From the NCBI RefSeq assembly GCF_014842915.1, contig NZ_JACYXI010000011.1, positions 1 through 64,000 on the forward strand: a stretch of DNA of 64,000 nt. Direction: 5' to 3'. The stretch comes from Roseibium litorale (GTDB lineage: Bacteria > Pseudomonadota > Alphaproteobacteria > Rhizobiales > Stappiaceae). The position numbers and the translations under genes are program-made. Every line of letters begins with the position of its first letter. Within the stretch, counting starts at the first letter, position 1. Below are positions 1 through 64,000 of the stretch, piece by piece. The notes beneath the pieces were generated by a model. It did not search any database, was not told where the DNA came from, and saw only the letters and a program-made list of their open reading frames with translations.

Positions 1-120
1 CTCTCCAAGCGGGAAAAGGAAGCGGCAGGGAGCCATGATGACTGCGGGTGAAAACCCGATCCCCGCACGGTCGCCTGCCACTGCTCTCCCGGCAGTTTAG
101 GGGCCGGGAGAGCACCCCAT
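1..120 (+). ncRNA. Cobalamin (B12) riboswitch-like element, probably 5'-truncated by the window edge
   Basis: On the + strand the conserved blocks of the B12 element come in the right order: GGGAA near 10, a GGTGAAAACC loop near 45-54, CCCCGCA followed by CGGT near 61-71, and TGCCACTG at 76-83. A perfect 11-bp hairpin (83-93 with 103-113) follows directly. The usual final GGGAAGG and the CAGGAGACCTGCC-like 3' block are not clear. The alphaproteobacterial version of this RNA often has CCCCGCAACGGT, which fits here with one base missing. It points rightward, but the next gene (180-1313) lies on the opposite strand, so no regulated gene is visible. Confidence 0.45.
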
Positions 121-179
121 CATAACATCGGCAAGAACAAACAATCCCCAGGCTTCACAAGGGGGCTTTGCCGCAGGTC

Positions 180-1313
180 TTAGCGCGGACGTTTCAGGAC
201 TTCGAAGGCGAGGAACTGGGTGGTCTGCTCCGCATTGAAATTGTTGTCGGACGCAAGGATCAGCACGTCGGTGCCGTCCTGTCCCTTGGCGAAGGTCATG
301 GCTTCGACATTGTCCGGCGTCAGTCCAATGGCGCCGAGATCCAGGATCTGGGTCTTGCGGACAGGAACGATCCGCTCTTCCGTGGTGGACAGGCTGCCGA
401 TCTTCGACACATCCGTTGCCCCGTCCAGGTCGATCATGAACAGGCGGATGGTGTTGCCAATGTCCTGCGCATAGCCGCGCTCCAGGGTCAGCAGACGGTG
501 ATTGTCCAGCGCCAGGATCTCCGGCATGCCGTTGTCGTTCCAGCCATCCGCCTTCACGGGTGCCTGGGGGATGGGGCTGACCGGATAGACATATTGTGCC
601 TTGGCAAGGCCGCTGGTGGCGTCAAAACGGATCAGGCGGGCAAGGCTGCCGTTGGTCAGGGTGGACGCAGGGCCGTCCTGATAGAGAGCGGCCTCAAGAC
701 CCACGATGATGTCGCCGTCCTTCATGACGGCGAGGCTTTCGAAGGCGTTGTTGTTGCGGATGCCGCTTGTCTTGTCAGCGCTCGGTGCAAAGCCCTCCGG
801 CAGAACAAACTCGCGGACGAACTGGCCGTCGTCGCCCGTCACGCGCAGGAAGGGCGGAAGGCCTGCTTTCGCATCGCCCTCGCTGGTCCATAGGATGCCG
901 TCCTGGCTGAAGCGGATGGCTTCCGGATCCACGGTCTTTTCGGCAAAGGGCTTGCCGTTGGTGTCGAGCAGGGTGGTCGTTTGGGACACATTGACCGAAT
1001 GCAGCCCCTTTGCATCTACCTGGATATCAAGATCATAGAAGCGCGCAGGCGCCTTCTGCGAACGGTCATCGGAGATGGCGATAAAGCGCCGGGACGGGAA
1101 GTCGTAGTCGAGACCGGAAATGCCGCCAAACTCAACACCGTCGATCATCGTTCCGGTTGGAAGCGTGACTTCTCCAAGGAAAGACAGGCTGATGGAGGCC
1201 GAGCAGTCTGAAAGAGGGCAGGGCGTGTCGAAACGGGTGCCGGTTTCAAGCGCGAGTGCCGGGGCGGACAGAAGGAAGGCGAAGGAGGCGGAGACCAGAA
1301 GGCGGTTCAGCAT
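180..1313 (-). CDS. Secreted esterase-like activity of phytase family protein
   Basis: This is a 377-residue protein with a clear N-terminal signal peptide (charged start, hydrophobic stretch, then ALA-LE near residue 21), so it is exported to the periplasm. The body matches the esterase-like phytase family (PF13449), a beta-propeller-like fold. Typical pieces are GGISGLDYD, IAISDDR, DPEAIRF, WTSEG and the repeated acidic DNxxEAM-type segments. The true substrate in this family is poorly known; phosphate-ester hydrolysis is suggested only by the name. It stands alone: the ChrA gene upstream on the same strand ends about 120 bp before its start. Confidence 0.8.
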   Translation of the reverse strand: MLNRLLVSASFAFLLSAPALALETGTRFDTPCPLSDCSASISLSFLGEVTLPTGTMIDGVEFGGISGLDYDFPSRRFIAISDDRSQKAPARFYDLDIQVDAKGLHSVNVSQTTTLLDTNGKPFAEKTVDPEAIRFSQDGILWTSEGDAKAGLPPFLRVTGDDGQFVREFVLPEGFAPSADKTSGIRNNNAFESLAVMKDGDIIVGLEAALYQDGPASTLTNGSLARLIRFDATSGLAKAQYVYPVSPIPQAPVKADGWNDNGMPEILALDNHRLLTLERGYAQDIGNTIRLFMIDLDGATDVSKIGSLSTTEERIVPVRKTQILDLGAIGLTPDNVEAMTFAKGQDGTDVLILASDNNFNAEQTTQFLAFEVLKRPR

Positions 1314-1432
1314 GGGAAACTCACTGGACGAGAAGGGAGCTGCCCGCCCAAGAGACGGACAGGGACCGGTTCCATATGCGCCGCGCCGATGAAACCTCGG
1401 CTACGGTTTCCTGACGCTTCTGTGACATTCAA

Positions 1433-2710
1433 TCAGAGCTGAATAAGATTGATGGCCCAGCCGCTAGCGGCCATGAGGACAAGCGTTTTGCCAAGGCCGA
1501 GATGCAGGCGCAAAAGCAGCAGGGCAGCGAGGGCGGTGAGCGTTGCTGCCCGCCAGTCAAGCGTGGAAACATCCGGCACCCAGAGTGCTGCGGGTCCGAA
1601 GCTCTGCCGCGAGACCTTGCCGAAGAGCGCATGGAGCGCGAACCAGAGGCCGAGGTTGAGAATGACTCCGGCCACGGCTGCGGTGATGGCGGCGAGTGCA
1701 CCGCGCAGGCGGGGAGCACTGTCCAGCCGCTCGATGAAGGGCGCACCAGTGAAAACCAAGAGGAAGCAGGGGGCGAAGGTGACCCAGAGGCCAACGGCTG
1801 CACTTGCCAGCCCAAGCCAGACCCCGCCTGCCTTCTCACCGGCCAGATAGGCGACGAATTCCGTTACCAGAATGAGCGGTCCAGGCGTTGTCTCGGCAAG
1901 GCCAAGCGCGTCGATCACCTCATTGGCGCTGAGCCAGCTGCGGTTTACGGCCACCTCCTGCCCCAGATAGGCCAGCACGGCATAGGCTCCTCCGAAGGTG
2001 ACGACAGCCAGCTTCGAATAGAGAATGCCAATCTGGCTGAGCAAGTGTTCGGGCCCAGCGGCCGCGACCAGGACGCCCAGAGGCAGCAGCCAGATGCAAA
2101 GCCACGTCAGAGCGGTGACAAAAGCCGCTTTTGACGAGTTTTGGCGGCGGGGGGCTGGTGCTGTTGTAGTGTCCTTCCGGCTGATCAGATATCCGTAGAC
2201 ACCGGCAGTCAGAACGATCAGCGGGAAGGGCAGGGCAAAAATGAAGATCCCGGCGAAAGCCAGCCCTGCCAGCACCCAATGGTCTATGCCCTTGAGCGCT
2301 CTTTTGCCGATCCGCAGAAGCGCTTCAATAACGATGATGATCACCGCCGATTTGATGCCGAGAAACAGAGCTTGCGTGAATGGGGCGGTGCCGAAAGCGC
2401 CGTAAAGACCAGCGAGGAGCAGAACGACCACCGCGCCGGGGAGCACAAAGGCGAGGCCTGCGATCAGGCCTCCTAGCGTGCCATGCAAACGCCAGCCGGA
2501 CCAGGTGGCAAGCTGCATCGCCTCCGGGCCGGGCAGCATCATGCAGAAACTGAGGGCGTTGAGATATTGCCGCTCTGTCAGCCACTTGCGCTCGTCCACC
2601 AGAACCCTGTGCATGAGCGCAATCTGCGCTGCTGGTCCCCCGAAGGACAGGACGCCGATCTTGAGCCAGACTATCGCGGCTTCCCGGAGGCTGGGGTGCT
2701 GTTCAGTCAT
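1433..2710 (-). CDS. chrA: Chromate transporter ChrA
   Basis: This is a 425-residue integral inner-membrane protein of the CHR superfamily (long, two-domain form). The two halves are homologous: each has an FGG motif (LSFGGPAAQIA near residue 17; VTFGGAYAVLA near 230) followed by a PGP motif (MLPGPEAM; TTPGPLIL), which is diagnostic of ChrA. Family members expel chromate by membrane-potential-driven efflux, although some members may carry other oxyanions such as sulfate. It starts 18 bp after the stop of the MFS gene at 2729-3976 on the same strand, so the two are probably co-transcribed, with chrA second. Confidence 0.88.
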   Translation of the reverse strand: MTEQHPSLREAAIVWLKIGVLSFGGPAAQIALMHRVLVDERKWLTERQYLNALSFCMMLPGPEAMQLATWSGWRLHGTLGGLIAGLAFVLPGAVVVLLLAGLYGAFGTAPFTQALFLGIKSAVIIIVIEALLRIGKRALKGIDHWVLAGLAFAGIFIFALPFPLIVLTAGVYGYLISRKDTTTAPAPRRQNSSKAAFVTALTWLCIWLLPLGVLVAAAGPEHLLSQIGILYSKLAVVTFGGAYAVLAYLGQEVAVNRSWLSANEVIDALGLAETTPGPLILVTEFVAYLAGEKAGGVWLGLASAAVGLWVTFAPCFLLVFTGAPFIERLDSAPRLRGALAAITAAVAGVILNLGLWFALHALFGKVSRQSFGPAALWVPDVSTLDWRAATLTALAALLLLRLHLGLGKTLVLMAASGWAINLIQL

Positions 2711-2728
2711 CCAGCCTCCATTGCATTG

Positions 2729-3976
2729 TCAGACTGTCCCGGCGCTGAGGCGGGCAACGGGCTTTTCCTCGATCGGCCAGTGGACGATGGCAGCGAAAAT
2801 CCCAAGCGCAATGCCTGCCCACCAGATCGGGTCATAAGACCCTGTGGCCTCATAAATCTTGCCGCCCAGCCAGACGCCCAGGAACGAGCCGACCTGATGG
2901 GAGACAAAGACGAAGCCAAACAGGGTCGCCATGTAGCGCGGACCGAACATGACAGCGACCAGACCAGAGGTTGGCGGGACGGTGGAGAGCCACAGGAGAC
3001 CCATCGATCCCGCAAACAGAAGCACAGAGGCAGGAGACGGGGGGAGGATCAGGAAGATCGCGATTGCCACAGAGCGGGCAAGATAGATCGTGGACAGGAA
3101 AATGGGCTTGGAATAGCGCCCGCCAATATAGCCGGAGATCAGGGAGCCTGCGACGTTGCAAAGCCCGATCATGGCAATTGCGGCAGCACCCCAGGACGGG
3201 TCCATGCCAAGATCGGCGATATAGGGGGGAAGGTGAACCGTGATGAAGGCCAGGTGGAAGCCGCAGACAAAGAAGCCGAAGATCAGAAGGATAAAGCCCT
3301 TGGTGGCGAAAGCTTCGGCGATTGCCTGCTTCAGGTTTTGAGAGGCGACGCCAGCTTGAGATGCAGGAGCCTCGCTTTTGCCCCGGATGGCAACTGCAAG
3401 GAAGGGGATCAGCATCATCAGGCCGGCAAAGACGATCAGCGTTTGCTGCCAGCCCACGCCCTCGAGCAACGCGCCGCCGAGGGGGGCGAACAGGAACTGT
3501 CCGAGAGAGCCGGACGCCGTGCCGATGCCGAAGGCAAGGGAGCGCTGTTCCGGGGTCACTGTCCGGCCAAAGGCTGCCAGAACCAGAGAGAACGAGGAAA
3601 ACGCGATCCCGAGGCCGACCAGCACGCCTGCGGATATATGCAGAATCACCGGTGTGGTGGCATCCGCCATGAGATAGAGGCCGGAAGCATAGAGCACGGC
3701 GCCCAGTGTCATGGTCTTCCAGGTGCCGAAGCGGTCAGAGCACATGCCTGCGACCGGCTGGCCAAAGCCCCACATGAGGTTCTGGATGGCGATCGCCAGA
3801 CCGAAGATCTCGCGGTTCCAGTCACGCGCTTCCGTCATGGGTTGCAGCAGCAAGCCCATGGCCGAGCGCGGGCCGAAGGAAAGCAGGGCGATCAGGCAGC
3901 CGCAGGCGATGATCAGCGGAATGTTCGGGCGGCCAGAGGCGGCGGCTGACGGAATGGGGGACGGCGTGCTGCTCAT
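2729..3976 (-). CDS. MFS transporter
   Basis: This is a 415-residue major facilitator superfamily permease with about 12 predicted membrane helices. The loop 2-3 motif appears as GMCSDRFGTWKTM and the sequence resembles the monocarboxylate/oxalate-formate-like branch (N-terminal LLSFGPRSAMGLLLQPM). The substrate cannot be read from sequence. It is the first gene of a probable two-gene unit with chrA, which could be coincidental. The start codon lies about 390 bp from nadA on the other strand, so the region 3977-4369 must contain its promoter. Confidence 0.78.
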   Translation of the reverse strand: MSSTPSPIPSAAASGRPNIPLIIACGCLIALLSFGPRSAMGLLLQPMTEARDWNREIFGLAIAIQNLMWGFGQPVAGMCSDRFGTWKTMTLGAVLYASGLYLMADATTPVILHISAGVLVGLGIAFSSFSLVLAAFGRTVTPEQRSLAFGIGTASGSLGQFLFAPLGGALLEGVGWQQTLIVFAGLMMLIPFLAVAIRGKSEAPASQAGVASQNLKQAIAEAFATKGFILLIFGFFVCGFHLAFITVHLPPYIADLGMDPSWGAAAIAMIGLCNVAGSLISGYIGGRYSKPIFLSTIYLARSVAIAIFLILPPSPASVLLFAGSMGLLWLSTVPPTSGLVAVMFGPRYMATLFGFVFVSHQVGSFLGVWLGGKIYEATGSYDPIWWAGIALGIFAAIVHWPIEEKPVARLSAGTV

Positions 3977-4330
3977 TCGGATCTCTCACCAAAGGCCAAT
4001 CGGAACATTGAGAGTACGCGGGAGACGGGATCCGCAGAAACGATATTTCGTGAAAGACCCATCAGCAACGCGAATGAAAGCCCCCGTGCAGGTCATGAGA
4101 ACCGGGTTGTCATGCGGTGAAAGATTGGCCCCCATCTGCCCTTCTTGCATGCAAAGGTCGCATCTGCGCGCTGAATGGATCAGGCAAGATCATGAAATGA
4201 TGAAGCTTTTGAGACAAAACGCCCGGTTTCGTGAATGCCTATGGATTTTCCACTTTCAAGGTTCTATATAAGCTCTGAAAGAGCAGAAGGTAGAGCAAGG
4301 GCGATACGGCCCGTTTTCTTTGGCAATAGA
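3977..4330. promoter_or_regulatory. Divergent intergenic region between the MFS gene and nadA
   Basis: About 350 bp with no convincing gene. An open frame runs from 4235 into nadA, but it has no ribosome site and its N-terminus does not resemble NadA. The region must carry promoters for the leftward MFS-chrA unit and the rightward nad operon. A TTGGCA hexamer at 4320-4325 is a possible -35 for nadA, with the matching -10 falling inside the palindrome at 4331-4349. I see no other repeat or hairpin of note. Confidence 0.4.
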
Positions 4331-4349
4331 TATACTCAAATTGAGTATA
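4331..4349. promoter_or_regulatory. Perfect 19-bp palindrome upstream of nadA, probable NadQ operator
   Basis: The sequence TATACTCAA-A-TTGAGTATA is a 9/9 perfect inverted repeat around one central base, 20 bp before the nadA start codon and overlapping the likely -10 region. NadQ (COG4111) is known by comparative genomics to control nadABC in alphaproteobacteria, and a nadQ gene is present at 10282-11277. A repressor bound here would block the promoter. That this is the NadQ site is inference from position and symmetry. Confidence 0.7.
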
Positions 4350-4369
4350 AAGTCCTGAGGGAGGTCCCC

Positions 4370-5446
4370 ATGACCATCACCAGTTCTCCGGCCGCCTTCA
4401 AGGGTGCCACTCCCGTCGCTCTGGAGCGTTATGGCCGCCTGCCGCGTCCGGATCTCAGCTATACGCCGGAAGTCGCCGAAGCGACTGCTCCGATCTACGA
4501 GAAGCTGAAGCACATCATCCCTGCGATCGAGTGGCCAGCACTTGCTCCGACCATTCATGCTATCAATCTGCTGAAAAAGCAGCGCAATGCGGTGATCCTG
4601 GCACATAACTACATGACGCCGGACATCTACCACGGTGTGGCCGATATCGTTGGTGACAGCCTTCAGCTCGCCATCGAGGCAACCCGTACGGATGCGCAGG
4701 TCATCGTTCAGTGCGGCGTGCACTTCATGGCCGAGACCTCGAAGATCCTGAGCCCGGAAAAGACGGTTCTGATCCCGGATATGCGGGCTGGCTGCTCGCT
4801 GGCCGAGTCGATCACTGGCGCCGATGTCCGCGCCCTGCGCGAGCGCAATCCCGGTGTCCCGATCATCACCTATGTGAACACCTCCGCCGATGTGAAGGCC
4901 GAGTGCGACATCTGCTGCACGTCATCCAATGCGCTGGAAGTGGTCGAGAGCTTTGGTGTCGACCGGGTGTTCCTCATTCCGGACAAGTATCTGGCCGCCA
5001 ATGTCGGCAACAAGACCGATGTGGACGTTCTGGTCTGGGATGGGGCTTGCGAGGTGCATGAGCGCTTCACCGCCAAGGAGCTGCGCGACTACCGCAAGAT
5101 CGAACCGGACATCAAGATCATCGCCCATCCGGAGTGTCCGCCGGAAGTCGTCGCCGAGGCTGACTTTGCCGGCTCCACCGCGCATATGATCGACTGGGTG
5201 AAGACCCGCAAGCCGGAGAAGGTGATGATGATCACCGAATGCTCCATGGCCGATAATGTCGCCAGCGAGACGCCGGGCGTGAATTATATCCGTCCGTGCA
5301 ACCTGTGCCCGCACATGAAGCGGATTACACTGGACAAGATCCTCGACACCTTGGTCGAGATGAAGGAAGAAGTAATCGTCGATCCGGTCGTCGCCGAAAA
5401 AGCGCGAATCGCGGTCGAGCGGATGATCAATCTGAAGAAGAACTGA
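4370..5446 (+). CDS. nadA: Quinolinate synthase NadA
   Basis: This enzyme condenses iminoaspartate with dihydroxyacetone phosphate to give quinolinate, the first committed metabolite of NAD synthesis; it carries an oxygen-sensitive [4Fe-4S] cluster. The chosen ATG (358 residues, normal for the family) follows a GAGG ribosome site; an in-frame upstream start at 4235 has none. Seen motifs: [19 protein letters not shown], the [10 protein letters not shown] loop, CDICCTS and C-terminal [12 protein letters not shown], which include the expected cluster cysteines. It leads the nadA-nadB-nadC operon and lies directly behind the palindrome at 4331-4349. Confidence 0.96.
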
Positions 5447-5475
5447 TCGATCATTCTAATCTGTAGTGAAGGCTG

Positions 5476-5504
5476 CTGCCGGACATTGGCTCCGGCAGGG
5501 TTTT
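5476..5504 (+). terminator. Terminator-like hairpin in the nadA-nadB gap
   Basis: A perfect 8-bp stem (CTGCCGGA at 5476-5483 with TCCGGCAG at 5491-5498) is followed by GG and four Ts (5501-5504). It sits in the 100-bp gap between nadA and the nadB start at 5547. The short T-run suggests partial termination or transcript processing rather than a full stop, lowering nadBC relative to nadA. Confidence 0.5.
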
Positions 5505-5546
5505 CGATCCGGCTCCTCAGGTGCCGGTTCATCATGGGACATTCCT

Positions 5547-7157
5547 ATGGGCATTTCGGTCGAAGATTTCGCCCCCGCGCTTGCGGGCAAGGACGTTGAT
5601 GACGTCGTCATTCTGGGCGGCGGTCTCGCCGGTCTGTTCTGCGCGCTGAAGCTCGCACCGCGGCCGGTCACCGTCATCTCCAACGCGGCCATCGGCCAGG
5701 GGGCATCCTCTGCCTGGGCACAGGGCGGCATCGCGGCGGCCGTGTCCGACCAGGACACGTTCGAGAAGCACCGGGACGACACCCTCGCCGCCGGTGCAGG
5801 GATCTGTGAGCGCAAGATCGTAGAGCAGATGACCCGGGAAGCGGGCGACCGTGTCCGCGATCTCCTGTCCTATGGCGTTCCCTTTGATCAGGATCTGGAA
5901 GGCCGTCTTCAGCTCTCCCGCGAAGCAGCTCATTCGGAAAACCGTGTCGTGCGCGTGCGCGGCGACATGGCGGGCCGCGCCATCATGGACGCGCTGATTG
6001 CCGCCGTCCGCAGGACCCCGTCGATCCGCATCCTGGAAGGCTTCATCGGTGAAAGCCTGATGGGCGAAGGCCGCTATGTGACCGGGGTTCTGGCGCGCAA
6101 GCGCGGCGGCCTGGAGCGCATGGCGTTTCCGGCCCATGCAGTCGTTCTGGCCTCCGGGGGCATTGGCCATCTCTACTCGGTCACCACGAACCCGGGCGAA
6201 GCCAACGGCCATGGTCTGGCCATGGCGGCCCGCGCCGGTGCGGTGATCGCCGATGCAGAATTCGTCCAGTTCCACCCGACCGCGTTGAATGTCGGCAAGG
6301 ACCCTGCGCCGCTGGCGACGGAAGCCCTGCGCGGGGAAGGGGCGACCCTGATCAACTCCGCCGGTGAGCGGTTCATGACCAAGGTGCACGACCTGGCAGA
6401 GCTTGCGCCGCGCGATATCGTGGCACGTGCGATCCACCGGGAAGTGGCCTCTGGCCGTGGTGCGTTCCTCGATTGCCGTGCAGCCGTTGGCGGCGCGTTC
6501 AAGGACCGCTATCCGACGGTCTACGCGGCCTGCGTGGAAGCTGGCATCGATCCGGCGACCCAGCCAATCCCCGTGGCTCCTGCGGAGCATTATCACATGG
6601 GCGGTGTCCTGACGGATGCCAATGGCCGTACGTCGCTGGACGGCCTGTGGGCTGCCGGTGAGGTTGCGTCCACCGGTGCCCATGGTGCGAACCGCCTTGC
6701 ATCCAACTCCCTGCTGGAAGCGGTCGTCTTTGCCGCCCGTATTGCGGATGACATTCAGGGTCTCATGCCGACCCCGCGCAGCGCTTACTGGAACGAACTC
6801 GATAGCGAGCCGGGCCTGCCGAGCCAGCGCAACGTGGAGGAACGCGACGCGATCAGCGCCCTGCGCGAAACCATGGGCCGTAATGCCGGCGTGGAGCGGG
6901 ATGCGGACAGCCTGCGCCGGGCGCTGGCCGATATTGCTTCTGCCGAAGCGCGCTGTGAGCGGGTATCGATCCGCAACATGATGATCGCAGGGCGGATTAT
7001 TGCCGCTTCCGCGCTTAAGCGGACCGAAAGCCGGGGTGGACACTTCCGTTCCGATTTCCCGGAAGCCGATCCGGCACAGGCGCGCCGCTCCTTCACCAGC
7101 CTGAAGGAAGTGGACGCGATTGCGAAGGAAGCGGCAGCTGTGGCCGCAGGAGACTGA
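5547..7157 (+). CDS. nadB: L-aspartate oxidase NadB
   Basis: This FAD enzyme oxidises L-aspartate to iminoaspartate, the substrate of NadA. I chose the ATG at 5547 (536 residues), because the alternative GTG at 5466 has no ribosome site and lies before the hairpin at 5476-5504. Visible features: the FAD-binding [12 protein letters not shown] near the N-terminus, [46 protein letters not shown] and [17 protein letters not shown], in the usual order of the succinate dehydrogenase/fumarate reductase flavoprotein family. It is followed 4 bp later by nadC. Confidence 0.95.
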
Positions 7158-7161
7158 TCCG

Positions 7162-8022
7162 ATGGCCGGATATCTGCCCGAACTGCCCCGCCTGATGGTT
7201 GACGAAGCGGTCAAGGCGGCTTTGCTCGAAGACTGGGGCCGGGCAGGGGATGTGACCAGTCAGGCTACCATTCCGGCGGATGCCCAGGCAACGGCGGTGA
7301 TTGCCTCGCGCAAGCCCGGTGTTCTGGCCGGTCTGGCCCTCGCAGAAAGTGCCTTCCGCCAGACTAATGCCCAGGTTCGCTTCGAGGCTGTTTTGCAGGA
7401 CGGAGCAAGGCTGGAAAAGGGGAGCGTTGCCGCCCGCATGTCAGGGCCTGCCCGTGCCATCCTGTCAGCCGAGCGCGTGGCGCTGAATTTTGCCTGCCAT
7501 TTGTCGGGTATCGCCACGGCCACGGCCCGGTTCGCCGATCTGATTGCCCACACGCAAGCCAATATCGTCTGCACCCGCAAGACCACACCGGGCCTCAGGG
7601 CTTTCGAGAAATATGCCGTGCGTTGCGGCGGCGGCTCCAACCACCGCTTCGGCCTGGATGATGCCATCCTGATCAAGGACAACCACATCGCCGTCGCAGG
7701 CGGTGTGCGCCCGGCCATCGAAGCGGCCAAGGCTTTTGCCGGTCATCTGGTAAAGATCGAGGTAGAGGTCGACACGCTGGACCAGCTGCGCGAAGCGCTT
7801 GCCTGCAAGCCTGATGTGATCATGCTGGATAACATGGGGCCGGATCAGCTGCGTGAAGCCGTTTCCATCGCCAATGGTCAGGTGCTGCTGGAGGCTTCCG
7901 GCGGGATCGAGGCCGATACGATTACGGCCATTGCCGAGGCGGGTGTGAACCTCATCTCCTCCGGCTGGATCACCCATTCCTCCCCGATTCTGGACCTGGG
8001 CCTGGACATCGAGATCGGATAG
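7162..8022 (+). CDS. nadC: Nicotinate-nucleotide pyrophosphorylase NadC
   Basis: Quinolinate phosphoribosyltransferase (carboxylating) converts quinolinate and PRPP to nicotinate mononucleotide and completes the de novo branch. The ATG at 7162 follows AGGAGA at good spacing, giving 286 residues, the family norm; the longer frame from 7120 lies within nadB. Motifs: LLEDWGRAGDVTSQ, ERVALNFACHLSGIAT, CTRKTTPGLR, KYAVRCGGGSNHR, DAILIKDNHI, KIEVEVD and LEASGGI, all characteristic. It is the last gene of the operon, ending at a G/C-rich hairpin. Confidence 0.96.
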   Translation: MAGYLPELPRLMVDEAVKAALLEDWGRAGDVTSQATIPADAQATAVIASRKPGVLAGLALAESAFRQTNAQVRFEAVLQDGARLEKGSVAARMSGPARAILSAERVALNFACHLSGIATATARFADLIAHTQANIVCTRKTTPGLRAFEKYAVRCGGGSNHRFGLDDAILIKDNHIAVAGGVRPAIEAAKAFAGHLVKIEVEVDTLDQLREALACKPDVIMLDNMGPDQLREAVSIANGQVLLEASGGIEADTITAIAEAGVNLISSGWITHSSPILDLGLDIEIG

Positions 8023-8045
8023 GCGCGGCGGCAAGCCGCCACGCC
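8022..8045. terminator. G/C-rich hairpin between nadC and the convergent hupE-like gene
   Basis: GGCG-c-GGCGGC pairs with GCCGCC-a-CGCC around a two-base loop, directly at the nadC stop. There is no good T-run on either side. It probably ends both convergent transcripts or stabilises their 3' ends. Confidence 0.45.
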
Positions 8046-8052
8046 TTCCTGC

Positions 8053-8661
8053 TTAACCAGCGATTAGAAAAAGGCCTGCGGCGGCGGTCAGGCCGCCGAG
8101 AATGCGGGTTGCTATTTCTCCGCGGCGGGTGTCCGCATCAAGGCCGTTGCGGGTGCCAAAGCCAATCAGAACACCTGCCCCATGCAGCAGTGCGGTGGCG
8201 CAGACAAAGCCGAGACCATAGGTCAGGACGGCTGCAGCCCCCATTTCACCGCCATGAGCGTGCCCGTGAAAGAGGCCGAAAATGCCCGTGATCACGGCGC
8301 AGGCGGCAAGCGGCAGCGGCAGGGCCAGGGCGACCAGGGCACCGATGGCCACGACGCTTGCGAGGATCATCGGCTCGACAAAGGGCAGATGCACGCCGCC
8401 GAGAGCCAGCAGGAAGCCTGCGACCATCGAGCTGACAAAGGCAGTCGGCAGCGCCCAGATAGCCTTGCCACCTGCCAATGCGCCCCATAGGCCGACGGCA
8501 ATCATCGCAAGGACGTGATCAAGACCGAAGACGGGATGGGTAAATCCGGCGGCAAAGGAGCCGTGTTCGGACGGATCCAGATGGGCAAAGGCCGGGCTGG
8601 AGAGGGCGGTGAGGCTCAGCGAGAGCGTGCCAAGGGCCAGAAGCCCGCGAAGATGTGTCAT
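8053..8661 (-). CDS. hupE: HupE/UreJ family protein (putative nickel/cobalt permease)
   Basis: This is a 202-residue membrane protein with a cleavable signal peptide ending FAHLD, followed by about six membrane helices. The signature HPVFGLDHVLAM near residue 42 (histidines and aspartate that bind metal in HupE/UreJ) and a GLFHGHAHG segment near residue 115 are present. HupE/UreJ proteins import nickel, or cobalt, by secondary transport. No hydrogenase or urease gene lies nearby. The B12-riboswitch-like element at 1-120 is too far away and points the other way. Confidence 0.85.
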   Translation of the reverse strand: MTHLRGLLALGTLSLSLTALSSPAFAHLDPSEHGSFAAGFTHPVFGLDHVLAMIAVGLWGALAGGKAIWALPTAFVSSMVAGFLLALGGVHLPFVEPMILASVVAIGALVALALPLPLAACAVITGIFGLFHGHAHGGEMGAAAVLTYGLGFVCATALLHGAGVLIGFGTRNGLDADTRRGEIATRILGGLTAAAGLFLIAG

Positions 8662-8790
8662 GAGAGATCCTCTGAGGTGAGTCGATCATGCACCCCGGAA
8701 TGGGTCGTGCGGGACCTAACAACCTTTCAGGGGCCAGTTTGTCAAATTTCCCGGGCTCTTGTCTTGTTGAAAGCGCGGGCAGCAAAAAGA

Positions 8791-8815
8791 AAACCCCGGA
8801 ACCGGTCCGGGGTTT
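8791..8815 (-). terminator. Intrinsic terminator of the SleB-like gene
   Basis: AAACCCCGGA (8791-8800) pairs perfectly with TCCGGGGTTT (8806-8815). Read leftward it is followed by TCTTTTTGCT, a proper T-run, so it ends the leftward transcript of the gene at 8843-10096. Confidence 0.85.
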
Positions 8816-8842
8816 CTCACCGTGCTCTTGCGATAGGTTCGA

Positions 8843-10096
8843 TCAGTTCCAGCCGCCGGCATAGGTCTTGTAGAATATGTGCTCGCCGATCTGACCGCGC
8901 TTGACCATCGACTTGCGCCAACGCGGTGCCACATAGGTGGCATGGTAGTGGGTCGAGGCATCGACCATTTTCAGATATTTGGTGCCGCCGATCACGTCCT
9001 TCGCCAGACGCTGAGCCGTTTTCCAGCTGTCCGGCTGGGTGATCCGGTCCGGAATGCCGTCGCAGGCAAAGGAGAACTGGCAGCGGTTGAACTTGTTGCG
9101 GTTCTGATAGACGACGCCGCAGATCGAATCCGGATAGGCGGGGTTCTTGACCCGGTTCAGCACGACCTGACCAACGGCCACCTGGCCATCTTCGCTTTCA
9201 CCACGGGCCTCGAAATAGATCGCCTCTGCCAGGCACTTCTGTTCCTTCGGCTCCATGACAGAGAGCGGCAGGGGCTTTTGTGCCCACCAGTGCGGATTGT
9301 TCGGATCTTCCGGCGGCGGCATGTCGTCTTCGTATTTCGGAGCGCCGAACAGCGCGTCGAACGGCTGACGGGTGTCCATCACCGATTCTGGAGAATAGGC
9401 GGAAACGAGCGAGAAGCTGGCGGCAGCGGCGTTGCGGGCCATCATGACCTTCTGAAGGTCGATCGGCCTGCCGTCCGGGTGCTTTGCAGAACTGTCGGCC
9501 AGCTGTGTGCCCGTACCATGCGAATAGGGTTCCGGCAGCACAAAGGCTACGCGGGGCATGTCGTCATGCTTTTCGTCGCCAATCAGGCTGGGCATGGAAT
9601 AGACGGCGCCAGCCGCCATATCCACCATTTGCCGGTCCGGTGCCAGGGAAACGAAACGGTTGCCCTTGCCGGTCCGGTTGATCTCGATCTCGTCCGGAAT
9701 CTCGGTCGGGAACTGCTCGCGGGCAAGAGATTCGAGCCCGGTGACTTCGGTCGCCTGCACGCCCTTGGCGGCAGAGGTCAGCAGCAGCTTAGGCGCACTG
9801 GCGGGATTGTCCCGCGCAGCCAGCTGCTCGTTGCTGCCAAGCGCCAGGGACGGGGTCACGCTGGTGGCAAAGTTCGCCGGCTCCAGTGCCATCATCCAGC
9901 GCGGCGTTTCCTTGTGCTGCGCTGTCAGCAGGGCAACGATATCCTGCTGGCCGATAGAGGCTGTCATCGTGAGGAAAATGGCGGAACCTGCCAGGGCAAG
10001 GCGCTTGAGGCGGGCTGCCGTGGACTTCAGCCGGACCTTCCGGGGAAGGGCACGGGATGATTGCCGCCCTGAAGGGCGGTTACGCGGGCCAGACAT
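8843..10096 (-). CDS. SleB-like cell wall hydrolase
   Basis: This is a 417-residue protein with a basic N-terminus and one membrane-anchor/signal helix (LALAGSAIFLTMTASIG), a long low-complexity middle, and a C-terminal Hydrolase_2 (SleB) domain. In the latter CLAEAIYFEARGES holds the catalytic glutamate, followed by AVGQVVLNRV and the Cys-bearing CQFSFACDG. SleB-type domains act as lytic transglycosylases or amidases on peptidoglycan; in alphaproteobacteria they serve wall remodelling rather than spore germination. I chose the ATG at 10096, which has GGAG 10 bases upstream, over the in-frame start at 10132. A strong terminator follows the gene. Confidence 0.85.
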   Translation of the reverse strand: MSGPRNRPSGRQSSRALPRKVRLKSTAARLKRLALAGSAIFLTMTASIGQQDIVALLTAQHKETPRWMMALEPANFATSVTPSLALGSNEQLAARDNPASAPKLLLTSAAKGVQATEVTGLESLAREQFPTEIPDEIEINRTGKGNRFVSLAPDRQMVDMAAGAVYSMPSLIGDEKHDDMPRVAFVLPEPYSHGTGTQLADSSAKHPDGRPIDLQKVMMARNAAAASFSLVSAYSPESVMDTRQPFDALFGAPKYEDDMPPPEDPNNPHWWAQKPLPLSVMEPKEQKCLAEAIYFEARGESEDGQVAVGQVVLNRVKNPAYPDSICGVVYQNRNKFNRCQFSFACDGIPDRITQPDSWKTAQRLAKDVIGGTKYLKMVDASTHYHATYVAPRWRKSMVKRGQIGEHIFYKTYAGGWN

Positions 10097-10281
10097 ACGC
10101 AGCCAACTCCAACTCGATACGCGCAGGACCACATCCAGTGCAGGTCCCCAAAACCGGTCAGTCCATGTCCGACCTCTAAAATTAAAAGTGCGCTCTTAAC
10201 CTTGAAAGAGAGTTAATGAGCGCAAGAAACCGCGCATCTCCTAGGGAAATGGACGAAAACTCAATCAGTTATGGTTAAAGG

Positions 10282-11277
10282 TCAGCGGCCGCCAACGCGC
10301 AGCCCCGGTGCGGGGCGCTCTTTCAAAAGCTCATGGCGGAATCGGAACAGGGCGGCAGGACGCCCGCCTGTTTCCGTCGATGTAGCCCCCGTTGGTTCCA
10401 CCAGATCGGCATTCTCAACAAGCCGCCGGAAGTTCTGCTTGTGCAGATGGCGGCCGGAAATGGCTTCAACGGACGTCTGCAGCTCGGTCAGGGTGAAGGA
10501 TGCGGGCATCAGCTCGAACACGACCGGGCGGTATTTCAGTTTGGCCCTGAGGCGGGAGATCGCCGTGGCGAGCACCCGCCGGTGGTCGAACCGCATGGTC
10601 CGTCCAAAACGCGGCAGACTGCCCCGGTCGAGGGCCGCGGCCCGCTCGTCCCGGAGCGCTTCTCCAACAAGGCCTGCTTCATAGAGAAGCTCATACCGTT
10701 CTAGCGCCCGCTCTTCGTCCCACTCGCCCGCAGCGCCCGAAAGGGGGGCGCCGAAGGCAATCTTCAGGCGCTCTTTACGGGTGAGCGCCCGCTGCGGCGA
10801 GGTGTCATCCGGCGCCTGTTCTGCCCAGGCTGACAGAGCAGGAATGATCTCCCGGTCGAGAATTGAGGGTCTGCCGTTGCGCCAGTCTTCCCAGGGGAAA
10901 TAGTCATACCAGGAGCGCCAGGCGGAATGATGCCGGGCGAGGACGTCCTCAGATCCCGGTGTCTGCCGGGTGAGGGCCAGATACCCTACCGAGACCACAT
11001 GCGGCCCGGCGTCGTCGCTGGTGCGGTGCCTGCCCCGGTCCCCGAAGGTGTAAAGCTGTTCGATATAGCCGAGCCGGAGAGCCGTTTGTTCTTCCACCCA
11101 GGATCTGAGGCCGATCTCGAAAGTGCGGTGATGCAGAGGGTCGAACGCGCCAAAGGGCAAGCTGTCGGGCTCCAGGCCATCCGGATCGTCCACCTGCACA
11201 ATCAGAGGAACCCCCCGTGCCACGGCCACGATAACGGCGTTGAGGCCGATCTCAATCGCGGCTCCGGCTGAGTTCAT
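10282..11277 (-). CDS. nadQ: NadQ-type NAD biosynthesis regulator (Nudix-related, COG4111)
   Basis: This 331-residue protein has an N-terminal Nudix-like domain without a Nudix catalytic box (IGLNAVIVAVARGVPLIVQV, then PDSLPFGAFDP) and a C-terminal winged-helix region (ASFTLTELQTSVEAISGRH and KQNFRRLVENADLVEPTG). That architecture matches COG4111, named NadQ, a relative of NrtR predicted to repress nadABC in alphaproteobacteria. The start has AGGGGAG upstream. It is the last gene of a leftward run after ygfZ, an HD hydrolase and a tyrosine phosphatase, about 2.3 kb from nadC. Its likely target is the palindrome at 4331-4349. Confidence 0.82.
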   Translation of the reverse strand: MNSAGAAIEIGLNAVIVAVARGVPLIVQVDDPDGLEPDSLPFGAFDPLHHRTFEIGLRSWVEEQTALRLGYIEQLYTFGDRGRHRTSDDAGPHVVSVGYLALTRQTPGSEDVLARHHSAWRSWYDYFPWEDWRNGRPSILDREIIPALSAWAEQAPDDTSPQRALTRKERLKIAFGAPLSGAAGEWDEERALERYELLYEAGLVGEALRDERAAALDRGSLPRFGRTMRFDHRRVLATAISRLRAKLKYRPVVFELMPASFTLTELQTSVEAISGRHLHKQNFRRLVENADLVEPTGATSTETGGRPAALFRFRHELLKERPAPGLRVGGR

Positions 11278-11307
11278 GTTCTGCTCCCCTTTGGTTCTGG
11301 CGGCATC

Positions 11308-11814
11308 TTACTCCAGCGGCAGGGAAAAAGGCGTGCCTTCAAATGCGTCAGCGCCCCGGCCGATGCCACGGATGGCGTCAATCATACGGCCGTTTCGTTG
11401 CAGCAGCTTATCTGCGAAGGCAACGAGCCGGGCATTGGGCGTGGCGGACGGGGCATTCCGGCGCAGGACCTGGGCCAGCTCTTCTTCATCCGCCTCAGGT
11501 CTCAGGGCACAGGCGGTGATATAGGCCCCAGCCGTCGAACGGCTGATGCCGGCCCAGCAATGGATCACCAGAGGGGCCGACCGGTCCCAGGCTCTGACAA
11601 AATCCAGGAGCCGCTGCACGTGCAGTTCCGCTGGAGGCAGCAGGCCTTCGACAGGCGTCACAATGTCGTTGAAGCCAAGGAACAGATGGCGCTCTGGAGC
11701 AATCCCCTGAGGCGTTGGCACCATCGTCTCCGCGTTGATCAAGGTGACCACATGGGACGCGCCCGTTCTGGTGACGGTCTCTGTCAGACGGGAAAGGGAG
11801 CAGACGTGCAGCAT
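11308..11814 (-). CDS. Tyrosine phosphatase family protein
   Basis: This is a 168-residue cytoplasmic protein with the cysteine phosphatase P-loop HCWAGISRST (CX5R plus ST) near residue 85, and an upstream LFLGFNDI segment supplying the probable acid loop. It resembles small dual-specificity-type phosphatases common in Rhizobiales. Substrate unknown. It lies 30 bp before nadQ on the same strand and about 100 bp after the HD-domain gene, suggesting one transcript. A role linked to NAD metabolism is only a guess from position. Confidence 0.82.
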   Translation of the reverse strand: MLHVCSLSRLTETVTRTGASHVVTLINAETMVPTPQGIAPERHLFLGFNDIVTPVEGLLPPAELHVQRLLDFVRAWDRSAPLVIHCWAGISRSTAGAYITACALRPEADEEELAQVLRRNAPSATPNARLVAFADKLLQRNGRMIDAIRGIGRGADAFEGTPFSLPLE

Positions 11815-11912
11815 GGCGATCCGTTTCTTTTGATTGAAAGAATCCTAGCGTCTCTGGGCTGTCAGGTCACCCGGCAGCCCGCCTGTTTCAGGAGGTTTTC
11901 CCGGTTTGGCTG

Positions 11913-12572
11913 TTACTTTCTGGCCGCTTCGATCTGATTGAAGCGCTCGAGAAATCTCGCTTGAGCCTGAGACGCAGGCAAGGGAGCGAGGCCGAGGCGG
12001 GCTGGGGTCTTTCCGCCTGGAGCATAGGCCTTGGGCTTGCCGAAGATCCGGTCCGCCTCCTTTTCATCGAACCCGGCCAGTTCGATCGCCTCATAATAGG
12101 CGCAGATGATATCCGCCTGCTTGGCAAGCTTCTTGATGGCAGGCGGGATTTCGGCAGGCAGACTGAAGCGCACGTGAATGGCCGATTGCAGCCGGTGTTC
12201 CACCGCCTTGTAGGCGCCGCCCATCACCGCTTTGAAGGGGGAGATCATGTCGCCGATCACATATTCCGGACCATCGTGAAGCAGAACCGCCAGCTGCCAG
12301 TCCGGCGTCAGGTCGGGCTTCAACTGCCTGGCAATCTCCTCGACCACAAGGCAATGCTCTGCCACGGAGAAGGCATGGTCCCCATAGGTCTGTCCGTTCC
12401 AGCGGGCAACACGGGCAAGGCCATGGGCGATGTCGGCCACTTCCACATCAAGCGGCGAGGGGTCCAGAAGGTCGAGGCGGCGGCCGGACAGCATGCGCTG
12501 CCAGGCTCGGGGTGATTTGGAAGGTTTATCAGCGGCCATGAAATCGGAATGCTTGAATGGAGAGGAAGGCAA
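11913..12572 (-). CDS. HD-domain phosphohydrolase (YfbR-like)
   Basis: This 219-residue protein carries metal-binding HD-family signatures: GDHAFSVAEHCLVVEEIA with two histidines and AVLLHDGPEYVIGD with the HD pair. The layout resembles YfbR-type 5'-deoxynucleotidases. Its C-terminal 60 residues are less conserved. The start codon lies 3 bp after the ygfZ stop, so translation is probably coupled; an internal ATG at 12539 is a possible alternative start. No substrate can be fixed from sequence. Confidence 0.8.
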   Translation of the reverse strand: MPSSPFKHSDFMAADKPSKSPRAWQRMLSGRRLDLLDPSPLDVEVADIAHGLARVARWNGQTYGDHAFSVAEHCLVVEEIARQLKPDLTPDWQLAVLLHDGPEYVIGDMISPFKAVMGGAYKAVEHRLQSAIHVRFSLPAEIPPAIKKLAKQADIICAYYEAIELAGFDEKEADRIFGKPKAYAPGGKTPARLGLAPLPASQAQARFLERFNQIEAARK

Positions 12573-12575
12573 GGC

Positions 12576-13463
12576 TCAGTCGTTGGATACCGTTTCCGGC
12601 CAGCTGAACTTCGCCCATTCTGGCAGACGGACTGTGATTGGAACATCCCCTGCAAGGAGGGGAAGGTCCTGATCCAGCGCCGCCTTCACTTTATCCAGCC
12701 GGAGGAGGGCCAGTCCGTTCTGCCCTTGTGCGGAGGTCAGGGACCCGACAGCCCGGCCGCCAGCGGTGACTTCTGCGCCAGAGGCGGGCAAGGAGGCTTC
12801 CGCTTCGACCTGGATGATCCGCTTGCGGGCTGTTGACCGGTGCTGCATGCGCGAGACGACTTCCTGCCCGACGTAGCAGCCCTTGGTGAAGGAAACGCCG
12901 CCGAGCTGGTCCATATCCGCGTCATGGGGGAAAATGTCCGAATAGGCAAAGTCGGCTAGTCCTTCAGGCACGCCAAGCGCAATGCGCAGCTCATGATAGG
13001 CCTCGAAGGTGCTTTGCTCCGCGCCTGCGCTGGCAAGAGCACGGGCGATCCCGGTCACAGGTCCGAGAACCCGCTGCCCGAGAGCGGCAAGGCGTGGATC
13101 TGCCACCGTCAGTCCGTTCTGAAGGACGGGGGCAGCAGCTCCCCATACGGCAACGGTGCCTTCGGTCACGTCCAGAAGGGTGATCTCGACCTTCGCCCTG
13201 AGCCGGTAGAAGGTCAGGCGCTTGGCAAGATCGGCAGCGGTCTCGCGCGGCGTATCCAGAAGATAGCCGTCATCGGTTCGGGCGATGAGAAAGTCGAAGA
13301 GGATCTTGCCTTGTGGCGTCAGAAGAGCGCCGAAGCCTGCGGTTCCCTCTGCAATGGTCTCCACGTCGCAAGTGACGAGATTGTGCAGAAAATGGGTGGC
13401 GTCAGCTCCGCCAATCCGGATCAGGGCGCGGTTTGAAAGCACGGCGAACTGTGAGTGTGTCAT
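12576..13463 (-). CDS. ygfZ: YgfZ/GcvT-like folate-binding protein
   Basis: This 295-residue protein belongs to the YgfZ family (IBA57 in mitochondria), which uses tetrahydrofolate to help [4Fe-4S] cluster assembly or repair. The signature KGCYVGQE is present near residue 195, including the functional cysteine, and the N-terminus ALIRIGGADATHFLHNLVT is typical. I chose the ATG at 13463 because the longer frame to 13622 has no similarity to the family. It is divergent from pyrC (177 bp apart) and heads the unit containing the HD, phosphatase and nadQ genes. NadA is an Fe-S enzyme, which may explain the linkage. Confidence 0.9.
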   Translation of the reverse strand: MTHSQFAVLSNRALIRIGGADATHFLHNLVTCDVETIAEGTAGFGALLTPQGKILFDFLIARTDDGYLLDTPRETAADLAKRLTFYRLRAKVEITLLDVTEGTVAVWGAAAPVLQNGLTVADPRLAALGQRVLGPVTGIARALASAGAEQSTFEAYHELRIALGVPEGLADFAYSDIFPHDADMDQLGGVSFTKGCYVGQEVVSRMQHRSTARKRIIQVEAEASLPASGAEVTAGGRAVGSLTSAQGQNGLALLRLDKVKAALDQDLPLLAGDVPITVRLPEWAKFSWPETVSND

Positions 13464-13639
13464 GACGCAAGCCCCTTTGATGCGGGATCCGGATGGATCA
13501 TCCGCTGCCCCTTGCCACATAGTCAGCTTTGGCCCTGCGGGCAAGGCCAGGATGCCGAGCTGGTTGTTGTTGAGGGTGGCCCTTCCCCGATCATCCGCGT
13601 ATAAGCCTCCCGGAGCAAACACGAGCGGGAGTAAAGTCC

Positions 13640-14974
13640 TTGAGCCAGACCTATGATGTGATCCTGAAGGGCGGAACCGTTGTCAACCAGGACGGCGAAG
13701 GGAATCGGGACGTCGCGATCCGCGGCGGGCGTATCGTTGGGCTGGGTCAGTTCGATTCTTCTCTGGCGGGCGAGACCGTCGACTGCACGGGTCTGCATGT
13801 CCTGCCGGGCGTGATCGACAGCCAGGTGCATTTCCGCGAGCCGGGTCTGGACCACAAGGAAGACCTGGAATCAGGCTCCCGCGCAGCCGTCATGGGCGGT
13901 GTGACCGCAGTCTTCGAAATGCCGAACACCAACCCACTGACCACCACTGCCGAAACGCTGGCGGACAAGGTGAAGCGTGGCCACCATCGCATGCACTGCG
14001 ATTTCGCCTTCTGGGTCGGCGGCACCCGCGACAATGTGAAGGACATTCCCGAGCTGGAGCGCCTTCCGGGCGCTGCCGGCATCAAGGTCTTCATGGGTTC
14101 TTCCACGGGCGACCTCCTGGTCGAGGATGATGCTGGCGTGAAGGCCATTCTGTCCACGACCCGCCGCCGCGCGGCGTTCCACTCCGAGGACGAGTTCCGT
14201 CTGCGCGAGCGCAAGGGCGAGCAGGTCGCCAACGATCCGCGCAGCCACCCGGTCTGGCGCGACGAGATCGCAGCCCTTCAGTGCACGCAGCGTCTGGTGC
14301 GGATTGCCCGCGAAGCCGGTGCCAAGATCCACATCCTGCACCTGTCGACAGCAGAAGAAGTGGACTTCCTGATTGACCACAAGGATGTGGCTTCCATCGA
14401 GGTGACGCCGCACCACCTGACCCTGACCGATGAGGCCTATACCCGCCTAGGTACGCTGGTTCAGATGAACCCGCCGGTGCGCGCGCCACGGCATGCCGAG
14501 CGTCTGTGGTGGGGCCTTGAGCAGGGCATTCTGGATATCTTCGGCTCAGACCATGCGCCGCATCTTCTGGAAGAAAAGCAGAAGCCCTATCCGGCATCGC
14601 CCTCGGGTATGACCGGTGTGCAGACCCTTGTTCCGATCATGCTTGACCATGTGAATGCCGGCCGCCTGAGCCTCGCCCGCTTTGTCGATATGACCAGTGC
14701 AGGTCCTGCCCGCTTGTTCCAGACCGCCCGCAAGGGCCGGATTGCCGTGGGATATGATGCGGACTTTACCGTTGTCGACATGAAGAAGCGCCAGACCATC
14801 ACCAATGACTGGATCGCCTCCAAATGCGGCTGGACGCCTTACGACGGCAAGGAAGTTACAGGCTGGCCGGTCGGCACAATCGTTCGTGGTCAGAAGGTGA
14901 TGTGGGAAGCCGAGCTTACCGGTCCTTCGAAGGGCGAGGCGGTTCTGTTCCAGGACGGCCTGCCGCGCAACTGA
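13640..14974 (+). CDS. pyrC: Dihydroorotase PyrC (class I)
   Basis: This zinc amidohydrolase cyclises carbamoyl-aspartate to dihydroorotate in pyrimidine synthesis. The 444-residue length and motifs are those of class I: DSQVHFREPG (metal histidines), FEMPNTNP, the bridging-lysine region AAGIKVFMGSS, HILHLSTAEE, VTPHHLTL and GSDHAPH (catalytic aspartate). Translation starts at a TTG behind GGGAG; no ATG fits. It ends at a strong terminator. No aspartate transcarbamoylase gene is adjacent. Confidence 0.93.
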   Translation: MSQTYDVILKGGTVVNQDGEGNRDVAIRGGRIVGLGQFDSSLAGETVDCTGLHVLPGVIDSQVHFREPGLDHKEDLESGSRAAVMGGVTAVFEMPNTNPLTTTAETLADKVKRGHHRMHCDFAFWVGGTRDNVKDIPELERLPGAAGIKVFMGSSTGDLLVEDDAGVKAILSTTRRRAAFHSEDEFRLRERKGEQVANDPRSHPVWRDEIAALQCTQRLVRIAREAGAKIHILHLSTAEEVDFLIDHKDVASIEVTPHHLTLTDEAYTRLGTLVQMNPPVRAPRHAERLWWGLEQGILDIFGSDHAPHLLEEKQKPYPASPSGMTGVQTLVPIMLDHVNAGRLSLARFVDMTSAGPARLFQTARKGRIAVGYDADFTVVDMKKRQTITNDWIASKCGWTPYDGKEVTGWPVGTIVRGQKVMWEAELTGPSKGEAVLFQDGLPRN

Positions 14975-15001
14975 GGCGCTTTGCCTTTATGAAAGCCGGA
15001 A

Positions 15002-15032
15002 GCGGTCCGCTGATCTCAGCGGGCCGCTTTTT
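15002..15032 (+). terminator. Intrinsic terminator of pyrC
   Basis: GCGGTCCGCTGA (15002-15013) pairs with TCAGCGGGCCGC (15016-15027) with one mismatch and is followed by TTTTT. It overlaps the last codons of the convergent DUF2061 gene, so that gene's 3' end lies inside the terminator. Confidence 0.88.
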
Positions 15033-15240
15033 CCATGTTTGACCGTCTGCCCCAGCCGATCCTGTTCCAAGCCAGCTCATGCAGGAAGAAGCAGACGAAA
15101 CCAGTTGCCGATGCGGTCAAAGCCAAGGTCAGTGCCTGCAGAAAGGAACCTGTATGCGGCAGGCTCAGAAATGTCATCGTGACAATGCCCATTGTCTGCC
15201 AGGTCAAGGTCTTGATCAGGGTGCGGCGGGTGGTTTCCAA
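15016..15240 (-). CDS. DUF2061 small membrane protein
   Basis: This 74-residue protein matches DUF2061: N-terminal RTLIKTLTWQTMG, two membrane helices, and FFLHELAWNRIGWGR at the end. The start is a TTG with a perfect AGGAGG eight bases upstream. Family function is unknown; some members are fused to sulfate-assimilation or kinase proteins. It is convergent with pyrC and its 3' end overlaps the pyrC terminator. Confidence 0.85.
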   Translation of the reverse strand: METTRRTLIKTLTWQTMGIVTMTFLSLPHTGSFLQALTLALTASATGFVCFFLHELAWNRIGWGRRSNMEKAAR

Positions 15241-15367
15241 GAAGGCCTCCTACGGTGGGTCTGAATGTCAGCCATACCCGGTGAGGCCGCGATGCAGGAA
15301 GTTTGCATTTTTGCAGATTAAATCCCGATTTGTTGATTCTTATCACTTATGGTGACTATAGTCTGAG

Positions 15368-16219
15368 ATGGACAAGCGAGAGCGATCCCTTCTGTTCCGT
15401 GACCGTCTGAACGAAGCTATGCAACGCGCAAGCATGAGCCGTGCTGCATTGGCCCGTGCTTGTGCTGTCGACCGTTCGACGATCGCCCTGTTGCTGGGAG
15501 ACGATCAAGGCCGGTTGCCGAACGCGCATCTCGCTGCCGAATGCGCTTCTGCCCTGTCGGTCAGTGCCGATTGGTTGCTGGGATTGACCGAGCGCAGCGA
15601 AACGGCTGCGGATTTGCTGGACTCCTCTTTCCGCGTGACAGAGGCAGAGCGTTCCTTTGCCGATGCGCGGATCGACGAATGGCACCGGGAAGCCGCCGGC
15701 TACAAGATCCGCCACGTGCCCGCGACGCTACCGGATTTGCTCAAGACCGACGCTGTCTTCGAGTTTGAATATGCGGCGTTCCGGGACAAGACGCCGGATC
15801 AGGCGATTTCCGCCATGCGCAGCAGGGCAGACTGGCTGCGGCGGCCAGGGTCCGACTATGAGATCTGCTGTTCCCGTGAGCTTGTGGAGTCGCTTGCGCG
15901 CGGTGAGGGCTATTGGCGCGGATTGCCGAAGGCCGCACGGGAAGAGCAAATCGAGCATATGGCCCGTTGCTGCCGGGATCTCTACCCCTCATTGCGTCTT
16001 TATCTTTACGACACCAAGGTCGTTTTTTCGGCGCCGGTGACCATTTTCGGGCCGCTTCTGGCCGTGGTCTATATCGGCGGCCATTACATGGTGTTCCGGG
16101 AGAACCGGCAGATCCGTGCACTGACGGATCACTTCGATCAGCTGGTCCGGGACTCCGACACGGATGCCCGCTCGGCAGCTTCGCTGATCGCGGGACTTGC
16201 GGACTATTGCCGGGACTGA
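15368..16219 (+). CDS. XRE-family helix-turn-helix transcriptional regulator
   Basis: This 283-residue protein has an N-terminal Cro/CI-type helix-turn-helix (residues about 8-75: MSRAALARACAVDRSTIALLL, then ALSVSADWLLG). The 200-residue C-terminal part is of unrecognised type (KIRHVPATLPDLLKTD, later FSAPVTIFGPLLAVVYIG), possibly ligand-sensing. A short palindrome, GACTATAGTC at 15354-15363, ends four bases before the start codon and could be an autoregulatory site. Neighbours on both sides are unrelated, so the target genes are unknown. Confidence 0.8.
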   Translation: MDKRERSLLFRDRLNEAMQRASMSRAALARACAVDRSTIALLLGDDQGRLPNAHLAAECASALSVSADWLLGLTERSETAADLLDSSFRVTEAERSFADARIDEWHREAAGYKIRHVPATLPDLLKTDAVFEFEYAAFRDKTPDQAISAMRSRADWLRRPGSDYEICCSRELVESLARGEGYWRGLPKAAREEQIEHMARCCRDLYPSLRLYLYDTKVVFSAPVTIFGPLLAVVYIGGHYMVFRENRQIRALTDHFDQLVRDSDTDARSAASLIAGLADYCRD

Positions 16220-16402
16220 GCCATTTCCGGCAGGTGCCCTAAATGTGATCTTCGTTACAGCCTAAAAGGCGGCATTGCCCATATTATCAAGGGCAAGATG
16301 GCTGGAACGCTTTGGTAACCTTGTTCAATAACGTAAAATACACAGCTTGCCGTTAAAGCTTTGTTCGAGCTTTTGTTTGGTTTTGAGTAAGGGGCTCGTG
16401 CG

Positions 16403-17650
16403 ATGCATGTCCACGGTTCGACTATTAAGACGTCAACGTTTTTGACCGGTATCTCGCGGTCTGCCCGCATTTCTGCCGCTGCGCTTGCGGTGGCAGCGTC
16501 ATTGATGGCGCCGGCAGCAGCACGCGACAAGCAAGCCGCAGGCAACACCGGGACCGCTACGGACAATGCCCCCCTGCAGATGATGGTGTCCTTGAAGGAG
16601 CAGCGGATTAACGTTTACCGCGGCACCGAACTGGTCACCAGTTCGCCGATCTCTTCCGGCAAGACCGGACATGCGACCCCGACCGGTGTGTTCTCTATTC
16701 TGGAAAAGCGCCGCAAGCATTTCTCCAATCTCTATGACGATGCGCCGATGCCTTTCATGCAGCGGCTGACCTGGTCAGGTGTGGCACTCCACGAAGGCCG
16801 CGTGCCGGGCTATCCGGCCTCTCATGGCTGCATCCGTCTGCCGCGTGCCTTCGCGCAGGATCTGTTCGGCCTGACGGAGCGTGGCCTGCATGTGGTGGTC
16901 ACACAGGACGAAGCCGTGCCTCACATGGTCTATAGCGCGGCGTTGCCGCAGCCGATTGCCGTTGGCAGCACGGTTGCCAGCCTATCGCCCAAGATGATCG
17001 AAGCTGACCCTGCTCTGCGGGGATCCATCGAAACCGGTTCGATCCAGCCGGACGTTGGGACCGCAAATGAAATTCCGGAAAACTTCAACCAGCCGCTCCG
17101 GATGATCGTGACGCCGCGTGCGCCTGAGAACCAGATCAAGACACTCCAGCGCCTTCTTGGGCAGATGGGCTTTGACGCAGGTCCCGCCGATGGCGTGGCC
17201 GGCCGCAAGACCCGCGCAGCAATTGAATCCTATCAGGAAGGGGCCGATCTGCCGGTCACAGGCCGGATTACGGATGGGCTCGTCAGGTCGGTCTATGCCG
17301 ATGCGGGATATGTGACGCCGACGAATGCGGTTCTGCGCATCCGCCGCAAGTTCAAGGACATCTACGAAGCCGGTGTGACGCTCAAGGAGCCGGCTGCTCC
17401 CATCGGTACCCATGTGTTCACCGCTCTGGGGTTTGAACATGGCGCGACCCGCACCGAATGGATGGGCGTTGCTGCCGAAGGCACGGAATCTGGAACCCCG
17501 GAAGAGGCGCTTGCCCGTCTCGAGATCTCCGAACCGGTTCGCCGGGAATTGGGCCAGATGCTGACCCCGGGCAGTTCCCTGATCATTACCGACCGCAGCT
17601 TTGCCCGCAACACGGGTCTCGGCACAGATTTCGTGGTGATCACGAAATAA
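16403..17650 (+). CDS. L,D-transpeptidase with peptidoglycan-binding domain
   Basis: This 415-residue exported protein starts with a long signal region (cleavage near SLMAPAAARD). The YkuD catalytic domain follows, with HEGRVPGYPASHGCIRLP holding the histidine and the catalytic cysteine. A PG_binding_1 repeat lies near residue 240 (LLGQMGFDAGPADGVAGRKT). Such enzymes form 3-3 cross-links or attach proteins to peptidoglycan. The C-terminal 120 residues are less typical, including FVVITK at the end. It stands alone with about 180 bp of upstream sequence that should hold its promoter. Confidence 0.9.
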   Translation: MHVHGSTIKTSTFLTGISRSARISAAALAVAASLMAPAAARDKQAAGNTGTATDNAPLQMMVSLKEQRINVYRGTELVTSSPISSGKTGHATPTGVFSILEKRRKHFSNLYDDAPMPFMQRLTWSGVALHEGRVPGYPASHGCIRLPRAFAQDLFGLTERGLHVVVTQDEAVPHMVYSAALPQPIAVGSTVASLSPKMIEADPALRGSIETGSIQPDVGTANEIPENFNQPLRMIVTPRAPENQIKTLQRLLGQMGFDAGPADGVAGRKTRAAIESYQEGADLPVTGRITDGLVRSVYADAGYVTPTNAVLRIRRKFKDIYEAGVTLKEPAAPIGTHVFTALGFEHGATRTEWMGVAAEGTESGTPEEALARLEISEPVRRELGQMLTPGSSLIITDRSFARNTGLGTDFVVITK

Positions 17651-17693
17651 AGTGTGCCTCTGACGCTGACCGGGCACTGCGCTTCCCGCTCGC

Positions 17694-17723
17694 CTTCATC
17701 CCCGCAGTTGATGCGGGATGAAG
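17694..17723. repeat. Imperfect palindromic hairpin after the L,D-transpeptidase gene
   Basis: CTTCATCCCCGCA and TGCGGGATGAAG face each other around a five-base loop, with one bulged C. The ATCCCGC...GCGGGATGA look is that of dispersed palindromic repeats in alphaproteobacterial intergenic DNA. It may also help end the upstream transcript; there is no T-run. The rest of the gap 17651-17914 shows nothing else of note. Confidence 0.45.
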
Positions 17724-17914
17724 CTATTCCACCACTCCCGGCGCACATAAGCTGCTCCATATCTTCCTATGGGGAAGACCGGCCCGCCCGGAAAACTACT
17801 TTCCCGCGGAAATTTGCCGTTTAATCGGCTCAGCCCGTTCTTGCGTCACCAAACTGTTGCAAGTCTCACGTATCCGGGTCCGAACCCGAGGCAAGGATTA
17901 CGGGAGAGGGCAAG

Positions 17915-19168
17915 ATGACGTCCGGAACTTTGAAAGCATCGAAAGACCGGCTCGGCAAAGCCGTTCACCGCTCCAGCGCCACCTCGCGGGAAGGCATGCT
18001 GGAACGCCTCTTCACATTCGCCTTCAAGGGTCTTGTCTATCCGCAGATCTGGGAAGATCCGGATGTGGACATGCAGGCTCTCAAGCTGACCCCGGCCTCC
18101 CGCATGGTGACCATAGCGTCCGGCGGGTGCAACGTCCTATCCTATCTCACGGCCAATCCGGCGGAAATCATCGCTGTCGACCTGAACCGGGCGCATGTTG
18201 CCCTTGGACGGCTCAAGCTTCTGGCGGCCAAGCGCCTGCCGAACTACGACACGTTCTACCGTTTCTTCGGCGAAGCGGACGAGAAGGCCAATATCGCTGC
18301 CTATGAGCGGTTCCTGCGCGACGAGCTGGATCCTGCCTCCCGCAGCTATTGGGAAGGGCGCGATCTTGCCGGCTGGGGCCGCAAGCGCATCTCGCTCTTC
18401 TCCCGCGACCTCTACCATCACGGCCTGCTGGGCTATTGCATCGGGGTCGGCCATTTCGTCGCCCGCCTTTATGGTATCGACCCGAAACACATAATCCGCG
18501 CCCGCTCGCTGGAAGAGCAGCGCAGCTTCTTCGATACCGCTTTGGCGCCGCTCTTCGACAAGCGGCTGGTGCGCTGGGCAACCTCCAAGAAGATGTCGCT
18601 TTATGGTCTGGGCATTCCGCCCGCGCAATATGAGGCACTTGTCTCTGCCAGCGCGGAAGGGGACATGTCCTCCGTGCTGCGCCAGCGTCTGGAAAAACTC
18701 GCCTGCAACTTCTCCATGGCGGACAATTATTTCGCCTGGCAGGCCTTCAGCCGCGGCTATGCGCCCATCGAAGGCGGCGAAAGCGGTCCCTTGCCGCCCT
18801 ATCTGAAGCGGGAGCATTTCGAAGCGATCCGCGAGCGTGCAGGGCGGGTCCGGGTTCTGAACCGGAACTTTACCGAGCATCTGCAGAGTGAGCCGGACAG
18901 CAGCCTGGATGCCTATGTGCTTCTGGATGCCCAGGACTGGATGACCGACGCCCAACTGAACGGGCTGTGGGAGGAAATCACCCGCACCGCCAAGCCAGGC
19001 GCGCGCGTGATCTTCCGCACCGCTGCCGAGCCGACCCTGTTGCCGGGCCGGGTCCGGGACGAAACACTGGACCGCTGGACCTATGAGGCCGAGGAGAGCC
19101 TCCGGTTGAACAGTCTGGACCGCTCTTCGATCTATGGCGGGTTCCATCTCTATGTCTTCAAGGGATGA
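17915..19168 (+). CDS. btaA: BtaA: SAM:diacylglycerol 3-amino-3-carboxypropyltransferase (DUF3419)
   Basis: This 417-residue protein matches DUF3419/BtaA. It transfers the aminocarboxypropyl group of S-adenosylmethionine to diacylglycerol, giving diacylglyceryl-homoserine, the first step to the phosphorus-free betaine lipid DGTS. Seen: LVYPQIWEDPDVDMQAL, IASGGCNVLSYLTANP and VDLNRAHVALGRLKL (SAM-binding region), GRDLAGWGRKR and a C-terminal VIFRTAAEP block. GAGAGG precedes the start. btaB follows directly, confirming the pathway. In rhizobia these genes respond to phosphate limitation; I see no clear Pho box here. Confidence 0.93.
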   Translation: MTSGTLKASKDRLGKAVHRSSATSREGMLERLFTFAFKGLVYPQIWEDPDVDMQALKLTPASRMVTIASGGCNVLSYLTANPAEIIAVDLNRAHVALGRLKLLAAKRLPNYDTFYRFFGEADEKANIAAYERFLRDELDPASRSYWEGRDLAGWGRKRISLFSRDLYHHGLLGYCIGVGHFVARLYGIDPKHIIRARSLEEQRSFFDTALAPLFDKRLVRWATSKKMSLYGLGIPPAQYEALVSASAEGDMSSVLRQRLEKLACNFSMADNYFAWQAFSRGYAPIEGGESGPLPPYLKREHFEAIRERAGRVRVLNRNFTEHLQSEPDSSLDAYVLLDAQDWMTDAQLNGLWEEITRTAKPGARVIFRTAAEPTLLPGRVRDETLDRWTYEAEESLRLNSLDRSSIYGGFHLYVFKG

Positions 19169-19172
19169 GGCT

Positions 19173-19856
19173 GTGCCGGCAACGGCAGACACCGCCAGGG
19201 TCATGGATGCGGTCTACCGCAACCAGCGCCATTTTTACGACCTGACCCGAAAGTATTATCTTCTGGGCAGGGATCTTCTGATCGAGCGGCTTGAGCCGGA
19301 AGACGGGGCAAGCGTTCTGGAGCTTGGTTGTGGAACGGGGCGCAATCTGATTGCGGCAGCCCGCCGTCATCCGAATGTCCGCTTTTATGGCATCGACATC
19401 TCCTCGGAGATGCTGGAAACGGCCACCGCCAATGTGGCCAGGGCCGGGTTGGCTGATCGGATCAAGCTGGCGAAAGGCGATGCGTCCGACACGTCAGCGC
19501 CTTCGGTCTTCGGCGAGGGCGCCTTTGACAGGGTCTTCTATTCCTACACCCTGTCGATGATCCCGGTCTGGCGGGAGGCACTGCAGACGGGCGCGGGCGT
19601 TCTGGCGGAAGGCGGCCGGATCTTGGTCGTCGACTTCGGGCAACAGGAGCGGCTTCCGGGCTGGTTCCGTGCCCTGCTCCATGCCTGGCTGGCCAAGTTC
19701 CACGTCACCCCGCGCGCGGGGCTGGATGCAGAGCTTACAGATCTGGCGGCGGCAGAAGGTCTTCAGAAGCGCTTCCTGGCGCTCTACCGGGGCTATGCCG
19801 TCTACGCGGAACTGGGCGCAGACGGCGCAAGCCTTTATTCGCCAGCGACGAAATAG
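19173..19856 (+). CDS. btaB: BtaB: diacylglyceryl-homoserine N-methyltransferase
   Basis: This class I SAM-dependent methyltransferase performs the three N-methylations that finish DGTS. VLELGCGTGRNLI is SAM motif I, FYGIDISSEML follows, and DRVFYSYTLSMIP is motif IV. I chose the GTG at 19173, four bases after the btaA stop, since AGGGATGAGG precedes it; ATGs at 19134 and 19152 overlap btaA but have no ribosome site. The last 22 bp overlap the end of the convergent gene 19835-20545. Confidence 0.9.
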   Translation: MPATADTARVMDAVYRNQRHFYDLTRKYYLLGRDLLIERLEPEDGASVLELGCGTGRNLIAAARRHPNVRFYGIDISSEMLETATANVARAGLADRIKLAKGDASDTSAPSVFGEGAFDRVFYSYTLSMIPVWREALQTGAGVLAEGGRILVVDFGQQERLPGWFRALLHAWLAKFHVTPRAGLDAELTDLAAAEGLQKRFLALYRGYAVYAELGADGASLYSPATK

Positions 19857-20545
19857 TGCAAGGTGCCGTCCTTGCCGATACCGACACGATAGAACAGCCA
19901 GACCCCATAGGCTTCCATCTCGGCAAAGTCCGTCGCGGTGATCAGACGGTACATTTCGACCTTCTGCTCCTTGGTCAGGGCGGAGAAGGGATAGCGCGCG
20001 AAATACGGCCAGATGTACATTTCCTGAGGTGTGCCTTCATCCACGTGAATGAAACCGGCATCCAGCGTGTCAGCCAGGATGGCCAGAACCTCAAGCCCAT
20101 CCTGGTCTCCGGAAACGCTTTTCAGGAACTCGATCGGATCACCGGTTTCGGTCAGGGACAGGGTCGGAGGAACCTCGTTGGACTCCAGCACCATGCGGAG
20201 CTTTTCCATGTCTCCCGACTTGGCGGCATCCATGAGCTGATCATGCATGCGGGCGACGAGCGGTGGCAGGCTGGAGGTGCCATAAAAAACTTGCGGCACT
20301 TCCGTCGGCGCATTCGGGCTCTGTGTGATGGGCTGAAGGTCTTCCTCTATAACAGGCAGGCTTTCTTCCACATCGCCGTTCCCGGCGCCCGAAGCGTCTG
20401 GCAGATCTTCATCCGGAATCGACGCCGCGCCAGGGTTGGTAACGGCCGGCGCAACCAGGATAGTGTCTGTCTTGACCGTCTTGGCGGCGGCAGGAAGCGC
20501 TCCCGCGCAAACCATAAGCACCAAGGCGATTGCTGTCCTCAACAT
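19835..20545 (-). CDS. Exported protein of unknown function
   Basis: This 236-residue protein begins with a signal peptide (MLRTAIALVLMVCAGALPAA); the ATG at 20545 has CGGGAG upstream, better than an in-frame start at 20581. Residues about 25-75 are acidic and proline-rich, as in a linker. The rest is a compact domain with LMDAAKSGDMEKLRMVLE, which resembles a single ankyrin-like helical repeat, and a conserved end EMEAYGVWLFYRVGIGKDG. I do not recognise the family. It converges on btaB with a 22-bp overlap of coding ends. Confidence 0.75.
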   Translation of the reverse strand: MLRTAIALVLMVCAGALPAAAKTVKTDTILVAPAVTNPGAASIPDEDLPDASGAGNGDVEESLPVIEEDLQPITQSPNAPTEVPQVFYGTSSLPPLVARMHDQLMDAAKSGDMEKLRMVLESNEVPPTLSLTETGDPIEFLKSVSGDQDGLEVLAILADTLDAGFIHVDEGTPQEMYIWPYFARYPFSALTKEQKVEMYRLITATDFAEMEAYGVWLFYRVGIGKDGTLHYFVAGE

Positions 20546-20702
20546 GAGCGGCTCCCGGCTGTCTCTTCTGGTGATGGGCACTCAATACACATATTCGCCC
20601 CCTTGCGGCTACTCACAATCCGCTTGTGTCCTCCGGGACTTGCGTCCGTGTAACAGGCCCTGTATCGACCCCCTTAAAGAGCCCAGTGCGGAAAGCGAGC
20701 GC

Positions 20703-21338
20703 GTGACAGACTTGTTCTATATTCTGATCGGGGTCGTGATCGGCATTGTGACCAGCGCTCCGGTCGGACCCGTCAATATCATGACGATCCGCCACGCTGC
20801 CCTGAGGGGTTGGCGCGAGGGTATTGTCGTGGGCTCGGGCGCGGTTCTGGCTGACACGCTTTATGCGGGCGTTGCAATCTTCAGCATCTCGGCGGTGACC
20901 CAGTTCATTGAGGGACATGCCGACTGGATCAAGCTGGCGGGGGCTTTGCTGCTTACCGGATTTGGCCTCAGGATCATGATGAGCCATCCACATATCGAGA
21001 CCGGAGAGCAAGAGGGGATGCAAGGCATGGGACGGGACGCTGTTGCGGCCTTCCTGATGACCATCACGAATCCGGGGGCTGTGCTGGGTTTCATCGCGAT
21101 TATCGGCGGACTTGGACACTGGAGACCCGAGCCCGAAGACCATATCGGCAGTCTTGCAATGGTGCTGGGAGTGGCTCTCGGAGCCCTGTCCTGGTGGTGC
21201 CTGGTATCGGCAATGGTTGCGCGCTACAGCTCGAACATCGACGATGCCTGGCTTGAACGGGCAAACCGGATTGCCGGTATTCTCTTGCTGATCTTCGCGC
21301 TGACGGTCTTTGCAGATCTTTTCCTGAACTTTATCTAA
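20703..21338 (+). CDS. LysE/RhtB family exporter
   Basis: This 211-residue inner-membrane protein has about six helices and the LysE pattern: TSAPVGPVNIMTIRHAALRG near the N-terminus, then FLMTITNPGAVLGFIAI. Family members export amino acids or related metabolites; the substrate is unknown. Translation probably starts at the GTG at 20703, which gives the usual family length; the open frame extends upstream to 20436 but without membrane-protein similarity. Confidence 0.85.
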   Translation: MTDLFYILIGVVIGIVTSAPVGPVNIMTIRHAALRGWREGIVVGSGAVLADTLYAGVAIFSISAVTQFIEGHADWIKLAGALLLTGFGLRIMMSHPHIETGEQEGMQGMGRDAVAAFLMTITNPGAVLGFIAIIGGLGHWRPEPEDHIGSLAMVLGVALGALSWWCLVSAMVARYSSNIDDAWLERANRIAGILLLIFALTVFADLFLNFI

Positions 21339-21423
21339 GCCCCGGAAACATTCGGTGTTGAATCAAACAGGGCGGCAAGGCCGCCCCGATGTCAGTTGCG
21401 CTTTTTGCGGATCCGTTTCCGGA

Positions 21424-21696
21424 TCACTGCAGAATACGGTTGACCGTGTAGTCGCCGCGCAGGATGCGGTCCGGAAGACCCTCGGCAAGCTTGGCGACGG
21501 CATCTTCGCCGTAGGTCGCCACAAGGTCTGCCAGTGCCGTGAACATCGCCGCATGGGCTACAGCATCCGTGTCGACACCGGAAGCGATCGCTTCTGCCCA
21601 AGCGTCAGAGATGAAGCCGAGAGCTGCCCGCCGGATATCCTCGTCTTCGGCGAATTCTGCTTCCATCTCTGCTTCGTTGAAATCGTCGTAAGTCAT
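21424..21696 (-). CDS. Small conserved acidic protein of unknown function
   Basis: This is a 90-residue soluble protein, acidic in its first 25 residues (DDFNEAEMEAEFAEDEDI) and then helical (ALGFISDAWAEAIASGVD, HAAMFTALADLVATYGEDAV). AAGGGG precedes the ATG at the right spacing, supporting a real gene. I do not recognise a named family; similar short helical proteins occur in Rhizobiales. It stands alone between the LysE and TIGR02301 genes. Confidence 0.7.
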   Translation of the reverse strand: MTYDDFNEAEMEAEFAEDEDIRRAALGFISDAWAEAIASGVDTDAVAHAAMFTALADLVATYGEDAVAKLAEGLPDRILRGDYTVNRILQ

Positions 21697-21885
21697 TGGT
21701 CCCCTTGCCGCTTTCTCCCGCGCAAGCCCCCCGGGAGCTGAAAGGCGGATAACGAATCTCTGATTAGAATCCTAGCACGGAGGGGCTGAGTGTTAACCGG
21801 GGGTGAACATCTTCTTAACGTCCACCCACAGTAATGATTGCGGCAGTTAACCAGTTAATAAGAGATGACGCAGGGGATTGGCTGA

Positions 21886-22284
21886 TTACCGCCCGTAGCG
21901 GCCGGTCACGTCCGAGATCAGTTTCTGGCCTTCGGCCACATACTGTTCCATTGCGAGACGCGCGGATGGTGTGCAGTTGCGGTAAACCGACGCGAATCCG
22001 CGATAGCCCTGATTGAACCGCTCGACGAAACGCCTGCGCCGGTTCGGTTCTTCCGCCTCCGCCTCAAGAAGCGACTGCATCTGGTCCCGCCAGCCGGGCG
22101 TGTCCCTATTGCCGCAAAGCGGGCGCAAAACGTCCAGGGCTCCGAGAATCTCGGCAAGGCGCATCAGGCCCGCTTCATAGGGAGGAGTTTCCCGCTCTGT
22201 CTGAGCTGCAAGCGGGGAGGCCGTCAGCAACAACGCTCCCGCAAAAAGGCTCAGGCATGACTTGGGAAACCGACGGAACTTCAT
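21886..22284 (-). CDS. TIGR02301 family exported protein
   Basis: This protein of about 132 residues has a signal peptide (MKFRRFPKSCLSLFAGALLL... ending PLAAQ) followed by the conserved YEAGLMRLAEILGALDVLRPLC segment and paired cysteines, the mark of TIGR02301, an alphaproteobacterial family of unknown function. Upstream in-frame ATGs at 22296 and 22323 exist; none has a good ribosome site, and I chose the one giving a compact signal peptide. The following gene upstream encodes a Nudix hydrolase, a neighbourhood common in this group. Confidence 0.8.
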   Translation of the reverse strand: MKFRRFPKSCLSLFAGALLLTASPLAAQTERETPPYEAGLMRLAEILGALDVLRPLCGNRDTPGWRDQMQSLLEAEAEEPNRRRRFVERFNQGYRGFASVYRNCTPSARLAMEQYVAEGQKLISDVTGRYGR

Positions 22285-22383
22285 GGCTGGGATCATGCTG
22301 GTTTCGCAAGGCAACCGCAACATGGAAGCTCAGTCAGGCCGGGGAAATTTGGTGGACGGCAACGCAAGCCGGTAAAGCCCGTA

Positions 22384-22818
22384 TCAGGTCTTTGGTGCCA
22401 GCAGGCGGCGTATCCTGCCCGGTGTGCCAGGCGTGGTTTGCAGCCCATCCAGCATGTCAGGTGCAAACCAGCGTGCATCCCGCGCATCGTCTCCAGCTCT
22501 CAGCGCGCCGGAGACATAGGCCGCGGCAAAGACGGTCAGGACAAAATGGCTCTGAACACGGCCCTGATCATCGTGCTGGATACTGTCAAAAATTTCGGCT
22601 GGCTCGGTCAGGGCTGCCTCTAGGCCCGTTTCTTCGAGAAGCTCCCGGGCGGCGGCTTGCTTCAGGGTCTCTCCGACCTCAACCATTCCGCCGGGCAGGC
22701 TCCAATGCCCCTCGAACGGGGGCTTGCCGCGCTTGATCATCAGCACCAGGCCATCGTGATGGCACAGCACACTGACACCGAGAAGCGGAACGGGGGGGTA
22801 AAGCCGGGGCACACTCAT
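22384..22818 (-). CDS. Nudix hydrolase
   Basis: This 144-residue enzyme has a full Nudix box, GGMVEVGETLKQAAARELLE followed by ETGLE, with the metal-binding glutamates. The N-terminal VSVLCHHDGLVLMIKRGKPP strand and the length fit ADP-ribose or nucleoside-diphosphate-sugar pyrophosphatases. The exact substrate is not readable. It is about 100 bp upstream of the TIGR02301 gene on the same strand. Confidence 0.88.
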   Translation of the reverse strand: MSVPRLYPPVPLLGVSVLCHHDGLVLMIKRGKPPFEGHWSLPGGMVEVGETLKQAAARELLEETGLEAALTEPAEIFDSIQHDDQGRVQSHFVLTVFAAAYVSGALRAGDDARDARWFAPDMLDGLQTTPGTPGRIRRLLAPKT

Positions 22819-22894
22819 GAGAGCATTTCTATCATGCGGCGACTGTCACGCCAGCTCAAACAGCACAGCGCGGGTAAAGTGCCCCTGGAAGCTA

Positions 22895-23407
22895 TCAGGC
22901 AAACAGGGCGTCGATTTCGGCCTGTGCGTCGTCGCCTTCAAGCTGAATTGCATCAGGCCGCACATGTCCGTGAATGACGCCGCTGGCGCTTGAGATCAGA
23001 GGTTTGATCTCATTGGTTGCGACATCCGCGATTTGCTGGGCGACAATCGAAATGTCCGGTGTCGTGCGGATGAGTTCCTGTGCGGTGTGCACGGCTTCGT
23101 TGATTTGCGAAACCTGCTTTTCCAGATGAGACCGCAGTTTCACAGGGGCAGCGTGGTAGGCGAGGATCGCCAGCTTTTTGTCGGAAAAGTTGGAACTCTC
23201 GAAATGAGCTTCGTAATCGAGTGGTTCCCAATCCAGAACATCCGTTGCGCAATCCGGCATTGCCGGAAGCATCTCGAGCAGCATGACCACTTCGTTGAAA
23301 TGGTTCAGGTAGTCCGTGGCAAGCCCGGTCGATGGATTGATATTAGCCTGTTCCAGCCTATCGGCGGACAGAAGTCCAGCACCTAGAACTGGAGCATCGA
23401 GTTCCAT
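22895..23407 (-). CDS. Conserved hypothetical protein
   Basis: This 170-residue protein has no signal peptide or membrane helix and appears mostly helical (DYLNHFNEVVMLLEMLP, LEKQVSQINEAVHTAQELI). GGGGGAC precedes the ATG. I recognise no domain. The C-terminus ends in an acidic tail (EGDDAQAEIDALFA). It is divergent from the SRAP gene, 79 bp away, so the two share a promoter region. Confidence 0.65.
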   Translation of the reverse strand: MELDAPVLGAGLLSADRLEQANINPSTGLATDYLNHFNEVVMLLEMLPAMPDCATDVLDWEPLDYEAHFESSNFSDKKLAILAYHAAPVKLRSHLEKQVSQINEAVHTAQELIRTTPDISIVAQQIADVATNEIKPLISSASGVIHGHVRPDAIQLEGDDAQAEIDALFA

Positions 23408-23486
23408 TCTTGTCCCCCACGAAATACACTAGAGTGACCCTAACTTGTCTTTGTTGCCAATTAACTAACTTCATAGAGGCGGATTT

Positions 23487-24242
23487 ATGTGCGGTCGCTT
23501 TGCTCTTACTTCCCCTCCCGAGGCCGTACGGAGCATGTTTGGATATGAGGAGCAGCCAAATTTTCCGGCGCGCTACAACATTGCTCCCACCCAACCAGTG
23601 GCAACGGTCCGCAATGAGCATGGCAAGCGGCATTTCGAACTTGTCCGCTGGGGGCTGATACCCTCGTGGGTCAAAGACCCCGCAAGCTTCACGCTTCTGA
23701 TCAACGGCCGGGCAGAAACGGTTCTGGAAAAGCCGTCCTTCCGGAATGCCATGCGGAACTGCAGATGTCTGTTTCCCGCGACGGGTTTTTATGAATGGCG
23801 GCGCACGCCGGAGGGCAAGCAGCCTTTCTTCATCCGCCCGGTGGACGGCGGGACCATGGCGTTCGCCGGGCTTTGGCAGACCTGGTCTGACCCAGATGGA
23901 GGTGACATCGACACTGCGGCCATTGTGACAACCCGCGCGAATGATCTGATGGCGCCCATCCACGATCGCATGCCCGCCATCATTTTGCCGGAGCAGATCG
24001 GCGACTGGCTGGATACGGCTAATGTAATGGCCAAGGACGCCCGCAAGCTATTGAGGCCAGCTCCGGACGGCTATCTCGAAGCTGTTCCGGTATCGTCCCG
24101 GGTCAATTCTGTTGCCAATGACGATGAAGCCTTGATCGAGAGGGATGAAATGGCGGCGCTCAAGGCTCCTTTGCCAGCACCCAGGCGTAAGAAGACAGGA
24201 GGAGAGCTGCCGGACAATCAAGGGCAGCTGGATCTCTTCTGA
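23487..24242 (+). CDS. SRAP-domain protein (YedK/HMCES, abasic-site DNA-protein crosslink)
   Basis: This 251-residue protein starts MCGRF; the second residue becomes the N-terminal cysteine that forms a thiazolidine crosslink with abasic sites in single-stranded DNA. The other catalytic parts are visible: INGRAET (Asn), GFYEWRR (Glu) and HDRMPAI (His). It shields abasic sites from error-prone processing. A possible degenerate SOS box (GTTC-N7-GTCC at 23401-23415) lies upstream. The C-terminal tail, rich in lysine and glutamine, ends in QGQLDLF. Confidence 0.92.
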   Translation: MCGRFALTSPPEAVRSMFGYEEQPNFPARYNIAPTQPVATVRNEHGKRHFELVRWGLIPSWVKDPASFTLLINGRAETVLEKPSFRNAMRNCRCLFPATGFYEWRRTPEGKQPFFIRPVDGGTMAFAGLWQTWSDPDGGDIDTAAIVTTRANDLMAPIHDRMPAIILPEQIGDWLDTANVMAKDARKLLRPAPDGYLEAVPVSSRVNSVANDDEALIERDEMAALKAPLPAPRRKKTGGELPDNQGQLDLF

Positions 24243-24319
24243 AGCGCCCTTGCCAGAAACTGCTGGTCTGCTGGGGCAGGGAAAGCTATGAGGGCGCAAA
24301 TTCATAAGGTAGCCGCAAC

Positions 24320-25147
24320 ATGATCGAATTTGACGAAGACGCCCTGGCCGACGCCTATAACCGTGGCCTCGAGCTGGAAAAGTCCGGGGATCTGGACGGT
24401 GCGGAAGCGGCCTACCGGCAAGCCCTTGCGATCGATCCGTCGGATACAGGCGGTGTAACGATCCGCTTGGCTGCCATGGGCCGGGCACCTTCACCGGAGA
24501 CCATGCCGGAGGCTTATGTTGCAACACTCTTTGATCAGCATGCTGATGTCTTTGACGATATTCTCGTAGACCAGCTCGGCTACTGTGTTCCTTTGATGCT
24601 GAGAGAGAAGGTCCGGGATCTGGGCATTGGCCCCTTCGAACGTCTTCTCGATCTTGGCTGCGGCACCGGCCTCACTGGCCTCGCCTTTGATGACTGTGCC
24701 GCCCACAAGACCGGGGTGGATCTTTCCGAGCGGATTGTCGAACTGGCTTTTGACCGGGAGGTTTATGATGACCTCTATGTGGGCGAAGCTGTATCCTTCC
24801 TGGAAGAGTTCGAGGAAGACGACGGCAGCATGCCAGCCTGGGACTTCATCGCGGCCACCGATGTCTTTCCCTATCTGGGGGCTGTCGAGCGGATGATGGC
24901 CGGGGCCGCAAACCGGCTGGTGCAGGGCGGCTACTTTGCCTTTTCCACCGAGACGCTGCCCGAAGACGTGCTGAACGGCCGCCCCTATATTGTCGGGCGC
25001 AAGCAGCGCTTTGCGCAAGGGGAAGGGTACCTGCGCAATTGCCTGGATGCTGCCGGGTTCGAATTATTGCTGCTCGAACCAATCACCGTCCGTCTTGAAG
25101 ACGGTGACCCCGTGCCCGGCCATCTGGTCATCGCCCGCAAGGCGTAA
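24320..25147 (+). CDS. TPR-containing SAM-dependent methyltransferase
   Basis: This 275-residue protein joins a tetratricopeptide repeat (residues about 8-40: AYNRGLELEKSGDLDGAEAA, ALAIDPSD) to a class I methyltransferase. SAM motif I is LLDLGCGTGLTGLAF, and GVDLSERIVELA follows. The family is common in Rhizobiales; the target is unknown. The TPR suggests a protein partner or substrate. It converges with dnaA across a bidirectional terminator. Confidence 0.85.
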   Translation: MIEFDEDALADAYNRGLELEKSGDLDGAEAAYRQALAIDPSDTGGVTIRLAAMGRAPSPETMPEAYVATLFDQHADVFDDILVDQLGYCVPLMLREKVRDLGIGPFERLLDLGCGTGLTGLAFDDCAAHKTGVDLSERIVELAFDREVYDDLYVGEAVSFLEEFEEDDGSMPAWDFIAATDVFPYLGAVERMMAGAANRLVQGGYFAFSTETLPEDVLNGRPYIVGRKQRFAQGEGYLRNCLDAAGFELLLLEPITVRLEDGDPVPGHLVIARKA

Positions 25148-25164
25148 GGCTGGTTCAGCCGTGA

Positions 25165-25194
25165 AAAAGCGGGAGCCATTGGCCCCCGCCTTTT
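25165..25194. terminator. Bidirectional terminator between the methyltransferase gene and dnaA
   Basis: GCGGG-a-GCC (25169-25177) pairs with GGC-c-CCCGC (25181-25189). The stem is flanked by AAAA on the left and TTTT on the right, so it can end transcripts in both directions. Confidence 0.75.
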
Positions 25195-25219
25195 GTGAGT
25201 CTTCCGTTGAGTGCAGCGG

Positions 25220-26701
25220 TCAGCTGTAGCTCATCCGCCTGAGCAGGGTCAGCTCCTGAGACAGCGACGGGTCGGATTTCACTTGTTGTTCGATCTTGCG
25301 CACGGCGTGCAGAACCGTCGTGTGATCCCGTCCGCCGAACCGCTTACCGATTTCCGGGAGCGAGCGGGGTGTCATGGTCTTGGACAGATACATGGCGATT
25401 TGCCGCGGGCGGACCAGATTGCGGGCCCGGCAAGAGGACAGAAGGTCGGCCTTGCTCACATTGTAGTGCTTGCAGACGGCCTGCTGGATGTCCTCGATCT
25501 TGATTTGCCGCTTCTCCCCGGTTCTGACGAGATCGCTCAGGATCTTGTCTGCAAGATAGGGCGTAATGGCCTGGCTGGTGAGCTGATGATGGGCGAACAG
25601 CCGGTTCATCGCGCCCTCCAGATCACGTCCGGAGGCCGTAATGTGACTGGCGACATAGTCCAGAACCTCGGAAGGCACTTCAAAGCCCGGAAGCTTCGCT
25701 TGTGCGGCCTTCAGACGGGCCGTCAGGATCCCGCGGCGCAGGCTGAAGTCTTGAGCATGAACCTTGACCACCAGCCCATTGGCAAACCGCTGGCGCAAGA
25801 TGGGATCCAGCGTGTCCAGATCCTGCGGAGGACGGTCAGCCGCAACGATGACCTGTTTCACGGGTTCGATCAGCAGCTGAAGGGTTTCGCAGAATTCCGC
25901 CTTTACCTGTTTGCCATGGAGGAATTGCATGTCATCGATCAGCAGAAGGTCGAGTGACGACAACATCTTCTTCACTGCATTGCAGGACCGGGATTTCAGA
26001 GCCGGAACCAGCCGGTACATGAAATACTCTGCCGTCAGGTAGGAGACATTCATGCCCCGTGTACGGGCGGCCGCGGCAACAGCTTGTAACAGGTGGGTCT
26101 TGCCATAGCCGACTGACGAGTGCAGGCAAAGAAGATTGACGTGTTCGGCGCTGCCATCGGCGATGCTTCTGGCAGCCTCCACTGCAAAGCCGTTGGATTC
26201 ACCGGAAACAAAGGTGTCGAAGGTGAAGCGCCGGGTCAGTGGCGCGCCTTTCAGGAACTCCAGGATCGTTGCGTCATCGGCATCACCCAGGGCGATGGGA
26301 ACCTGCGGATAGCGCAAAGCGTCCGGCAGACTGGCCTGCGGATAGTTTGCACGCACCACGGAGAGCCGCGGCGTACTGCCGCCCCGGTCAAAATGCTTAA
26401 CCGAGCCGGGGACGTCGTTCACTGCAGGCTTGGGGCGCAACGCGCCGCGCACCACGAGTTCTACGCCATAAACCCCCTCGCACTCTGTCTTCCACAGACC
26501 GACGAGTTGTTTTTCGTAGTGGCTTTGAATCCAGTTCTTGAGGAAACGGGTGGGAACGGAGAGCCGGACGACCTTGCCGTCCTGATCTTCAAGGTTGACG
26601 CCTCCGAACCAGTTCTGAAAGGCATCGTCTCCGAGTTCTGCCCGGAGTTTTGTTCTCACGCGGTCCCAGCCATCCGCGTTGGTCAAGGTCTGCACTTGCA
26701 T
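25220..26701 (-). CDS. dnaA: Chromosomal replication initiator protein DnaA
   Basis: This 493-residue AAA+ ATPase opens the replication origin and also acts as a transcription factor. The ATG at 26701 follows a perfect AGGAGG; an in-frame start at 26785 is unlikely. Domain I begins WDRVRTKLRAELGDDAFQNW. The AAA+ domain has Walker A SVGYGKTHLL and Walker B LLLIDDMQF. Domain IV ends with the DnaA signature FGGRDHTTVLHAVRKIE. Unlike many Hyphomicrobiales, no rpsT or mutM gene lies upstream; instead a 680-bp AT-rich region precedes it. Confidence 0.97.
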   Translation of the reverse strand: MQVQTLTNADGWDRVRTKLRAELGDDAFQNWFGGVNLEDQDGKVVRLSVPTRFLKNWIQSHYEKQLVGLWKTECEGVYGVELVVRGALRPKPAVNDVPGSVKHFDRGGSTPRLSVVRANYPQASLPDALRYPQVPIALGDADDATILEFLKGAPLTRRFTFDTFVSGESNGFAVEAARSIADGSAEHVNLLCLHSSVGYGKTHLLQAVAAAARTRGMNVSYLTAEYFMYRLVPALKSRSCNAVKKMLSSLDLLLIDDMQFLHGKQVKAEFCETLQLLIEPVKQVIVAADRPPQDLDTLDPILRQRFANGLVVKVHAQDFSLRRGILTARLKAAQAKLPGFEVPSEVLDYVASHITASGRDLEGAMNRLFAHHQLTSQAITPYLADKILSDLVRTGEKRQIKIEDIQQAVCKHYNVSKADLLSSCRARNLVRPRQIAMYLSKTMTPRSLPEIGKRFGGRDHTTVLHAVRKIEQQVKSDPSLSQELTLLRRMSYS

Positions 26702-27383
26702 AGTCGCCTCCTGTGAAAGGAAAGCGGTCAACTCATCCGCTTGTTCTTTTTTGCTCCTGCAAGCACGCACCCGCTTGCGGAGCATTGTTTTGCGGTTGGA
26801 TCCGCAGTCTTCTGGGCAAACACTCCTCCGGTTGCAAACCGGAGTGATTTGCAGTCACGCGCACTGTATTTCTTGTTTTAGGGAAGGAGTGGCTTTCTAT
26901 TTTTGATAGAAAATTACTCACTTTTCTCTCTATTCCTGTGTTTCTATTTTTGATTTTATTGCAGATTTTGGCATAAGCTATTTTATTGCGAAATATCGCA
27001 ATGTGCCTTGCTGTCATCTGATTCTAGTCTTGCTTAATTTTTATAAGTATTGAACATCAAATATGAGAAAATCAAAGAAAAATTAACTTCTTGCAATTTT
27101 TGAGAGCCGTTTTTGGCCAATTCTAAGGTGCTGCATCCGCAAAAATGACGGATTGAGAGGCTTGCGGAAAATCCCTCAGTAGAAAACAGAAACCGTTTTG
27201 CAGGAAGTTATTGCTCCGGAACGAAAAATTCAGTTTCCGAAAAAAATCAGGTGAGGCGGAGAGGCCATGCAATGCCCTGGGTCTGGCCTGGGCAGGTTTG
27301 CTGGCGTCACACGTATGGTGGCAGGACTTGGGCTGTTCTTTATGCTGTCCAGGCAGACAATAGAGCATCATTGTCAGATGTTA
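26702..27383. promoter_or_regulatory. Long AT-rich region upstream of dnaA with several palindromes
   Basis: No convincing gene is present in these 680 bp. The centre (about 26870-27110) is strikingly AT-rich against the GC-rich surroundings. It holds three inverted repeats: CTCCGGTT-gca-AACCGGAG (26826-26844), TTTCTAT-ttttg-ATAGAAA (26894-26912) and ATTGCGA-aata-TCGCAAT (26985-27002). The 14-mer TTTCTATTTTTGAT is repeated directly at 26894 and 26941, 47 bp apart. One GANTC (CcrM methylation) site lies at 27020-27024. I find no TTATCCACA-type DnaA box. It probably holds the dnaA promoter and its control sites. Confidence 0.55.
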
Positions 27384-27414
27384 TTGGTGTCCGCGGAAGG
27401 ACCGCGGACACCAA
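27384..27414 (-). terminator. Strong hairpin at the end of the Glyoxalase_8-domain gene
   Basis: A perfect 13-bp stem (TTGGTGTCCGCGG with CCGCGGACACCAA) around AAGGA begins two bases after the stop of the leftward gene 27417-27854. There is no T-run, so it may act by stalling or by protecting the 3' end. Confidence 0.6.
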
Positions 27415-27416
27415 GT

Positions 27417-27854
27417 TTATGCCTGAATCTTTCTCAGGACGAGATGGGGCTGGCCATCGGACGTCTTTTCGACAGTGTGGCCTTCAGGGCCGATTGTGGC
27501 GTTTACGCGTTTGCGGAAGGCCGAGAAGCTGTCGAATGCCACCACATCGACCGGTGTGTCGAAGTCGATGGCGACGCGCTGCCAGCCGTCCGCTCCGATG
27601 CGGGAAACGGACACAAGCGTGCCGGTGAAGGCCTGATGCAGGTAAGTGCCGCTCACCTTATCGCCAGGAGACAGGGTCAGGTCTGGCTGATTGCCTTTGG
27701 CCGCAAACAGAGTGTTCCAGTCTCTGTAGCCATATTGTCTGGCAATCAGGTCAAGAGTCTGGCCATGGCTGGGCGTTTGGCCGGTGCCGGAGGGCAGGGC
27801 GGCTCTGAGCCGCTTGGCCTGCGCCTTGAGATCATTAATCGAAGGAAGTGTCAT
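27417..27854 (-). CDS. Glyoxalase_8 (glyoxalase-related) domain protein
   Basis: This 145-residue protein has the N-terminal segment DLKAQAKRLRAAL followed by SHGQTLDLIARQYGYRDWNTL, typical of the glyoxalase-related domain (PF20066). The C-terminal 80 residues contain GDKVSGTYLHQAFTGTLVSV and VAIDFDTPVDVVAF, a beta-rich part of unknown role. No glyoxalase activity can be inferred: metal ligands of classical VOC enzymes are not evident. It is separated from dnaA by the AT-rich region and ends at the hairpin 27384-27414. Confidence 0.75.
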   Translation of the reverse strand: MTLPSINDLKAQAKRLRAALPSGTGQTPSHGQTLDLIARQYGYRDWNTLFAAKGNQPDLTLSPGDKVSGTYLHQAFTGTLVSVSRIGADGWQRVAIDFDTPVDVVAFDSFSAFRKRVNATIGPEGHTVEKTSDGQPHLVLRKIQA

Positions 27855-28066
27855 GGATCGCGCCTTTCCGCGGCCGCAGGCATTCCACTTGATGGGGCCC
27901 GCATTGCCATCGGCCTGCTTATCGCAAAAGGCTGATCGGTCCGGTCCGGGTCAACTGACCCAATCCGGGAAGGTTTCACCATGGCCTTCGACAGGCTGCG
28001 AGCGGCTGGGACCTTCTGCCCAGCCGCCGAAATAGGTAGCGGTTCCCGCTTTGTCAAGATTTGCCG

Positions 28067-29479
28067 TTAAAGCATGCTGCCGGGGTTCAGGATGCCCTTG
28101 GGGTCCAGCGCTGCCTTTATCTTGCGCATCATATCCAGCTCTACCGGGCTTTTGACTTCTGCCAGAAGGTCCCGCTTCATCCTGCCGATGCCGTGTTCCG
28201 CAGAAATCGAACCGCCGAACTCAAGGACGATGCCGTGAACAAGAGCGCTCATCTCATCCCATTTTGCCAGATAGCTGTCCCGGTCGGCTCCGATCGGCTG
28301 GCTGATGTTGAAGTGGATGTTGCCATCGCCGAGATGCCCGAAGGGAACAGGGCGGCATCCGGGGACAAATTCGCGGACGGCAGCAATGGTGCGGTCCAGA
28401 AACTCCGGGATGCGTCCGACCGGTACGGAAACATCATGCTTGATGGAACCGCCTTCCTTCTTCTGAACCTCGGACATGCCATGGCGGATCCGCCAGAAGT
28501 CAGAGACCTGGTTCATCGATTGGGCAATTGCGGCGTCCTCGACAATTCCAGCGTCAAAGGCCTCGCTCAAGACGGCTTCCAGAAGGTCGTGGACGGGAAA
28601 GGCTTCCGATCCGCTCGAGAGTTCCAGAAGGGCATACCACTGATGGGGAGTCTGCAGCGGATCACGGGCGCCGTCCAGGTGAGCAACGCAAAACTCCATC
28701 CCGATCCGGGGCATCAGCTCGAAACCGGTTAGTACTGGACCGGCCTGTGCCTTAGCCATGGAGAAGAGCTTGAGTGCGGCGTGGGGATCCTGCAACCCTG
28801 CAAAGGCTGCTTCAAGTTTCTTCGGCCTGGGGAAAAGTTTCAGAGCGGCAGCTGTAATGATGCCCAAAGTCCCCTCTCCGCCGATAAATAATTGTTTCAA
28901 ATCATAACCGGTATTGTCTTTTCTCAAGGTTTTGAGACCGTCCCAGACGTCTCCGTTTGGAAGCACGACTTCGAGGCCGAGAACGAGGTCACGGGTGTTG
29001 CCATAGGCGAGTACGGCGGTGCCTCCGGCGTTGGTTGAGATGTTGCCACCGATCTGACAGGAACCTTGCGAGCCGAGCGCAAGAGGGAACAGGCGGTCGG
29101 CTTTTTCCGCCTCCTGCTGCAGGGTTTCCAGCACCACACCGCTGTCCACGGTGATGGTAAAACCGTCCGGGTCGATGGCCCTCACGGAATTCATCCGGCT
29201 AAGGGACAGGACGATTTCCTCCCCGGTTTCCAAAGGGATCTGGGCTCCGACAAGACCCGTATTGCCCCCTTGGGGGACGATCCTCAGACCGTGGTTGTAG
29301 GCATATCTCATGAGGGCGCTGACCTGAGCTGTGGAGCCCGGACGCAGAACCATTGACGACCTGCCCTGATACTTGTCGCGCCACTCGCGCAGGTAAGGTG
29401 CCTTGTCTTCGGGACTGGTCAGCACATGCGCCTCGCCGATGATCGCCGCAAATCCGGCTGCGTGGTGAGAGGGCTCCAT
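28067..29479 (-). CDS. FAD-linked oxidase, D-2-hydroxyglutarate/D-lactate dehydrogenase type
   Basis: This 470-residue flavoprotein belongs to the VAO/PCMH family with an FAD-oxidase C-terminal domain. The FAD-binding part has VPQGGNTGLVGA, the QIGGNISTNAGGT loop and RDLVLGLEVVLP; the C-terminus has PFGHLGDGNIHFN and SAEHGIGRMKR, the metal- and substrate-binding residues of D-2-hydroxyacid dehydrogenases. It most resembles bacterial D-2-hydroxyglutarate dehydrogenase-like enzymes; D-lactate or glycolate cannot be excluded. It is divergent from fabI. Confidence 0.85.
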   Translation of the reverse strand: MEPSHHAAGFAAIIGEAHVLTSPEDKAPYLREWRDKYQGRSSMVLRPGSTAQVSALMRYAYNHGLRIVPQGGNTGLVGAQIPLETGEEIVLSLSRMNSVRAIDPDGFTITVDSGVVLETLQQEAEKADRLFPLALGSQGSCQIGGNISTNAGGTAVLAYGNTRDLVLGLEVVLPNGDVWDGLKTLRKDNTGYDLKQLFIGGEGTLGIITAAALKLFPRPKKLEAAFAGLQDPHAALKLFSMAKAQAGPVLTGFELMPRIGMEFCVAHLDGARDPLQTPHQWYALLELSSGSEAFPVHDLLEAVLSEAFDAGIVEDAAIAQSMNQVSDFWRIRHGMSEVQKKEGGSIKHDVSVPVGRIPEFLDRTIAAVREFVPGCRPVPFGHLGDGNIHFNISQPIGADRDSYLAKWDEMSALVHGIVLEFGGSISAEHGIGRMKRDLLAEVKSPVELDMMRKIKAALDPKGILNPGSML

Positions 29480-29651
29480 GAGCGCGTATCCTCATCTCTT
29501 AAAGGGTCAAATCCGGGCGGTAACATAGTGGCATGTCCTCCGACCGTCGACGGTTTATACCGGCTCCGGCAGTCTTGAAGGATGAGGGGGGGTGTGCCAT
29601 ACGGTGCCGACCCATTTGCGGGTGATGGAAGGTATCCTTTTGGAGAATACG

Positions 29652-30470
29652 ATGGCGGGTACGCAGGGATTGATGAACGGCAAGCGCGGTCTGATCATGG
29701 GCGTCGCGAACAACAAGTCGATTGCCTGGGGAATTGCCAAGGCCTTGAGCGATGCCGGAGCTGAGCTGGCCCTTACCTATCAGGGAGACGCGCTGAAGAA
29801 GCGTGTTGAGCCGCTGGCCGAACAGCTGGGCGCATTTGTTGCTGGGCATTGCGATGTGACCGATCCGGCAACCATGGATGCCGTGTTCAACGGGCTGGAA
29901 GAGAAGTGGGGCAAGATCGACTTTCTCGTTCATGCCGTGGCTTTTTCCGATAAGGACGAGCTGACCGGCCGCTACGTTGACACGACTGCAGCCAACTTCG
30001 ACCGCACGATGAACATCTCCGTCTACTCGTTGACTGCTGTGACCCAGCGCGCCGAGAAGCTGATGGCCGATGGCGGCTCCATCCTGACACTCACCTATTA
30101 TGGTGCTGAGAAGGTCATGCCGCATTACAACGTCATGGGCGTTGCCAAGGCGGCTCTGGAAGCGAGCGTAAAGTATCTCGCCATGGATCTTGGCCCGAAG
30201 AACATCCGCGTCAACGCGATTTCCGCAGGTCCGATCAAGACCCTTGCGGCCTCCGGCATTGGCGACTTCCGTTATATTCTGAAGTGGAACGAGTACAACT
30301 CGCCGCTGCGCCGCAACGTGACCATTGAGGATGTCGGCAATGGCGCTCTCTACCTGCTGTCTGACATGGGCGCGGGCGTGACCGGCGAAATCCAGCATGT
30401 GGACTGCGGTTATAACATCGTCGGCATGAAGGCCGTCGATGCGCCGGATATCTCGGTCAACAAGGAATAA
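29652..30470 (+). CDS. fabI: Enoyl-[acyl-carrier-protein] reductase FabI
   Basis: This NADH-dependent enzyme performs the last step of each fatty-acid elongation cycle. The ATG at 29652 follows GGAG and gives 272 residues. Motifs: GLIMGVANNKSIAWGIA (nucleotide binding), HYNVMGVAKAALEA with the catalytic Tyr-x6-Lys, and RVNAISAGPIKTLAASGI, as in E. coli FabI. Enzymes of this type are the target of triclosan. A strong terminator follows, so it is transcribed separately from the next + strand gene. Confidence 0.95.
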   Translation: MAGTQGLMNGKRGLIMGVANNKSIAWGIAKALSDAGAELALTYQGDALKKRVEPLAEQLGAFVAGHCDVTDPATMDAVFNGLEEKWGKIDFLVHAVAFSDKDELTGRYVDTTAANFDRTMNISVYSLTAVTQRAEKLMADGGSILTLTYYGAEKVMPHYNVMGVAKAALEASVKYLAMDLGPKNIRVNAISAGPIKTLAASGIGDFRYILKWNEYNSPLRRNVTIEDVGNGALYLLSDMGAGVTGEIQHVDCGYNIVGMKAVDAPDISVNKE

Positions 30471-30490
30471 GAGCTTCCGCTCCTGATCAA

Positions 30491-30514
30491 GCCGGCCTTC
30501 GGGCCGGCTTTTTT
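30491..30514 (+). terminator. Intrinsic terminator of fabI
   Basis: GCCGGCC-TTCG-GGCCGGC with a stable UUCG tetraloop is followed by six Ts, a textbook rho-independent terminator. Confidence 0.95.
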
Positions 30515-30621
30515 GTGTCTGTAATTCTTGCCTTTTGAGGGAAGCTGGCTTTATCTCCAAGGCCTTCCCGGCGGACGGACCCGTCCGTCATGCCTGCTTC
30601 CAGCCCCACACCGGAGATTTC

Positions 30622-31239
30622 ATGACTTCGACGCCTGCTGCCTACAATCCGGAGTTTCTCATTTTCATCCGCCATGGCCAGACGAATTGGAATGCGGAAG
30701 GCCGGATGCAGGGACAGAAGGACATTCCGCTGAACAGCGTCGGCGAGGGGCAGGCGACTGGCAACGGCGAGCGGCTGAAAGCCTTTCTGGAGACTGAGGG
30801 GCTAAGTGCATCCCATTTTGATTGGGTCGCGTCCCCGCTTGGGCGCACCCGGGCGACCATGGAGCGGGTAAGGACCGCGATGGGGCTCCAGCCGGACGCA
30901 TACCGCCTGGACGATCAGCTGAAGGAAATCAGCTTCGGGGATTGGGAAGCATTTACTCTCGAAGAGCTCGCTGACACGGAACAGGATCTGGTCGTGAGCC
31001 GGCGTGCCGACAAATGGGGTTTCGTGCCGCCCAATGGGGAGAGCTACGAAATGCTGTCCCGCCGTATTGAAGCCTGGCTCCGCACCGTCGACAAGCCGAG
31101 CGTGGTGGTTGCTCATGGCGGCGTTTTCCGCGTTCTGAGGGGGCTTCTGGAAAACCTGGATACGACGGTTATTCCAAGGCTTGATGTGCCTCAGGACAAG
31201 GTGTTCGTTTGGAGGAGCGGCGGGTTCCATTGGGTGTAA
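30622..31239 (+). CDS. Histidine phosphatase family protein (phosphoglycerate mutase-like)
   Basis: This 205-residue protein has the RHGQTNWN motif with the phosphorylated histidine near residue 17 and a second catalytic histidine in VVAHGGVFR. SPLGRTRATM and the glutamate in LKEISFGDWE complete the site. It may be a 2,3-bisphosphoglycerate-type mutase or, more likely at this size, a general phosphatase. The ATG at 30622 has GGAG upstream. It is the first of three + strand genes ending with aroC. Confidence 0.87.
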   Translation: MTSTPAAYNPEFLIFIRHGQTNWNAEGRMQGQKDIPLNSVGEGQATGNGERLKAFLETEGLSASHFDWVASPLGRTRATMERVRTAMGLQPDAYRLDDQLKEISFGDWEAFTLEELADTEQDLVVSRRADKWGFVPPNGESYEMLSRRIEAWLRTVDKPSVVVAHGGVFRVLRGLLENLDTTVIPRLDVPQDKVFVWRSGGFHWV

Positions 31240-31350
31240 GCGAGGGACTTCCCTTCACGTGGCTTACACTGCATCGTGACTTTCTCCGGGGTGCAGCGTG
31301 CGATCCGGGTGCTCATCTTCCGCGTAAGCGCAGGATGGAAAGGAACCACG

Positions 31351-32544
31351 ATGTCTATGGCTCAGGACTTCTTCTACCGGGATCTGCCCGCTTTCGCAGA
31401 TTTCAATACGGTTGGCGATACCGCGTCCTATCAGCCGGTTCCCGAGGATTGGGTTGTGCTCGCCTCGGATATCGTCCGTTCGCGTGACGCTATAGCGGCG
31501 GGGCGGTACAAGGACGTCAACATGATTGCGGCTGCGGTCATTTCCGCAGTTCTGAACCGGGTCGGCCGCGATAAGGTTCCCTTCGTATTCGGCGGTGATG
31601 GGGCGTTTTTGCTTGTCCCTGCGTCTGATGCTGCTGCTGGGAAGGAAGCTTTGGCTGGTCTTGCCCGTCTTGCCCGGAACGAGTCCGGTCTGGAACTCCG
31701 GATTGCCGCCATTCCAGTTGCCCATCTTCGTGCCTTGGGTGCAGATATTCTGCTGCGCAAATACGAGCTCGGTCCAGACACATACCTCGCCATGGCTATT
31801 GGTGATGGTCTGGAGCTTGCCGACCGGATCCTCAAGGATCCGGAGGCGGTGACACCGTTTGCCATCAGGATCGGCAACCCGCCGCGGCCCAATCTTGATG
31901 GCCTTTCTTGCCGGTGGGAGCCTCTGCCCTCCGAACGTGGAAGGATTGCCTCTCTCATCGTGAAGCCGTCCCGTACCGTGTCCGGCACCGTGCCCTTGAA
32001 GGAAATCCAAGAGGGCATCAGGGAGATCGTCGGGCGGGACCCGTTCGGCGAGACGAACGATGGCAACCATGTGACGCCGTCCCGTCTGCGTTTCAAGTTT
32101 CCCCCGCCGGGGCTTTCGCTGGAGGCAGGCTACGCAGGGGCAAACTGGAGCCGGAGCCTGCAATGGCTGATGGGGGCATTGCAGAGCCTGGCATTTCTGG
32201 TCTCTTATAAGACTGGATTGACCATCGGTCCGCTGAACCGGGACAGGTATCTGAAGGAGATCAGCCGGCAGACGGATCACCGCAAGCTGGATGATTCCCT
32301 GCGGCTGGTGCTGGATCTGACGGTTGAACAGCTGGCAAGCCTCAAGACCTATCTGGAGACAGCCTTCGCCAATGGCCGCCTGGTCTTCGGTCTTCACGAG
32401 ACGGACAGCGCGCTGATGACCTGCTTCGTGTCCGATCTCGGTGCAAGCCGCCATGTGCATTTCATCGACGGCGCGGATGGCGGTCTTTCCATGGCTGCCA
32501 CCGACTTCAAGCAGCGTCTTGCGTCGCGTTCTACTGCCTTGTGA
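31351..32544 (+). CDS. DUF3095 protein (cyclase-fold-like)
   Basis: This 397-residue soluble protein matches DUF3095. The N-terminal half contains VLASDIVRSRDAIAAGRYK and PFVFGGDGAFLLVP, which recall class III nucleotide cyclases and GGDEF folds (a metal-binding aspartate after strand 1 and a GGD turn). The conserved WEPLPSERG and CFVSDLGASRHVHFIDGADG blocks are typical of the family. Function is untested as far as I know. The ATG at 31351 is preceded by AAGGAA. It lies between a histidine phosphatase and aroC. Confidence 0.82.
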   Translation: MSMAQDFFYRDLPAFADFNTVGDTASYQPVPEDWVVLASDIVRSRDAIAAGRYKDVNMIAAAVISAVLNRVGRDKVPFVFGGDGAFLLVPASDAAAGKEALAGLARLARNESGLELRIAAIPVAHLRALGADILLRKYELGPDTYLAMAIGDGLELADRILKDPEAVTPFAIRIGNPPRPNLDGLSCRWEPLPSERGRIASLIVKPSRTVSGTVPLKEIQEGIREIVGRDPFGETNDGNHVTPSRLRFKFPPPGLSLEAGYAGANWSRSLQWLMGALQSLAFLVSYKTGLTIGPLNRDRYLKEISRQTDHRKLDDSLRLVLDLTVEQLASLKTYLETAFANGRLVFGLHETDSALMTCFVSDLGASRHVHFIDGADGGLSMAATDFKQRLASRSTAL

Positions 32545-32656
32545 GGTCTGCCTTGACTGCTTCCGCACTTGAGATCGGCGGGCCTATGGCTTATCGCTTG
32601 CCGCACGAAATTCAGCGGACCCGGCCTGTTTCGGGCCGCCATTGGGAAGGCAAGGC

Positions 32657-33742
32657 ATGTCGCATAATTCGTTCGGCCATCTGTTTCGCGTAACGACCTG
32701 GGGTGAAAGCCACGGACCGGCGATTGGCTGCGTCGTGGACGGCTGCCCTTCTCTGATCCCGTTGACCGAAGCCGATATCCAGGGCTTCATGGAAAAGCGT
32801 AAGCCCGGTCAGTCCAAGTACACCACTCAGCGCCGTGAGCCTGATGAGGTAAAAATCCTGTCCGGCGTGATGATTGACGAGGACGGCGTTCAAAAGACGA
32901 CCGGCACGCCGATTTCGCTCTTCGTGGAAAACACCGACCAGCGGTCCAAGGATTATTCCGAAATCAAGGACCGCTTCCGTCCGGGCCATGCGGATTTCAC
33001 CTATGATGCCAAATACGGCATCCGTGATTACCGTGGCGGTGGCCGGTCTTCGGCCCGTGAGACCGCCATGCGCGTGGCCGCCGGTGCCGTTGCCCGAAAG
33101 GTTATTCCGGATATCACCATCCGTGCGGCGCTGGTTCAGGTCGGCCCGCACAAGATCAACCGGAACAACTGGGACTGGGCCGAGATCGACAACAATCCGT
33201 TCTTCTGCCCGGATGCCGAAGCCGCAAAGCTCTGGGCCGACTATCTGGACGGCATCCGCAAGGCAGGGTCTTCCATTGGTGCGGTGGTCGAGGTTGTTGC
33301 CGAGGGTGTTCCGGCTGGCTGGGGCGCGCCGATCTACGGCAAGCTGGATACGGATCTGGCCGCGGCAATGATGTCCATCAATGCGGTCAAGGGCGTTGAA
33401 GTTGGCAACGGATTTGACGCTGCTTGCCTTACGGGCGAGGAAAATGCCGACGAGATCCGCATCGGTGCGGATGGCAAGCCTGTGTTTCTGACCAATAACT
33501 CCGGCGGCGTTCTGGGCGGCATTTCCAACGGCGATCCGCTGGTTGTCCGCTTTGCGGTCAAGCCGACCTCGTCCATTCTGACCGAGCGCAAGTCCATCAC
33601 CCGTCAGGGCGAAGAGGTGGACGTGATGACCAAGGGCCGCCACGATCCTTGCGTTGGTATCCGCGCAGTGCCGGTGGGCGAGGCCATGATGGCTTGTGTG
33701 CTGGCCGATCATTTTCTGCGCCACCGCGGCCAGATCGGCTGA
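32657..33742 (+). CDS. aroC: Chorismate synthase AroC
   Basis: This enzyme converts EPSP to chorismate using reduced FMN, closing the shikimate pathway. The ATG at 32657 gives 361 residues. Diagnostic motifs: [60 protein letters not shown] and [18 protein letters not shown]. It is the last gene of a + strand run; a weak G/C hairpin (33765-33782, GGGCGG with CCGCCC) lies 20 bp beyond the stop. Confidence 0.97.
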
Positions 33743-33889
33743 GACGATCACATCTTCGCGAGCGGGGCGGAAATTCCCGCCCTGTTACGTTTAGATACAA
33801 ACTTCGGGCTGGGCAGTTGCTCCCCAGCCTGCTTCACTTCCCTCTTATCGGCTGGTCTTCGAGATCTAGACGCCGGACAGGAGGGAACA

Positions 33890-34795
33890 ATGAACGAGAT
33901 GACGCCCGTACGCCGCAAGACGGCCAAGGATTTCCCGCAGGAACTGCTCGAACTTTACGATTTCTACGCCCACGGCAAGATCAGCAAGCGTGAGTTTCTG
34001 GACAAGGCCGCCCGTTTCGCGGTCGCAGGTGTTACTGCCGGCATGCTGCTGGACCAGCTGAATCCCGACTATGCTCTGGCCCAGCAAGTCGCGCCCGACG
34101 ATGCTGCGATCGAGACCGCCCGCATCAGCTATCCCTCGCCGAACGGCAATGGCGAGGTGAACGGCTATCTGGTGAAGCCCGCCGGGGCGACCGGTAAATT
34201 GCCTGCCATTCTGGTCATTCACGAGAACCGTGGCCTCAATCCCTATATCGAAGACGTTGCCCGCCGCATGGGAAAGGCAGGCTTCCTGGCGCTGGCGCCG
34301 GACGGCCTGACGTCCGTGGGCGGTTATCCCGGCAATGATGACGACGGGCGCGAGCTTCAGAAGAAGGTCGATCCCACGAAGCTGATGAATGACTTCTTCG
34401 CCGGTTTCGAGTTCCTGCTGAAGCATGAGGCTTCCACCGGCAAGGTCGGCGCTGTGGGCTTCTGCTATGGCGGCGGTGTCGTGAATGCGATTGCGGTTGC
34501 CTATCCGGAGCTCTCTGCCGGTGTGCCGTTCTATGGCCGTCAGCCCTCCGCCGAAGATGTTCCGTCGATCCAGGCGCCGCTGCTGATCCAGTATGGGGCG
34601 TTGGACGAGCGCATCAATGCCGGATGGCCAGCGTTTGAGGCGGCTCTCAAGGCCAACAACAAGACCTATGAGGCCTATATCTACGAGGGCGCCAATCACG
34701 GCTTCCACAATGACACGACGCCCCGTTATGACGAGGCGCAGGCGAAACTGGCGGAAGAGCGGACCATCGCGTTCTTCAAGAAATACCTCTCCTGA
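33890..34795 (+). CDS. Dienelactone hydrolase family protein
   Basis: This 301-residue alpha/beta hydrolase has the catalytic cysteine in [14 protein letters not shown], the aspartate in YGALDERIN and the histidine in GANHGFHND. Residues 1-65 form an extension with a hydrophobic helix ([18 protein letters not shown]) that resembles a membrane-spanning or export signal, so it may be exported; no strict twin-arginine motif is seen. AGGAGG precedes the ATG. Such proteins hydrolyse dienelactones, but related members have other ester substrates. Confidence 0.87.
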
Positions 34796-34871
34796 CGACT
34801 GGTCCTCAGGAGTCCGGCTGCTGACAGGATATAAACCCTTCGATAGTCCTCCCGGCCAAGCAGAGCGCGAG

Positions 34872-34945
34872 CCGGGACCGGAGAGCCAAAAGAGTATCGG
34901 TTCTATATTGCTGACCACCGAAACCTATCGGCTCACCGGTCCCGG
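34872..34945. repeat. Long inverted repeat between convergent genes
   Basis: CCGGGACCGGAGAGCC (34872-34887) and GGCTCACCGGTCCCGG (34930-34945) are inverted copies with one mismatch in 16. An inner pair (ATCGGTT and AACCTAT) extends the stem. The element lies between the hydrolase gene and the convergent TRAP permease gene and may end both transcripts. Its right arm overlaps the repeat at 34938-34974. Confidence 0.6.
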
Positions 34946-34974
34946 ATCTCCGCTTCGCTGCGTCCGGGATGACC
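34938..34974. repeat. Dispersed palindromic repeat of alphaproteobacterial type
   Basis: The segment begins GGTCCCGGATCTCCGCTTCG and ends TCCGGGATGACC. This wording (CGGATCTCCGCTTCGCTGCG...CCGGGATGACC) is familiar as a short intergenic repeat found in many copies in Rhizobiales genomes. It is followed by a run of A. Copy number in this genome cannot be counted from the window; no second full copy is present here. Confidence 0.6.
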
Positions 34975-35035
34975 AAAAAAGGATAGGTTGTCATCAATCT
35001 TACGCTCGTCGAGATCGCCGGGCGCTTCATGTGTT

Positions 35036-36835
35036 TCAGACGGCTGCCCAGGCGAAGACCGCCGCAAGGCCAAGGGTAATGAGCCCGATCTTGGCCGCAA
35101 GATTGCGCACGCCAATCAGCCCGTAGGAGACCAGCCCCAGGCCGACCGCTATGCGGGCGAAGGCAAAGAGCGCCATGGCCGGGTCTTCTGTCAGGCGCAG
35201 CACATTCGGATTGGCGATCATGCCAAGCGGAATGATGTAGAGACCAACGCCGAGCGCCATTGCGGTAAGCGCTACCTTCAGCCAGTTTTCCCCGATCATG
35301 CCTGCTGCAATAAAGACCGCGCCGCAGACGGGCGGCGTAATGGTCGACAGCAACGCGAACCAGAAGACGAAGAGATGCGCCTGCAACGGCTCAAGGCCTA
35401 GGCGGGTAAGAGCCGGACCTGCCACGGAGATGCAGATGACATAGGCTGCAGTGGTTGGGACCTCCATGCCAAGGATGAGGCAGGCCAATGCGGTCAGAAG
35501 CAGAGAAGGCCAGAGCATCTCGTTTGAGCCCGAGAGGATCAGCGAGGTGATCTTCACGCCGAGGCCCGTGATGGACAGAACGCCGATGATGATCGAGGCG
35601 CAGAGGATGATCGAAGCGATCATGGCAACTTGGCGCGCGGAGGCGAGAGCCGCGTTCTCCAGTTTCAAGGCGATCTCGCGTGGGCGGATCTGCAGCTTGC
35701 CGTTAATCAGCAGCATCACCGCGCCCGCGAGAATGGCGATGCAGGCAGCATATTGGGCGGTGTATTGCGCGATGAACATGCCCCAGAGCAGCACAAAGAA
35801 CGGCACCAGGAAGAAGGCCGAGGTGATGAGAACATCGCGCAGGGCCGGGCGGTCCTCTTCCGCAAGACCCTTCAGTTCAAACCGCCGGGCATAGGCGTTG
35901 ATGCCGATCCAGACCGCGAGGAAATAGAGGATCGCCGGCAGGATCGCGGCAGACATGATGGAGGTGTAGGGAATGCCGGTCAGCTCCACCATGACGAAGG
36001 CACCGGCACCCATCAGCGGCGGCATGATCTGGCCACCGGAGGAAGCTACTGCTTCCACGGCGGCAGCCAGGCGCTTCGGATAGCCGAGCCGGGTCATGGC
36101 AGGCAGGGTGATGGCGCCGGTGGAGGCCACGTTGGCGGAGGCTGAGCCCGAGATCGAGCCGAACAGGGCAGACGAAATCACGGAGACCTTGGCGGCACCG
36201 CCTTTGAGGCGGCCAGCTGCGGAGGAGGCGAGGTTCATGAAACCTTGTCCGGCTTCGCCTGCGTTCAGGACCGCCCCGAAGATGACGAAGATCGAGACAA
36301 CCGAGACGGAGACCCCTGTCAGGCTGCCCCAGATCCCGCCTTCGGCGATGGTAAGTGTGCCTAGGAAACTGGCGAGCGGCGTTCCTGAGTGACCGAATTC
36401 GCCTGGAATATATTGTCCGAACAATCCGTAGGCGAGCGCGGTCAAAGCCACGAGGGGAAGAGGCCAGCCGATGGCCCGGCGCGCCGCTTCCAGGACGGCA
36501 AGAAGCAGGGTGACGGCGATCACGACCTGAAAATTGCCTTCCAGAAAGCCATACTGGTCGTTCAGCATGTTCTGATTGAGGGCGATCCAAAGACAAGCGG
36601 CCACCCCAGCAAGCGTCAGGATGGTGCCGCTGACACGTGCAGCCTGTCCTCTCGCCGGAACAACGAAGATCCAGGGCAACGCCAAGGCCATGTGCAAGGG
36701 CCTGCTGACCAGATTGGGAACCAGCCCCGAGAAGATCAGACCGATGTGGAACGCCGTCAGCACCAGTGCGAGGCAGAACCAGAACAGGCGGGAGAGGGGG
36801 AATTGGGGCGAATCTGAAACGGACTCAGCAGACAT
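35036..36835 (-). CDS. TRAP transporter permease, 4TM/12TM fusion
   Basis: This 599-residue inner-membrane protein joins the small (DctQ-like) and large (DctM-like) TRAP membrane subunits, the form that pairs with TAXI-type binding proteins. The large-domain signature is seen in FGSISGSASANVASTGAITLP, SSGGQIMPPLMGAGAFVMVE and LGMEVPTTAAYV. It uses an ion gradient to import the ligand captured by the protein encoded just upstream (36912-37871). I chose the ATG at 36835; the frame continues to a TTG at 36856. A hairpin separates the two genes. Confidence 0.92.
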   Translation of the reverse strand: MSAESVSDSPQFPLSRLFWFCLALVLTAFHIGLIFSGLVPNLVSRPLHMALALPWIFVVPARGQAARVSGTILTLAGVAACLWIALNQNMLNDQYGFLEGNFQVVIAVTLLLAVLEAARRAIGWPLPLVALTALAYGLFGQYIPGEFGHSGTPLASFLGTLTIAEGGIWGSLTGVSVSVVSIFVIFGAVLNAGEAGQGFMNLASSAAGRLKGGAAKVSVISSALFGSISGSASANVASTGAITLPAMTRLGYPKRLAAAVEAVASSGGQIMPPLMGAGAFVMVELTGIPYTSIMSAAILPAILYFLAVWIGINAYARRFELKGLAEEDRPALRDVLITSAFFLVPFFVLLWGMFIAQYTAQYAACIAILAGAVMLLINGKLQIRPREIALKLENAALASARQVAMIASIILCASIIIGVLSITGLGVKITSLILSGSNEMLWPSLLLTALACLILGMEVPTTAAYVICISVAGPALTRLGLEPLQAHLFVFWFALLSTITPPVCGAVFIAAGMIGENWLKVALTAMALGVGLYIIPLGMIANPNVLRLTEDPAMALFAFARIAVGLGLVSYGLIGVRNLAAKIGLITLGLAAVFAWAAV

Positions 36836-36858
36836 GACGTGTATCCGGAGAGGCAAAA

Positions 36859-36884
36859 GACCGGGCGTGTTGACACGCCCGGTC
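36859..36884 (-). terminator. Hairpin between TAXI binding-protein gene and TRAP permease gene
   Basis: GACCGGGCGTG and CACGCCCGGTC form a perfect 11-bp stem around TTGA. Read leftward, TTTTGCC follows, a weak T-run. Placed after the binding-protein gene, it likely lowers permease transcription or stabilises the 5' message, as common in binding-protein operons. Confidence 0.7.
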
Positions 36885-36911
36885 TGAAAAAGAAGGACTG
36901 TTTGACCTGAC

Positions 36912-37871
36912 TTACTTCTGGCTGTCGCTCAATTCAAAGCCGGCTTCCTCGTAGTAACGCAGAGCGCCCGGGTGGATCTTGCCGGTGATGGTGCCCATCA
37001 GGGACTTGTCGACGCCCTTCCACCAGGGAGAGGTCTCGGACATGGCGGCTTTCTGATCCCAGAACGTCTTCGTCAGGGTGTAGGCAGTGTCGTCATCCAT
37101 GGCCGTGGTCGCAAAGGCAACAACCGGCAGGGAGGTCGTGGCGATGTCCTTGTCCTGACCGGCATAGGTGCCCGCTGGGATGATGGTCTTGGTCCGCTTT
37201 GTCTGCGTGATCTGGTCGTCGGTCAGGGACAGAACGGTCACGCCGGTGGCAGCAGCGGCTTCCACAACGTTTGGGGCCGGCCAGGAGCCTGCGGTGACGA
37301 AGCCGTCGATCTGGCCGTTCTTCAAGGCCGGAACCGCATTGGAGAGCTCGACATTGGCCTGCTGAACCTTGTCCTTCAGACCAAAGAGTTCGAGATATTT
37401 TTCTCCCTCTGTCGCCCCGAAGGAGCCTTTGCCCAGCAGAATGGTCTTTCCGTCGAGTCCTTCAAAATCCTGGACGCCGCTCTCCTTAGACATGACGAAA
37501 TGCATGGTCAGGGACGGGATCGGGAACAGGGCGCGGATCTCGGAGAACTTGGGGTCTCCCTTGCCATCAAACGGGCCTTTGGCGGCAGCCGCAGCGGCGG
37601 CGAGGGACGGCGGGGCGGTAAAGACATAGTCCCCGCCGCGTGCGCGCACTTCCATCACGTTTTGAACCGAGCCCTGGCTCTCTTCCAGAGTGACGATCAT
37701 GTCGCCATTGGTGCCGGTCTTGAGCGCTTCGGCAATTTCCACGCCCATCTGATAGTATGAGGACGCCGCCTTGGCTGACTTGTAGGTGATGCGCGTTTCC
37801 GCATTCGACTGGGCTGCCAGGGCAACCGTTGCCAAGGCCGCGAGACTGACGGTGGCGAGACGTTTCAACAT
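36912..37871 (-). CDS. TAXI family TRAP transporter solute-binding protein
   Basis: This 319-residue periplasmic protein starts with a signal peptide ending near SNAETRITY. The TAXI (TRAP-associated extracytoplasmic immunogenic) family is recognised by the GVEIAEALKTGTNGDM region, VEARARGGDYVF-like middle and PWWKGVDKSLMGTITGKIHP end with GALRYYEEAGF. The ligand is unknown; related proteins bind glutamate or other carboxylates. It is the first gene of the pair with the fused permease. AGGTCCC precedes the ATG at 37871. Confidence 0.88.
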   Translation of the reverse strand: MLKRLATVSLAALATVALAAQSNAETRITYKSAKAASSYYQMGVEIAEALKTGTNGDMIVTLEESQGSVQNVMEVRARGGDYVFTAPPSLAAAAAAAKGPFDGKGDPKFSEIRALFPIPSLTMHFVMSKESGVQDFEGLDGKTILLGKGSFGATEGEKYLELFGLKDKVQQANVELSNAVPALKNGQIDGFVTAGSWPAPNVVEAAAATGVTVLSLTDDQITQTKRTKTIIPAGTYAGQDKDIATTSLPVVAFATTAMDDDTAYTLTKTFWDQKAAMSETSPWWKGVDKSLMGTITGKIHPGALRYYEEAGFELSDSQK

Positions 37872-38065
37872 GGGACCTCCCCAAAAGGTTATTATTCATT
37901 GCGCGAGCGGTTATCGGTCATTCCGGATTGCGGATGCCCAAAACAGGATGTGCAGCCGGAAGGTGCAACGTTGATTGTGCTATGGCAAGTGCAGAGATTG
38001 CTGAAGATGAGCTGGGTCATCTGCTCAAGGTCACAGAGTTGGTGGAACCGGTAGCATAGCCCGGT

Positions 38066-38617
38066 TCACATGGGCCGGTAAGCTTTTATCCGGCTGAGAA
38101 TGTCATCGGGCTTCCCGGTCAGCGTATCAAGGCGGACCAGCAGAAGGGTGTTGCCGTCTTCCTGAGGCTGGGCCGACCAGTTCCTCAGCATCAGGTTTTT
38201 CCAGAAGGGAAAGGCTTGCGGCTTGGCGACTGCCTGCTCAACCGGCCGGGTCAGCCGGACCGCAAGTGTGACAAGCTCGATGTTCCGGACAGCCGTCCGG
38301 CGCAGTTCCAGGCTGCGGATCGTGCTCCAATCCAGAAAGCCGAGACGTTCGACAAAAAGGCCGTCGCCATTCGCGCCGAGCTGGGGCTGCGACCTGTCGA
38401 TCATGGGAAAGTGCCAAAGAGCGGTCAGAACGGGTACCAGGGAGCAGAGCGCTAGGATCTCATGGCCGGTGAGGAGTGCGGGAACAAGCAGGCCTGCACC
38501 GATCAGCAGGCCGCCATAAACGATTGCCTCGCCGCTGGCACGGCGGAAACCGACAGCAAAAGGCTCCGGGCCTTTCCGCTCGTCGTCAATGAAGGGATCG
38601 GGGGCACCGGATGTCAT
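38066..38617 (-). CDS. Hypothetical membrane protein
   Basis: This 183-residue protein (start chosen at 38617, with AAGGCGG upstream; the frame is open to 38701) has an acidic N-terminus, two adjacent membrane helices (YGGLLIGAGLLVPALLTG and LALCSLVPVLTALWHF), then a cytoplasmic part containing LDWSTIRSLELRRTAVRN. That last element recalls bacterial PH-like membrane proteins (DUF2244/bPH). I cannot assign it with confidence. Confidence 0.6.
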   Translation of the reverse strand: MTSGAPDPFIDDERKGPEPFAVGFRRASGEAIVYGGLLIGAGLLVPALLTGHEILALCSLVPVLTALWHFPMIDRSQPQLGANGDGLFVERLGFLDWSTIRSLELRRTAVRNIELVTLAVRLTRPVEQAVAKPQAFPFWKNLMLRNWSAQPQEDGNTLLLVRLDTLTGKPDDILSRIKAYRPM

Positions 38618-38753
38618 GGACCGCCTTGTGCAAATCGGTTGAGCCACTGTCCTCTTGTTCCAAGGGACGGGGCCGATGTCAAAGATCTTCGACACCGGCA
38701 CAGGGCTTAAGGCCCGTCACTTGGTCTTTTCGCTGACCGGTTTTCCCGGTGGA

Positions 38754-39959
38754 TCAGGCCGTCTCCGTGGCCGTCAGCCTGGGCCGTCCCACGTTCAAGA
38801 CCTTCAGCAGAACGAAGGCTGCCACAGCACAGAAGGTAATCGCTCCGACCAGCGGCATCGCCGTGCCATCAAAGAACGGGCTGGCAGCGACAATCATCAG
38901 GCCGCCGGTCACCATCTGAATGGTTCCGCCAAGAGAGGAGGCGAGACCCGCAATATCCCCATGATCTTCCAGTGCCAGAACCATGGCGGACGGAATGACC
39001 AGTCCGAGGCAGGCGTTCCCCAGGAACAGAAAGAGCACCAGAACCGGCAGAGACCCAAGCCCGGCGAGCGTCAATGCCAGCAAACTCAGTTCCACCAGGG
39101 CAAAGCCGGTGACGGCAAGACTGATGATCCGGGTCATGCCGTATTTGTAGCCGAGATAGGCCGCAACCTGGGATGAGCCGAAGAAGCCGACTGCATTCAC
39201 CGCGAAGGCGATGCTGAACTCGACCATCGTCAGGCCGAAATAACCCGTGTAGACGAAGGAGGCGTTGGCAATGAAGACGAAGAAACTCGCCATGCCGCAG
39301 CCGCCGATCAGTGTCAGGCCCATGAAGAAGGGGTCGCGCACAAGCGTCAGGGTGCCTTGCCACAGGGACTTGCCGCTGACCTTGACCCTCTGTTCAGGTT
39401 TCAAGGTCTCGGGGAAGCCGAACTGAACCAGCGCCATGGCCAGGACCGCAGCCCCTGCCAGGAAGTAGAACAGGAAGCGCCAGCCGCCAAGGCTCATCAG
39501 CAGGGTTCCGGCGAGGGGGGCGAACATGGGCGAGACGCTGATGACCAGCATCACCATGGCCATCATCTTTGTGGCCTGGTAGCCGGTGAAAATGTCGCGG
39601 ATGATCGCCCGGGGCAGCACCATCACGGCAGCTGCACCAATGCCTTGCAGGAACCGGGCCGCAATCAGAAGCTCGATTGTCGGCGCAAAGGCGCTGAGAA
39701 TGGACCCTGAGACAAAGATGGTCAGCCCCATCAGCAGCGGCCGCTTGCGGCCAATCTGGTCCGACAGAGGACCGTAGACCATCTGGGAGAGGCCGAAGGT
39801 GAAGAAAAACGCGGTCAGCGTGAGCTGGGTGGTTGTCACTGACGCGTTCAGGTCGCTGCTGATCTGCGGCAACGCGGGCAGGTAGATATCGATCGCAAAG
39901 GGGCCGATGGCGCCCATCAGACCAAGGATCAACGCCGAGCGGAACATGCTGGGGGCCAT
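38754..39959 (-). CDS. Bcr/CflA family multidrug efflux MFS transporter
   Basis: This protein of about 401 residues has twelve predicted helices and the Bcr/CflA features: AIDIYLPALPQISSDL at the N-terminus, GPLSDQIGRKRPLL (loop motif A) and RFLQGIGAAAVMVLPRAIIRDI (motif C-like). Such proteins export drugs or sulfonamide-like compounds, some export cysteine. The ATG at 39959 is chosen from the usual start of the family; the frame is open to 40025. A palindrome at 40039-40056 lies 80 bp upstream. Confidence 0.88.
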   Translation of the reverse strand: MAPSMFRSALILGLMGAIGPFAIDIYLPALPQISSDLNASVTTTQLTLTAFFFTFGLSQMVYGPLSDQIGRKRPLLMGLTIFVSGSILSAFAPTIELLIAARFLQGIGAAAVMVLPRAIIRDIFTGYQATKMMAMVMLVISVSPMFAPLAGTLLMSLGGWRFLFYFLAGAAVLAMALVQFGFPETLKPEQRVKVSGKSLWQGTLTLVRDPFFMGLTLIGGCGMASFFVFIANASFVYTGYFGLTMVEFSIAFAVNAVGFFGSSQVAAYLGYKYGMTRIISLAVTGFALVELSLLALTLAGLGSLPVLVLFLFLGNACLGLVIPSAMVLALEDHGDIAGLASSLGGTIQMVTGGLMIVAASPFFDGTAMPLVGAITFCAVAAFVLLKVLNVGRPRLTATETA

Positions 39960-40038
39960 CTGTCGAAATCCGGATATGTGAAAAAAAGGAGAGAGGCAGG
40001 ACACCTCGTAAGGCTCCCTTACCATATCCGGAATGGAA

Positions 40039-40056
40039 TTACACCTGGAAGTGTAA
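40039..40056. promoter_or_regulatory. Palindrome upstream of the Bcr/CflA gene, possible operator
   Basis: TTACAC-ctggaa-GTGTAA is a perfect 6/6 inverted repeat with a six-base spacer, in the 154-bp gap between ribBX and the exporter gene. Its position suits a regulator of the exporter. No dedicated regulator gene is adjacent. Confidence 0.5.
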
Positions 40057-40113
40057 CCGGCAGCTCCGCGCTGCGCGTGCGCAACCCAGCGCCGCGCGGA
40101 GGCTTATTGGATT

Positions 40114-41433
40114 TTAGTGGTCCATAATTTCAGTGGCTTCGATCTTGATGTCGAAGCCTTCGAGACCGACGTAGTGGCGCTCACGAGAGGAAAGAAGGCG
40201 GATTGAGGTAACCCCCAAGTCCTTCAGGATCTGCGCGCCAAGGCCGATCTCGCGCCACTGTTCCTGGCGGACCTGAGCCGATCCATGCTCTTCGTTTTCG
40301 GCAGCTTCCAGTTCCGTCCGGCTGCGCTTCGACTGCCGGGCGACGCCGACAGAACCTTCGCGCAAGTAGACAATGACACCGCGGCCGCGTTCGGCCAGTA
40401 GCTTCATGGTCGTGTCCAGCGGCTGGGCTGCGCCGAAGACGTCATCCAGAACCGACTCCAGCTGGAGGCGGACCGGCACACTGCGTCCATCAAGGATGTC
40501 GCCATAGACGACAGCAACATGATGCATGGGGTCGTAGGGCGTGGAATAGGTCACGGCATAGGCATGGCCGGCAGCGGTCTCGATCGGCTGCTCGTTGACA
40601 CGCTCCACCAGCCGTTCGGTGCGCTGGCGCCAGGCGATCAGATCGGAAACCGAGACCATCTTGAGGCCGTGATCCGCTGCAAAGGCTGCCACGTCGTCAC
40701 CGCGCTTCACCGTGCCATCGTCGTTGACCAGTTCGCTGATAACGCCAACTTCCTCCAGGCCTGCAAGACGGCAGAGATCAACCGCAGCTTCCGTATGGCC
40801 GGAGCGGATCAGCACACCGCCTTCCTTGGCAATCAGCGGGAAAACGTGACCGGGACGGACAAAATCCTCCGCGCCCACATTCGGATTGGCCAGCGCCCGC
40901 ACCGTGGAACAGCGCTCTTCGGCCGAGATGCCTGTGGTCAGTCCGCGCCGGTAGTCGACGGAAACCGTGAAGGCCGTCGCAAGCGGTGCGTCGTTTTGCA
41001 AGACCATCGGATCAAGACGGAGGCGCCGGGCGGCGGCTATGGTCATGGGGGCGCAGACGATGCCTGAGGTGTGGCGGATAATGAAAGCCATCTGCTCAGG
41101 GGTTACCCGGGACGCGGCGACAATCAGATCGCCTTCGTTTTCACGGTCGTCGTCGTCGGTCACGACCACGATTTCACCGCGCTCAAAGGCACGGATAGCT
41201 TCTGCGACACGGGTTTGGGACACGGGATGCTCCTTGTTGGTGGCAAGACCAAGAAAGTCATTGGGTGTGACAGCGCCACCAGTGGCCTCGGCAATCTTGC
41301 GCGCCATATCCCGGGACACCCAGACATTGGGATCGTTGCAAAGGGCCGTCACCGAAGCTGCAGACAGGTTCGCTCTGCGCGCGAACGCGCTGCGGCTTTC
41401 CCCTTGCTCCTGAAGCCAGTGATCTAGTCTCAT
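40114..41433 (-). CDS. ribB: RibBX: DHBP synthase with N-terminal HTH and degenerate GTP cyclohydrolase II domain
   Basis: A 439-residue three-part protein. Residues 1-65 form a YdaS/Cro-like helix-turn-helix (SAFARRANLSAASVTAL, ATGGAVTPNDFL). Residues 71-275 are an intact 3,4-dihydroxy-2-butanone 4-phosphate synthase (DDDDRENEGDL, HTSGIVC, RPGHVFPL, SGHTEAAVDL), which makes the four-carbon unit of riboflavin. Residues 285-439 resemble GTP cyclohydrolase II, but the three zinc cysteines are replaced by Ser327, Pro338 and Asp340, so this domain cannot act as the usual enzyme. RibB with such a domain is known as RibBX; the fused HTH is unusual. No FMN riboswitch is seen upstream. Confidence 0.88.
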   Translation of the reverse strand: MRLDHWLQEQGESRSAFARRANLSAASVTALCNDPNVWVSRDMARKIAEATGGAVTPNDFLGLATNKEHPVSQTRVAEAIRAFERGEIVVVTDDDDRENEGDLIVAASRVTPEQMAFIIRHTSGIVCAPMTIAAARRLRLDPMVLQNDAPLATAFTVSVDYRRGLTTGISAEERCSTVRALANPNVGAEDFVRPGHVFPLIAKEGGVLIRSGHTEAAVDLCRLAGLEEVGVISELVNDDGTVKRGDDVAAFAADHGLKMVSVSDLIAWRQRTERLVERVNEQPIETAAGHAYAVTYSTPYDPMHHVAVVYGDILDGRSVPVRLQLESVLDDVFGAAQPLDTTMKLLAERGRGVIVYLREGSVGVARQSKRSRTELEAAENEEHGSAQVRQEQWREIGLGAQILKDLGVTSIRLLSSRERHYVGLEGFDIKIEATEIMDH

Positions 41434-41483
41434 GCTTTCGATGTAAACCCGGTCCTGCCTGTTGGCAAGCGTCCGTGCCCATA

Positions 41484-41502
41484 AATTTCAGTGATACTGA
41501 AA
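41484..41502. promoter_or_regulatory. 19-bp palindrome upstream of ribBX, possible autoregulatory operator
   Basis: ATTTCAGT-gat-ACTGAAAT is a perfect 8/8 inverted repeat around a three-base spacer, 50 bp before the ribBX start and 61 bp after the stop of the upstream methyltransferase gene. The HTH domain of RibBX itself is the obvious candidate ligand. This is inference from symmetry and position. Confidence 0.6.
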
Positions 41503-41564
41503 TGCAGTGCCCGGCGGATGTTCCCTGCTATCCACGGGAGTTCCGCCGATAGTCCGCTCTGCGA

Positions 41565-42797
41565 TCATGCTTTTTCCAAAGCCGCGACGCACTCGACATG
41601 AGATGACCAGAGGAACTGGTCGACCGGTGTTATTGTTTTTATCCGGTAGCCGCCATCCAGCAGGATTCTGAGGTCACGCGCGAGCGTTGCCGGGTTGCAG
41701 GACACCGCGATCACGCATGGCACTTTTGAGGCGGCAATTTGCTCCGCCTGAGCTTGCGCGCCTGCGCGGGGCGGATCGAAGACGACCGCGTCAAAGGCAT
41801 TCAGCTCCGCGGCCATCAGCGGGCGGCGGAACAGATCCCGGCGCTCGTGGGTGACCTGCTTCAATCCCTTGGGGACGCGCAATGCCCGGTCGAGCGCGGC
41901 GATTGCCGCAGCGTCGCCTTCAACGGCATGAACCGAGGCTTGCCGGGCAATACGCAGGGCAAAGGTGCCGATACCTGCGAAGAGATCTGCAACTTTCTTG
42001 GCCTTGCCAAGATTGTCCAGCACCAGCTTGCTCAGTGCTTCCTCCGCTTCGGCTGTTGCCTGGGTGAAGCTTGCCGGCGCCGCTACGACCGTTAATCCAG
42101 CCATATCAAGCGCGGGCGGACGGATTTCGATCAGCGTTTCGCCGTTCACTGTCAGACGGGCAAGACCGTGGGTCATCGCCAGCGAGGAGAGGGCCGCGAA
42201 GCGGCTTTCGTAGGACTTGTTGGCCTGCTCGAACGCCACATCCAGGCCATGCGGTGTTGCCAGAACCGTCAGCCGCAGGTCGCCCTTCTTTGGCATCAAC
42301 TCGCTGGAAAGGGTCTTGAGACCGGCAAGCGCCTTGACGATGGCTGGATCGAGAACGGGGCATTCCTTGATGTCCACCAGCTTGTGCGAGGCTTTTTCAT
42401 GATACCCAAGCAGGATCGAGCGCCCGGCGCGCGTCGCGGTCAGGACCGCCCGGCGGCGGCTGCCCGGCTTGCCTGCAACGGTTTCACTGACAGGGTCGCT
42501 GATGCCCCGGTCGGCAAGCGCCTTCACCACCATGTCCTGCTTCCAGGCAAGATATGGCGCTTCGGCATAGTGCTGAACTGAGCAGCCGCCGCAGGTCTCG
42601 AAATGGCGGCAGGCCGGATCGATACGGTCAGGGCTGGCCGACACGATGGTCACGCCACTGGCGCGGCCATTGGCAACGCGGGCGCTCACGGTCTCGCCGG
42701 GCAGGGCGCCTGGAACGAAGACAGGGCCGCCATCACTCTGCGCAATGCCGTCGCCACGGTGGCCGAGCAGGTTTACTTCAAGTGTCATTTGGGTCAT
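41565..42797 (-). CDS. TrmA/RlmD-family RNA m5U methyltransferase
   Basis: This protein of about 410 residues has an N-terminal TRAM-like part (LGHRGDGIAQ), a [4Fe-4S] motif C-x5-C-x2-C (CRHFETCGGC) completed by a later KECPVL cysteine, SAM motif VADLFAGIGTFALRIA, and the catalytic DPPRAG and SCNPATLARDL (nucleophilic cysteine). It methylates uridine at C5 in rRNA or tRNA; the exact site cannot be read. It starts 53 bp after the tlyA stop, in a probable operon. The frame is open to 42833; I chose the ATG at 42797. Confidence 0.9.
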   Translation of the reverse strand: MTQMTLEVNLLGHRGDGIAQSDGGPVFVPGALPGETVSARVANGRASGVTIVSASPDRIDPACRHFETCGGCSVQHYAEAPYLAWKQDMVVKALADRGISDPVSETVAGKPGSRRRAVLTATRAGRSILLGYHEKASHKLVDIKECPVLDPAIVKALAGLKTLSSELMPKKGDLRLTVLATPHGLDVAFEQANKSYESRFAALSSLAMTHGLARLTVNGETLIEIRPPALDMAGLTVVAAPASFTQATAEAEEALSKLVLDNLGKAKKVADLFAGIGTFALRIARQASVHAVEGDAAAIAALDRALRVPKGLKQVTHERRDLFRRPLMAAELNAFDAVVFDPPRAGAQAQAEQIAASKVPCVIAVSCNPATLARDLRILLDGGYRIKTITPVDQFLWSSHVECVAALEKA

Positions 42798-42849
42798 GGC
42801 GAGAGCGATACTCGCGATGAGCCGCAAGGGCAAGCTTTCTGGGAGAGTG

Positions 42850-43590
42850 TCAGCCGTTCTTGTAGCCGCTGAGCAGCCATTCCGCGTTGCCGTCTCCGCC
42901 TTTTACTGGGGAGGGGACAAGGTCTCCCGCAGTCCAGCCCGGCAGGCCTGCCAGCCAGTCCTGCAAGTGTGCAGCCGTCTTCTCCGCGACATCCGGGTCC
43001 ACCAGCCCGCCCTTGCCGATGTTCTCGCGCCCCGACTCGAACTGCGGCTTGACCAGAAATACGCCGCATGCGCCGGGCGCGGCCAGGTCAAGGGCCGGGG
43101 GCAGGGCGAGTTTCAGCGAGATGAAGCTGACATCCGAAACAAGGAGCTGAGGACGGTTCCCGTCCAGATCCTCAAGGGTCAGGTCGCGGGCGTTTAGCCC
43201 GTCGCGGCGGCGCACATCGGGATGGCTGGCGATCGTTTCATGAAGCTGGCCGTGACCAACGTCGATGGCGTGCACTTTGGAAGCACCGCGCTCCAGCAGA
43301 ACCTGAGTGAAGCCGCCCGTAGAGGCGCCGATATCGAGGCAGATCAGTCCTTTTGGGTCGATACCGTAGACATCAAGCCCTTCGATCAGTTTCAGGGCTG
43401 CCCTCGAAACATAGGCAGCTGCGGGGTCGGCAACCGAAATGACTGTGCTTGATGCGACCTTCTGGCCCGGCTTCAGGCAGAGAGCACCGTCAACGGAAAC
43501 GGTTCCGCGCAGGATCGCGTCACGGGCCCGGGCCCGGGTCTGGAAATGTCCGGTATCGACGAGGTGCTGGTCTAGGCGCTGTCTGGTCAT
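42850..43590 (-). CDS. tlyA: TlyA family RNA 2'-O-methyltransferase
   Basis: This 246-residue protein has an N-terminal S4 RNA-binding domain (RLDQHLVDTGHFQTRARARD) and an FtsJ-like methyltransferase (CLDIGASTGGFTQVLLERGA, AIDVGHGQLH). TlyA enzymes 2'-O-methylate rRNA cytidines and have sometimes been called haemolysins. In Hyphomicrobiales tlyA usually follows dxs; here MFS and copper genes lie between them. Confidence 0.92.
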   Translation of the reverse strand: MTRQRLDQHLVDTGHFQTRARARDAILRGTVSVDGALCLKPGQKVASSTVISVADPAAAYVSRAALKLIEGLDVYGIDPKGLICLDIGASTGGFTQVLLERGASKVHAIDVGHGQLHETIASHPDVRRRDGLNARDLTLEDLDGNRPQLLVSDVSFISLKLALPPALDLAAPGACGVFLVKPQFESGRENIGKGGLVDPDVAEKTAAHLQDWLAGLPGWTAGDLVPSPVKGGDGNAEWLLSGYKNG

Positions 43591-43632
43591 CAGCGGCTCA
43601 TAGACCGTTTTGCGGGGCTTGAAAACTGTGCT

Positions 43633-43767
43633 TCAAAAACAGCCCGCGATGGCGGCGGCCATCTTGTCGAAATAGATCCTTTCGCCATAGCGCAGCCAGA
43701 GCAGGCCGCTGGCAGCCAAGATTATCAGGCCGCCAGCCGACAGTCCGGCGTAAAGAGACATGCGCAT
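43633..43767 (-). CDS. 44-residue single-pass membrane protein at the end of the copper operon
   Basis: A short frame encodes a 44-residue protein: MRMSLYAGLSAGGLIILAAS then a helix end, LWLRYGERIYFDKM and AAAIAGCF at the C-terminus. It has one membrane helix. The ATG at 43767 has GGAG nine bases upstream; a second ATG follows two codons later. It begins 27 bp after the SCO1 stop on the same strand. The ending I-Y/F-F-D...AGCF recalls small proteins I associate with alphaproteobacterial operons. Function unknown; a role in copper delivery to cytochrome oxidase is a guess from position. Confidence 0.65.
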   Translation of the reverse strand: MRMSLYAGLSAGGLIILAASGLLWLRYGERIYFDKMAAAIAGCF

Positions 43768-43794
43768 GGCACTGAACTCCGCCGGCAGCACTCC

Positions 43795-44424
43795 TCAGGT
43801 CGAGGACTTGTCTGCCTTTTCGATCATCCGGCGCAGTTTGGCGAGAGCGCTTTCTTCCGCTTCACCATAGGCGATGGTGCCGAAGAAGTGGTTGTCTGCG
43901 TCCATCAGGTAAACTGCAGCGGAATGGTCCATCGTGTAACCGCCATCGTCAAGCGGGACTTTTTTCGAGTAGACGCGATAGGCCTTCAGGATCTTGTCGA
44001 TCTGCTCGCGGGAACCGGTGAGCGGGCGGATACGGCTGTCAAATGCGGCGACATAGTCGCGCATGACCTCCGGCGTATCGCGTTCTGGGTCCACGGAAAC
44101 GAAGGCGAAGTTCAGCTTGTCCGCATCCGGGCCAAGGGCCGAGATCCAGCCCTGCATATCGGACAGAGTTGTCGGGCAGACATCCGGGCAGAATGTGAAG
44201 CCGAAGAGATAGAGGGACGGCTTGCCCTTCATGTCCGCGTCAGTGACAGTCTGGCCATTGCCGCCGACAACCTCGAAAGGGCCGCCGATAGCGGAGATTG
44301 GCGAGACCAGATTCTCGACGGTCTTGGTTTCAGCTGTCTGCTGATAGACCACGACACCAGAAGCCAGGGCAAGGGCGGCAACTGCCGCCCAAGCTCCATA
44401 GCGAATGACTTTCAGTTTCGACAT
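43795..44424 (-). CDS. SCO1/SenC family copper chaperone
   Basis: This 209-residue protein is anchored by an N-terminal helix (AWAAVAALALASGVVVY) and has a thioredoxin-like periplasmic domain. The copper-binding CPDVCP motif and the distal histidine in TMDHSAAVYL are present. It delivers copper to the CuA centre of cytochrome c oxidase. It lies 7 bp after the PCuAC gene, as in many alphaproteobacteria where the two proteins cooperate, and is followed by the small protein at 43633-43767. Confidence 0.93.
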   Translation of the reverse strand: MSKLKVIRYGAWAAVAALALASGVVVYQQTAETKTVENLVSPISAIGGPFEVVGGNGQTVTDADMKGKPSLYLFGFTFCPDVCPTTLSDMQGWISALGPDADKLNFAFVSVDPERDTPEVMRDYVAAFDSRIRPLTGSREQIDKILKAYRVYSKKVPLDDGGYTMDHSAAVYLMDADNHFFGTIAYGEAEESALAKLRRMIEKADKSST

Positions 44425-44431
44425 GACTGCC

Positions 44432-44944
44432 TCAATTCTTGCCGTGCTGGCTGTGGTCCATGGTCTTCATGTTGCTGTGATCCATGCCCTTGGCGCCCAT
44501 CTTTTCGACAGCCAGTTCCACAGTGACTTCACCGGCCTTCTCGAAGGTCAGCGTAACGGGAACCGTCTCACCTTCGACAAAAGGCTGCTTCAGATCCATG
44601 AGCATGAGGTGGAAGCCCCCGGGCTTCATTTCGGAAGTGGCGTTGGCCGGAACGGCGAAGCCGTTTTCCGATTGGCGCATGGTCATGACACCATTGTTGA
44701 CGGCCATCTCGTGGATCTCGGCACGGCCTGCAACGGGGGTGGACACGGCAATCAGCCGGTCGTCGTCCGATCCGGTATTTTCAATGGTTGCGAAACCGCC
44801 TGCGGCCATCGCCTTGGGCGGTGTCGCCCGGGTCCAGGGGTGGTGAATAACCAGGCCGCCAAGCTTGTATTCATGGGCAAAAGCGGAACCGGAGACGAGC
44901 ATGACCAAGGCAGCGGATGCGGCCAGAGATTTCAGAAGAGACAT
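44432..44944 (-). CDS. Periplasmic copper chaperone PCu(A)C
   Basis: This 170-residue protein has a signal peptide ending FAHEY. The PCu(A)C copper site is visible: HEMAVNNGVMTM (His, Met) and later GFHLMLM, in the spacing HM-x10-M-x21-HxM. The C-terminus is rich in His and Met (MDHSNMKTMDHSQHGKN), a second copper-binding tail. It hands copper to SCO1 or to cytochrome oxidase. The ATG at 44944 has AGGA upstream; the frame is open to 45163 but that part overlaps the DUF2946 gene. Confidence 0.93.
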   Translation of the reverse strand: MSLLKSLAASAALVMLVSGSAFAHEYKLGGLVIHHPWTRATPPKAMAAGGFATIENTGSDDDRLIAVSTPVAGRAEIHEMAVNNGVMTMRQSENGFAVPANATSEMKPGGFHLMLMDLKQPFVEGETVPVTLTFEKAGEVTVELAVEKMGAKGMDHSNMKTMDHSQHGKN

Positions 44945-44994
44945 TTCATTGATCCTGAGAAAAGTTTGCAAATGGGCGCAGTCGCCCGGAAAGG

Positions 44995-45405
44995 TCAGGT
45001 CAACGAAACAGGCGGTCCTCTGATCGGGTCGGTGATTTGGCCGAAGGGCGAGGGCGGGTTTCTGTGCCGCAGCTCTGGTCTGGCTGCCACCACATCGGCA
45101 ATCACCAGCACTGGCGACGGTGTTTTCGGCAGAAGAGCCGCCGTATGCATTGCGTGGGCGCAAACCGGGCCGCAGATACAGTGATCTGCCTGGTGGGGCT
45201 GGCTCGCAGGTGCTGCGTTCCGGTCTTCACCTGCCTGGGCAAGGTTCTGGCAGGTGACGAAAATTCCGGCAGAGGCGGGATCTGCTGCCGCGGAAGTGCC
45301 GAGCACGAGGATGACGATCCGCATGGCCATGGCGAGCATGCCAAGAACCGCCAGCGGATGGCGTTCCTTGCGCAGCAGGCGCATGAATGTGTCTCGGTTC
45401 GACAT
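44995..45405 (-). CDS. DUF2946-like cysteine/histidine-containing exported protein
   Basis: This 136-residue protein has a basic N-terminus with one hydrophobic helix (LAVLGMLAMAMRIVILVLG), then a periplasmic part with HQADHCICGPVCAHAMH, a cluster of Cys and His suited to metal binding. It resembles DUF2946 proteins that sit in copper operons. It is the first gene of a four-gene copper unit with PCuAC, SCO1 and the small protein. Confidence 0.7.
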   Translation of the reverse strand: MSNRDTFMRLLRKERHPLAVLGMLAMAMRIVILVLGTSAAADPASAGIFVTCQNLAQAGEDRNAAPASQPHQADHCICGPVCAHAMHTAALLPKTPSPVLVIADVVAARPELRHRNPPSPFGQITDPIRGPPVSLT

Positions 45406-45430
45406 GCGGCGGACTATGCTTTTCTTTGCA

Positions 45431-45451
45431 GGCTGCGTCGAGCAGCCTTTT
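45431..45451. terminator. Hairpin with T-run in the gap before the copper operon
   Basis: GGCTGC-gtcga-GCAGCC is followed by TTTT on the + strand. Both flanking genes are leftward, so it lies either in the copper-operon leader or at the end of the MFS transcript, read from the other side. Role unclear. Confidence 0.4.
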
Positions 45452-45511
45452 CGTCACAGGGCACGTGAATCCACACTCTAGGTGACGCGCTCACGGATGG
45501 GCAGGCAAATT

Positions 45512-46903
45512 CTAGCCAAGACCTTCCGGCACCGGAGTGGCGGGCTTGTCCTCCTCGTCACCGGAGCTTTCGCTCTGGTCCGCAGAGATGAGCTCCTCGG
45601 TGATCGTATCCGTCTCGGAGCTATGTGCCATGTCGTCGTAGGCGGGGAAATCTTCCGGCGCGATGACGTTTGCGGCTTCGGTATCCAGCGGCTCCGGCGA
45701 AACCACGGCGCCGATCTGCGCGGTGGCGGCAAACTCGAAGTCCGTTTTGTCTTCCGGATCAAGAGCGCTGCGGGCAAAGACACGGGTAAGGATGAAGACA
45801 CCCATGGCGCTGTAGACGATGGCAACGAGCAGATACAGACCTGCCGGACCGCTCGACACCATGAGCAGAGAGGCGGCAATCGGACCTGCGACTGAGCCCA
45901 GACCGAAGGCCATCAGCAGGCCTGAGGACGTTTCGACAAAATCCTCGGGAGCCGCGTGGTCGAAGGCATGGGAGACAGCGACCGAATAGGTCGGCTGCGA
46001 GAAGAAGCCGATCACCATTGCCAGCATCAGGGCAGTGGGGAACGAACTTGTCGGCAGCAAGGCGATCGCGAGCGCGATCACAGCGCTAATCACGGCCAAC
46101 GCGATCAGCACCAGGCGCCGGTCCATCTTGTCCGACAGGCGGCCGATTGGCCATTGAGAGATCATGCCGCCGGCAATGATCGAGGCGGCGTAGACTGCTG
46201 CCTGATTGGTTGTCAGGCCGATCTCCGACCCATAAAGCGGACTTAGCGACCACATGGCGCCATTGGCCACGCCGATCAGCAGCGTGCCGACGAGGGCTGC
46301 TGGCGAGGTCTTATAGAGCTTTGCTGGACGGAACTGGACCAGCGTAATTGGGGCCGGCTGGTTCGCGGTCGTAAGACAAACGGGCATGACCGCCAGGCTG
46401 ACAGCGACCGAAGCGACGGCAAAAGGTACGAAGGAGGTGAGTTCCATTCCTGCAATCGAAACCTGCCCGATCATCATCGAGGCGAAGAGCACCACGATAT
46501 AAATGGACATGACCGTCCCGCGTGTTTCGTTGGTCGCGGTCTCATGCAGCCAGCTTTCCACGATGGTGTAGAAGCCTGCGAGGCAGAAGCCGGAGACGAC
46601 ACGGATCAGGAACCAGGCGACCGGTTCAACGAACACCGGGTGCAGGATCGCCGAGGCCGACATGAGGGAGACGAGAGCCGCCAGCGCCCGGATATGACCG
46701 GCGCGCATAATGACATGCGGTGCTCCGAGGCAGCCCAGAACCATACCGACATAATAGCCTGAGGAGACCATGCCGATGGCTAGTTCGCTGAAATCAGCCT
46801 GATTGGCAGCAAGCGGCAGGAGCGTGGACTGCAAGCCATGCCCGAAGACCAGAAAGGCAACGGACATCAGCAGGGCTGAAATGGAGGCGAGCATTTTCGC
46901 CAT
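45512..46903 (-). CDS. MFS transporter with a long acidic C-terminal tail
   Basis: This 463-residue permease resembles the YcaD/UMF-type MFS carriers (SGYYVGMVLGCLGAP, IVESWLHE, SQWPIGRLSDKMDRR). Twelve helices are predicted in residues 1-385. The last 75 residues (from DPEDKTDFEF) are strongly acidic and likely cytoplasmic and disordered, longer than usual. The ATG at 46903 has GGGAG upstream. The gene is inserted between dxs and the copper operon. Substrate unknown. Confidence 0.82.
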   Translation of the reverse strand: MAKMLASISALLMSVAFLVFGHGLQSTLLPLAANQADFSELAIGMVSSGYYVGMVLGCLGAPHVIMRAGHIRALAALVSLMSASAILHPVFVEPVAWFLIRVVSGFCLAGFYTIVESWLHETATNETRGTVMSIYIVVLFASMMIGQVSIAGMELTSFVPFAVASVAVSLAVMPVCLTTANQPAPITLVQFRPAKLYKTSPAALVGTLLIGVANGAMWSLSPLYGSEIGLTTNQAAVYAASIIAGGMISQWPIGRLSDKMDRRLVLIALAVISAVIALAIALLPTSSFPTALMLAMVIGFFSQPTYSVAVSHAFDHAAPEDFVETSSGLLMAFGLGSVAGPIAASLLMVSSGPAGLYLLVAIVYSAMGVFILTRVFARSALDPEDKTDFEFAATAQIGAVVSPEPLDTEAANVIAPEDFPAYDDMAHSSETDTITEELISADQSESSGDEEDKPATPVPEGLG

Positions 46904-46981
46904 GGGATACTCCCGGAAGTCTTGCAAGGTCAGGTCTCAAACAAGACCCCGGAAGTCTTGCCATATGCTGGCCGGTTGAGG

Positions 46982-48892
46982 TCAGGCGCGCTGAAAGGCG
47001 CTCACGTCGCCGCTGCCGAGGGCCATGAAAACCTGATGGGTAATTCCCTGAAAGGTCAGTCCCGCATCCTTGTACATGGCTTCCGGCTTGTCGTGATCCT
47101 GATAGCGGTCGGGTAGCATGAGCGTGCGCACCTTGAGGCCACGGTCCAGAAGGCCGAGTTCCGCGAGCTTGGTCAAGACATGGCTGCCAAAACCGCCGGC
47201 AGAGCCTTCTTCCACGGTCACCAGAATTTCGTGTTCCCGGGCGAGGCGGATCAGAAGATCCGTGTCCAGCGGTTTTGCGAAGCGTGCGTCGGCGACGGTG
47301 GTCGACAGACCCGCAGCTTCAAGCTCATCTGCCGCCAGCAGGCATTCCTTCATGCGGCTGCCGAAGGAAAGAAGGGCGACCTTGGTGCCTTCCCGCCGGA
47401 TCATGCCCTTGCCGATCTCCAGAACCGAGCCGCGCTCGGGCAATTCAAGGCCAACACCTTCTCCGCGCGGATAGCGGAAGGAAATCGGGCCCTCGTCATA
47501 GGCAACGGCAGTCGCGACCATGTGGCGCAATTCCACCTCATCTGCCGCCGCCATCACGACGAAGCCCGGCAGACAGGCCAGGAAAGCCGTGTCGAAAGCA
47601 CCTGCATGGGTCGGTCCGTCCGCACCGACAAGGCCAGCGCGGTCAATCGGAAAGCGGACCGGGAGGCCCTGAATGGCGACGTCATGCACGACCTGGTCAT
47701 AGGCGCGTTGCAGGAATGTGGAGTAGATGGCCGTGAAGGGCTTGAAGCCTTCGGTCGCGAGCCCTGCTGCAAATGTCACCGCATGCTGTTCGGCGATGCC
47801 GACATCAAAGGTGCGCTCCGGGAAGGCTTCCTGGAAGAGGTCGATACCAGTCCCGTCCGGCATGGCGGCAGTGATGGCGACCACCTTGTCGTCATCCTGG
47901 GCCTCACGCACCAGAGAGGTCGCAAAAACATTGGTGTAGCTCGGAGCGTTGGCAGCAGGCTTTGCCTGTTTGCCGGTCACGACGTCGAACTTGGCAACCC
48001 CGTGGTATTTGTCCTTGGCCCCTTCCGCCGGCGCGTAGCCCTTGCCCTTTTGTGTCACCACATGAACGAGCACAGGTCCCTGATGCGTGTCGCGGACATT
48101 CTTCAGGATTGGCAGAAGGTGGTCGAGGTTGTGCCCGTCCACCGGGCCGACATAATAAAAGCCGAGTTCCTCGAAGAGCGTACCGCCGGTCCAGAAGCCA
48201 CGGGCAAATTCCTCCGCCTTGGCTGCTTTTTCCTGCAAGGGTTTCGGCAGGGTCTTGGCGAAGCTTTTCGCGGCCTCGCGCAGGGACTTGTAGGTCTTGC
48301 CGGAAACAAGCCGCGCCAGATAGGCGGACATCGCACCGACGGGCGGTGCAATCGACATGTCGTTGTCGTTGAGGATCACGATCAGACGTGAACCAAGATG
48401 TCCGGCGTTGTTCATGGCCTCGTAGGCCATGCCTGCGGACATGGCGCCATCCCCGATTACAGCGATGACGTTGTTGTCGCCGTCCTTGAGGTCGCGCCCG
48501 ACGGCCATGCCGAGGCCTGCAGAAATTGATGTGGAAGAGTGCGCCGCGCCAAACGGGTCGTAGATACTCTCCGCGCGTTTGGTGAAACCGGAAAGGCCAT
48601 TGCCCTGACGCAAGGTCCGGATCCGGTCCCGCCGCTCGGTCAGGATCTTGTGCGGATAACACTGGTGCCCGACATCCCAGATCAGCCGGTCGTCCGGAGT
48701 GTTGAACACATAATGGAGCGCTACGGTCAGTTCCACGACACCAAGGCCGGCGCCCAGGTGGCCGCCGGTTATGGACACCGCATCGATCATCTCGGTGCGC
48801 AACTCGTCCGAAAGCTGCCTCAGATCGGCTTCAGGAAGCCCGCGCAAATCTGCCGGGCTTTTGATCTGGTCAAGCAAAGGGGTATTCGGCAT
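46982..48892 (-). CDS. dxs: 1-deoxy-D-xylulose-5-phosphate synthase Dxs
   Basis: This thiamine-diphosphate enzyme condenses pyruvate and glyceraldehyde 3-phosphate, starting the non-mevalonate isoprenoid route and feeding thiamine and pyridoxal synthesis. The 636-residue length fits. Motifs: [49 protein letters not shown] with the ThDP-binding GDG...N, and [15 protein letters not shown] plus [15 protein letters not shown] in the transketolase part. The upstream region 48893-49216 holds palindromes and a TATAAT at 49114-49119 (leftward). Confidence 0.96.
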
Positions 48893-49050
48893 TGGACAAC
48901 GCAGGCCTGAGTTTGAAGTCGGAGTATGGCTGGCAGCCTTACACTATGGCTATATGGGGTGCAAATCCGGCAATGGAACTGTTCTAAATTTAGCTTTGCC
49001 TCCGCTTGAGGCGTTATCTTGAAAATAAAACTCAGAAAAAGTCGCTCTGG

Positions 49051-49087
49051 ATCCAAATTTGGATGGCCAATCACCCATTTGGGTGAT
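49051..49087. promoter_or_regulatory. Two palindromes 21 bp apart in the dxs upstream region
   Basis: ATCCAAATTTGGAT (49051-49064) is a perfect 14-bp palindrome. ATCACCCA-tt-TGGGTGAT (49070-49087) is a perfect 8/8 inverted repeat. Their centres are exactly 21 bp apart, two helix turns, and both share the CC-A-TTTGG core, as paired operators on one DNA face. Possible targets are dxs or a rightward transcript that ends at 49185. Confidence 0.55.
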
Positions 49088-49155
49088 GCAATCTCGCGGG
49101 AACTGGCATATCAATTATACCGTGGTCGATGGGGCCACGTGCACAGTGATTGACT

Positions 49156-49185
49156 GGGGCTGCCTTTTTGGGCGGCCCCTTTTTT
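49156..49185 (+). terminator. Unassigned + strand intrinsic terminator between dxs and the LuxR-type gene
   Basis: GGGGCTGCC pairs with GGCGGCCCC (one G-T pair) around TTTTTG and is followed by six Ts, a classical rightward terminator. Both flanking genes run leftward, so it implies a + strand transcript from the 260-bp gap, perhaps a small RNA. No + strand reading frame is convincing there. Confidence 0.65.
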
Positions 49186-49216
49186 ATGTCCGGAAATTGT
49201 GAGTTTGTGCCGGGTG

Positions 49217-50413
49217 TCAAAGCATTCCAGCAAGGCTGTGAATCAGCCGGGAAAGCTCCAGCTGAGACTGGGTGCCAGTCTTCTCGTAGATCCGCCTTAG
49301 GTGTGTCTTGGCGGTGTTGCGCGTAATGGCCAGCCGTTCGAGTGTCTCAGAGAGAACACCACAGGCTGACAGGTCGTAGGCCAGCCTCGCCTCGCTGATA
49401 GACAGGCTGTACGCGCCCTGCAGGATGTTCTTGATCTCGGCAGGAACGGCGGTCGGCTCTTTCACTTCGATCAGAACGAAGCTGCAGGGGTCTTCACCCG
49501 TAAGGTTGACCTGAACCGTTCTCCGGTTCCCTGGCGGCACCCTGCGCAGCATCACCTGGCAGAAACTTTCGTTTTTTTTCAAGAGAAGGAGCGATTGCAT
49601 CGCAAGCGCAGTTTCGTCAGTGTCTATGGAACTTTTGCTTACCGATGAATGTTCTGCCGGTGGCTCCAGTAGTCCCACAAGGGCCGTTTCCAGATCCCTG
49701 CGCAGGGGGAGAAGCTTTGTCCCGTCGCAGACGAAGATATCGCCTTCCCTGAGAACCTGTTCAAAGTGCGGCGTCTTGAAGCGAATAGACAGGTCGCTAT
49801 CAACAAGGCAGGAAGCCTGCCTCTGGGCGGAGGCGAAGGCCAGAAGGGCGGAGTTCTGCTCCGCTTGGCGTTTCAGCTCGGAATTGGACTGAAGACTGGA
49901 GGCTGTCGCCTTGCCCAGTCTCACAAAGGTCGGCATGACCGCCTCGGGCCGGATAATGCTCGCCTGGACACTCGGCCACATGCAGCAGAACAGCACCACA
50001 TGCTGTTCGTCCCGGGTCAATGGCATGATCAGCCCCGGCCATTCACGAAGCCCCCGGTTTTCGAAAGCAACGCCATCATCAACGGTCATCGGGTCGAGGC
50101 CGGTCATGGCAATTTTGCAGAAGGGATAATGGACCGGCGCTTCCTGTAGAAGAAAGGACTGGGTGTCCTGTCCCCCATCAACCCGGGAGGTCCTCAGATA
50201 GTGGAGCAGCTCAGCGGCGGCCTCGGAAGAGCAGAAGCGTTCGGTGTGAACACCGCCGCTTGTCAGCTCGATCAGGAAGCAAAGGCAATTGCAGGAGCGT
50301 TCGATCTGTTTGAGGGCCTCTGGCCACAAAAGTTCGTTCGAGGCGCATTCCTGCACGCGCTCGAGAGCCTTGAATTCGTCCTGGGGGTTAATCCTGATCA
50401 TGCCAGATATCAC
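49217..50413 (-). CDS. LuxR-type helix-turn-helix regulator
   Basis: This 398-residue protein ends in a GerE/LuxR DNA-binding domain (LSISEARLAYDLSACGVLSE, ITRNTAKTHLRRIYEKTGTQ, ELSRLI). The N-terminal 330 residues show no receiver or acyl-homoserine-lactone signature; the middle (FASAQRQASCLVDSDLSIRF) looks PAS-like. Targets unknown. It lies between xseB and dxs, genes that are usually neighbours, so it appears to be an insertion. It could bind the palindromes at 49051-49087. Confidence 0.85.
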   Translation of the reverse strand: MISGMIRINPQDEFKALERVQECASNELLWPEALKQIERSCNCLCFLIELTSGGVHTERFCSSEAAAELLHYLRTSRVDGGQDTQSFLLQEAPVHYPFCKIAMTGLDPMTVDDGVAFENRGLREWPGLIMPLTRDEQHVVLFCCMWPSVQASIIRPEAVMPTFVRLGKATASSLQSNSELKRQAEQNSALLAFASAQRQASCLVDSDLSIRFKTPHFEQVLREGDIFVCDGTKLLPLRRDLETALVGLLEPPAEHSSVSKSSIDTDETALAMQSLLLLKKNESFCQVMLRRVPPGNRRTVQVNLTGEDPCSFVLIEVKEPTAVPAEIKNILQGAYSLSISEARLAYDLSACGVLSETLERLAITRNTAKTHLRRIYEKTGTQSQLELSRLIHSLAGML

Positions 50414-50538
50414 ATGTTCAACCTGTGCCGCGAAAGACGCGGAATTGAGGTCATCATGACTTTAAGTTTAAAGGAAGATCAGCGGACAGCCATCAGAAAA
50501 AAACGCGGATGACGGAAAACCTGCGCAAAATGGCGCTT

Positions 50539-50799
50539 TTATGCGCTTTCCGGATCCAGCGGAACGGTGCTTGCTGCTGAACCGTCCTGGTTCATCTGGA
50601 TTTTCTCGACCTTGGCTTCCGCCGCCTTGAGCAGGCCGTCGCAATGCTTGCGAAGCTGGGCGCCGCGCTCATACATCTCGATGCTCCGCTCCAGCGGTAC
50701 ATTGCCCTGTTCGAGTTGCCGCACAATGGTTTCGAGCTGCTGCAGGGCATCTTCAAAGCTGAGGGTTGCAACATCTGTCTGCGCCGCTTCGCTGGTCAT
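50539..50799 (-). CDS. xseB: Exodeoxyribonuclease VII small subunit XseB
   Basis: This 86-residue subunit has the typical [20 protein letters not shown] and [19 protein letters not shown] helices. With XseA it degrades single-stranded DNA to oligonucleotides. The ATG at 50799 has GAGGA upstream; the longer frame from 50832 is not family-like. XseA is not in the window. It sits 114 bp after the histone-deacetylase-like gene. Confidence 0.93.
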
Positions 50800-50913
50800 T
50801 GTCCGGTCCTCTTCATATTCACTCTGAATCACCGGCAGACAGTTACGTCCGATTGATGCCGGGTCAAGGCCTGGGGCACATCCCGGCGCAGAGTTTCCTC
50901 ATGCGCTTGCCGG

Positions 50914-51843
50914 TCATCCTGTCATCAGGGTGAGAACGTGAGCTGCCGTGGAGCGGGCAAGCCCCTCCAGGTCATAGCCGCCCTCCAGAACGGAGACGAC
51001 CCGTCCATCGCAATGCTTGTCGGCAATCGTCATGAGCTCGCGGGTGGCCCAGGCAAAGTCTGCTTCCACCAGATTGAGAGACCCGAGCGGGTCGCGGGTA
51101 TGGGCGTCAAAGCCAGCGGAAATGATGACAAGATCCGGTGCGAAACCATCCAGCCGCGGCAGGATCACGCTTTCAAAAGCTTCCTTGAAAACCGGGCCGT
51201 CATCGCCTGCCATCAGTGGAACATTCACGATCGTGCCCTTGGTGCCGGTTTCATTGGCCGCGCCCGAGCCGGGGTAGAGCGGCATCTGGTGGGTGGAACA
51301 GTACATGACCGTGCCGTCGTCCCAGAAGATGTCCTGGGTGCCATTGCCGTGATGCACGTCGAAATCGACGATGGCAACGCGCTCCGCGCCATATTTTGCC
51401 TGAGCGTGACGAGCGGCAATGGCAACATTGTTCAGGAAGCAAAAGCCCATGGCACGGTCTTTTTCCGCATGGTGTCCCGGGGGACGGGAGGCGGAGAAGG
51501 CGTTGCCGACCTTTTTCTCCATCACCTCTTCCACGGCCAGACACGCGCCGCCTGCGCCCCGCAAGATAGCCTCCCAGCTTCCCGGCGACATGGTGGTGTC
51601 GGAATCCAGGCGGTTCAATCCTTCGACAGGTGCCTGATTATGCAGGTAATCCAGGTAGGCCATCGGATGAGCGCGGATGATGTCCTCGCGCCGGGCGATT
51701 GGTGCAAGCTCCCGTTCCAGTGACTGAAACTGCTCATGCTCAAGAATCCGATCGATGGCGCGCAGGCGGTCAGGCCGCTCGGGGTGGCCTACAGGCGTCA
51801 GGTGATCGAGATAGGTTGTGTGATGAAGCAGGAGTGTGGACAA
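50914..51843 (-). CDS. Histone deacetylase family protein
   Basis: This 309-residue zinc amidohydrolase has the class II HDAC pattern: VGHPERPDRL, SRPPGHHAEKDRAMGFCFLN, the metal site DFDVHHGNGTQDIF and SAGFDAH, and LEGGYDLEGL. Bacterial members deacetylate acetylpolyamines, acetoin or proteins; the substrate here is unknown. It precedes xseB in the usual Hyphomicrobiales order. Confidence 0.92.
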   Translation of the reverse strand: MSTLLLHHTTYLDHLTPVGHPERPDRLRAIDRILEHEQFQSLERELAPIARREDIIRAHPMAYLDYLHNQAPVEGLNRLDSDTTMSPGSWEAILRGAGGACLAVEEVMEKKVGNAFSASRPPGHHAEKDRAMGFCFLNNVAIAARHAQAKYGAERVAIVDFDVHHGNGTQDIFWDDGTVMYCSTHQMPLYPGSGAANETGTKGTIVNVPLMAGDDGPVFKEAFESVILPRLDGFAPDLVIISAGFDAHTRDPLGSLNLVEADFAWATRELMTIADKHCDGRVVSVLEGGYDLEGLARSTAAHVLTLMTG

Positions 51844-52235
51844 CGGTGGGATCCGCTTTGGGTGGAGTGGTTTGCGGCCATCAGACCGGTGCGTTCCGCC
51901 GCTGTCAATCTTGTAATTAGGCTAAGAACGTCTGCCGCATTTCCACCGCAGGTATATAGGCGTGCAGTCAAAGGAAAGGAGCCGGTCCTTGTGGGCTCCG
52001 GCTCCCTGCAAGGTGCGGGCGTAAAGCCCGTGGGGAGGTCCGCTGCATCTCTATGTTCATTAACATAGAATAATGATCATCCAGGTGCGAGCAGAAATGT
52101 AACTAGCTAATTGAATCCTGTGAAAAACAGGGGGCTACAGTTGGGGAAGCGTTAAGCCGAACCTGAAAATTACTGAAAAATATCTAGACAGAAGTAGCGG
52201 TTGCCTGGCAGCTATTTAGAGAAATCTGAAATAAA
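51844..52235. other. Gap with three clustered hairpins, possible structured RNA
   Basis: In these 390 bp I see no gene. Three hairpins lie close together: GGAGCCGG with CCGGCTCC (51978-51985/51998-52005), CGGGC-gtaaa-GCCCG (52016-52030) and CTATGTT-catt-AACATAG (52051-52068). The left part is GC-rich and the right part (52070-52235) AT-rich. They could form a small RNA or the leader of a transcript. No known RNA family is recognised. Confidence 0.35.
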
Positions 52236-53243
52236 TCAATGTCCGGGTGTTCGAGGCGCTGCCGCCCGCCGCAAACGGTCATTGATAGCCTCTCCAAGGC
52301 CGGTTTCCGGGATGCTTTGGACGCAGATTGTCGCGGCTCCGGACGAATCGAGATGCCGCATCGCTGCAAACAGGCGCGCGGCGGCTTCGGTCAGGTCTTC
52401 CGCTTCGCTGAGATTGAAGCAGGCGACGGCACCTTCAGCCCCCGCAAGCGCATGAGCCCCAAAGGCAAGGTAAGCTTCCCCAGTCCGGACGTCTGTTGCG
52501 TTCAGGCGCACCGCGGCGGCGGGCGCATAGTGCGATGTTAGCATCCCCGGGGCCTGGGGCGCATCCTGGCGGGTCGAAAGATCGGTCGGCGCAGCCAGGG
52601 ACTGGCCAAGAACGGCTTCGATCGCCTCGCGCGGAACACCGCCCGGACGCAGCAGCCGGGGCGTGCCGTCCGTCAGCGCGACAATGGTGGATTCGATCCC
52701 GATCTGGCAGGGGCCGGCATCCACGATGAAGCTCAGTGCGTGGCCAAGGTCTGCCTCCACCGCATCTGCGGTTGTCGTGGAAACGCGGCCAGACACATTG
52801 GCGCTGGGCGCGGCCAGCGGTCGTCCGGTGCGCTCGGCCAAAAACCGCATCACCGGGCCTGAGGGCACACGCAGAGCGACACTTTGCAGTCCAGCGGTTG
52901 CCAGATCGCTGATGGGTGATTCCGGGCGCTTGGGAACCACAAGGGTCAGTGGGCCGGGCCAGAAGGCTTCGGCCAGCTTCAGGGCATCTTCGTTGAAGGT
53001 GCCGTGCTTCAATGCGGCCTCGACCGACTGCACATGGGAGATCAAGGGATTGAACTGCGGGCGTCCCTTGGCGGAAAAAATGCGGGCGCAGGCTTGTCCA
53101 TTGGTCGCATCCGCGGCGAGGCCGTAGACGGTCTCGGTCGGGATGGCGGCGAGCTGTCCGGCTATGAGAGCTTCGCACACATCCGCAGCTTCCGGCGCTT
53201 CCCGCCAGTTTTCCTGAGAGAGGTCGATGATCCATCGCCGCAT
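52236..53243 (-). CDS. L-threonylcarbamoyladenylate synthase (Sua5/TsaC)
   Basis: This 335-residue enzyme makes threonylcarbamoyl-AMP, used for the t6A modification of tRNAs. The YrdC domain shows IPTETVYGLAADA, IFSAKGRPQFNPLISHV and APSANVSGRVSTT; a C-terminal Sua5 extension follows the linker ending APGMLTSHYAP, so it is the long form. I chose the ATG at 53243 with GGAG nine bases upstream over the ATG at 53258 and the TTG at 53279. Confidence 0.9.
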   Translation of the reverse strand: MRRWIIDLSQENWREAPEAADVCEALIAGQLAAIPTETVYGLAADATNGQACARIFSAKGRPQFNPLISHVQSVEAALKHGTFNEDALKLAEAFWPGPLTLVVPKRPESPISDLATAGLQSVALRVPSGPVMRFLAERTGRPLAAPSANVSGRVSTTTADAVEADLGHALSFIVDAGPCQIGIESTIVALTDGTPRLLRPGGVPREAIEAVLGQSLAAPTDLSTRQDAPQAPGMLTSHYAPAAAVRLNATDVRTGEAYLAFGAHALAGAEGAVACFNLSEAEDLTEAAARLFAAMRHLDSSGAATICVQSIPETGLGEAINDRLRRAAAPRTPGH

Positions 53244-53316
53244 CGGGCCGGGCTCCATCCGAATTAAAGTGTTGGGCAATGCACATTTGCCCCGTCACTT
53301 GCCGCTGGGACAGTAC

Positions 53317-53332
53317 TTGACGTTTACGTCAA
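53317..53332. promoter_or_regulatory. Palindrome upstream of the acyl-CoA operon, possible MerR-type operator
   Basis: TTGACG-ttta-CGTCAA is a perfect 6/6 inverted repeat and its left arm is also a good -35 hexamer. It is about 100 bp before the acyl-CoA dehydrogenase gene. The ACGT-rich look recalls sites of MerR-family regulators of acyl-CoA breakdown (LiuR-type); this comparison is from memory. No regulator gene is adjacent. Confidence 0.5.
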
Positions 53333-53430
53333 CCGGGTTAGTGTCCGGTCAACAACACCGTCTGATGGGCCTTTTGCTGCGTGCGGCAAGGACAGTCAAG
53401 GCGGAAGCAAAGGTATAAGGGAGGTCATGC

Positions 53431-55212
53431 ATGTACCGCGCGCCAATTGAAGAGATCGCATTCACGCTCAAGCAAGTCTGCGGGCTGGGCGATATCCAGG
53501 CCAGCGAACGTCATGCGGATCTCGGAGATGATCTGGTCGAGGCGATCCTTAACGAGGCCGGCCGGTTTGCTGCCGAGGAAATTGCGCCGATGAATGTGGT
53601 TGGTGACCGTGAGGGAGCGACCTTTTCTGACGGCAAGGTCAAGGCAGCTCCGGGATGGCGCGATCTTTATCACAACTGGATTGAAGGTGGCTGGAACGGG
53701 CTGACTGCAACGCCGGACTATGGCGGGCAGGGGCTGCCGATGATGCTCTCCGCTGCAGCACTGGAAATGTGGAACTCCGGCTCCATGGCCTTTGCCCTTG
53801 GCCCAACCCTGACCATCGGCGCTGTCGAGGCGCTGGAAAAGCATGCCTCGGACGCACTGAAGGAGACCTATCTCGCCAAGCTGATTTCCGGCGAGTGGAT
53901 GGGCACCATGAACCTGACGGAGCCGCAGGCCGGATCCGACCTCAATGCCCTGACCGCCAAGGCAGAGCGTGCAGAAGACGGCAGCTACCGCATCTCTGGC
54001 CAAAAGATCTTCATCACCTATGGTGAGCACGACCTGACCGACAACATCATCCACCTGGTTCTCGCCCGCCTGCCGGATGCTCCGGCTGGAACGCGGGGCA
54101 TCTCACTGTTCCTGGTGCCGAAGTTCCTGGTCAACGAGGACGGCTCGCTGGGAGCACATAACGATGTGCGCTGCGCCGGGGTCGAGCACAAGCTGGGCAT
54201 TCACGCGTCCCCCACCTGCACCATGGTGTTCGGCGACGAGGGCGGCGCGACCGGCTATCTGATCGGCGAGGAAAACCGCGGCCTTGCCTGCATGTTCACG
54301 ATGATGAACAACGCCCGCCTTGCGGTCGGCATTCAGGGGCTGGGCATTGCCGAGCGAGCCTATCAGGAGGCGCTGGCCTATGCTTTGGAGCGCAAGCAGG
54401 GCCGTGCACCCGGCGACAGCGGTCCGGCAATGAGCCCCATTGCCCGTCACCCGGACATCAAGCGCAACCTCTTGGCCATGAAGACCCGGGCTCAGGCCGC
54501 CCGTGTGCTGTGCTATGCCTGCGCCCACGCCATCGACATGTCGCATATTGCTGAGACCGGGGAAGACCGGAAATTCTGGTCGGAACGGGCCGGTCTGCTG
54601 ACCCCGCTCGCCAAGGCTCTTCCGACCGACTTCGGTGTTGAGGCCGCGTCCATCGGCGTCCAGATCCATGGCGGCATGGGCTTTATCGAGGAAACCGGCG
54701 CCGCGCAATATCTGCGCGATGCCCGGATAGCGCCGATCTATGAAGGCACCAACGGCATTCAGGCCATCGACCTTGTGACCCGCAAGCTGCCGCTTTCCGG
54801 CGGTGAGCATATCAAGGCATTCCTGAGCGAACTGGCGGGTATCGTCGAGGGCGTTGCCGCGTCCAACCTTCCCTCGCTTGGTGACATCGCAAGCCATCTT
54901 TCCGAGGCGCTTGGGGATCTGGAAGAGGCGACTGCCTGGATCATGACGGCGCAGGCAGAAGGCCGTATGGCCGAGGCGCTGTCCGGCGCAACGCCATATC
55001 TGCGGCTGGCGGGCCTGACCTTTGCCGGCATTCTCCTGGCCAAGGGCGCGGCCGCTGCCGATGACGGCAACAAGGCGGCCCGGGATCAGCGGATCCTGCT
55101 TGCCCGGACCTACACCATGACCCTGCTCAAGGAAGTCGCGGGTCTGAAGGCGGATGTCACCGGCTCATCCGGGGCCATTCTGGCCTTCGATCCGGAAGCA
55201 CTGGCGTCGTAA
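53431..55212 (+). CDS. Acyl-CoA dehydrogenase, long (DmdC-like) form
   Basis: This 593-residue FAD enzyme has the extended N- and C-termini of the DmdC/AcdA-like group. Seen: TPDYGGQGLP, GTMNLTEPQAGSDLNALTAK (FAD binding), ISGQKIFIT, and IAPIYEGTNGIQAIDL with the catalytic glutamate. DmdC acts on methylmercaptopropionyl-CoA in DMSP breakdown, but close relatives use ordinary acyl-CoAs, so the substrate stays open. GGGAGG lies before the ATG. It leads a three-gene operon with an enoyl-CoA hydratase and an SDR. Confidence 0.9.
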   Translation: MYRAPIEEIAFTLKQVCGLGDIQASERHADLGDDLVEAILNEAGRFAAEEIAPMNVVGDREGATFSDGKVKAAPGWRDLYHNWIEGGWNGLTATPDYGGQGLPMMLSAAALEMWNSGSMAFALGPTLTIGAVEALEKHASDALKETYLAKLISGEWMGTMNLTEPQAGSDLNALTAKAERAEDGSYRISGQKIFITYGEHDLTDNIIHLVLARLPDAPAGTRGISLFLVPKFLVNEDGSLGAHNDVRCAGVEHKLGIHASPTCTMVFGDEGGATGYLIGEENRGLACMFTMMNNARLAVGIQGLGIAERAYQEALAYALERKQGRAPGDSGPAMSPIARHPDIKRNLLAMKTRAQAARVLCYACAHAIDMSHIAETGEDRKFWSERAGLLTPLAKALPTDFGVEAASIGVQIHGGMGFIEETGAAQYLRDARIAPIYEGTNGIQAIDLVTRKLPLSGGEHIKAFLSELAGIVEGVAASNLPSLGDIASHLSEALGDLEEATAWIMTAQAEGRMAEALSGATPYLRLAGLTFAGILLAKGAAAADDGNKAARDQRILLARTYTMTLLKEVAGLKADVTGSSGAILAFDPEALAS

Positions 55213-55237
55213 CGGAGAAGCTCAATGGGAGGAGCAC

Positions 55238-55987
55238 ATGATCCAGCATGAGATGAGCGGCGGCGTCAGCACACTAAGGCTGGACCGCGCGGACAAGAAG
55301 AATGCCCTGACCGGCGATATGTACAACGCCATGTCCGCCGTGCTTGAAGCCGGAAATGACGACAAGGACCTGCGCTGTCACGTGATCTGCGGCCAGCCGG
55401 GCGCCTTCACCGCAGGCAACGACATTGCCGATTTCCTGAAATATGCCTCCCAGAGCGGTCTGGAAAAGACGCCGGTGGTCCGGTTTCTCAAGGCGCTGGG
55501 CGCGAACCGCAAGCCCCTTGTGGCTGCGGTTGACGGTCTGGCGATCGGCATCGGCACCACCTTGCTGTTTCACTGCGACATGGTGTTTGCGACGCCTGGC
55601 TCCCTGTTCAAGACGCCCTTCGTGGATCTAGGGCTGGTGCCGGAAGCGGGCTCCTCGCTTCTCGGGCCTGCTGTCATGGGTCATGCGCGGGCCTTCGAGC
55701 TTCTCTGCCTTGGCGAAAGCTTCGACGCCGCCCGGGCGCAAGAGGCAGGCATCGTCAATCATGTCGGCGAAAATGCGGAAGAGCTGGCCATGGATTGCGC
55801 CCGCAAGATCGCATCCAAGCCGCCGGAAGCCATGGCCCTGTCACGTGCGCTCCTGCGCGGGGACCGGACCTTGATCGATCAGCGGATCGAGGAGGAAGCG
55901 CGCATTTTCGGCACCCGGCTGAGCGTGCCGGAAACCATCGGCGCCTTTCAGGCTTTCATGACCAAAAAGACAACTGCGTCCAAGGCG
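55238..55987 (+). CDS. Enoyl-CoA hydratase/isomerase family protein
   Basis: This protein of about 250 residues has the crotonase fold: GAFTAGNDIADF (oxyanion hole), AAVDGLAIGIGTTLLFHCD and FVDLGLVPEAGSSLLGP with the catalytic glutamate. It adds water to, or isomerises, enoyl-CoAs. GGGAGG precedes the ATG at 55238; the frame extends upstream into the preceding gene without similarity. It lies 26 bp after the acyl-CoA dehydrogenase. The reading frame stops at 55990. Confidence 0.9.
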
Positions 55988-56014
55988 TGAGCGGGACGTT
56001 CTGGGAGGAATTTG

Positions 56015-56893
56015 ATGACCGAAACCAAGAAGAGCCTGTCCGGCAAGACGCTGTTCATCACAGGGGCCTCGCGCGGCATCGGCAAGGCCATTGCCCTGCG
56101 CGCCGCCCGCGATGGCGCCAATATCGCGATTGCGGCCAAGACCGCCGAGCCGCATCCCAAGCTGGAAGGCACGATCTACACCGCAGCAGAGGAGATCGAG
56201 GCAGCCGGTGGCAGGGCCCTGCCGCTTGTCCTGGATGTGCGCGATGACGAAGCGGTTCAGGCGGCCATTGCCAAGACCGCCGAGACCTTCGGCGGGCTGG
56301 ACATCCTGGTCAACAACGCCAGCGCCATTCAGCTGACCCCGCTCTCCCAGACGGACATGAAGCGCTTCGACCTGATGCACCAGATCAACACGCGCGGTAC
56401 CATGGCCTGCTCCAAGCATGCCATCGAATATCTGGAGAAGTCCCCCAATCCGCATATCCTGATGCTGTCACCGCCGCTCGACATGTCGGAAAAGTGGTTT
56501 GCGGGCCACACGCCCTATTCCATCGCCAAATACGGTATGAGCCTCGTGGTGCTGGGCCTTGCTGGCGAGCTGCGCAAGAAGGGCATTGCCGTCAACGCGC
56601 TTTGGCCGCGCACGACGATCGCGACTGCTGCGGTGAAGAACCTTTTGGGCGGCGATCAAATGGTTTCCCAGAGCCGCACGCCGGACATTCTTGCCGATGC
56701 CGCCCACGAGATCTTCACGACGCCGTCGCGTGAGCTGACCGGTCAGTTCCTGATTGACGACACGTTCCTGTCCGGGCGCGGCGTGACCGATTTCGACCAC
56801 TACCGCGTTGACCCGGCAAAGCCGCTTGCCCCGGACTTCTTCGTCCCCGCCGACAGCATCCCGCCTGCCAATATGGGGCCGGTGAAGGGGTGA
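56015..56893 (+). CDS. SDR family oxidoreductase (HSDL2-like)
   Basis: This 292-residue protein has the cofactor motif ITGASRGIGKAIAL, NNASAI, and a catalytic YSIAKYG (Tyr-x3-Lys). The KTAEPHPKLEGTIYTAAEEI insert is typical of the hydroxysteroid-dehydrogenase-like-2 group, whose substrate is unknown but is linked to fatty-acid metabolism. GGGAGG precedes the ATG. It closes the acyl-CoA operon. Confidence 0.9.
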   Translation: MTETKKSLSGKTLFITGASRGIGKAIALRAARDGANIAIAAKTAEPHPKLEGTIYTAAEEIEAAGGRALPLVLDVRDDEAVQAAIAKTAETFGGLDILVNNASAIQLTPLSQTDMKRFDLMHQINTRGTMACSKHAIEYLEKSPNPHILMLSPPLDMSEKWFAGHTPYSIAKYGMSLVVLGLAGELRKKGIAVNALWPRTTIATAAVKNLLGGDQMVSQSRTPDILADAAHEIFTTPSRELTGQFLIDDTFLSGRGVTDFDHYRVDPAKPLAPDFFVPADSIPPANMGPVKG

Positions 56894-56917
56894 CATCCAA
56901 CCATAATCTTCAAAACA

Positions 56918-56950
56918 CAAAACGGCGCGAAGGTCTTTCGTGCCGTTTTG
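56918..56950. terminator. Bidirectional terminator between the SDR gene and the DnaJ-like gene
   Basis: CAAAACGGC-g-CGAA pairs with TTCG-t-GCCGTTTTG around GGTCT. The stem ends in A4/T4 and serves either direction between the two convergent genes. Confidence 0.75.
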
Positions 56951-56980
56951 CATTTCAGTGGGGGGCTCAGAGCCGGCTTG

Positions 56981-57979
56981 TTAGTCGAACTCCGGACCAC
57001 GTGCCCGGTAAGGGGTGACGTCTTTCCAGGCCTTCATCAGCGTTTCCAGTTCCGTGTCGCCATTGGGCGGCAGCAGGATCTGCAGGCGGACAAGAAGGTC
57101 GCCATGGCCGCCGGTCTTGGTCGGCAGGCCCTTGCCCTTCAGGCGCATGGTCTTGTCGCCGGATGAGTTGGCCGGAATGGTCAGGTTGACCGCGCCGGTC
57201 AGGGTCGGCGTGCGGACCTTGGCACCCAGCACGGCCTCATAGAGAGTTAGCGGCAGGTCGAGAACGAGGTCGCTGCCGCGCACTTCGAACAGCTTGTGCG
57301 GACGGAAGCGGATTTCGACCATGGCATCGCCTGCCGGGCCGCCCATTTCGCCAGGATGGCCCTGACCGCGCAGGCGGATCTTTTCGCCTTCTACGGTTCC
57401 AGCCGGAATGGTGACATTGACGGTCTTGCCGCTCGGCAGCGTCACCTGGGCCTTGCCCGAGTTGACCAGATCTTCCAGAGACACATAGGCCGTCAGCTCG
57501 GCATTGCTGCCCTTGGCGGCCTGCGGCTTACGGCCCGCAGAAGCGCCTGCACCGGCCTGCGCACCAGCGCTTGCCCGTGCCCGCCGTCCGCCACCGAAGC
57601 CGCCGAGGATGTCGTTCAAAATGTCGTCGAAGCCGCCGCCTCCGGCTGCCCCGCCGCCAAAGCCTCCGCCCTGGCTGCGGAAACCGCGTGCACCACCGGC
57701 CGATCCGAAGTCCTCGTAGTCGCGGAAACCGTCGAAGCCATGGGACTGGAACTTCGGCTTGCCGTCCGCACCGATCTCGCCACGGTCGAACTTGCCGCGC
57801 TTGTCCTTGTCGCCGACGATTTCATAGGCCTGGTTCACTTCGGAAAAGCGCGCCTGTGCTGCCGGATCATTCTGGTTCTGATCCGGGTGGTACTTCTTGG
57901 CCAGCTTGCGGAAGGCCTTCTTGATATCGGCTTCGCTCGCATTCTTTGCGACGCCGAGGACGCTGTAGGGATCACGCAT
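56981..57979 (-). CDS. DnaJ-family co-chaperone (CbpA/DnaJ C-terminal type)
   Basis: This protein of about 332 residues has an N-terminal J domain with the HPD motif ([10 protein letters not shown]), a glycine/phenylalanine-rich linker (residues about 75-140) and the two-lobed DnaJ C-terminal domain ([20 protein letters not shown]), with no zinc-finger, as in CbpA. It stimulates DnaK ATPase activity. AGGTGA precedes the ATG at 57979; a GTG at 57988 is possible too. dnaK is not in the window. Confidence 0.9.
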
Positions 57980-58169
57980 TGGGTTCACCTGTTGTGGGCA
58001 GGATTTGACACGGCGGCTGATCCGCTTCCCTGGGGAAGGACCGCCCGGCTCGCATCACGCCCAAAATGTCTTCCTGCACAATATCGTGATTGATAGGAAA
58101 AAATACCAGATCCATCGATCTGCATTCGTCAGTGTTTTACCGGGTAACCACCGCTATTCAAGCTTTGGA

Positions 58170-58685
58170 TCAGGCGCCTGAGACGTTGAGGGCGGTAATC
58201 GCCATGATCTGACGGACATCGCGGCAGGCTGTGCCCTTGTAAAGGCGGATGCCGGCGATGGTGTTTGCGGTCGTCTCGAAGTCGATACAGCCGGTGTCAG
58301 CCAGCTTGCTCTTGTCCAATTTGCCGATGCTGCCGGAATTTCCGCTGTCCGGATTGGTCCAGGACACGGCAGTTTGCATGGTGCCTTCATCGGCCAGTGC
58401 GCTGGCTTCCAGACCTGAGCCGCTGACCAGCTGGCCGATGGACATGGCGATGATTTCGCGGTCTGTTTCGTCAATATCGGCGAAGGCGGTATCGGATGTT
58501 GAGGGAATCGATCCAGTCAGCACCAGGGGCGTTTCGACATCATTGCTGCCGAGCGGCATGGAAACCTGCCCGCAGCCCGCCAGCAGACAAGCCAGTGCAA
58601 CCGGTGCAAACCGGGCTATCTGGAACTTGGCCTTGACGGCGTCATAAGAAACGCGGTGAAACAAGCAACCGACCTCTCTGGCCAT
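58170..58685 (-). CDS. RT0821/Lpp0805-type surface lipoprotein
   Basis: This protein of about 171 residues has a lipobox (ACLLAGC) after a hydrophobic segment, so it is an outer- or inner-membrane lipoprotein. The C-terminal [19 protein letters not shown] resembles the end of the RT0821/Lpp0805 surface protein family (17-kDa antigen-like). The start is uncertain: no clear ribosome site precedes the ATG at 58685. It is divergent from pdxH, 57 bp away. Confidence 0.75.
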
Positions 58686-58741
58686 GCGGCCCGTTTTGTG
58701 GCTCACAGAACGCTTCCGCGACACTCTTCGACAGGTGCTCC

Positions 58742-59377
58742 ATGACCGACACTAAGCCTTCGGCAAAATCCTTAACAAAAGATGACTTTACTGAAGTTAC
58801 GAAACCATTCGCGCTTTTCGGTGAATGGCTTGTGGATGCAACGGCCAGCGAGATCAACGATCCCAACGCTCTTGCGCTTGCAACGGTCGATCCGGACGGC
58901 TTGCCGAATGTTCGCATGGTTCTCCTGAAGGGCTTCGATGAGCGCGGCTTCGTTTTTTATACGAACTTTGAAAGCGCAAAGGGGCAGGAACTGCTCTCAG
59001 CAGGTAAGGCAGCTATGTGTTTCCACTGGAAATCCCTGCGCCGGCAGGTCCGGATCCGTGGAACAGTGGTCAAGGTGAGCGATGACGAGGCGGACGAGTA
59101 CTACCAGTCCCGTCCGCGCGGAAGCCGCATCGGCGCATGGGCTTCCAAACAGTCCCGGCCCCTGGAAAACCGGTTTGCTCTGGAAAAGGAAGTCGCCCGC
59201 TACACGGCGAAGTTTGCCGTGGGAGAAATTCCGCGCCCGGAACACTGGTCCGGCTTCCGGCTGGTCCCGACCCAGATGGAGTTCTGGCACGACCGCCCGT
59301 TCCGTCTCCATGACCGGGTTGTGTTCCGGCGCAATGCGGATGGTCAGGACTGGACCCGCGACAGGCTCTATCCGTAA
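58742..59377 (+). CDS. pdxH: Pyridoxamine 5'-phosphate oxidase PdxH
   Basis: This FMN enzyme oxidises pyridoxamine or pyridoxine 5'-phosphate to pyridoxal 5'-phosphate. The 211-residue length and motifs fit: [64 protein letters not shown] and the C-terminal [17 protein letters not shown] and RLYP. Its coding end is 9 bp from that of the convergent corA. Confidence 0.96.
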
Positions 59378-59386
59378 GCCGGAGGG

Positions 59387-60361
59387 CTAAAGCAGCTTTT
59401 TCACCTTCAGATAGATATAGGTTGCCGCCACCGATCCGAGCATCAGCCCGAGCGAGAAGAGGAACCCGTACTGCCAGCTCAGCTCGGGCATGTTCGAAAA
59501 ATTCATGCCATAGATCGAGGCGATCAGGGTCGGCGGCAGGAATACAACGCCCAGAACCGAAAAGATCTTGATGATCTGGTTTTGCTCCAGATTGACGAGG
59601 CCGATGGTGGCGTCGAGCAGGAAGGACAGCTTGTTGTCCAGCGCGTCGCCATGCTCCTTGATGGAATGAAGGTCTCGGGAATACATGTCGAAGGTCTTCG
59701 ACTGTTGTTCTGAGAGCGACACCTTGCTTGCGTGGCTGTCCAGATAGATCAGCATGCGTGACAGGCTGGCGCAGACGTCGTGCATGCGGGCCACCTGCAG
59801 GCCGATGCGCCCCTGGGTGCGGATCGCCTCGTGATAGACATCCTTCTTGCGGGCAGAAATGCCTTCCTCGAAGACCGTTTTCGACATGTGGTCAAAATGT
59901 GTGGAGATTTCCTCCATCACATCCGCGCAGCGGTCGATGACGATTTCCATCAGAGCGCTCAGAACCGCCGGCCCGGTATTGGCGATGGTCCGGTCTGTCT
60001 GAACCTTCTTCGAACACAGGGCAATAGACTGCAGTTCCCCGTGACGGACCGTGACAAGCCGCTTTGAGGACAGCACAAGGGTTATGGAAGAGAGTTCCGG
60101 ATCAGGAATACGGGCCGCCATGGGCATCATGGCCATCATGACCAGGGCACCGGGCTCGTCATAAAGACGTGCGGACACCTCGATCGATCCAAGTTCTTTC
60201 TTGGCCGGAATTTCTGCGCCCATCAGGTTTTCAGCGAGCTTGTGCTCTTCCGGTGTCGGGTGGAACAGATCAATCCACACGGAGGTGGAAGGTGGCGCCT
60301 TTCCGGCAGGGACCTCGACACGTTCGAGGCCGCTGGATGAAGGGCAATAGGCAATGATCAT
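59387..60361 (-). CDS. corA: CorA family magnesium/divalent-cation transporter
   Basis: This 324-residue protein has the cytoplasmic funnel domain and two C-terminal membrane helices. The signature YGMNF lies in the loop after helix 1 (LIASIYGMNFSNMPEL). CorA proteins import Mg2+, some Co2+ or Ni2+. The gene ends close to pdxH and stands alone on its strand. Confidence 0.93.
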   Translation of the reverse strand: MIIAYCPSSSGLERVEVPAGKAPPSTSVWIDLFHPTPEEHKLAENLMGAEIPAKKELGSIEVSARLYDEPGALVMMAMMPMAARIPDPELSSITLVLSSKRLVTVRHGELQSIALCSKKVQTDRTIANTGPAVLSALMEIVIDRCADVMEEISTHFDHMSKTVFEEGISARKKDVYHEAIRTQGRIGLQVARMHDVCASLSRMLIYLDSHASKVSLSEQQSKTFDMYSRDLHSIKEHGDALDNKLSFLLDATIGLVNLEQNQIIKIFSVLGVVFLPPTLIASIYGMNFSNMPELSWQYGFLFSLGLMLGSVAATYIYLKVKKLL

Positions 60362-60527
60362 TCCGAAGGGCTCCGCATCCCCGATGCATCTGGCCTGAAC
60401 ATGCCCTGCCGATCACGTTCCGCGCAAGCCGGATCGTGTTCGCAAGGCGCTGAAGGGCCTCTCTGGAGATGCGGATACCGGTCTGCCTGAACGCCCAGCT
60501 TCTTCACTCGGCCTGCAGGCACGGGGC

Positions 60528-60671
60528 TTACTTGGTGCCCTTGACCGCGGTTTTCTGACCCTTGCACAGGGTTGCCGCATTCAGCGCGGCGATGCCGACA
60601 GGCTTGTAAAGGTTGACCAGCGCGGGTGTGGCGGGTTGCGGTTTCGCGCTCGTGGCTGCTTTGTTAGACAT
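60528..60671 (-). CDS. 47-residue conserved-looking small protein
   Basis: A short frame starting at the ATG at 60671 gives 47 residues: SAKPQPATPALVNLYKPVGI then AALNAATLCKGQKTAVKGTK. The LYKPVGIAA segment looks familiar from small alphaproteobacterial proteins of unknown role, though I cannot name a family. The ribosome site is weak (GGA 12 bases upstream), and the stop lies about 165 bp from corA. It may not be a gene. Confidence 0.45.
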   Translation of the reverse strand: MSNKAATSAKPQPATPALVNLYKPVGIAALNAATLCKGQKTAVKGTK

Positions 60672-60931
60672 TCTTGTCGTCCATGGTGTCAGAAACGCCG
60701 CTGCCCTGATCCCGGATTGTGTCAACCTTGTGACCGGCGCTCATCTATTTACGTAAGGGCATTGATAAAATTGTGTCTAATTCTTAATCATCATGCTCGC
60801 GTGTTGGGCAATGGCAAAGTCACGTTCCGTGTCGAATTATTTCGATGGCTCAGAATTGGCTTAAACGGGCGGCCTTCCGGTGTTCACGCGCGGGTGATAA
60901 GAAAGTCCCGGAACTTTGCGTGGGCGGATGG

Positions 60932-61918
60932 ATGAAGCGGTACCCCATTTACGAAGCTCGGATTGCCAGCTCCGGCCGCCTGATCGGCGCCGTCGCTTTA
61001 CCCATGATCGTGATCGCGGTTCTCGCCCATAGGGGAAACTATCTCGGACTGTTTGAGATGCTCGCAGCCATCGGTGTTGCAGCATGCCTTGCCCTGATCG
61101 CCATCGTCCTATGCATTGCCGGGCTCGTGGTGATCTGGAGAGAAGGCGGTACCGGGATCGGCCGTGCACTCGCGGGGCTGACCTATGGTGCCCTTGCATT
61201 TCTGCCCGCCTTGGCCTTCGTGCTCGCGCCACGTTTTCTGGACCAGTCACCGGATGTATCGACCAGCCTGTCTGATCCGCCGGAAATTGTCCGTGGGGCA
61301 ACGGTGCTTTGGCCGCCCATGCTGGTTGCGCATCTGGGCCTGAATGCAGATCAGCGCAAGGAGTTTCCCGACATTGTCTCCCGGCGCTACCGGCTGACCC
61401 CGATGGATCTGCACGCTGCGGTCCGCGAGGTGGTGGCCCGCAATGGCTGGACCTTGACGGCGGAAACCCCGCCGGACCTTCCCGACGCTCCGACCCGTCT
61501 TCAGATGGAGGTTCGCACGCCGTTCCTCCGGCTGGTGGAGGATGTCGCCTTCCGCATCCGGCCGGACAGGGTAGGGGCCTTGCTGGACATTCGGGCGGCC
61601 TCACGTGTTTCGCTGCCAGACCTGACGGGAAACGCCGAGCGGATACGGGATCTGTTCCGCCAGATCGACGAGGTCCTGCTGGAGACCTATGGCGAGATTG
61701 CAAGCGAGCCGGTGCTTGAGGCGGAAGGTTCAGAGCCGCAGAATGACGCAGCTCCCAACATGGGGGATGTGGATTTGCTGGTGCCCCCGGGAGGTGCGGG
61801 CGGCGGTATCCGTATTCCCGGCTTCAAGCCCTATATCCATGACGGCACAGGCGATACCGCTCCTGCAGATGGTCCGCTGGATGACAGGGCGGGCACCACT
61901 CAAGCCGTTCCCCGGTAG
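60932..61918 (+). CDS. DUF1499 domain membrane protein
   Basis: This protein of about 328 residues starts with three membrane helices (LIGAVALPMIVIAVLAHRG, FEMLAAIGVAACLALIAIVL, LAGLTYGALAFLPALAFVL), followed by a DUF1499 domain (FPDIVSRRYRLTPMDLHAA, FLRLVEDVAFRIRP, DIRAASRVSLPDLTGNAERI). Its function is unknown. The start is chosen at the ATG at 60932, which aligns with related proteins; an ATG at 60845 is also open. The acidic C-terminal tail is rich in glycine and proline. Confidence 0.8.
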   Translation: MKRYPIYEARIASSGRLIGAVALPMIVIAVLAHRGNYLGLFEMLAAIGVAACLALIAIVLCIAGLVVIWREGGTGIGRALAGLTYGALAFLPALAFVLAPRFLDQSPDVSTSLSDPPEIVRGATVLWPPMLVAHLGLNADQRKEFPDIVSRRYRLTPMDLHAAVREVVARNGWTLTAETPPDLPDAPTRLQMEVRTPFLRLVEDVAFRIRPDRVGALLDIRAASRVSLPDLTGNAERIRDLFRQIDEVLLETYGEIASEPVLEAEGSEPQNDAAPNMGDVDLLVPPGGAGGGIRIPGFKPYIHDGTGDTAPADGPLDDRAGTTQAVPR

Positions 61919-61943
61919 AACTTCAAGTTCCGAGGCCGGCTCT

Positions 61944-62843
61944 TCAGGCGAGCCGGTAGAGGGCTGTCAGGGTCAGGTCCGGTTCCGCCAGCACAAGCCC
62001 GCGCCCGGCGAGGTCTTCCAGATGAGCGAAGGCGGAGAGACCCGCAGCCCCGCGCAGCGCAGGGTCGAGGCCTTTGTAGACCCGCAAAACCAGCTCGGGC
62101 ACGGAAATCGGGGTTTGCTCAAGGTTGCCAAGGATGGCTTCTTCCCGGCGTTGCCTGTGTTCTTTCAGGTCCCTCACATAGGCATGGGCTTCGCGCACCA
62201 GACCTCCATGGCCGGGCAGATAGGTCGTTTCAGGCCGGTTCAGCAGCACCTCCAACGAGGCCATATAGGCCAGCATGTTGCCATCCGGAGGGGCTACGAT
62301 GGACGTTGCCCACACCATGACGTGATCTGCGGAGAACAGGAACTCCGTTCCCGGCAAGGCAAAGCAGAGATGGTTCTGTGTGTGGCCGGGCGTGTGTAGT
62401 GCCTCAAAACGCTGGCCGGAAAGGGTGATGGTTTCACCGTGGCCAAGGATCCTGTCGGGTTTGTGATCCTTGTCGGCACTCGCGTCCAGGGAATTGCTCT
62501 CTCCCTCGGCCAGGGGGCGTGCGGCGACATGGGGGGCGCAGCCAATGACCGGAGCGCCTGTCCGGGCCGCGAGTGTACGCGCCGCCGGAGAATGGTCCAT
62601 GTGGGTGTGACTGACGAGGATCGCCTCGATCCGCTCGCCTTCCGTGGCCTTCAGCAAGGCATCGAGATGGACCGGGTTGTCCGGGCCGGGATCGATCACG
62701 GTCACATTGCCCTGGCCGACGAGATAGGTGTTGGTGCCGTGGAAGGTGAAAGGGCCGGGATTGGGAACGGTCATCCGGCGCAGGCCCGGTATAATTTCCA
62801 CGGCTTCACCATAGGCGGGATCGAACTGCCGGTCGTGCTTCAT
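61944..62843 (-). CDS. MBL-fold metallo-hydrolase (LACTB2-like)
   Basis: This 299-residue protein has the metallo-beta-lactamase metal site: SHTHMDHSPAA, then TPGHTQNH and SADHVMVWAT, with a C-terminal winged-helix part (RVYKGLDPALRGAAGLSAFA), as in LACTB2-like ribonuclease or hydrolase proteins. The substrate is unknown. It is convergent with the DUF1499 gene. Confidence 0.88.
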   Translation of the reverse strand: MKHDRQFDPAYGEAVEIIPGLRRMTVPNPGPFTFHGTNTYLVGQGNVTVIDPGPDNPVHLDALLKATEGERIEAILVSHTHMDHSPAARTLAARTGAPVIGCAPHVAARPLAEGESNSLDASADKDHKPDRILGHGETITLSGQRFEALHTPGHTQNHLCFALPGTEFLFSADHVMVWATSIVAPPDGNMLAYMASLEVLLNRPETTYLPGHGGLVREAHAYVRDLKEHRQRREEAILGNLEQTPISVPELVLRVYKGLDPALRGAAGLSAFAHLEDLAGRGLVLAEPDLTLTALYRLA

Positions 62844-63082
62844 GCGGGCTCTGCTGCAGGTGGTGAAGGAATATGTTTATTGAAGCGATATCACACGGGA
62901 ACCCGGACGGGAGGTCAAGCTCACAGAATGCGAGATTGGTCTCATCCTCAGGACGCGCTGCTGTCTTTCCCACGCGGGATCAAGGCGCAAGATCATAAAT
63001 CCGGGCCTGAGGATATCGCCATCTGGCTGTTGATTTAGCATGCGATCACTGGTCTGATTGCGATCAATGGATAGTTGAGATC

Positions 63083-63553
63083 ATGCCTGCTGACGACACC
63101 TGCCACTTCGAACGTTTTCTGAAATTGCCGCGCGACAAGGCATTTGCGTTGCTCGTCGACACTCTTTCCGAGTGGTGGGGGCCCGTTTCCGGCAATGCGC
63201 ATTTGCAGGATGCTGCATTGGAGCCTCATCCTGGGGGCGTCTGTTATGAGAACACGGCGGAGAACGGGCATCTTGTCTGGGGAACGGTTCTCTCAATTGC
63301 GAGGCCGCTCTACATCCGCCTTGCCTGGCAGGTGACCTCGGATGGCCAAGCCATAAGGGATTCTGCCGCGGCCAGCCGGGTCATGATCGCCTTGCGGGAG
63401 GCGGCAGGAGGCACACGGCTCGAACTGACTCATTCCGATTTTATCCGTCACGGCGAGGACGCTGCCTCAAGCTTTGAAGCGGCGTCCGGCGGCAACGGCT
63501 GGCCTGCGCGGCTGGACCGGTTGCAAGCCGCCGCGCTCAAGACGCGGTCATGA
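63083..63553 (+). CDS. SRPBCC (START/AHSA1-like) domain protein
   Basis: This 156-residue soluble protein has the SRPBCC fold pattern: KLPRDKAFALLVDTLSEWWG at the start, VWGTVLSIARPLYIRLAW and GGTRLELTHSDF near the end. Family members bind hydrophobic ligands or act as Hsp90 activators; a specific role cannot be given. It lies upstream of an incomplete membrane protein with a 227-bp gap. Confidence 0.78.
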   Translation: MPADDTCHFERFLKLPRDKAFALLVDTLSEWWGPVSGNAHLQDAALEPHPGGVCYENTAENGHLVWGTVLSIARPLYIRLAWQVTSDGQAIRDSAAASRVMIALREAAGGTRLELTHSDFIRHGEDAASSFEAASGGNGWPARLDRLQAAALKTRS

Positions 63554-63779
63554 CCAGTTTCCCCATGCCAGAACCTGCTTTTTCAGCCTGCCGGCTCCGG
63601 CTGTAAGTGCCGTTTGCAAAGCCTATCTTGTTTGCCGGAGAAATAAATTGGATTTTGTCGTCTGATTGACACGCATTGCATGTTACCCACGACCCCCATT
63701 TCCTTTCGCTGGGCTTTGACAGATCCCTTCGGAAGGGCAGGTTGTTTTTCCTCAGCAGTGCCGAAGACACAGGACAAGC

Positions 63780-64000
63780 ATGCCGACATCCCCTGACCTT
63801 CAGGATGCCCAGATCACGCTGCCTGGGCCATGGACCCGTATCGTTGATGGCCGCTGGACGCTTGTTTGCGCAGCGGTCATGGCGGCTCTGGCCGTTCTTG
63901 TCTTCAACGTACCCTGGGGCGTGGCTCTTGTTTCTTTCCTGATCCTTGCGCTCGTGACGGCAAGCGTGCCTGCCCGTGCCCGCTCCCGCCGTCTTCAGGC
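63780..64000 (+). CDS. N-terminal part of a membrane protein, cut by the window edge
   Basis: From the ATG at 63780 an open frame runs to the window end (73 residues). It begins MPTSPDLQDAQ and contains two membrane segments (LVCAAVMAALAVLVF and VALVSFLILALVTASV) followed by an arginine-rich stretch. CAGGA lies before the ATG. Two helices and a positively charged cytosolic turn fit the start of a sensor histidine kinase, but this cannot be shown without the remainder. Confidence 0.6.
   Translation, partial: MPTSPDLQDAQITLPGPWTRIVDGRWTLVCAAVMAALAVLVFNVPWGVALVSFLILALVTASVPARARSRRLQ

Follow-up and report, generated by a model that had tools for sequence, protein, structure and literature searches.

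The window, by which we mean the whole 64,000-nucleotide (64-kb) stretch of Roseibium litorale DNA analysed here, carries on its minus strand a gene whose product joins an N-terminal helix-turn-helix (HTH) domain, a DHBP synthase (RibB) domain and a GTP-cyclohydrolase-II-like domain (the X domain) in one open reading frame, with a perfect palindrome upstream (Table 1). The coding sequence has a single match in its own genome. The initial annotation had described an HTH joined to an intact DHBP synthase, and this is borne out by the single frame, the match to the synthase profile and the HTH fold predicted by AlphaFold2; the DDDDRENEGD, RPGH and RSGHTEAA motifs of DHBP synthase are invariant among 34 aligned sequences. 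The AlphaFold2 model of the full-length protein, which we call HTH-RibBX, is poor (pLDDT 67).

Table 1. Features of the HTH-RibBX locus in the window, and proteins at other loci that carry relatives of its HTH.
Feature	Position	Strand	Remark
HTH-RibBX coding sequence	40114..41433	-	439 aa plus stop, ATG start
X domain, GTP-cyclohydrolase-II-like without zinc ligands, residues 277-432	40138..40605	-	PF00925, 4.3e-32
DHBP synthase (RibB) domain, residues 78-268	40630..41202	-	PF00926, 2.4e-81
Internal start codon GTG, residue 71, putative HTH-less RibBX of 369 aa	41221..41223	-	orthologue comparison
Internal Shine-Dalgarno AAGGAG	41230..41235	-	window sequence
HTH domain, residues 1-63; recognition helix residues 25-33	41245..41433	-	HTH_26, AlphaFold2, orthologue alignment
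Putative -10 box TACATC	41440..41445	-	-12 to -7 from ATG; apparently leaderless promoter
Putative -35 box TTGCCA	41463..41468	-	at -35 from ATG
Operator O1 (putative), ATTTCAGT-N3-ACTGAAAT	41485..41503		perfect palindrome, centre -61 from ATG
HTH-fused protein, locus L407	1-1689	-	
HTH-fused protein, locus L411	130-1683	-	
HTH-fused protein, locus L417	1462-3027	+	
HTH-fused protein, locus L406	1501-2295	+	

Both hallmarks of RibBX are present, namely a DHBP synthase domain with conserved motifs and a C-terminal GTP-cyclohydrolase-II-like domain that has lost its zinc ligands. By residue mapping onto 2bz0, the X domain is without a zinc site: RibA Cys54 corresponds to Ser327, Cys65 to a gap and Cys67 to Ala335, while Tyr105 and Asp126 correspond to Ser371 and Gln392, and Arg128 is kept as Arg394 (we presume the functional roles of these six RibA residues). 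The loss of the zinc cysteines and the Ser327 substitution thus stand as first annotated, whereas Pro338 and Asp340, named there as the other two replacements, give way in the alignment to the gap and Ala335. No separate ribA was found in the genome, where the PF00925 profile matches the X domain only. This is not taken as ruling out RibBX identity, because a Rhizobiales formamidase route with an undiscovered cyclohydrolase as partner has been described; in the excerpt of Yurgel et al. (2022) that we draw on, RibBA can be dispensable and the formamidase BrbF is needed (PMC9478397). With no PF00925 match besides the X domain, the first riboflavin step has no assigned enzyme in this genome (G000), as has been described for other Rhizobiales.

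The N-terminal module is of the Cro/C1 type by predicted structure. AlphaFold2 places five helices in residues 1-68 (3-10, 14-20, 25-33, 41-50 and 57-60; mean pLDDT 82), an arrangement typical of Cro/C1-type domains, in which the third helix (residues 25-33) would be the recognition helix. By profile, the window protein stays below the curated cut-off, with Pfam HTH_26 matching residues 2-52 at E 0.0016 and 19.1 bits (cut-off 22), while the related HTHs of loci L406, L407, L411 and L417 pass HTH_31. The domain had been labelled YdaS/Cro-like, of which the Cro part agrees with the predicted helices and the YdaS part finds no support, the window protein being without a match to YdaS (PF15943) at E up to 1; the homologue at L404 matches that profile weakly (0.011, below cut-off). 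The HTH is conserved across 34 aligned orthologues. A sequence search of the PDB with the HTH gave no relative (best E 1.7), a search of plasmids gave no match and a search of phages gave three weak ones.

Relatives of this HTH occur in other settings. A standalone 90-aa relative with 47% identity (L350, 5058-5330, minus strand, genome G093) lies beside an oppositely oriented XRE-type gene and phage-like genes, a hint that the module came from a phage; given these phage-like surroundings, L350 was rejected as a split ribBX regulator. In other Alphaproteobacteria the HTH relatives of Table 1 are fused to other proteins: two are glutamine-synthetase-like, one resembles 2-oxoglutarate dehydrogenase E1, and one is a nitrate-reductase-delta/TorD-like protein. 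A set of HTH-headed enzymes may span the class.

Upstream of the gene, the palindrome reads ATTTCAGT-ATC-ACTGAAAT on the coding strand and ends 51 bp from the ATG; the perfect palindrome first reported about 50 bp upstream is therefore real, its interval having been one base short. Allowing three mismatches or fewer, the window contains no other match, with 0.10 expected by chance, and the 4.94-Mb genome has no second perfect copy; matches with up to three mismatches occur at 15 places in the genome (two for a control with the pattern read backwards). A terminator is disfavoured, since the palindrome is rich in A+T, sits on the upstream side of the presumed promoter and is conserved in the form of half-sites. 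An FMN riboswitch or other known RNA at ribBX was likewise rejected, as Rfam families all stay below their gathering scores in the window; the initial annotation had also seen no FMN riboswitch here, and two occur elsewhere in the genome. At the 3' end of the gene (40114-40150) a sequence, CACTGAAATTATGGACCAC, is similar to the operator's right half plus the letters after it (CACTGAAATTTATGGGCAC); lying inside coding sequence, this likeness is probably chance.

To follow HTH and palindrome across relatives, we assembled 254 ribBX loci from protein searches and the stretches of their matches, of which 225 were left when 29 identical copies were dropped. This set, a selection from many more matches that is richest in the gene's own family, leaves out loci fetched by palindrome or riboswitch searches. 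An HTH was counted as present at a profile score above 90 bits (the range from 50 to 100 was empty), which gave 134 loci with the HTH, 82 without it, as defined by the profile of the HTH studied here alone, and 9 with other HTHs (7 and 2). Scanning 250 nt upstream for the 16 fixed letters of the palindrome with up to four mismatches, we found it at 132/134 loci with the HTH and at 0/82 without it, as expected from the earlier suggestion that the palindrome would be conserved beside HTH-bearing ribBX genes. With up to three mismatches it was still present at 127 of the 134, where the backwards pattern matched 7 at four mismatches and none at three or fewer; among the 82 HTH-less loci the backwards pattern matched one, at three mismatches. 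A wider set that includes palindrome-fetched loci gave 138/140 versus 0/83. The two exceptions, L288 and L291, have a TTTAG-type variant of the palindrome at the same place. Chance was rejected as the source of the palindrome on this conservation, its low expectation in the window and its uniqueness as a perfect copy in the genome.

The palindrome carries 1.8-1.9 bits per position compared with 0.28 in its flanks. The calculation covers 25 representatives from a diverse set of 27, of which two fall outside both position classes described below. Any perfect palindrome with a 3-bp spacer and arms of at least 6 was found at 92/140 genes with the HTH versus 3/83 without it, a count for which L219 and L336 are not valid and for which the phylogenetic sign test had too few pairs. 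HTH-RibBX is found in a group of bacteria from soil and sea, with carriers in Roseibium, Pannonibacter, Stappia, Pseudovibrio, Phreatobacter, Bosea, Labrys, Ancylobacter, Xanthobacter, Methylobacterium, Microvirga and Chelatococcus. In a quickly built gene tree with 100 rows, the label for the HTH requires 9 changes on the best tree and at least 4 on starred branches. Well-supported branches hold only four independent contrasts (three concordant, none contrary and one tie; sign test 0.25), so the 134 loci fall well short of independence. In one genome (G179), two exact operator cores stand in tandem upstream of ribBX (C2:268739-268753 and 268777-268791), and a copy of the second lies within the 5' end of a LysR-like open reading frame (C1:378734-378748).

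The palindrome also varies with the protein. Across the 134 loci, half-sites beside proteins with Ala at residue 30, in the recognition helix, are TCAG in 216 cases, TTAG in 1 and others in 15, and those beside Gln30 proteins are TTAG in 14, TCAG in 6 and others in 4; Gly goes with TCAG in 9/10 and Ser in 2/2. The Gln30 proteins number 12 and belong mostly to a few related families, and so represent few events; the exceptions with TCAG are L263 and L286, and partly L264 and L287 (L263 and L264 both belong to family f28). In a diverged HTH subfamily (seven loci of one family), Gln stands at the corresponding place as judged by eye, and TTAGC-N3-GCTAA-type sites, two of them imperfect, begin 23-29 nt before the start at all seven. 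In another family of the class, HTH-RibBX is preceded by ATTTTAAGT-TTG-ACTTAAAAT at L404, with a near copy at L403, and at L219, where an unrelated HTH is fused to RibBX, GTTGCCA-aaa-TGGCAAC lies upstream. The 3-bp spacer is common to the sites of the TCAG and TTAG types, L404 and L219. By these comparisons the half-site tracks residue 30 of the recognition helix, with some exceptions.

The genome's two FMN riboswitches stand before genes that, by resemblance, we take to be ribN-like (encoding an EamA-type protein) and ribH2-like. The single genome site with two mismatches (C11:268296-268314) touches the 5' end of the riboswitch before the ribN-like gene (C11:268152-268299), while the locus of the ribH2-like gene's riboswitch has no palindrome site. 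The same division holds in the gene's own family, where among loci found by their riboswitch the site is present at 32/33 ribN and 0/14 ribH2 loci, the one exception being L153, or at 37/38 ribN loci if five fetched by the palindrome are included. Genomes outside the family with a RibBX that is without the HTH had the site at 0/2 ribN, 0/7 ribH2 and 0/1 RibB-type (L177) loci; the counts leave out three unclassifiable loci and one duplicate. RibN has been described as an FMN-riboswitch transporter of alphaproteobacteria in the part of the source used here (PMC4418817).

The exact core TTCAGYNNNRCTGAA occurs at least once in 86/87 genomes of the family, mostly one to five times and up to seven (backwards control 0-6), and three times in the genome studied here (control 1), where two of the matches listed fit ribBX and ribN. 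A survey of 28 chosen genomes of the order covered 20 HTH carriers outside the family, with 27 exact core sites of which 19 lie at ribBX as judged by position, and 8 non-carriers, with 7 such sites, none of them at ribBX in those checked (G301 left out); the carriers G075 and G211 have a variant only and no exact core site. An unlinked transcription factor might in principle bind the palindrome, with the HTH of RibBX serving otherwise, for example in self-assembly, and the case for binding by HTH-RibBX is indeed comparative, from an HTH below its Pfam cut-off. Such a factor would have to account for a palindrome that is present or absent together with the HTH and varies with its recognition helix, and for the small number of exact sites in each genome, among which ribBX and ribN recur, and we consider it highly improbable. 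The comparison instead strongly favours binding of HTH-RibBX to the palindrome of its own gene, as the initial annotation had proposed, and HTH-RibBX probably controls its own production.

Among 67 representatives drawn from 140 ribBX loci with the HTH and lined up by their HTH start codon, 39 have TTG at exactly -35 and 45 have TA at exactly -12, and a Shine-Dalgarno sequence of at least 5 nt precedes the HTH start in none (at least 4 nt in 7/67). HTH-less genes have no TA peak, a weak comparison as their start codons are approximate. The transcript is apparently leaderless, with the A of the HTH ATG as its first base. In 44/138 loci the centre of the palindrome lies near -32, over the -35 box, and in 87/138 near -61; in 67/88 loci of the -61 class a weaker operator copy (up to seven mismatches; upstream control 1/88) lies 28-29 bp downstream, again on the -35 box. 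O1, TTGCCA and TACATC are present in the window promoter; a second copy on the -35 box is not recognisable there. Collectively, these placings apparently describe a conserved leaderless promoter whose -35 box is flanked or covered by operators, a feature additional to those of the initial annotation.

At ribN, a view of 26 loci (three without a site; promoter boxes assigned by eye) places the site just after the presumed -10 box in the genome studied here, and elsewhere on the -10 box or some 35 nt ahead of the -35 box. Repression is likely, given that core promoter elements carry operators or operator-like copies at many ribBX loci and at the genome's own ribN. HTH-RibBX could alternatively activate, helping RNA polymerase from -61 at ribBX and some ribN promoters: this is a usual activator position, the classical class I distance, and an operator whose start precedes the -35 box by about 35 nt, putting its centre near -61, is found both in the window and in one class of relatives' ribN promoters, a similar spacing at two unrelated promoters, although the ribN boxes were assigned by eye. 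We regard activation as distinctly unlikely, since operators on the -35 box, as in the -32 class and the weaker copies of most other loci, and an operator beginning directly after the presumed -10 box, as at the genome's own ribN, are placings typical of repression.

The initial annotation had raised the prospect that close homologues might start at residue 70 and be without the HTH; the HTH proves to be present and conserved, and a conserved internal start, not remarked on earlier, lies at residue 71. The junction of HTH and enzyme in the window reads AAGGAG-CATCCC-GTG, and all 134 orthologues have an in-frame ATG, GTG or TTG there, with a Shine-Dalgarno sequence of at least 4 nt in 129 and at least 5 nt in 107 (65 and 53, respectively, of the 67 representatives). 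Windows of the same size elsewhere in the gene average 5.9% (at least 4 nt) and 2.0% (at least 5 nt), with one outlier in the gene body, at a fixed Lys-Glu motif, reaching 79% and 51%. This conserved start codon with its Shine-Dalgarno suggests that one gene gives both a repressor-enzyme and a plain enzyme, of which the latter would equal the HTH-less RibBX of relatives.

We consider it rather doubtful that the internal start is instead a relic, or its Shine-Dalgarno a by-product of Lys-Glu codons, with all protein made at full length, or conversely that the short form alone is made. HTH-less orthologues begin at about the junction, and the fusion therefore probably arose by placing an HTH gene before a start that was already there, as the relic reading would have it. 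The Shine-Dalgarno sequence keeps one register to the frame in 46/53 representatives, and for this reason Lys-Glu or Arg-Glu codons of a G+C-rich genome may contribute to it; the other 7/53, however, use another register with other amino acids. Separately from the register, Val at the main junction position is encoded by GTG in 24 representatives and GTC in 2, compared with 36% GTG in the gene body, and 19 more have ATG there, as expected for a start codon. The linker is moreover the least conserved part of the protein (40%, versus 75% for the HTH, 84% for RibB and 65% for X), and the HTH itself is conserved, both of which speak against these readings.

The comparative evidence thus comprises the linkage of HTH and palindrome, the covariation at residue 30, the ribN site, the promoter layout and the internal start codon with its Shine-Dalgarno; enzyme and DNA-binding domain form one polypeptide, encoded in one open frame in the 134 orthologues, as in trigger enzymes. 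On this basis we think it fairly probable that HTH-RibBX is a self-regulating, trigger-type enzyme that acts at ribBX and ribN and has a second, HTH-less product. A leaderless transcript from the HTH ATG would yield full-length HTH-RibBX, whose dimeric enzyme core would present two HTH heads to the palindrome (half-site TTTCAGT, 3-bp spacer). These heads would bind the gene's own promoter and, in its own family, also that of ribN, the presumed riboflavin-transporter gene that is also under an FMN riboswitch, and binding on or beside the core promoter would repress both genes. The internal start (AAGGAG-N6-GTG) would make the same enzyme without the HTH, so that catalytic and regulatory doses could be set separately, and the dead GTP-cyclohydrolase fold or the RibB site may carry the ligand that releases the protein from DNA. 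GTP, FMN and riboflavin had been named in the initial annotation as metabolites that the dead domain may sense.

Two further HTH types, unrelated, are fused in frame to RibBX at L219 (G077) and L336 (G299). L336 falls on the gene tree among carriers of the HTH studied here and HTH-less relatives, a position which suggests that one HTH was replaced by another; no convincing palindrome was found for it. A broader and tentative reading, in which we place somewhat less than even confidence as a whole, is that a leaderless operator promoter, a phage-like HTH and an internal ribosome-binding site before a metabolic gene form a portable cassette for self-control, that RibBX has acquired this cassette with three or more HTH types, unrelated or far diverged, and that the dead X domain is the sensor. 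If so, metabolite sensing by X would explain why a dead cyclohydrolase is kept.

A full-text literature search, which covered few subscription papers, returned no description of HTH-RibBX. Flavin secretion and a two-branch pathway are under study in Rhizobiales, according to the excerpt cited above (PMC9478397), and the scheme proposed here, if true, adds a protein layer of riboflavin control atop the FMN riboswitch at ribN. The HTH and its mapped putative operator turn the role of the X domain into a question for DNA-binding assays, in which a metabolite that alters binding would be what X or the RibB site senses. A leaderless promoter combined with an internal start would also be a simple way for one gene to yield regulator and enzyme.

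Several known systems share parts of this arrangement. RbkR, the archaeal regulator of riboflavin genes, is similar in fusing an HTH to a flavin enzyme, riboflavin kinase, and differs in being archaeal, in its enzyme and pathway step, and in an HTH that is not known to be related to this one. With the RibBX proteins (Brutinel, Dean and Gralnick 2013; Nouwen et al. 2021), whose X domain is reported to regulate RibB by an unexplained mechanism (PMC10012899), HTH-RibBX shares an intact RibB followed by a GTP-cyclohydrolase-II-like domain without zinc and ring-opening residues. A separate ribA supplies GTP cyclohydrolase II in Aeromonas and Shewanella (PMC10012899), whereas no separate RibA was detected here, and HTH-RibBX adds an N-terminal HTH, a putative operator, an apparently leaderless promoter and a candidate internal start. 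In Wolbachia, wBmxR1 and wBmxR2 are likewise XRE-type regulators that bind an alphaproteobacterial riboflavin gene promoter, but they are separate proteins that acted as positive regulators in a reporter assay, at a site that is not the HTH-RibBX palindrome, as far as the portion of the report used here describes it (PMC3518464). HTH-RibBX would work in the manner of PutA of E. coli, a trigger enzyme which, in the passages available to us (PMC8249747), is a DNA-binding enzyme that represses its own gene and that of the matching transporter, putP, for which ribN would be the counterpart here; unlike PutA, HTH-RibBX is a different enzyme with a Cro/C1-type HTH and a predicted second, HTH-less product.
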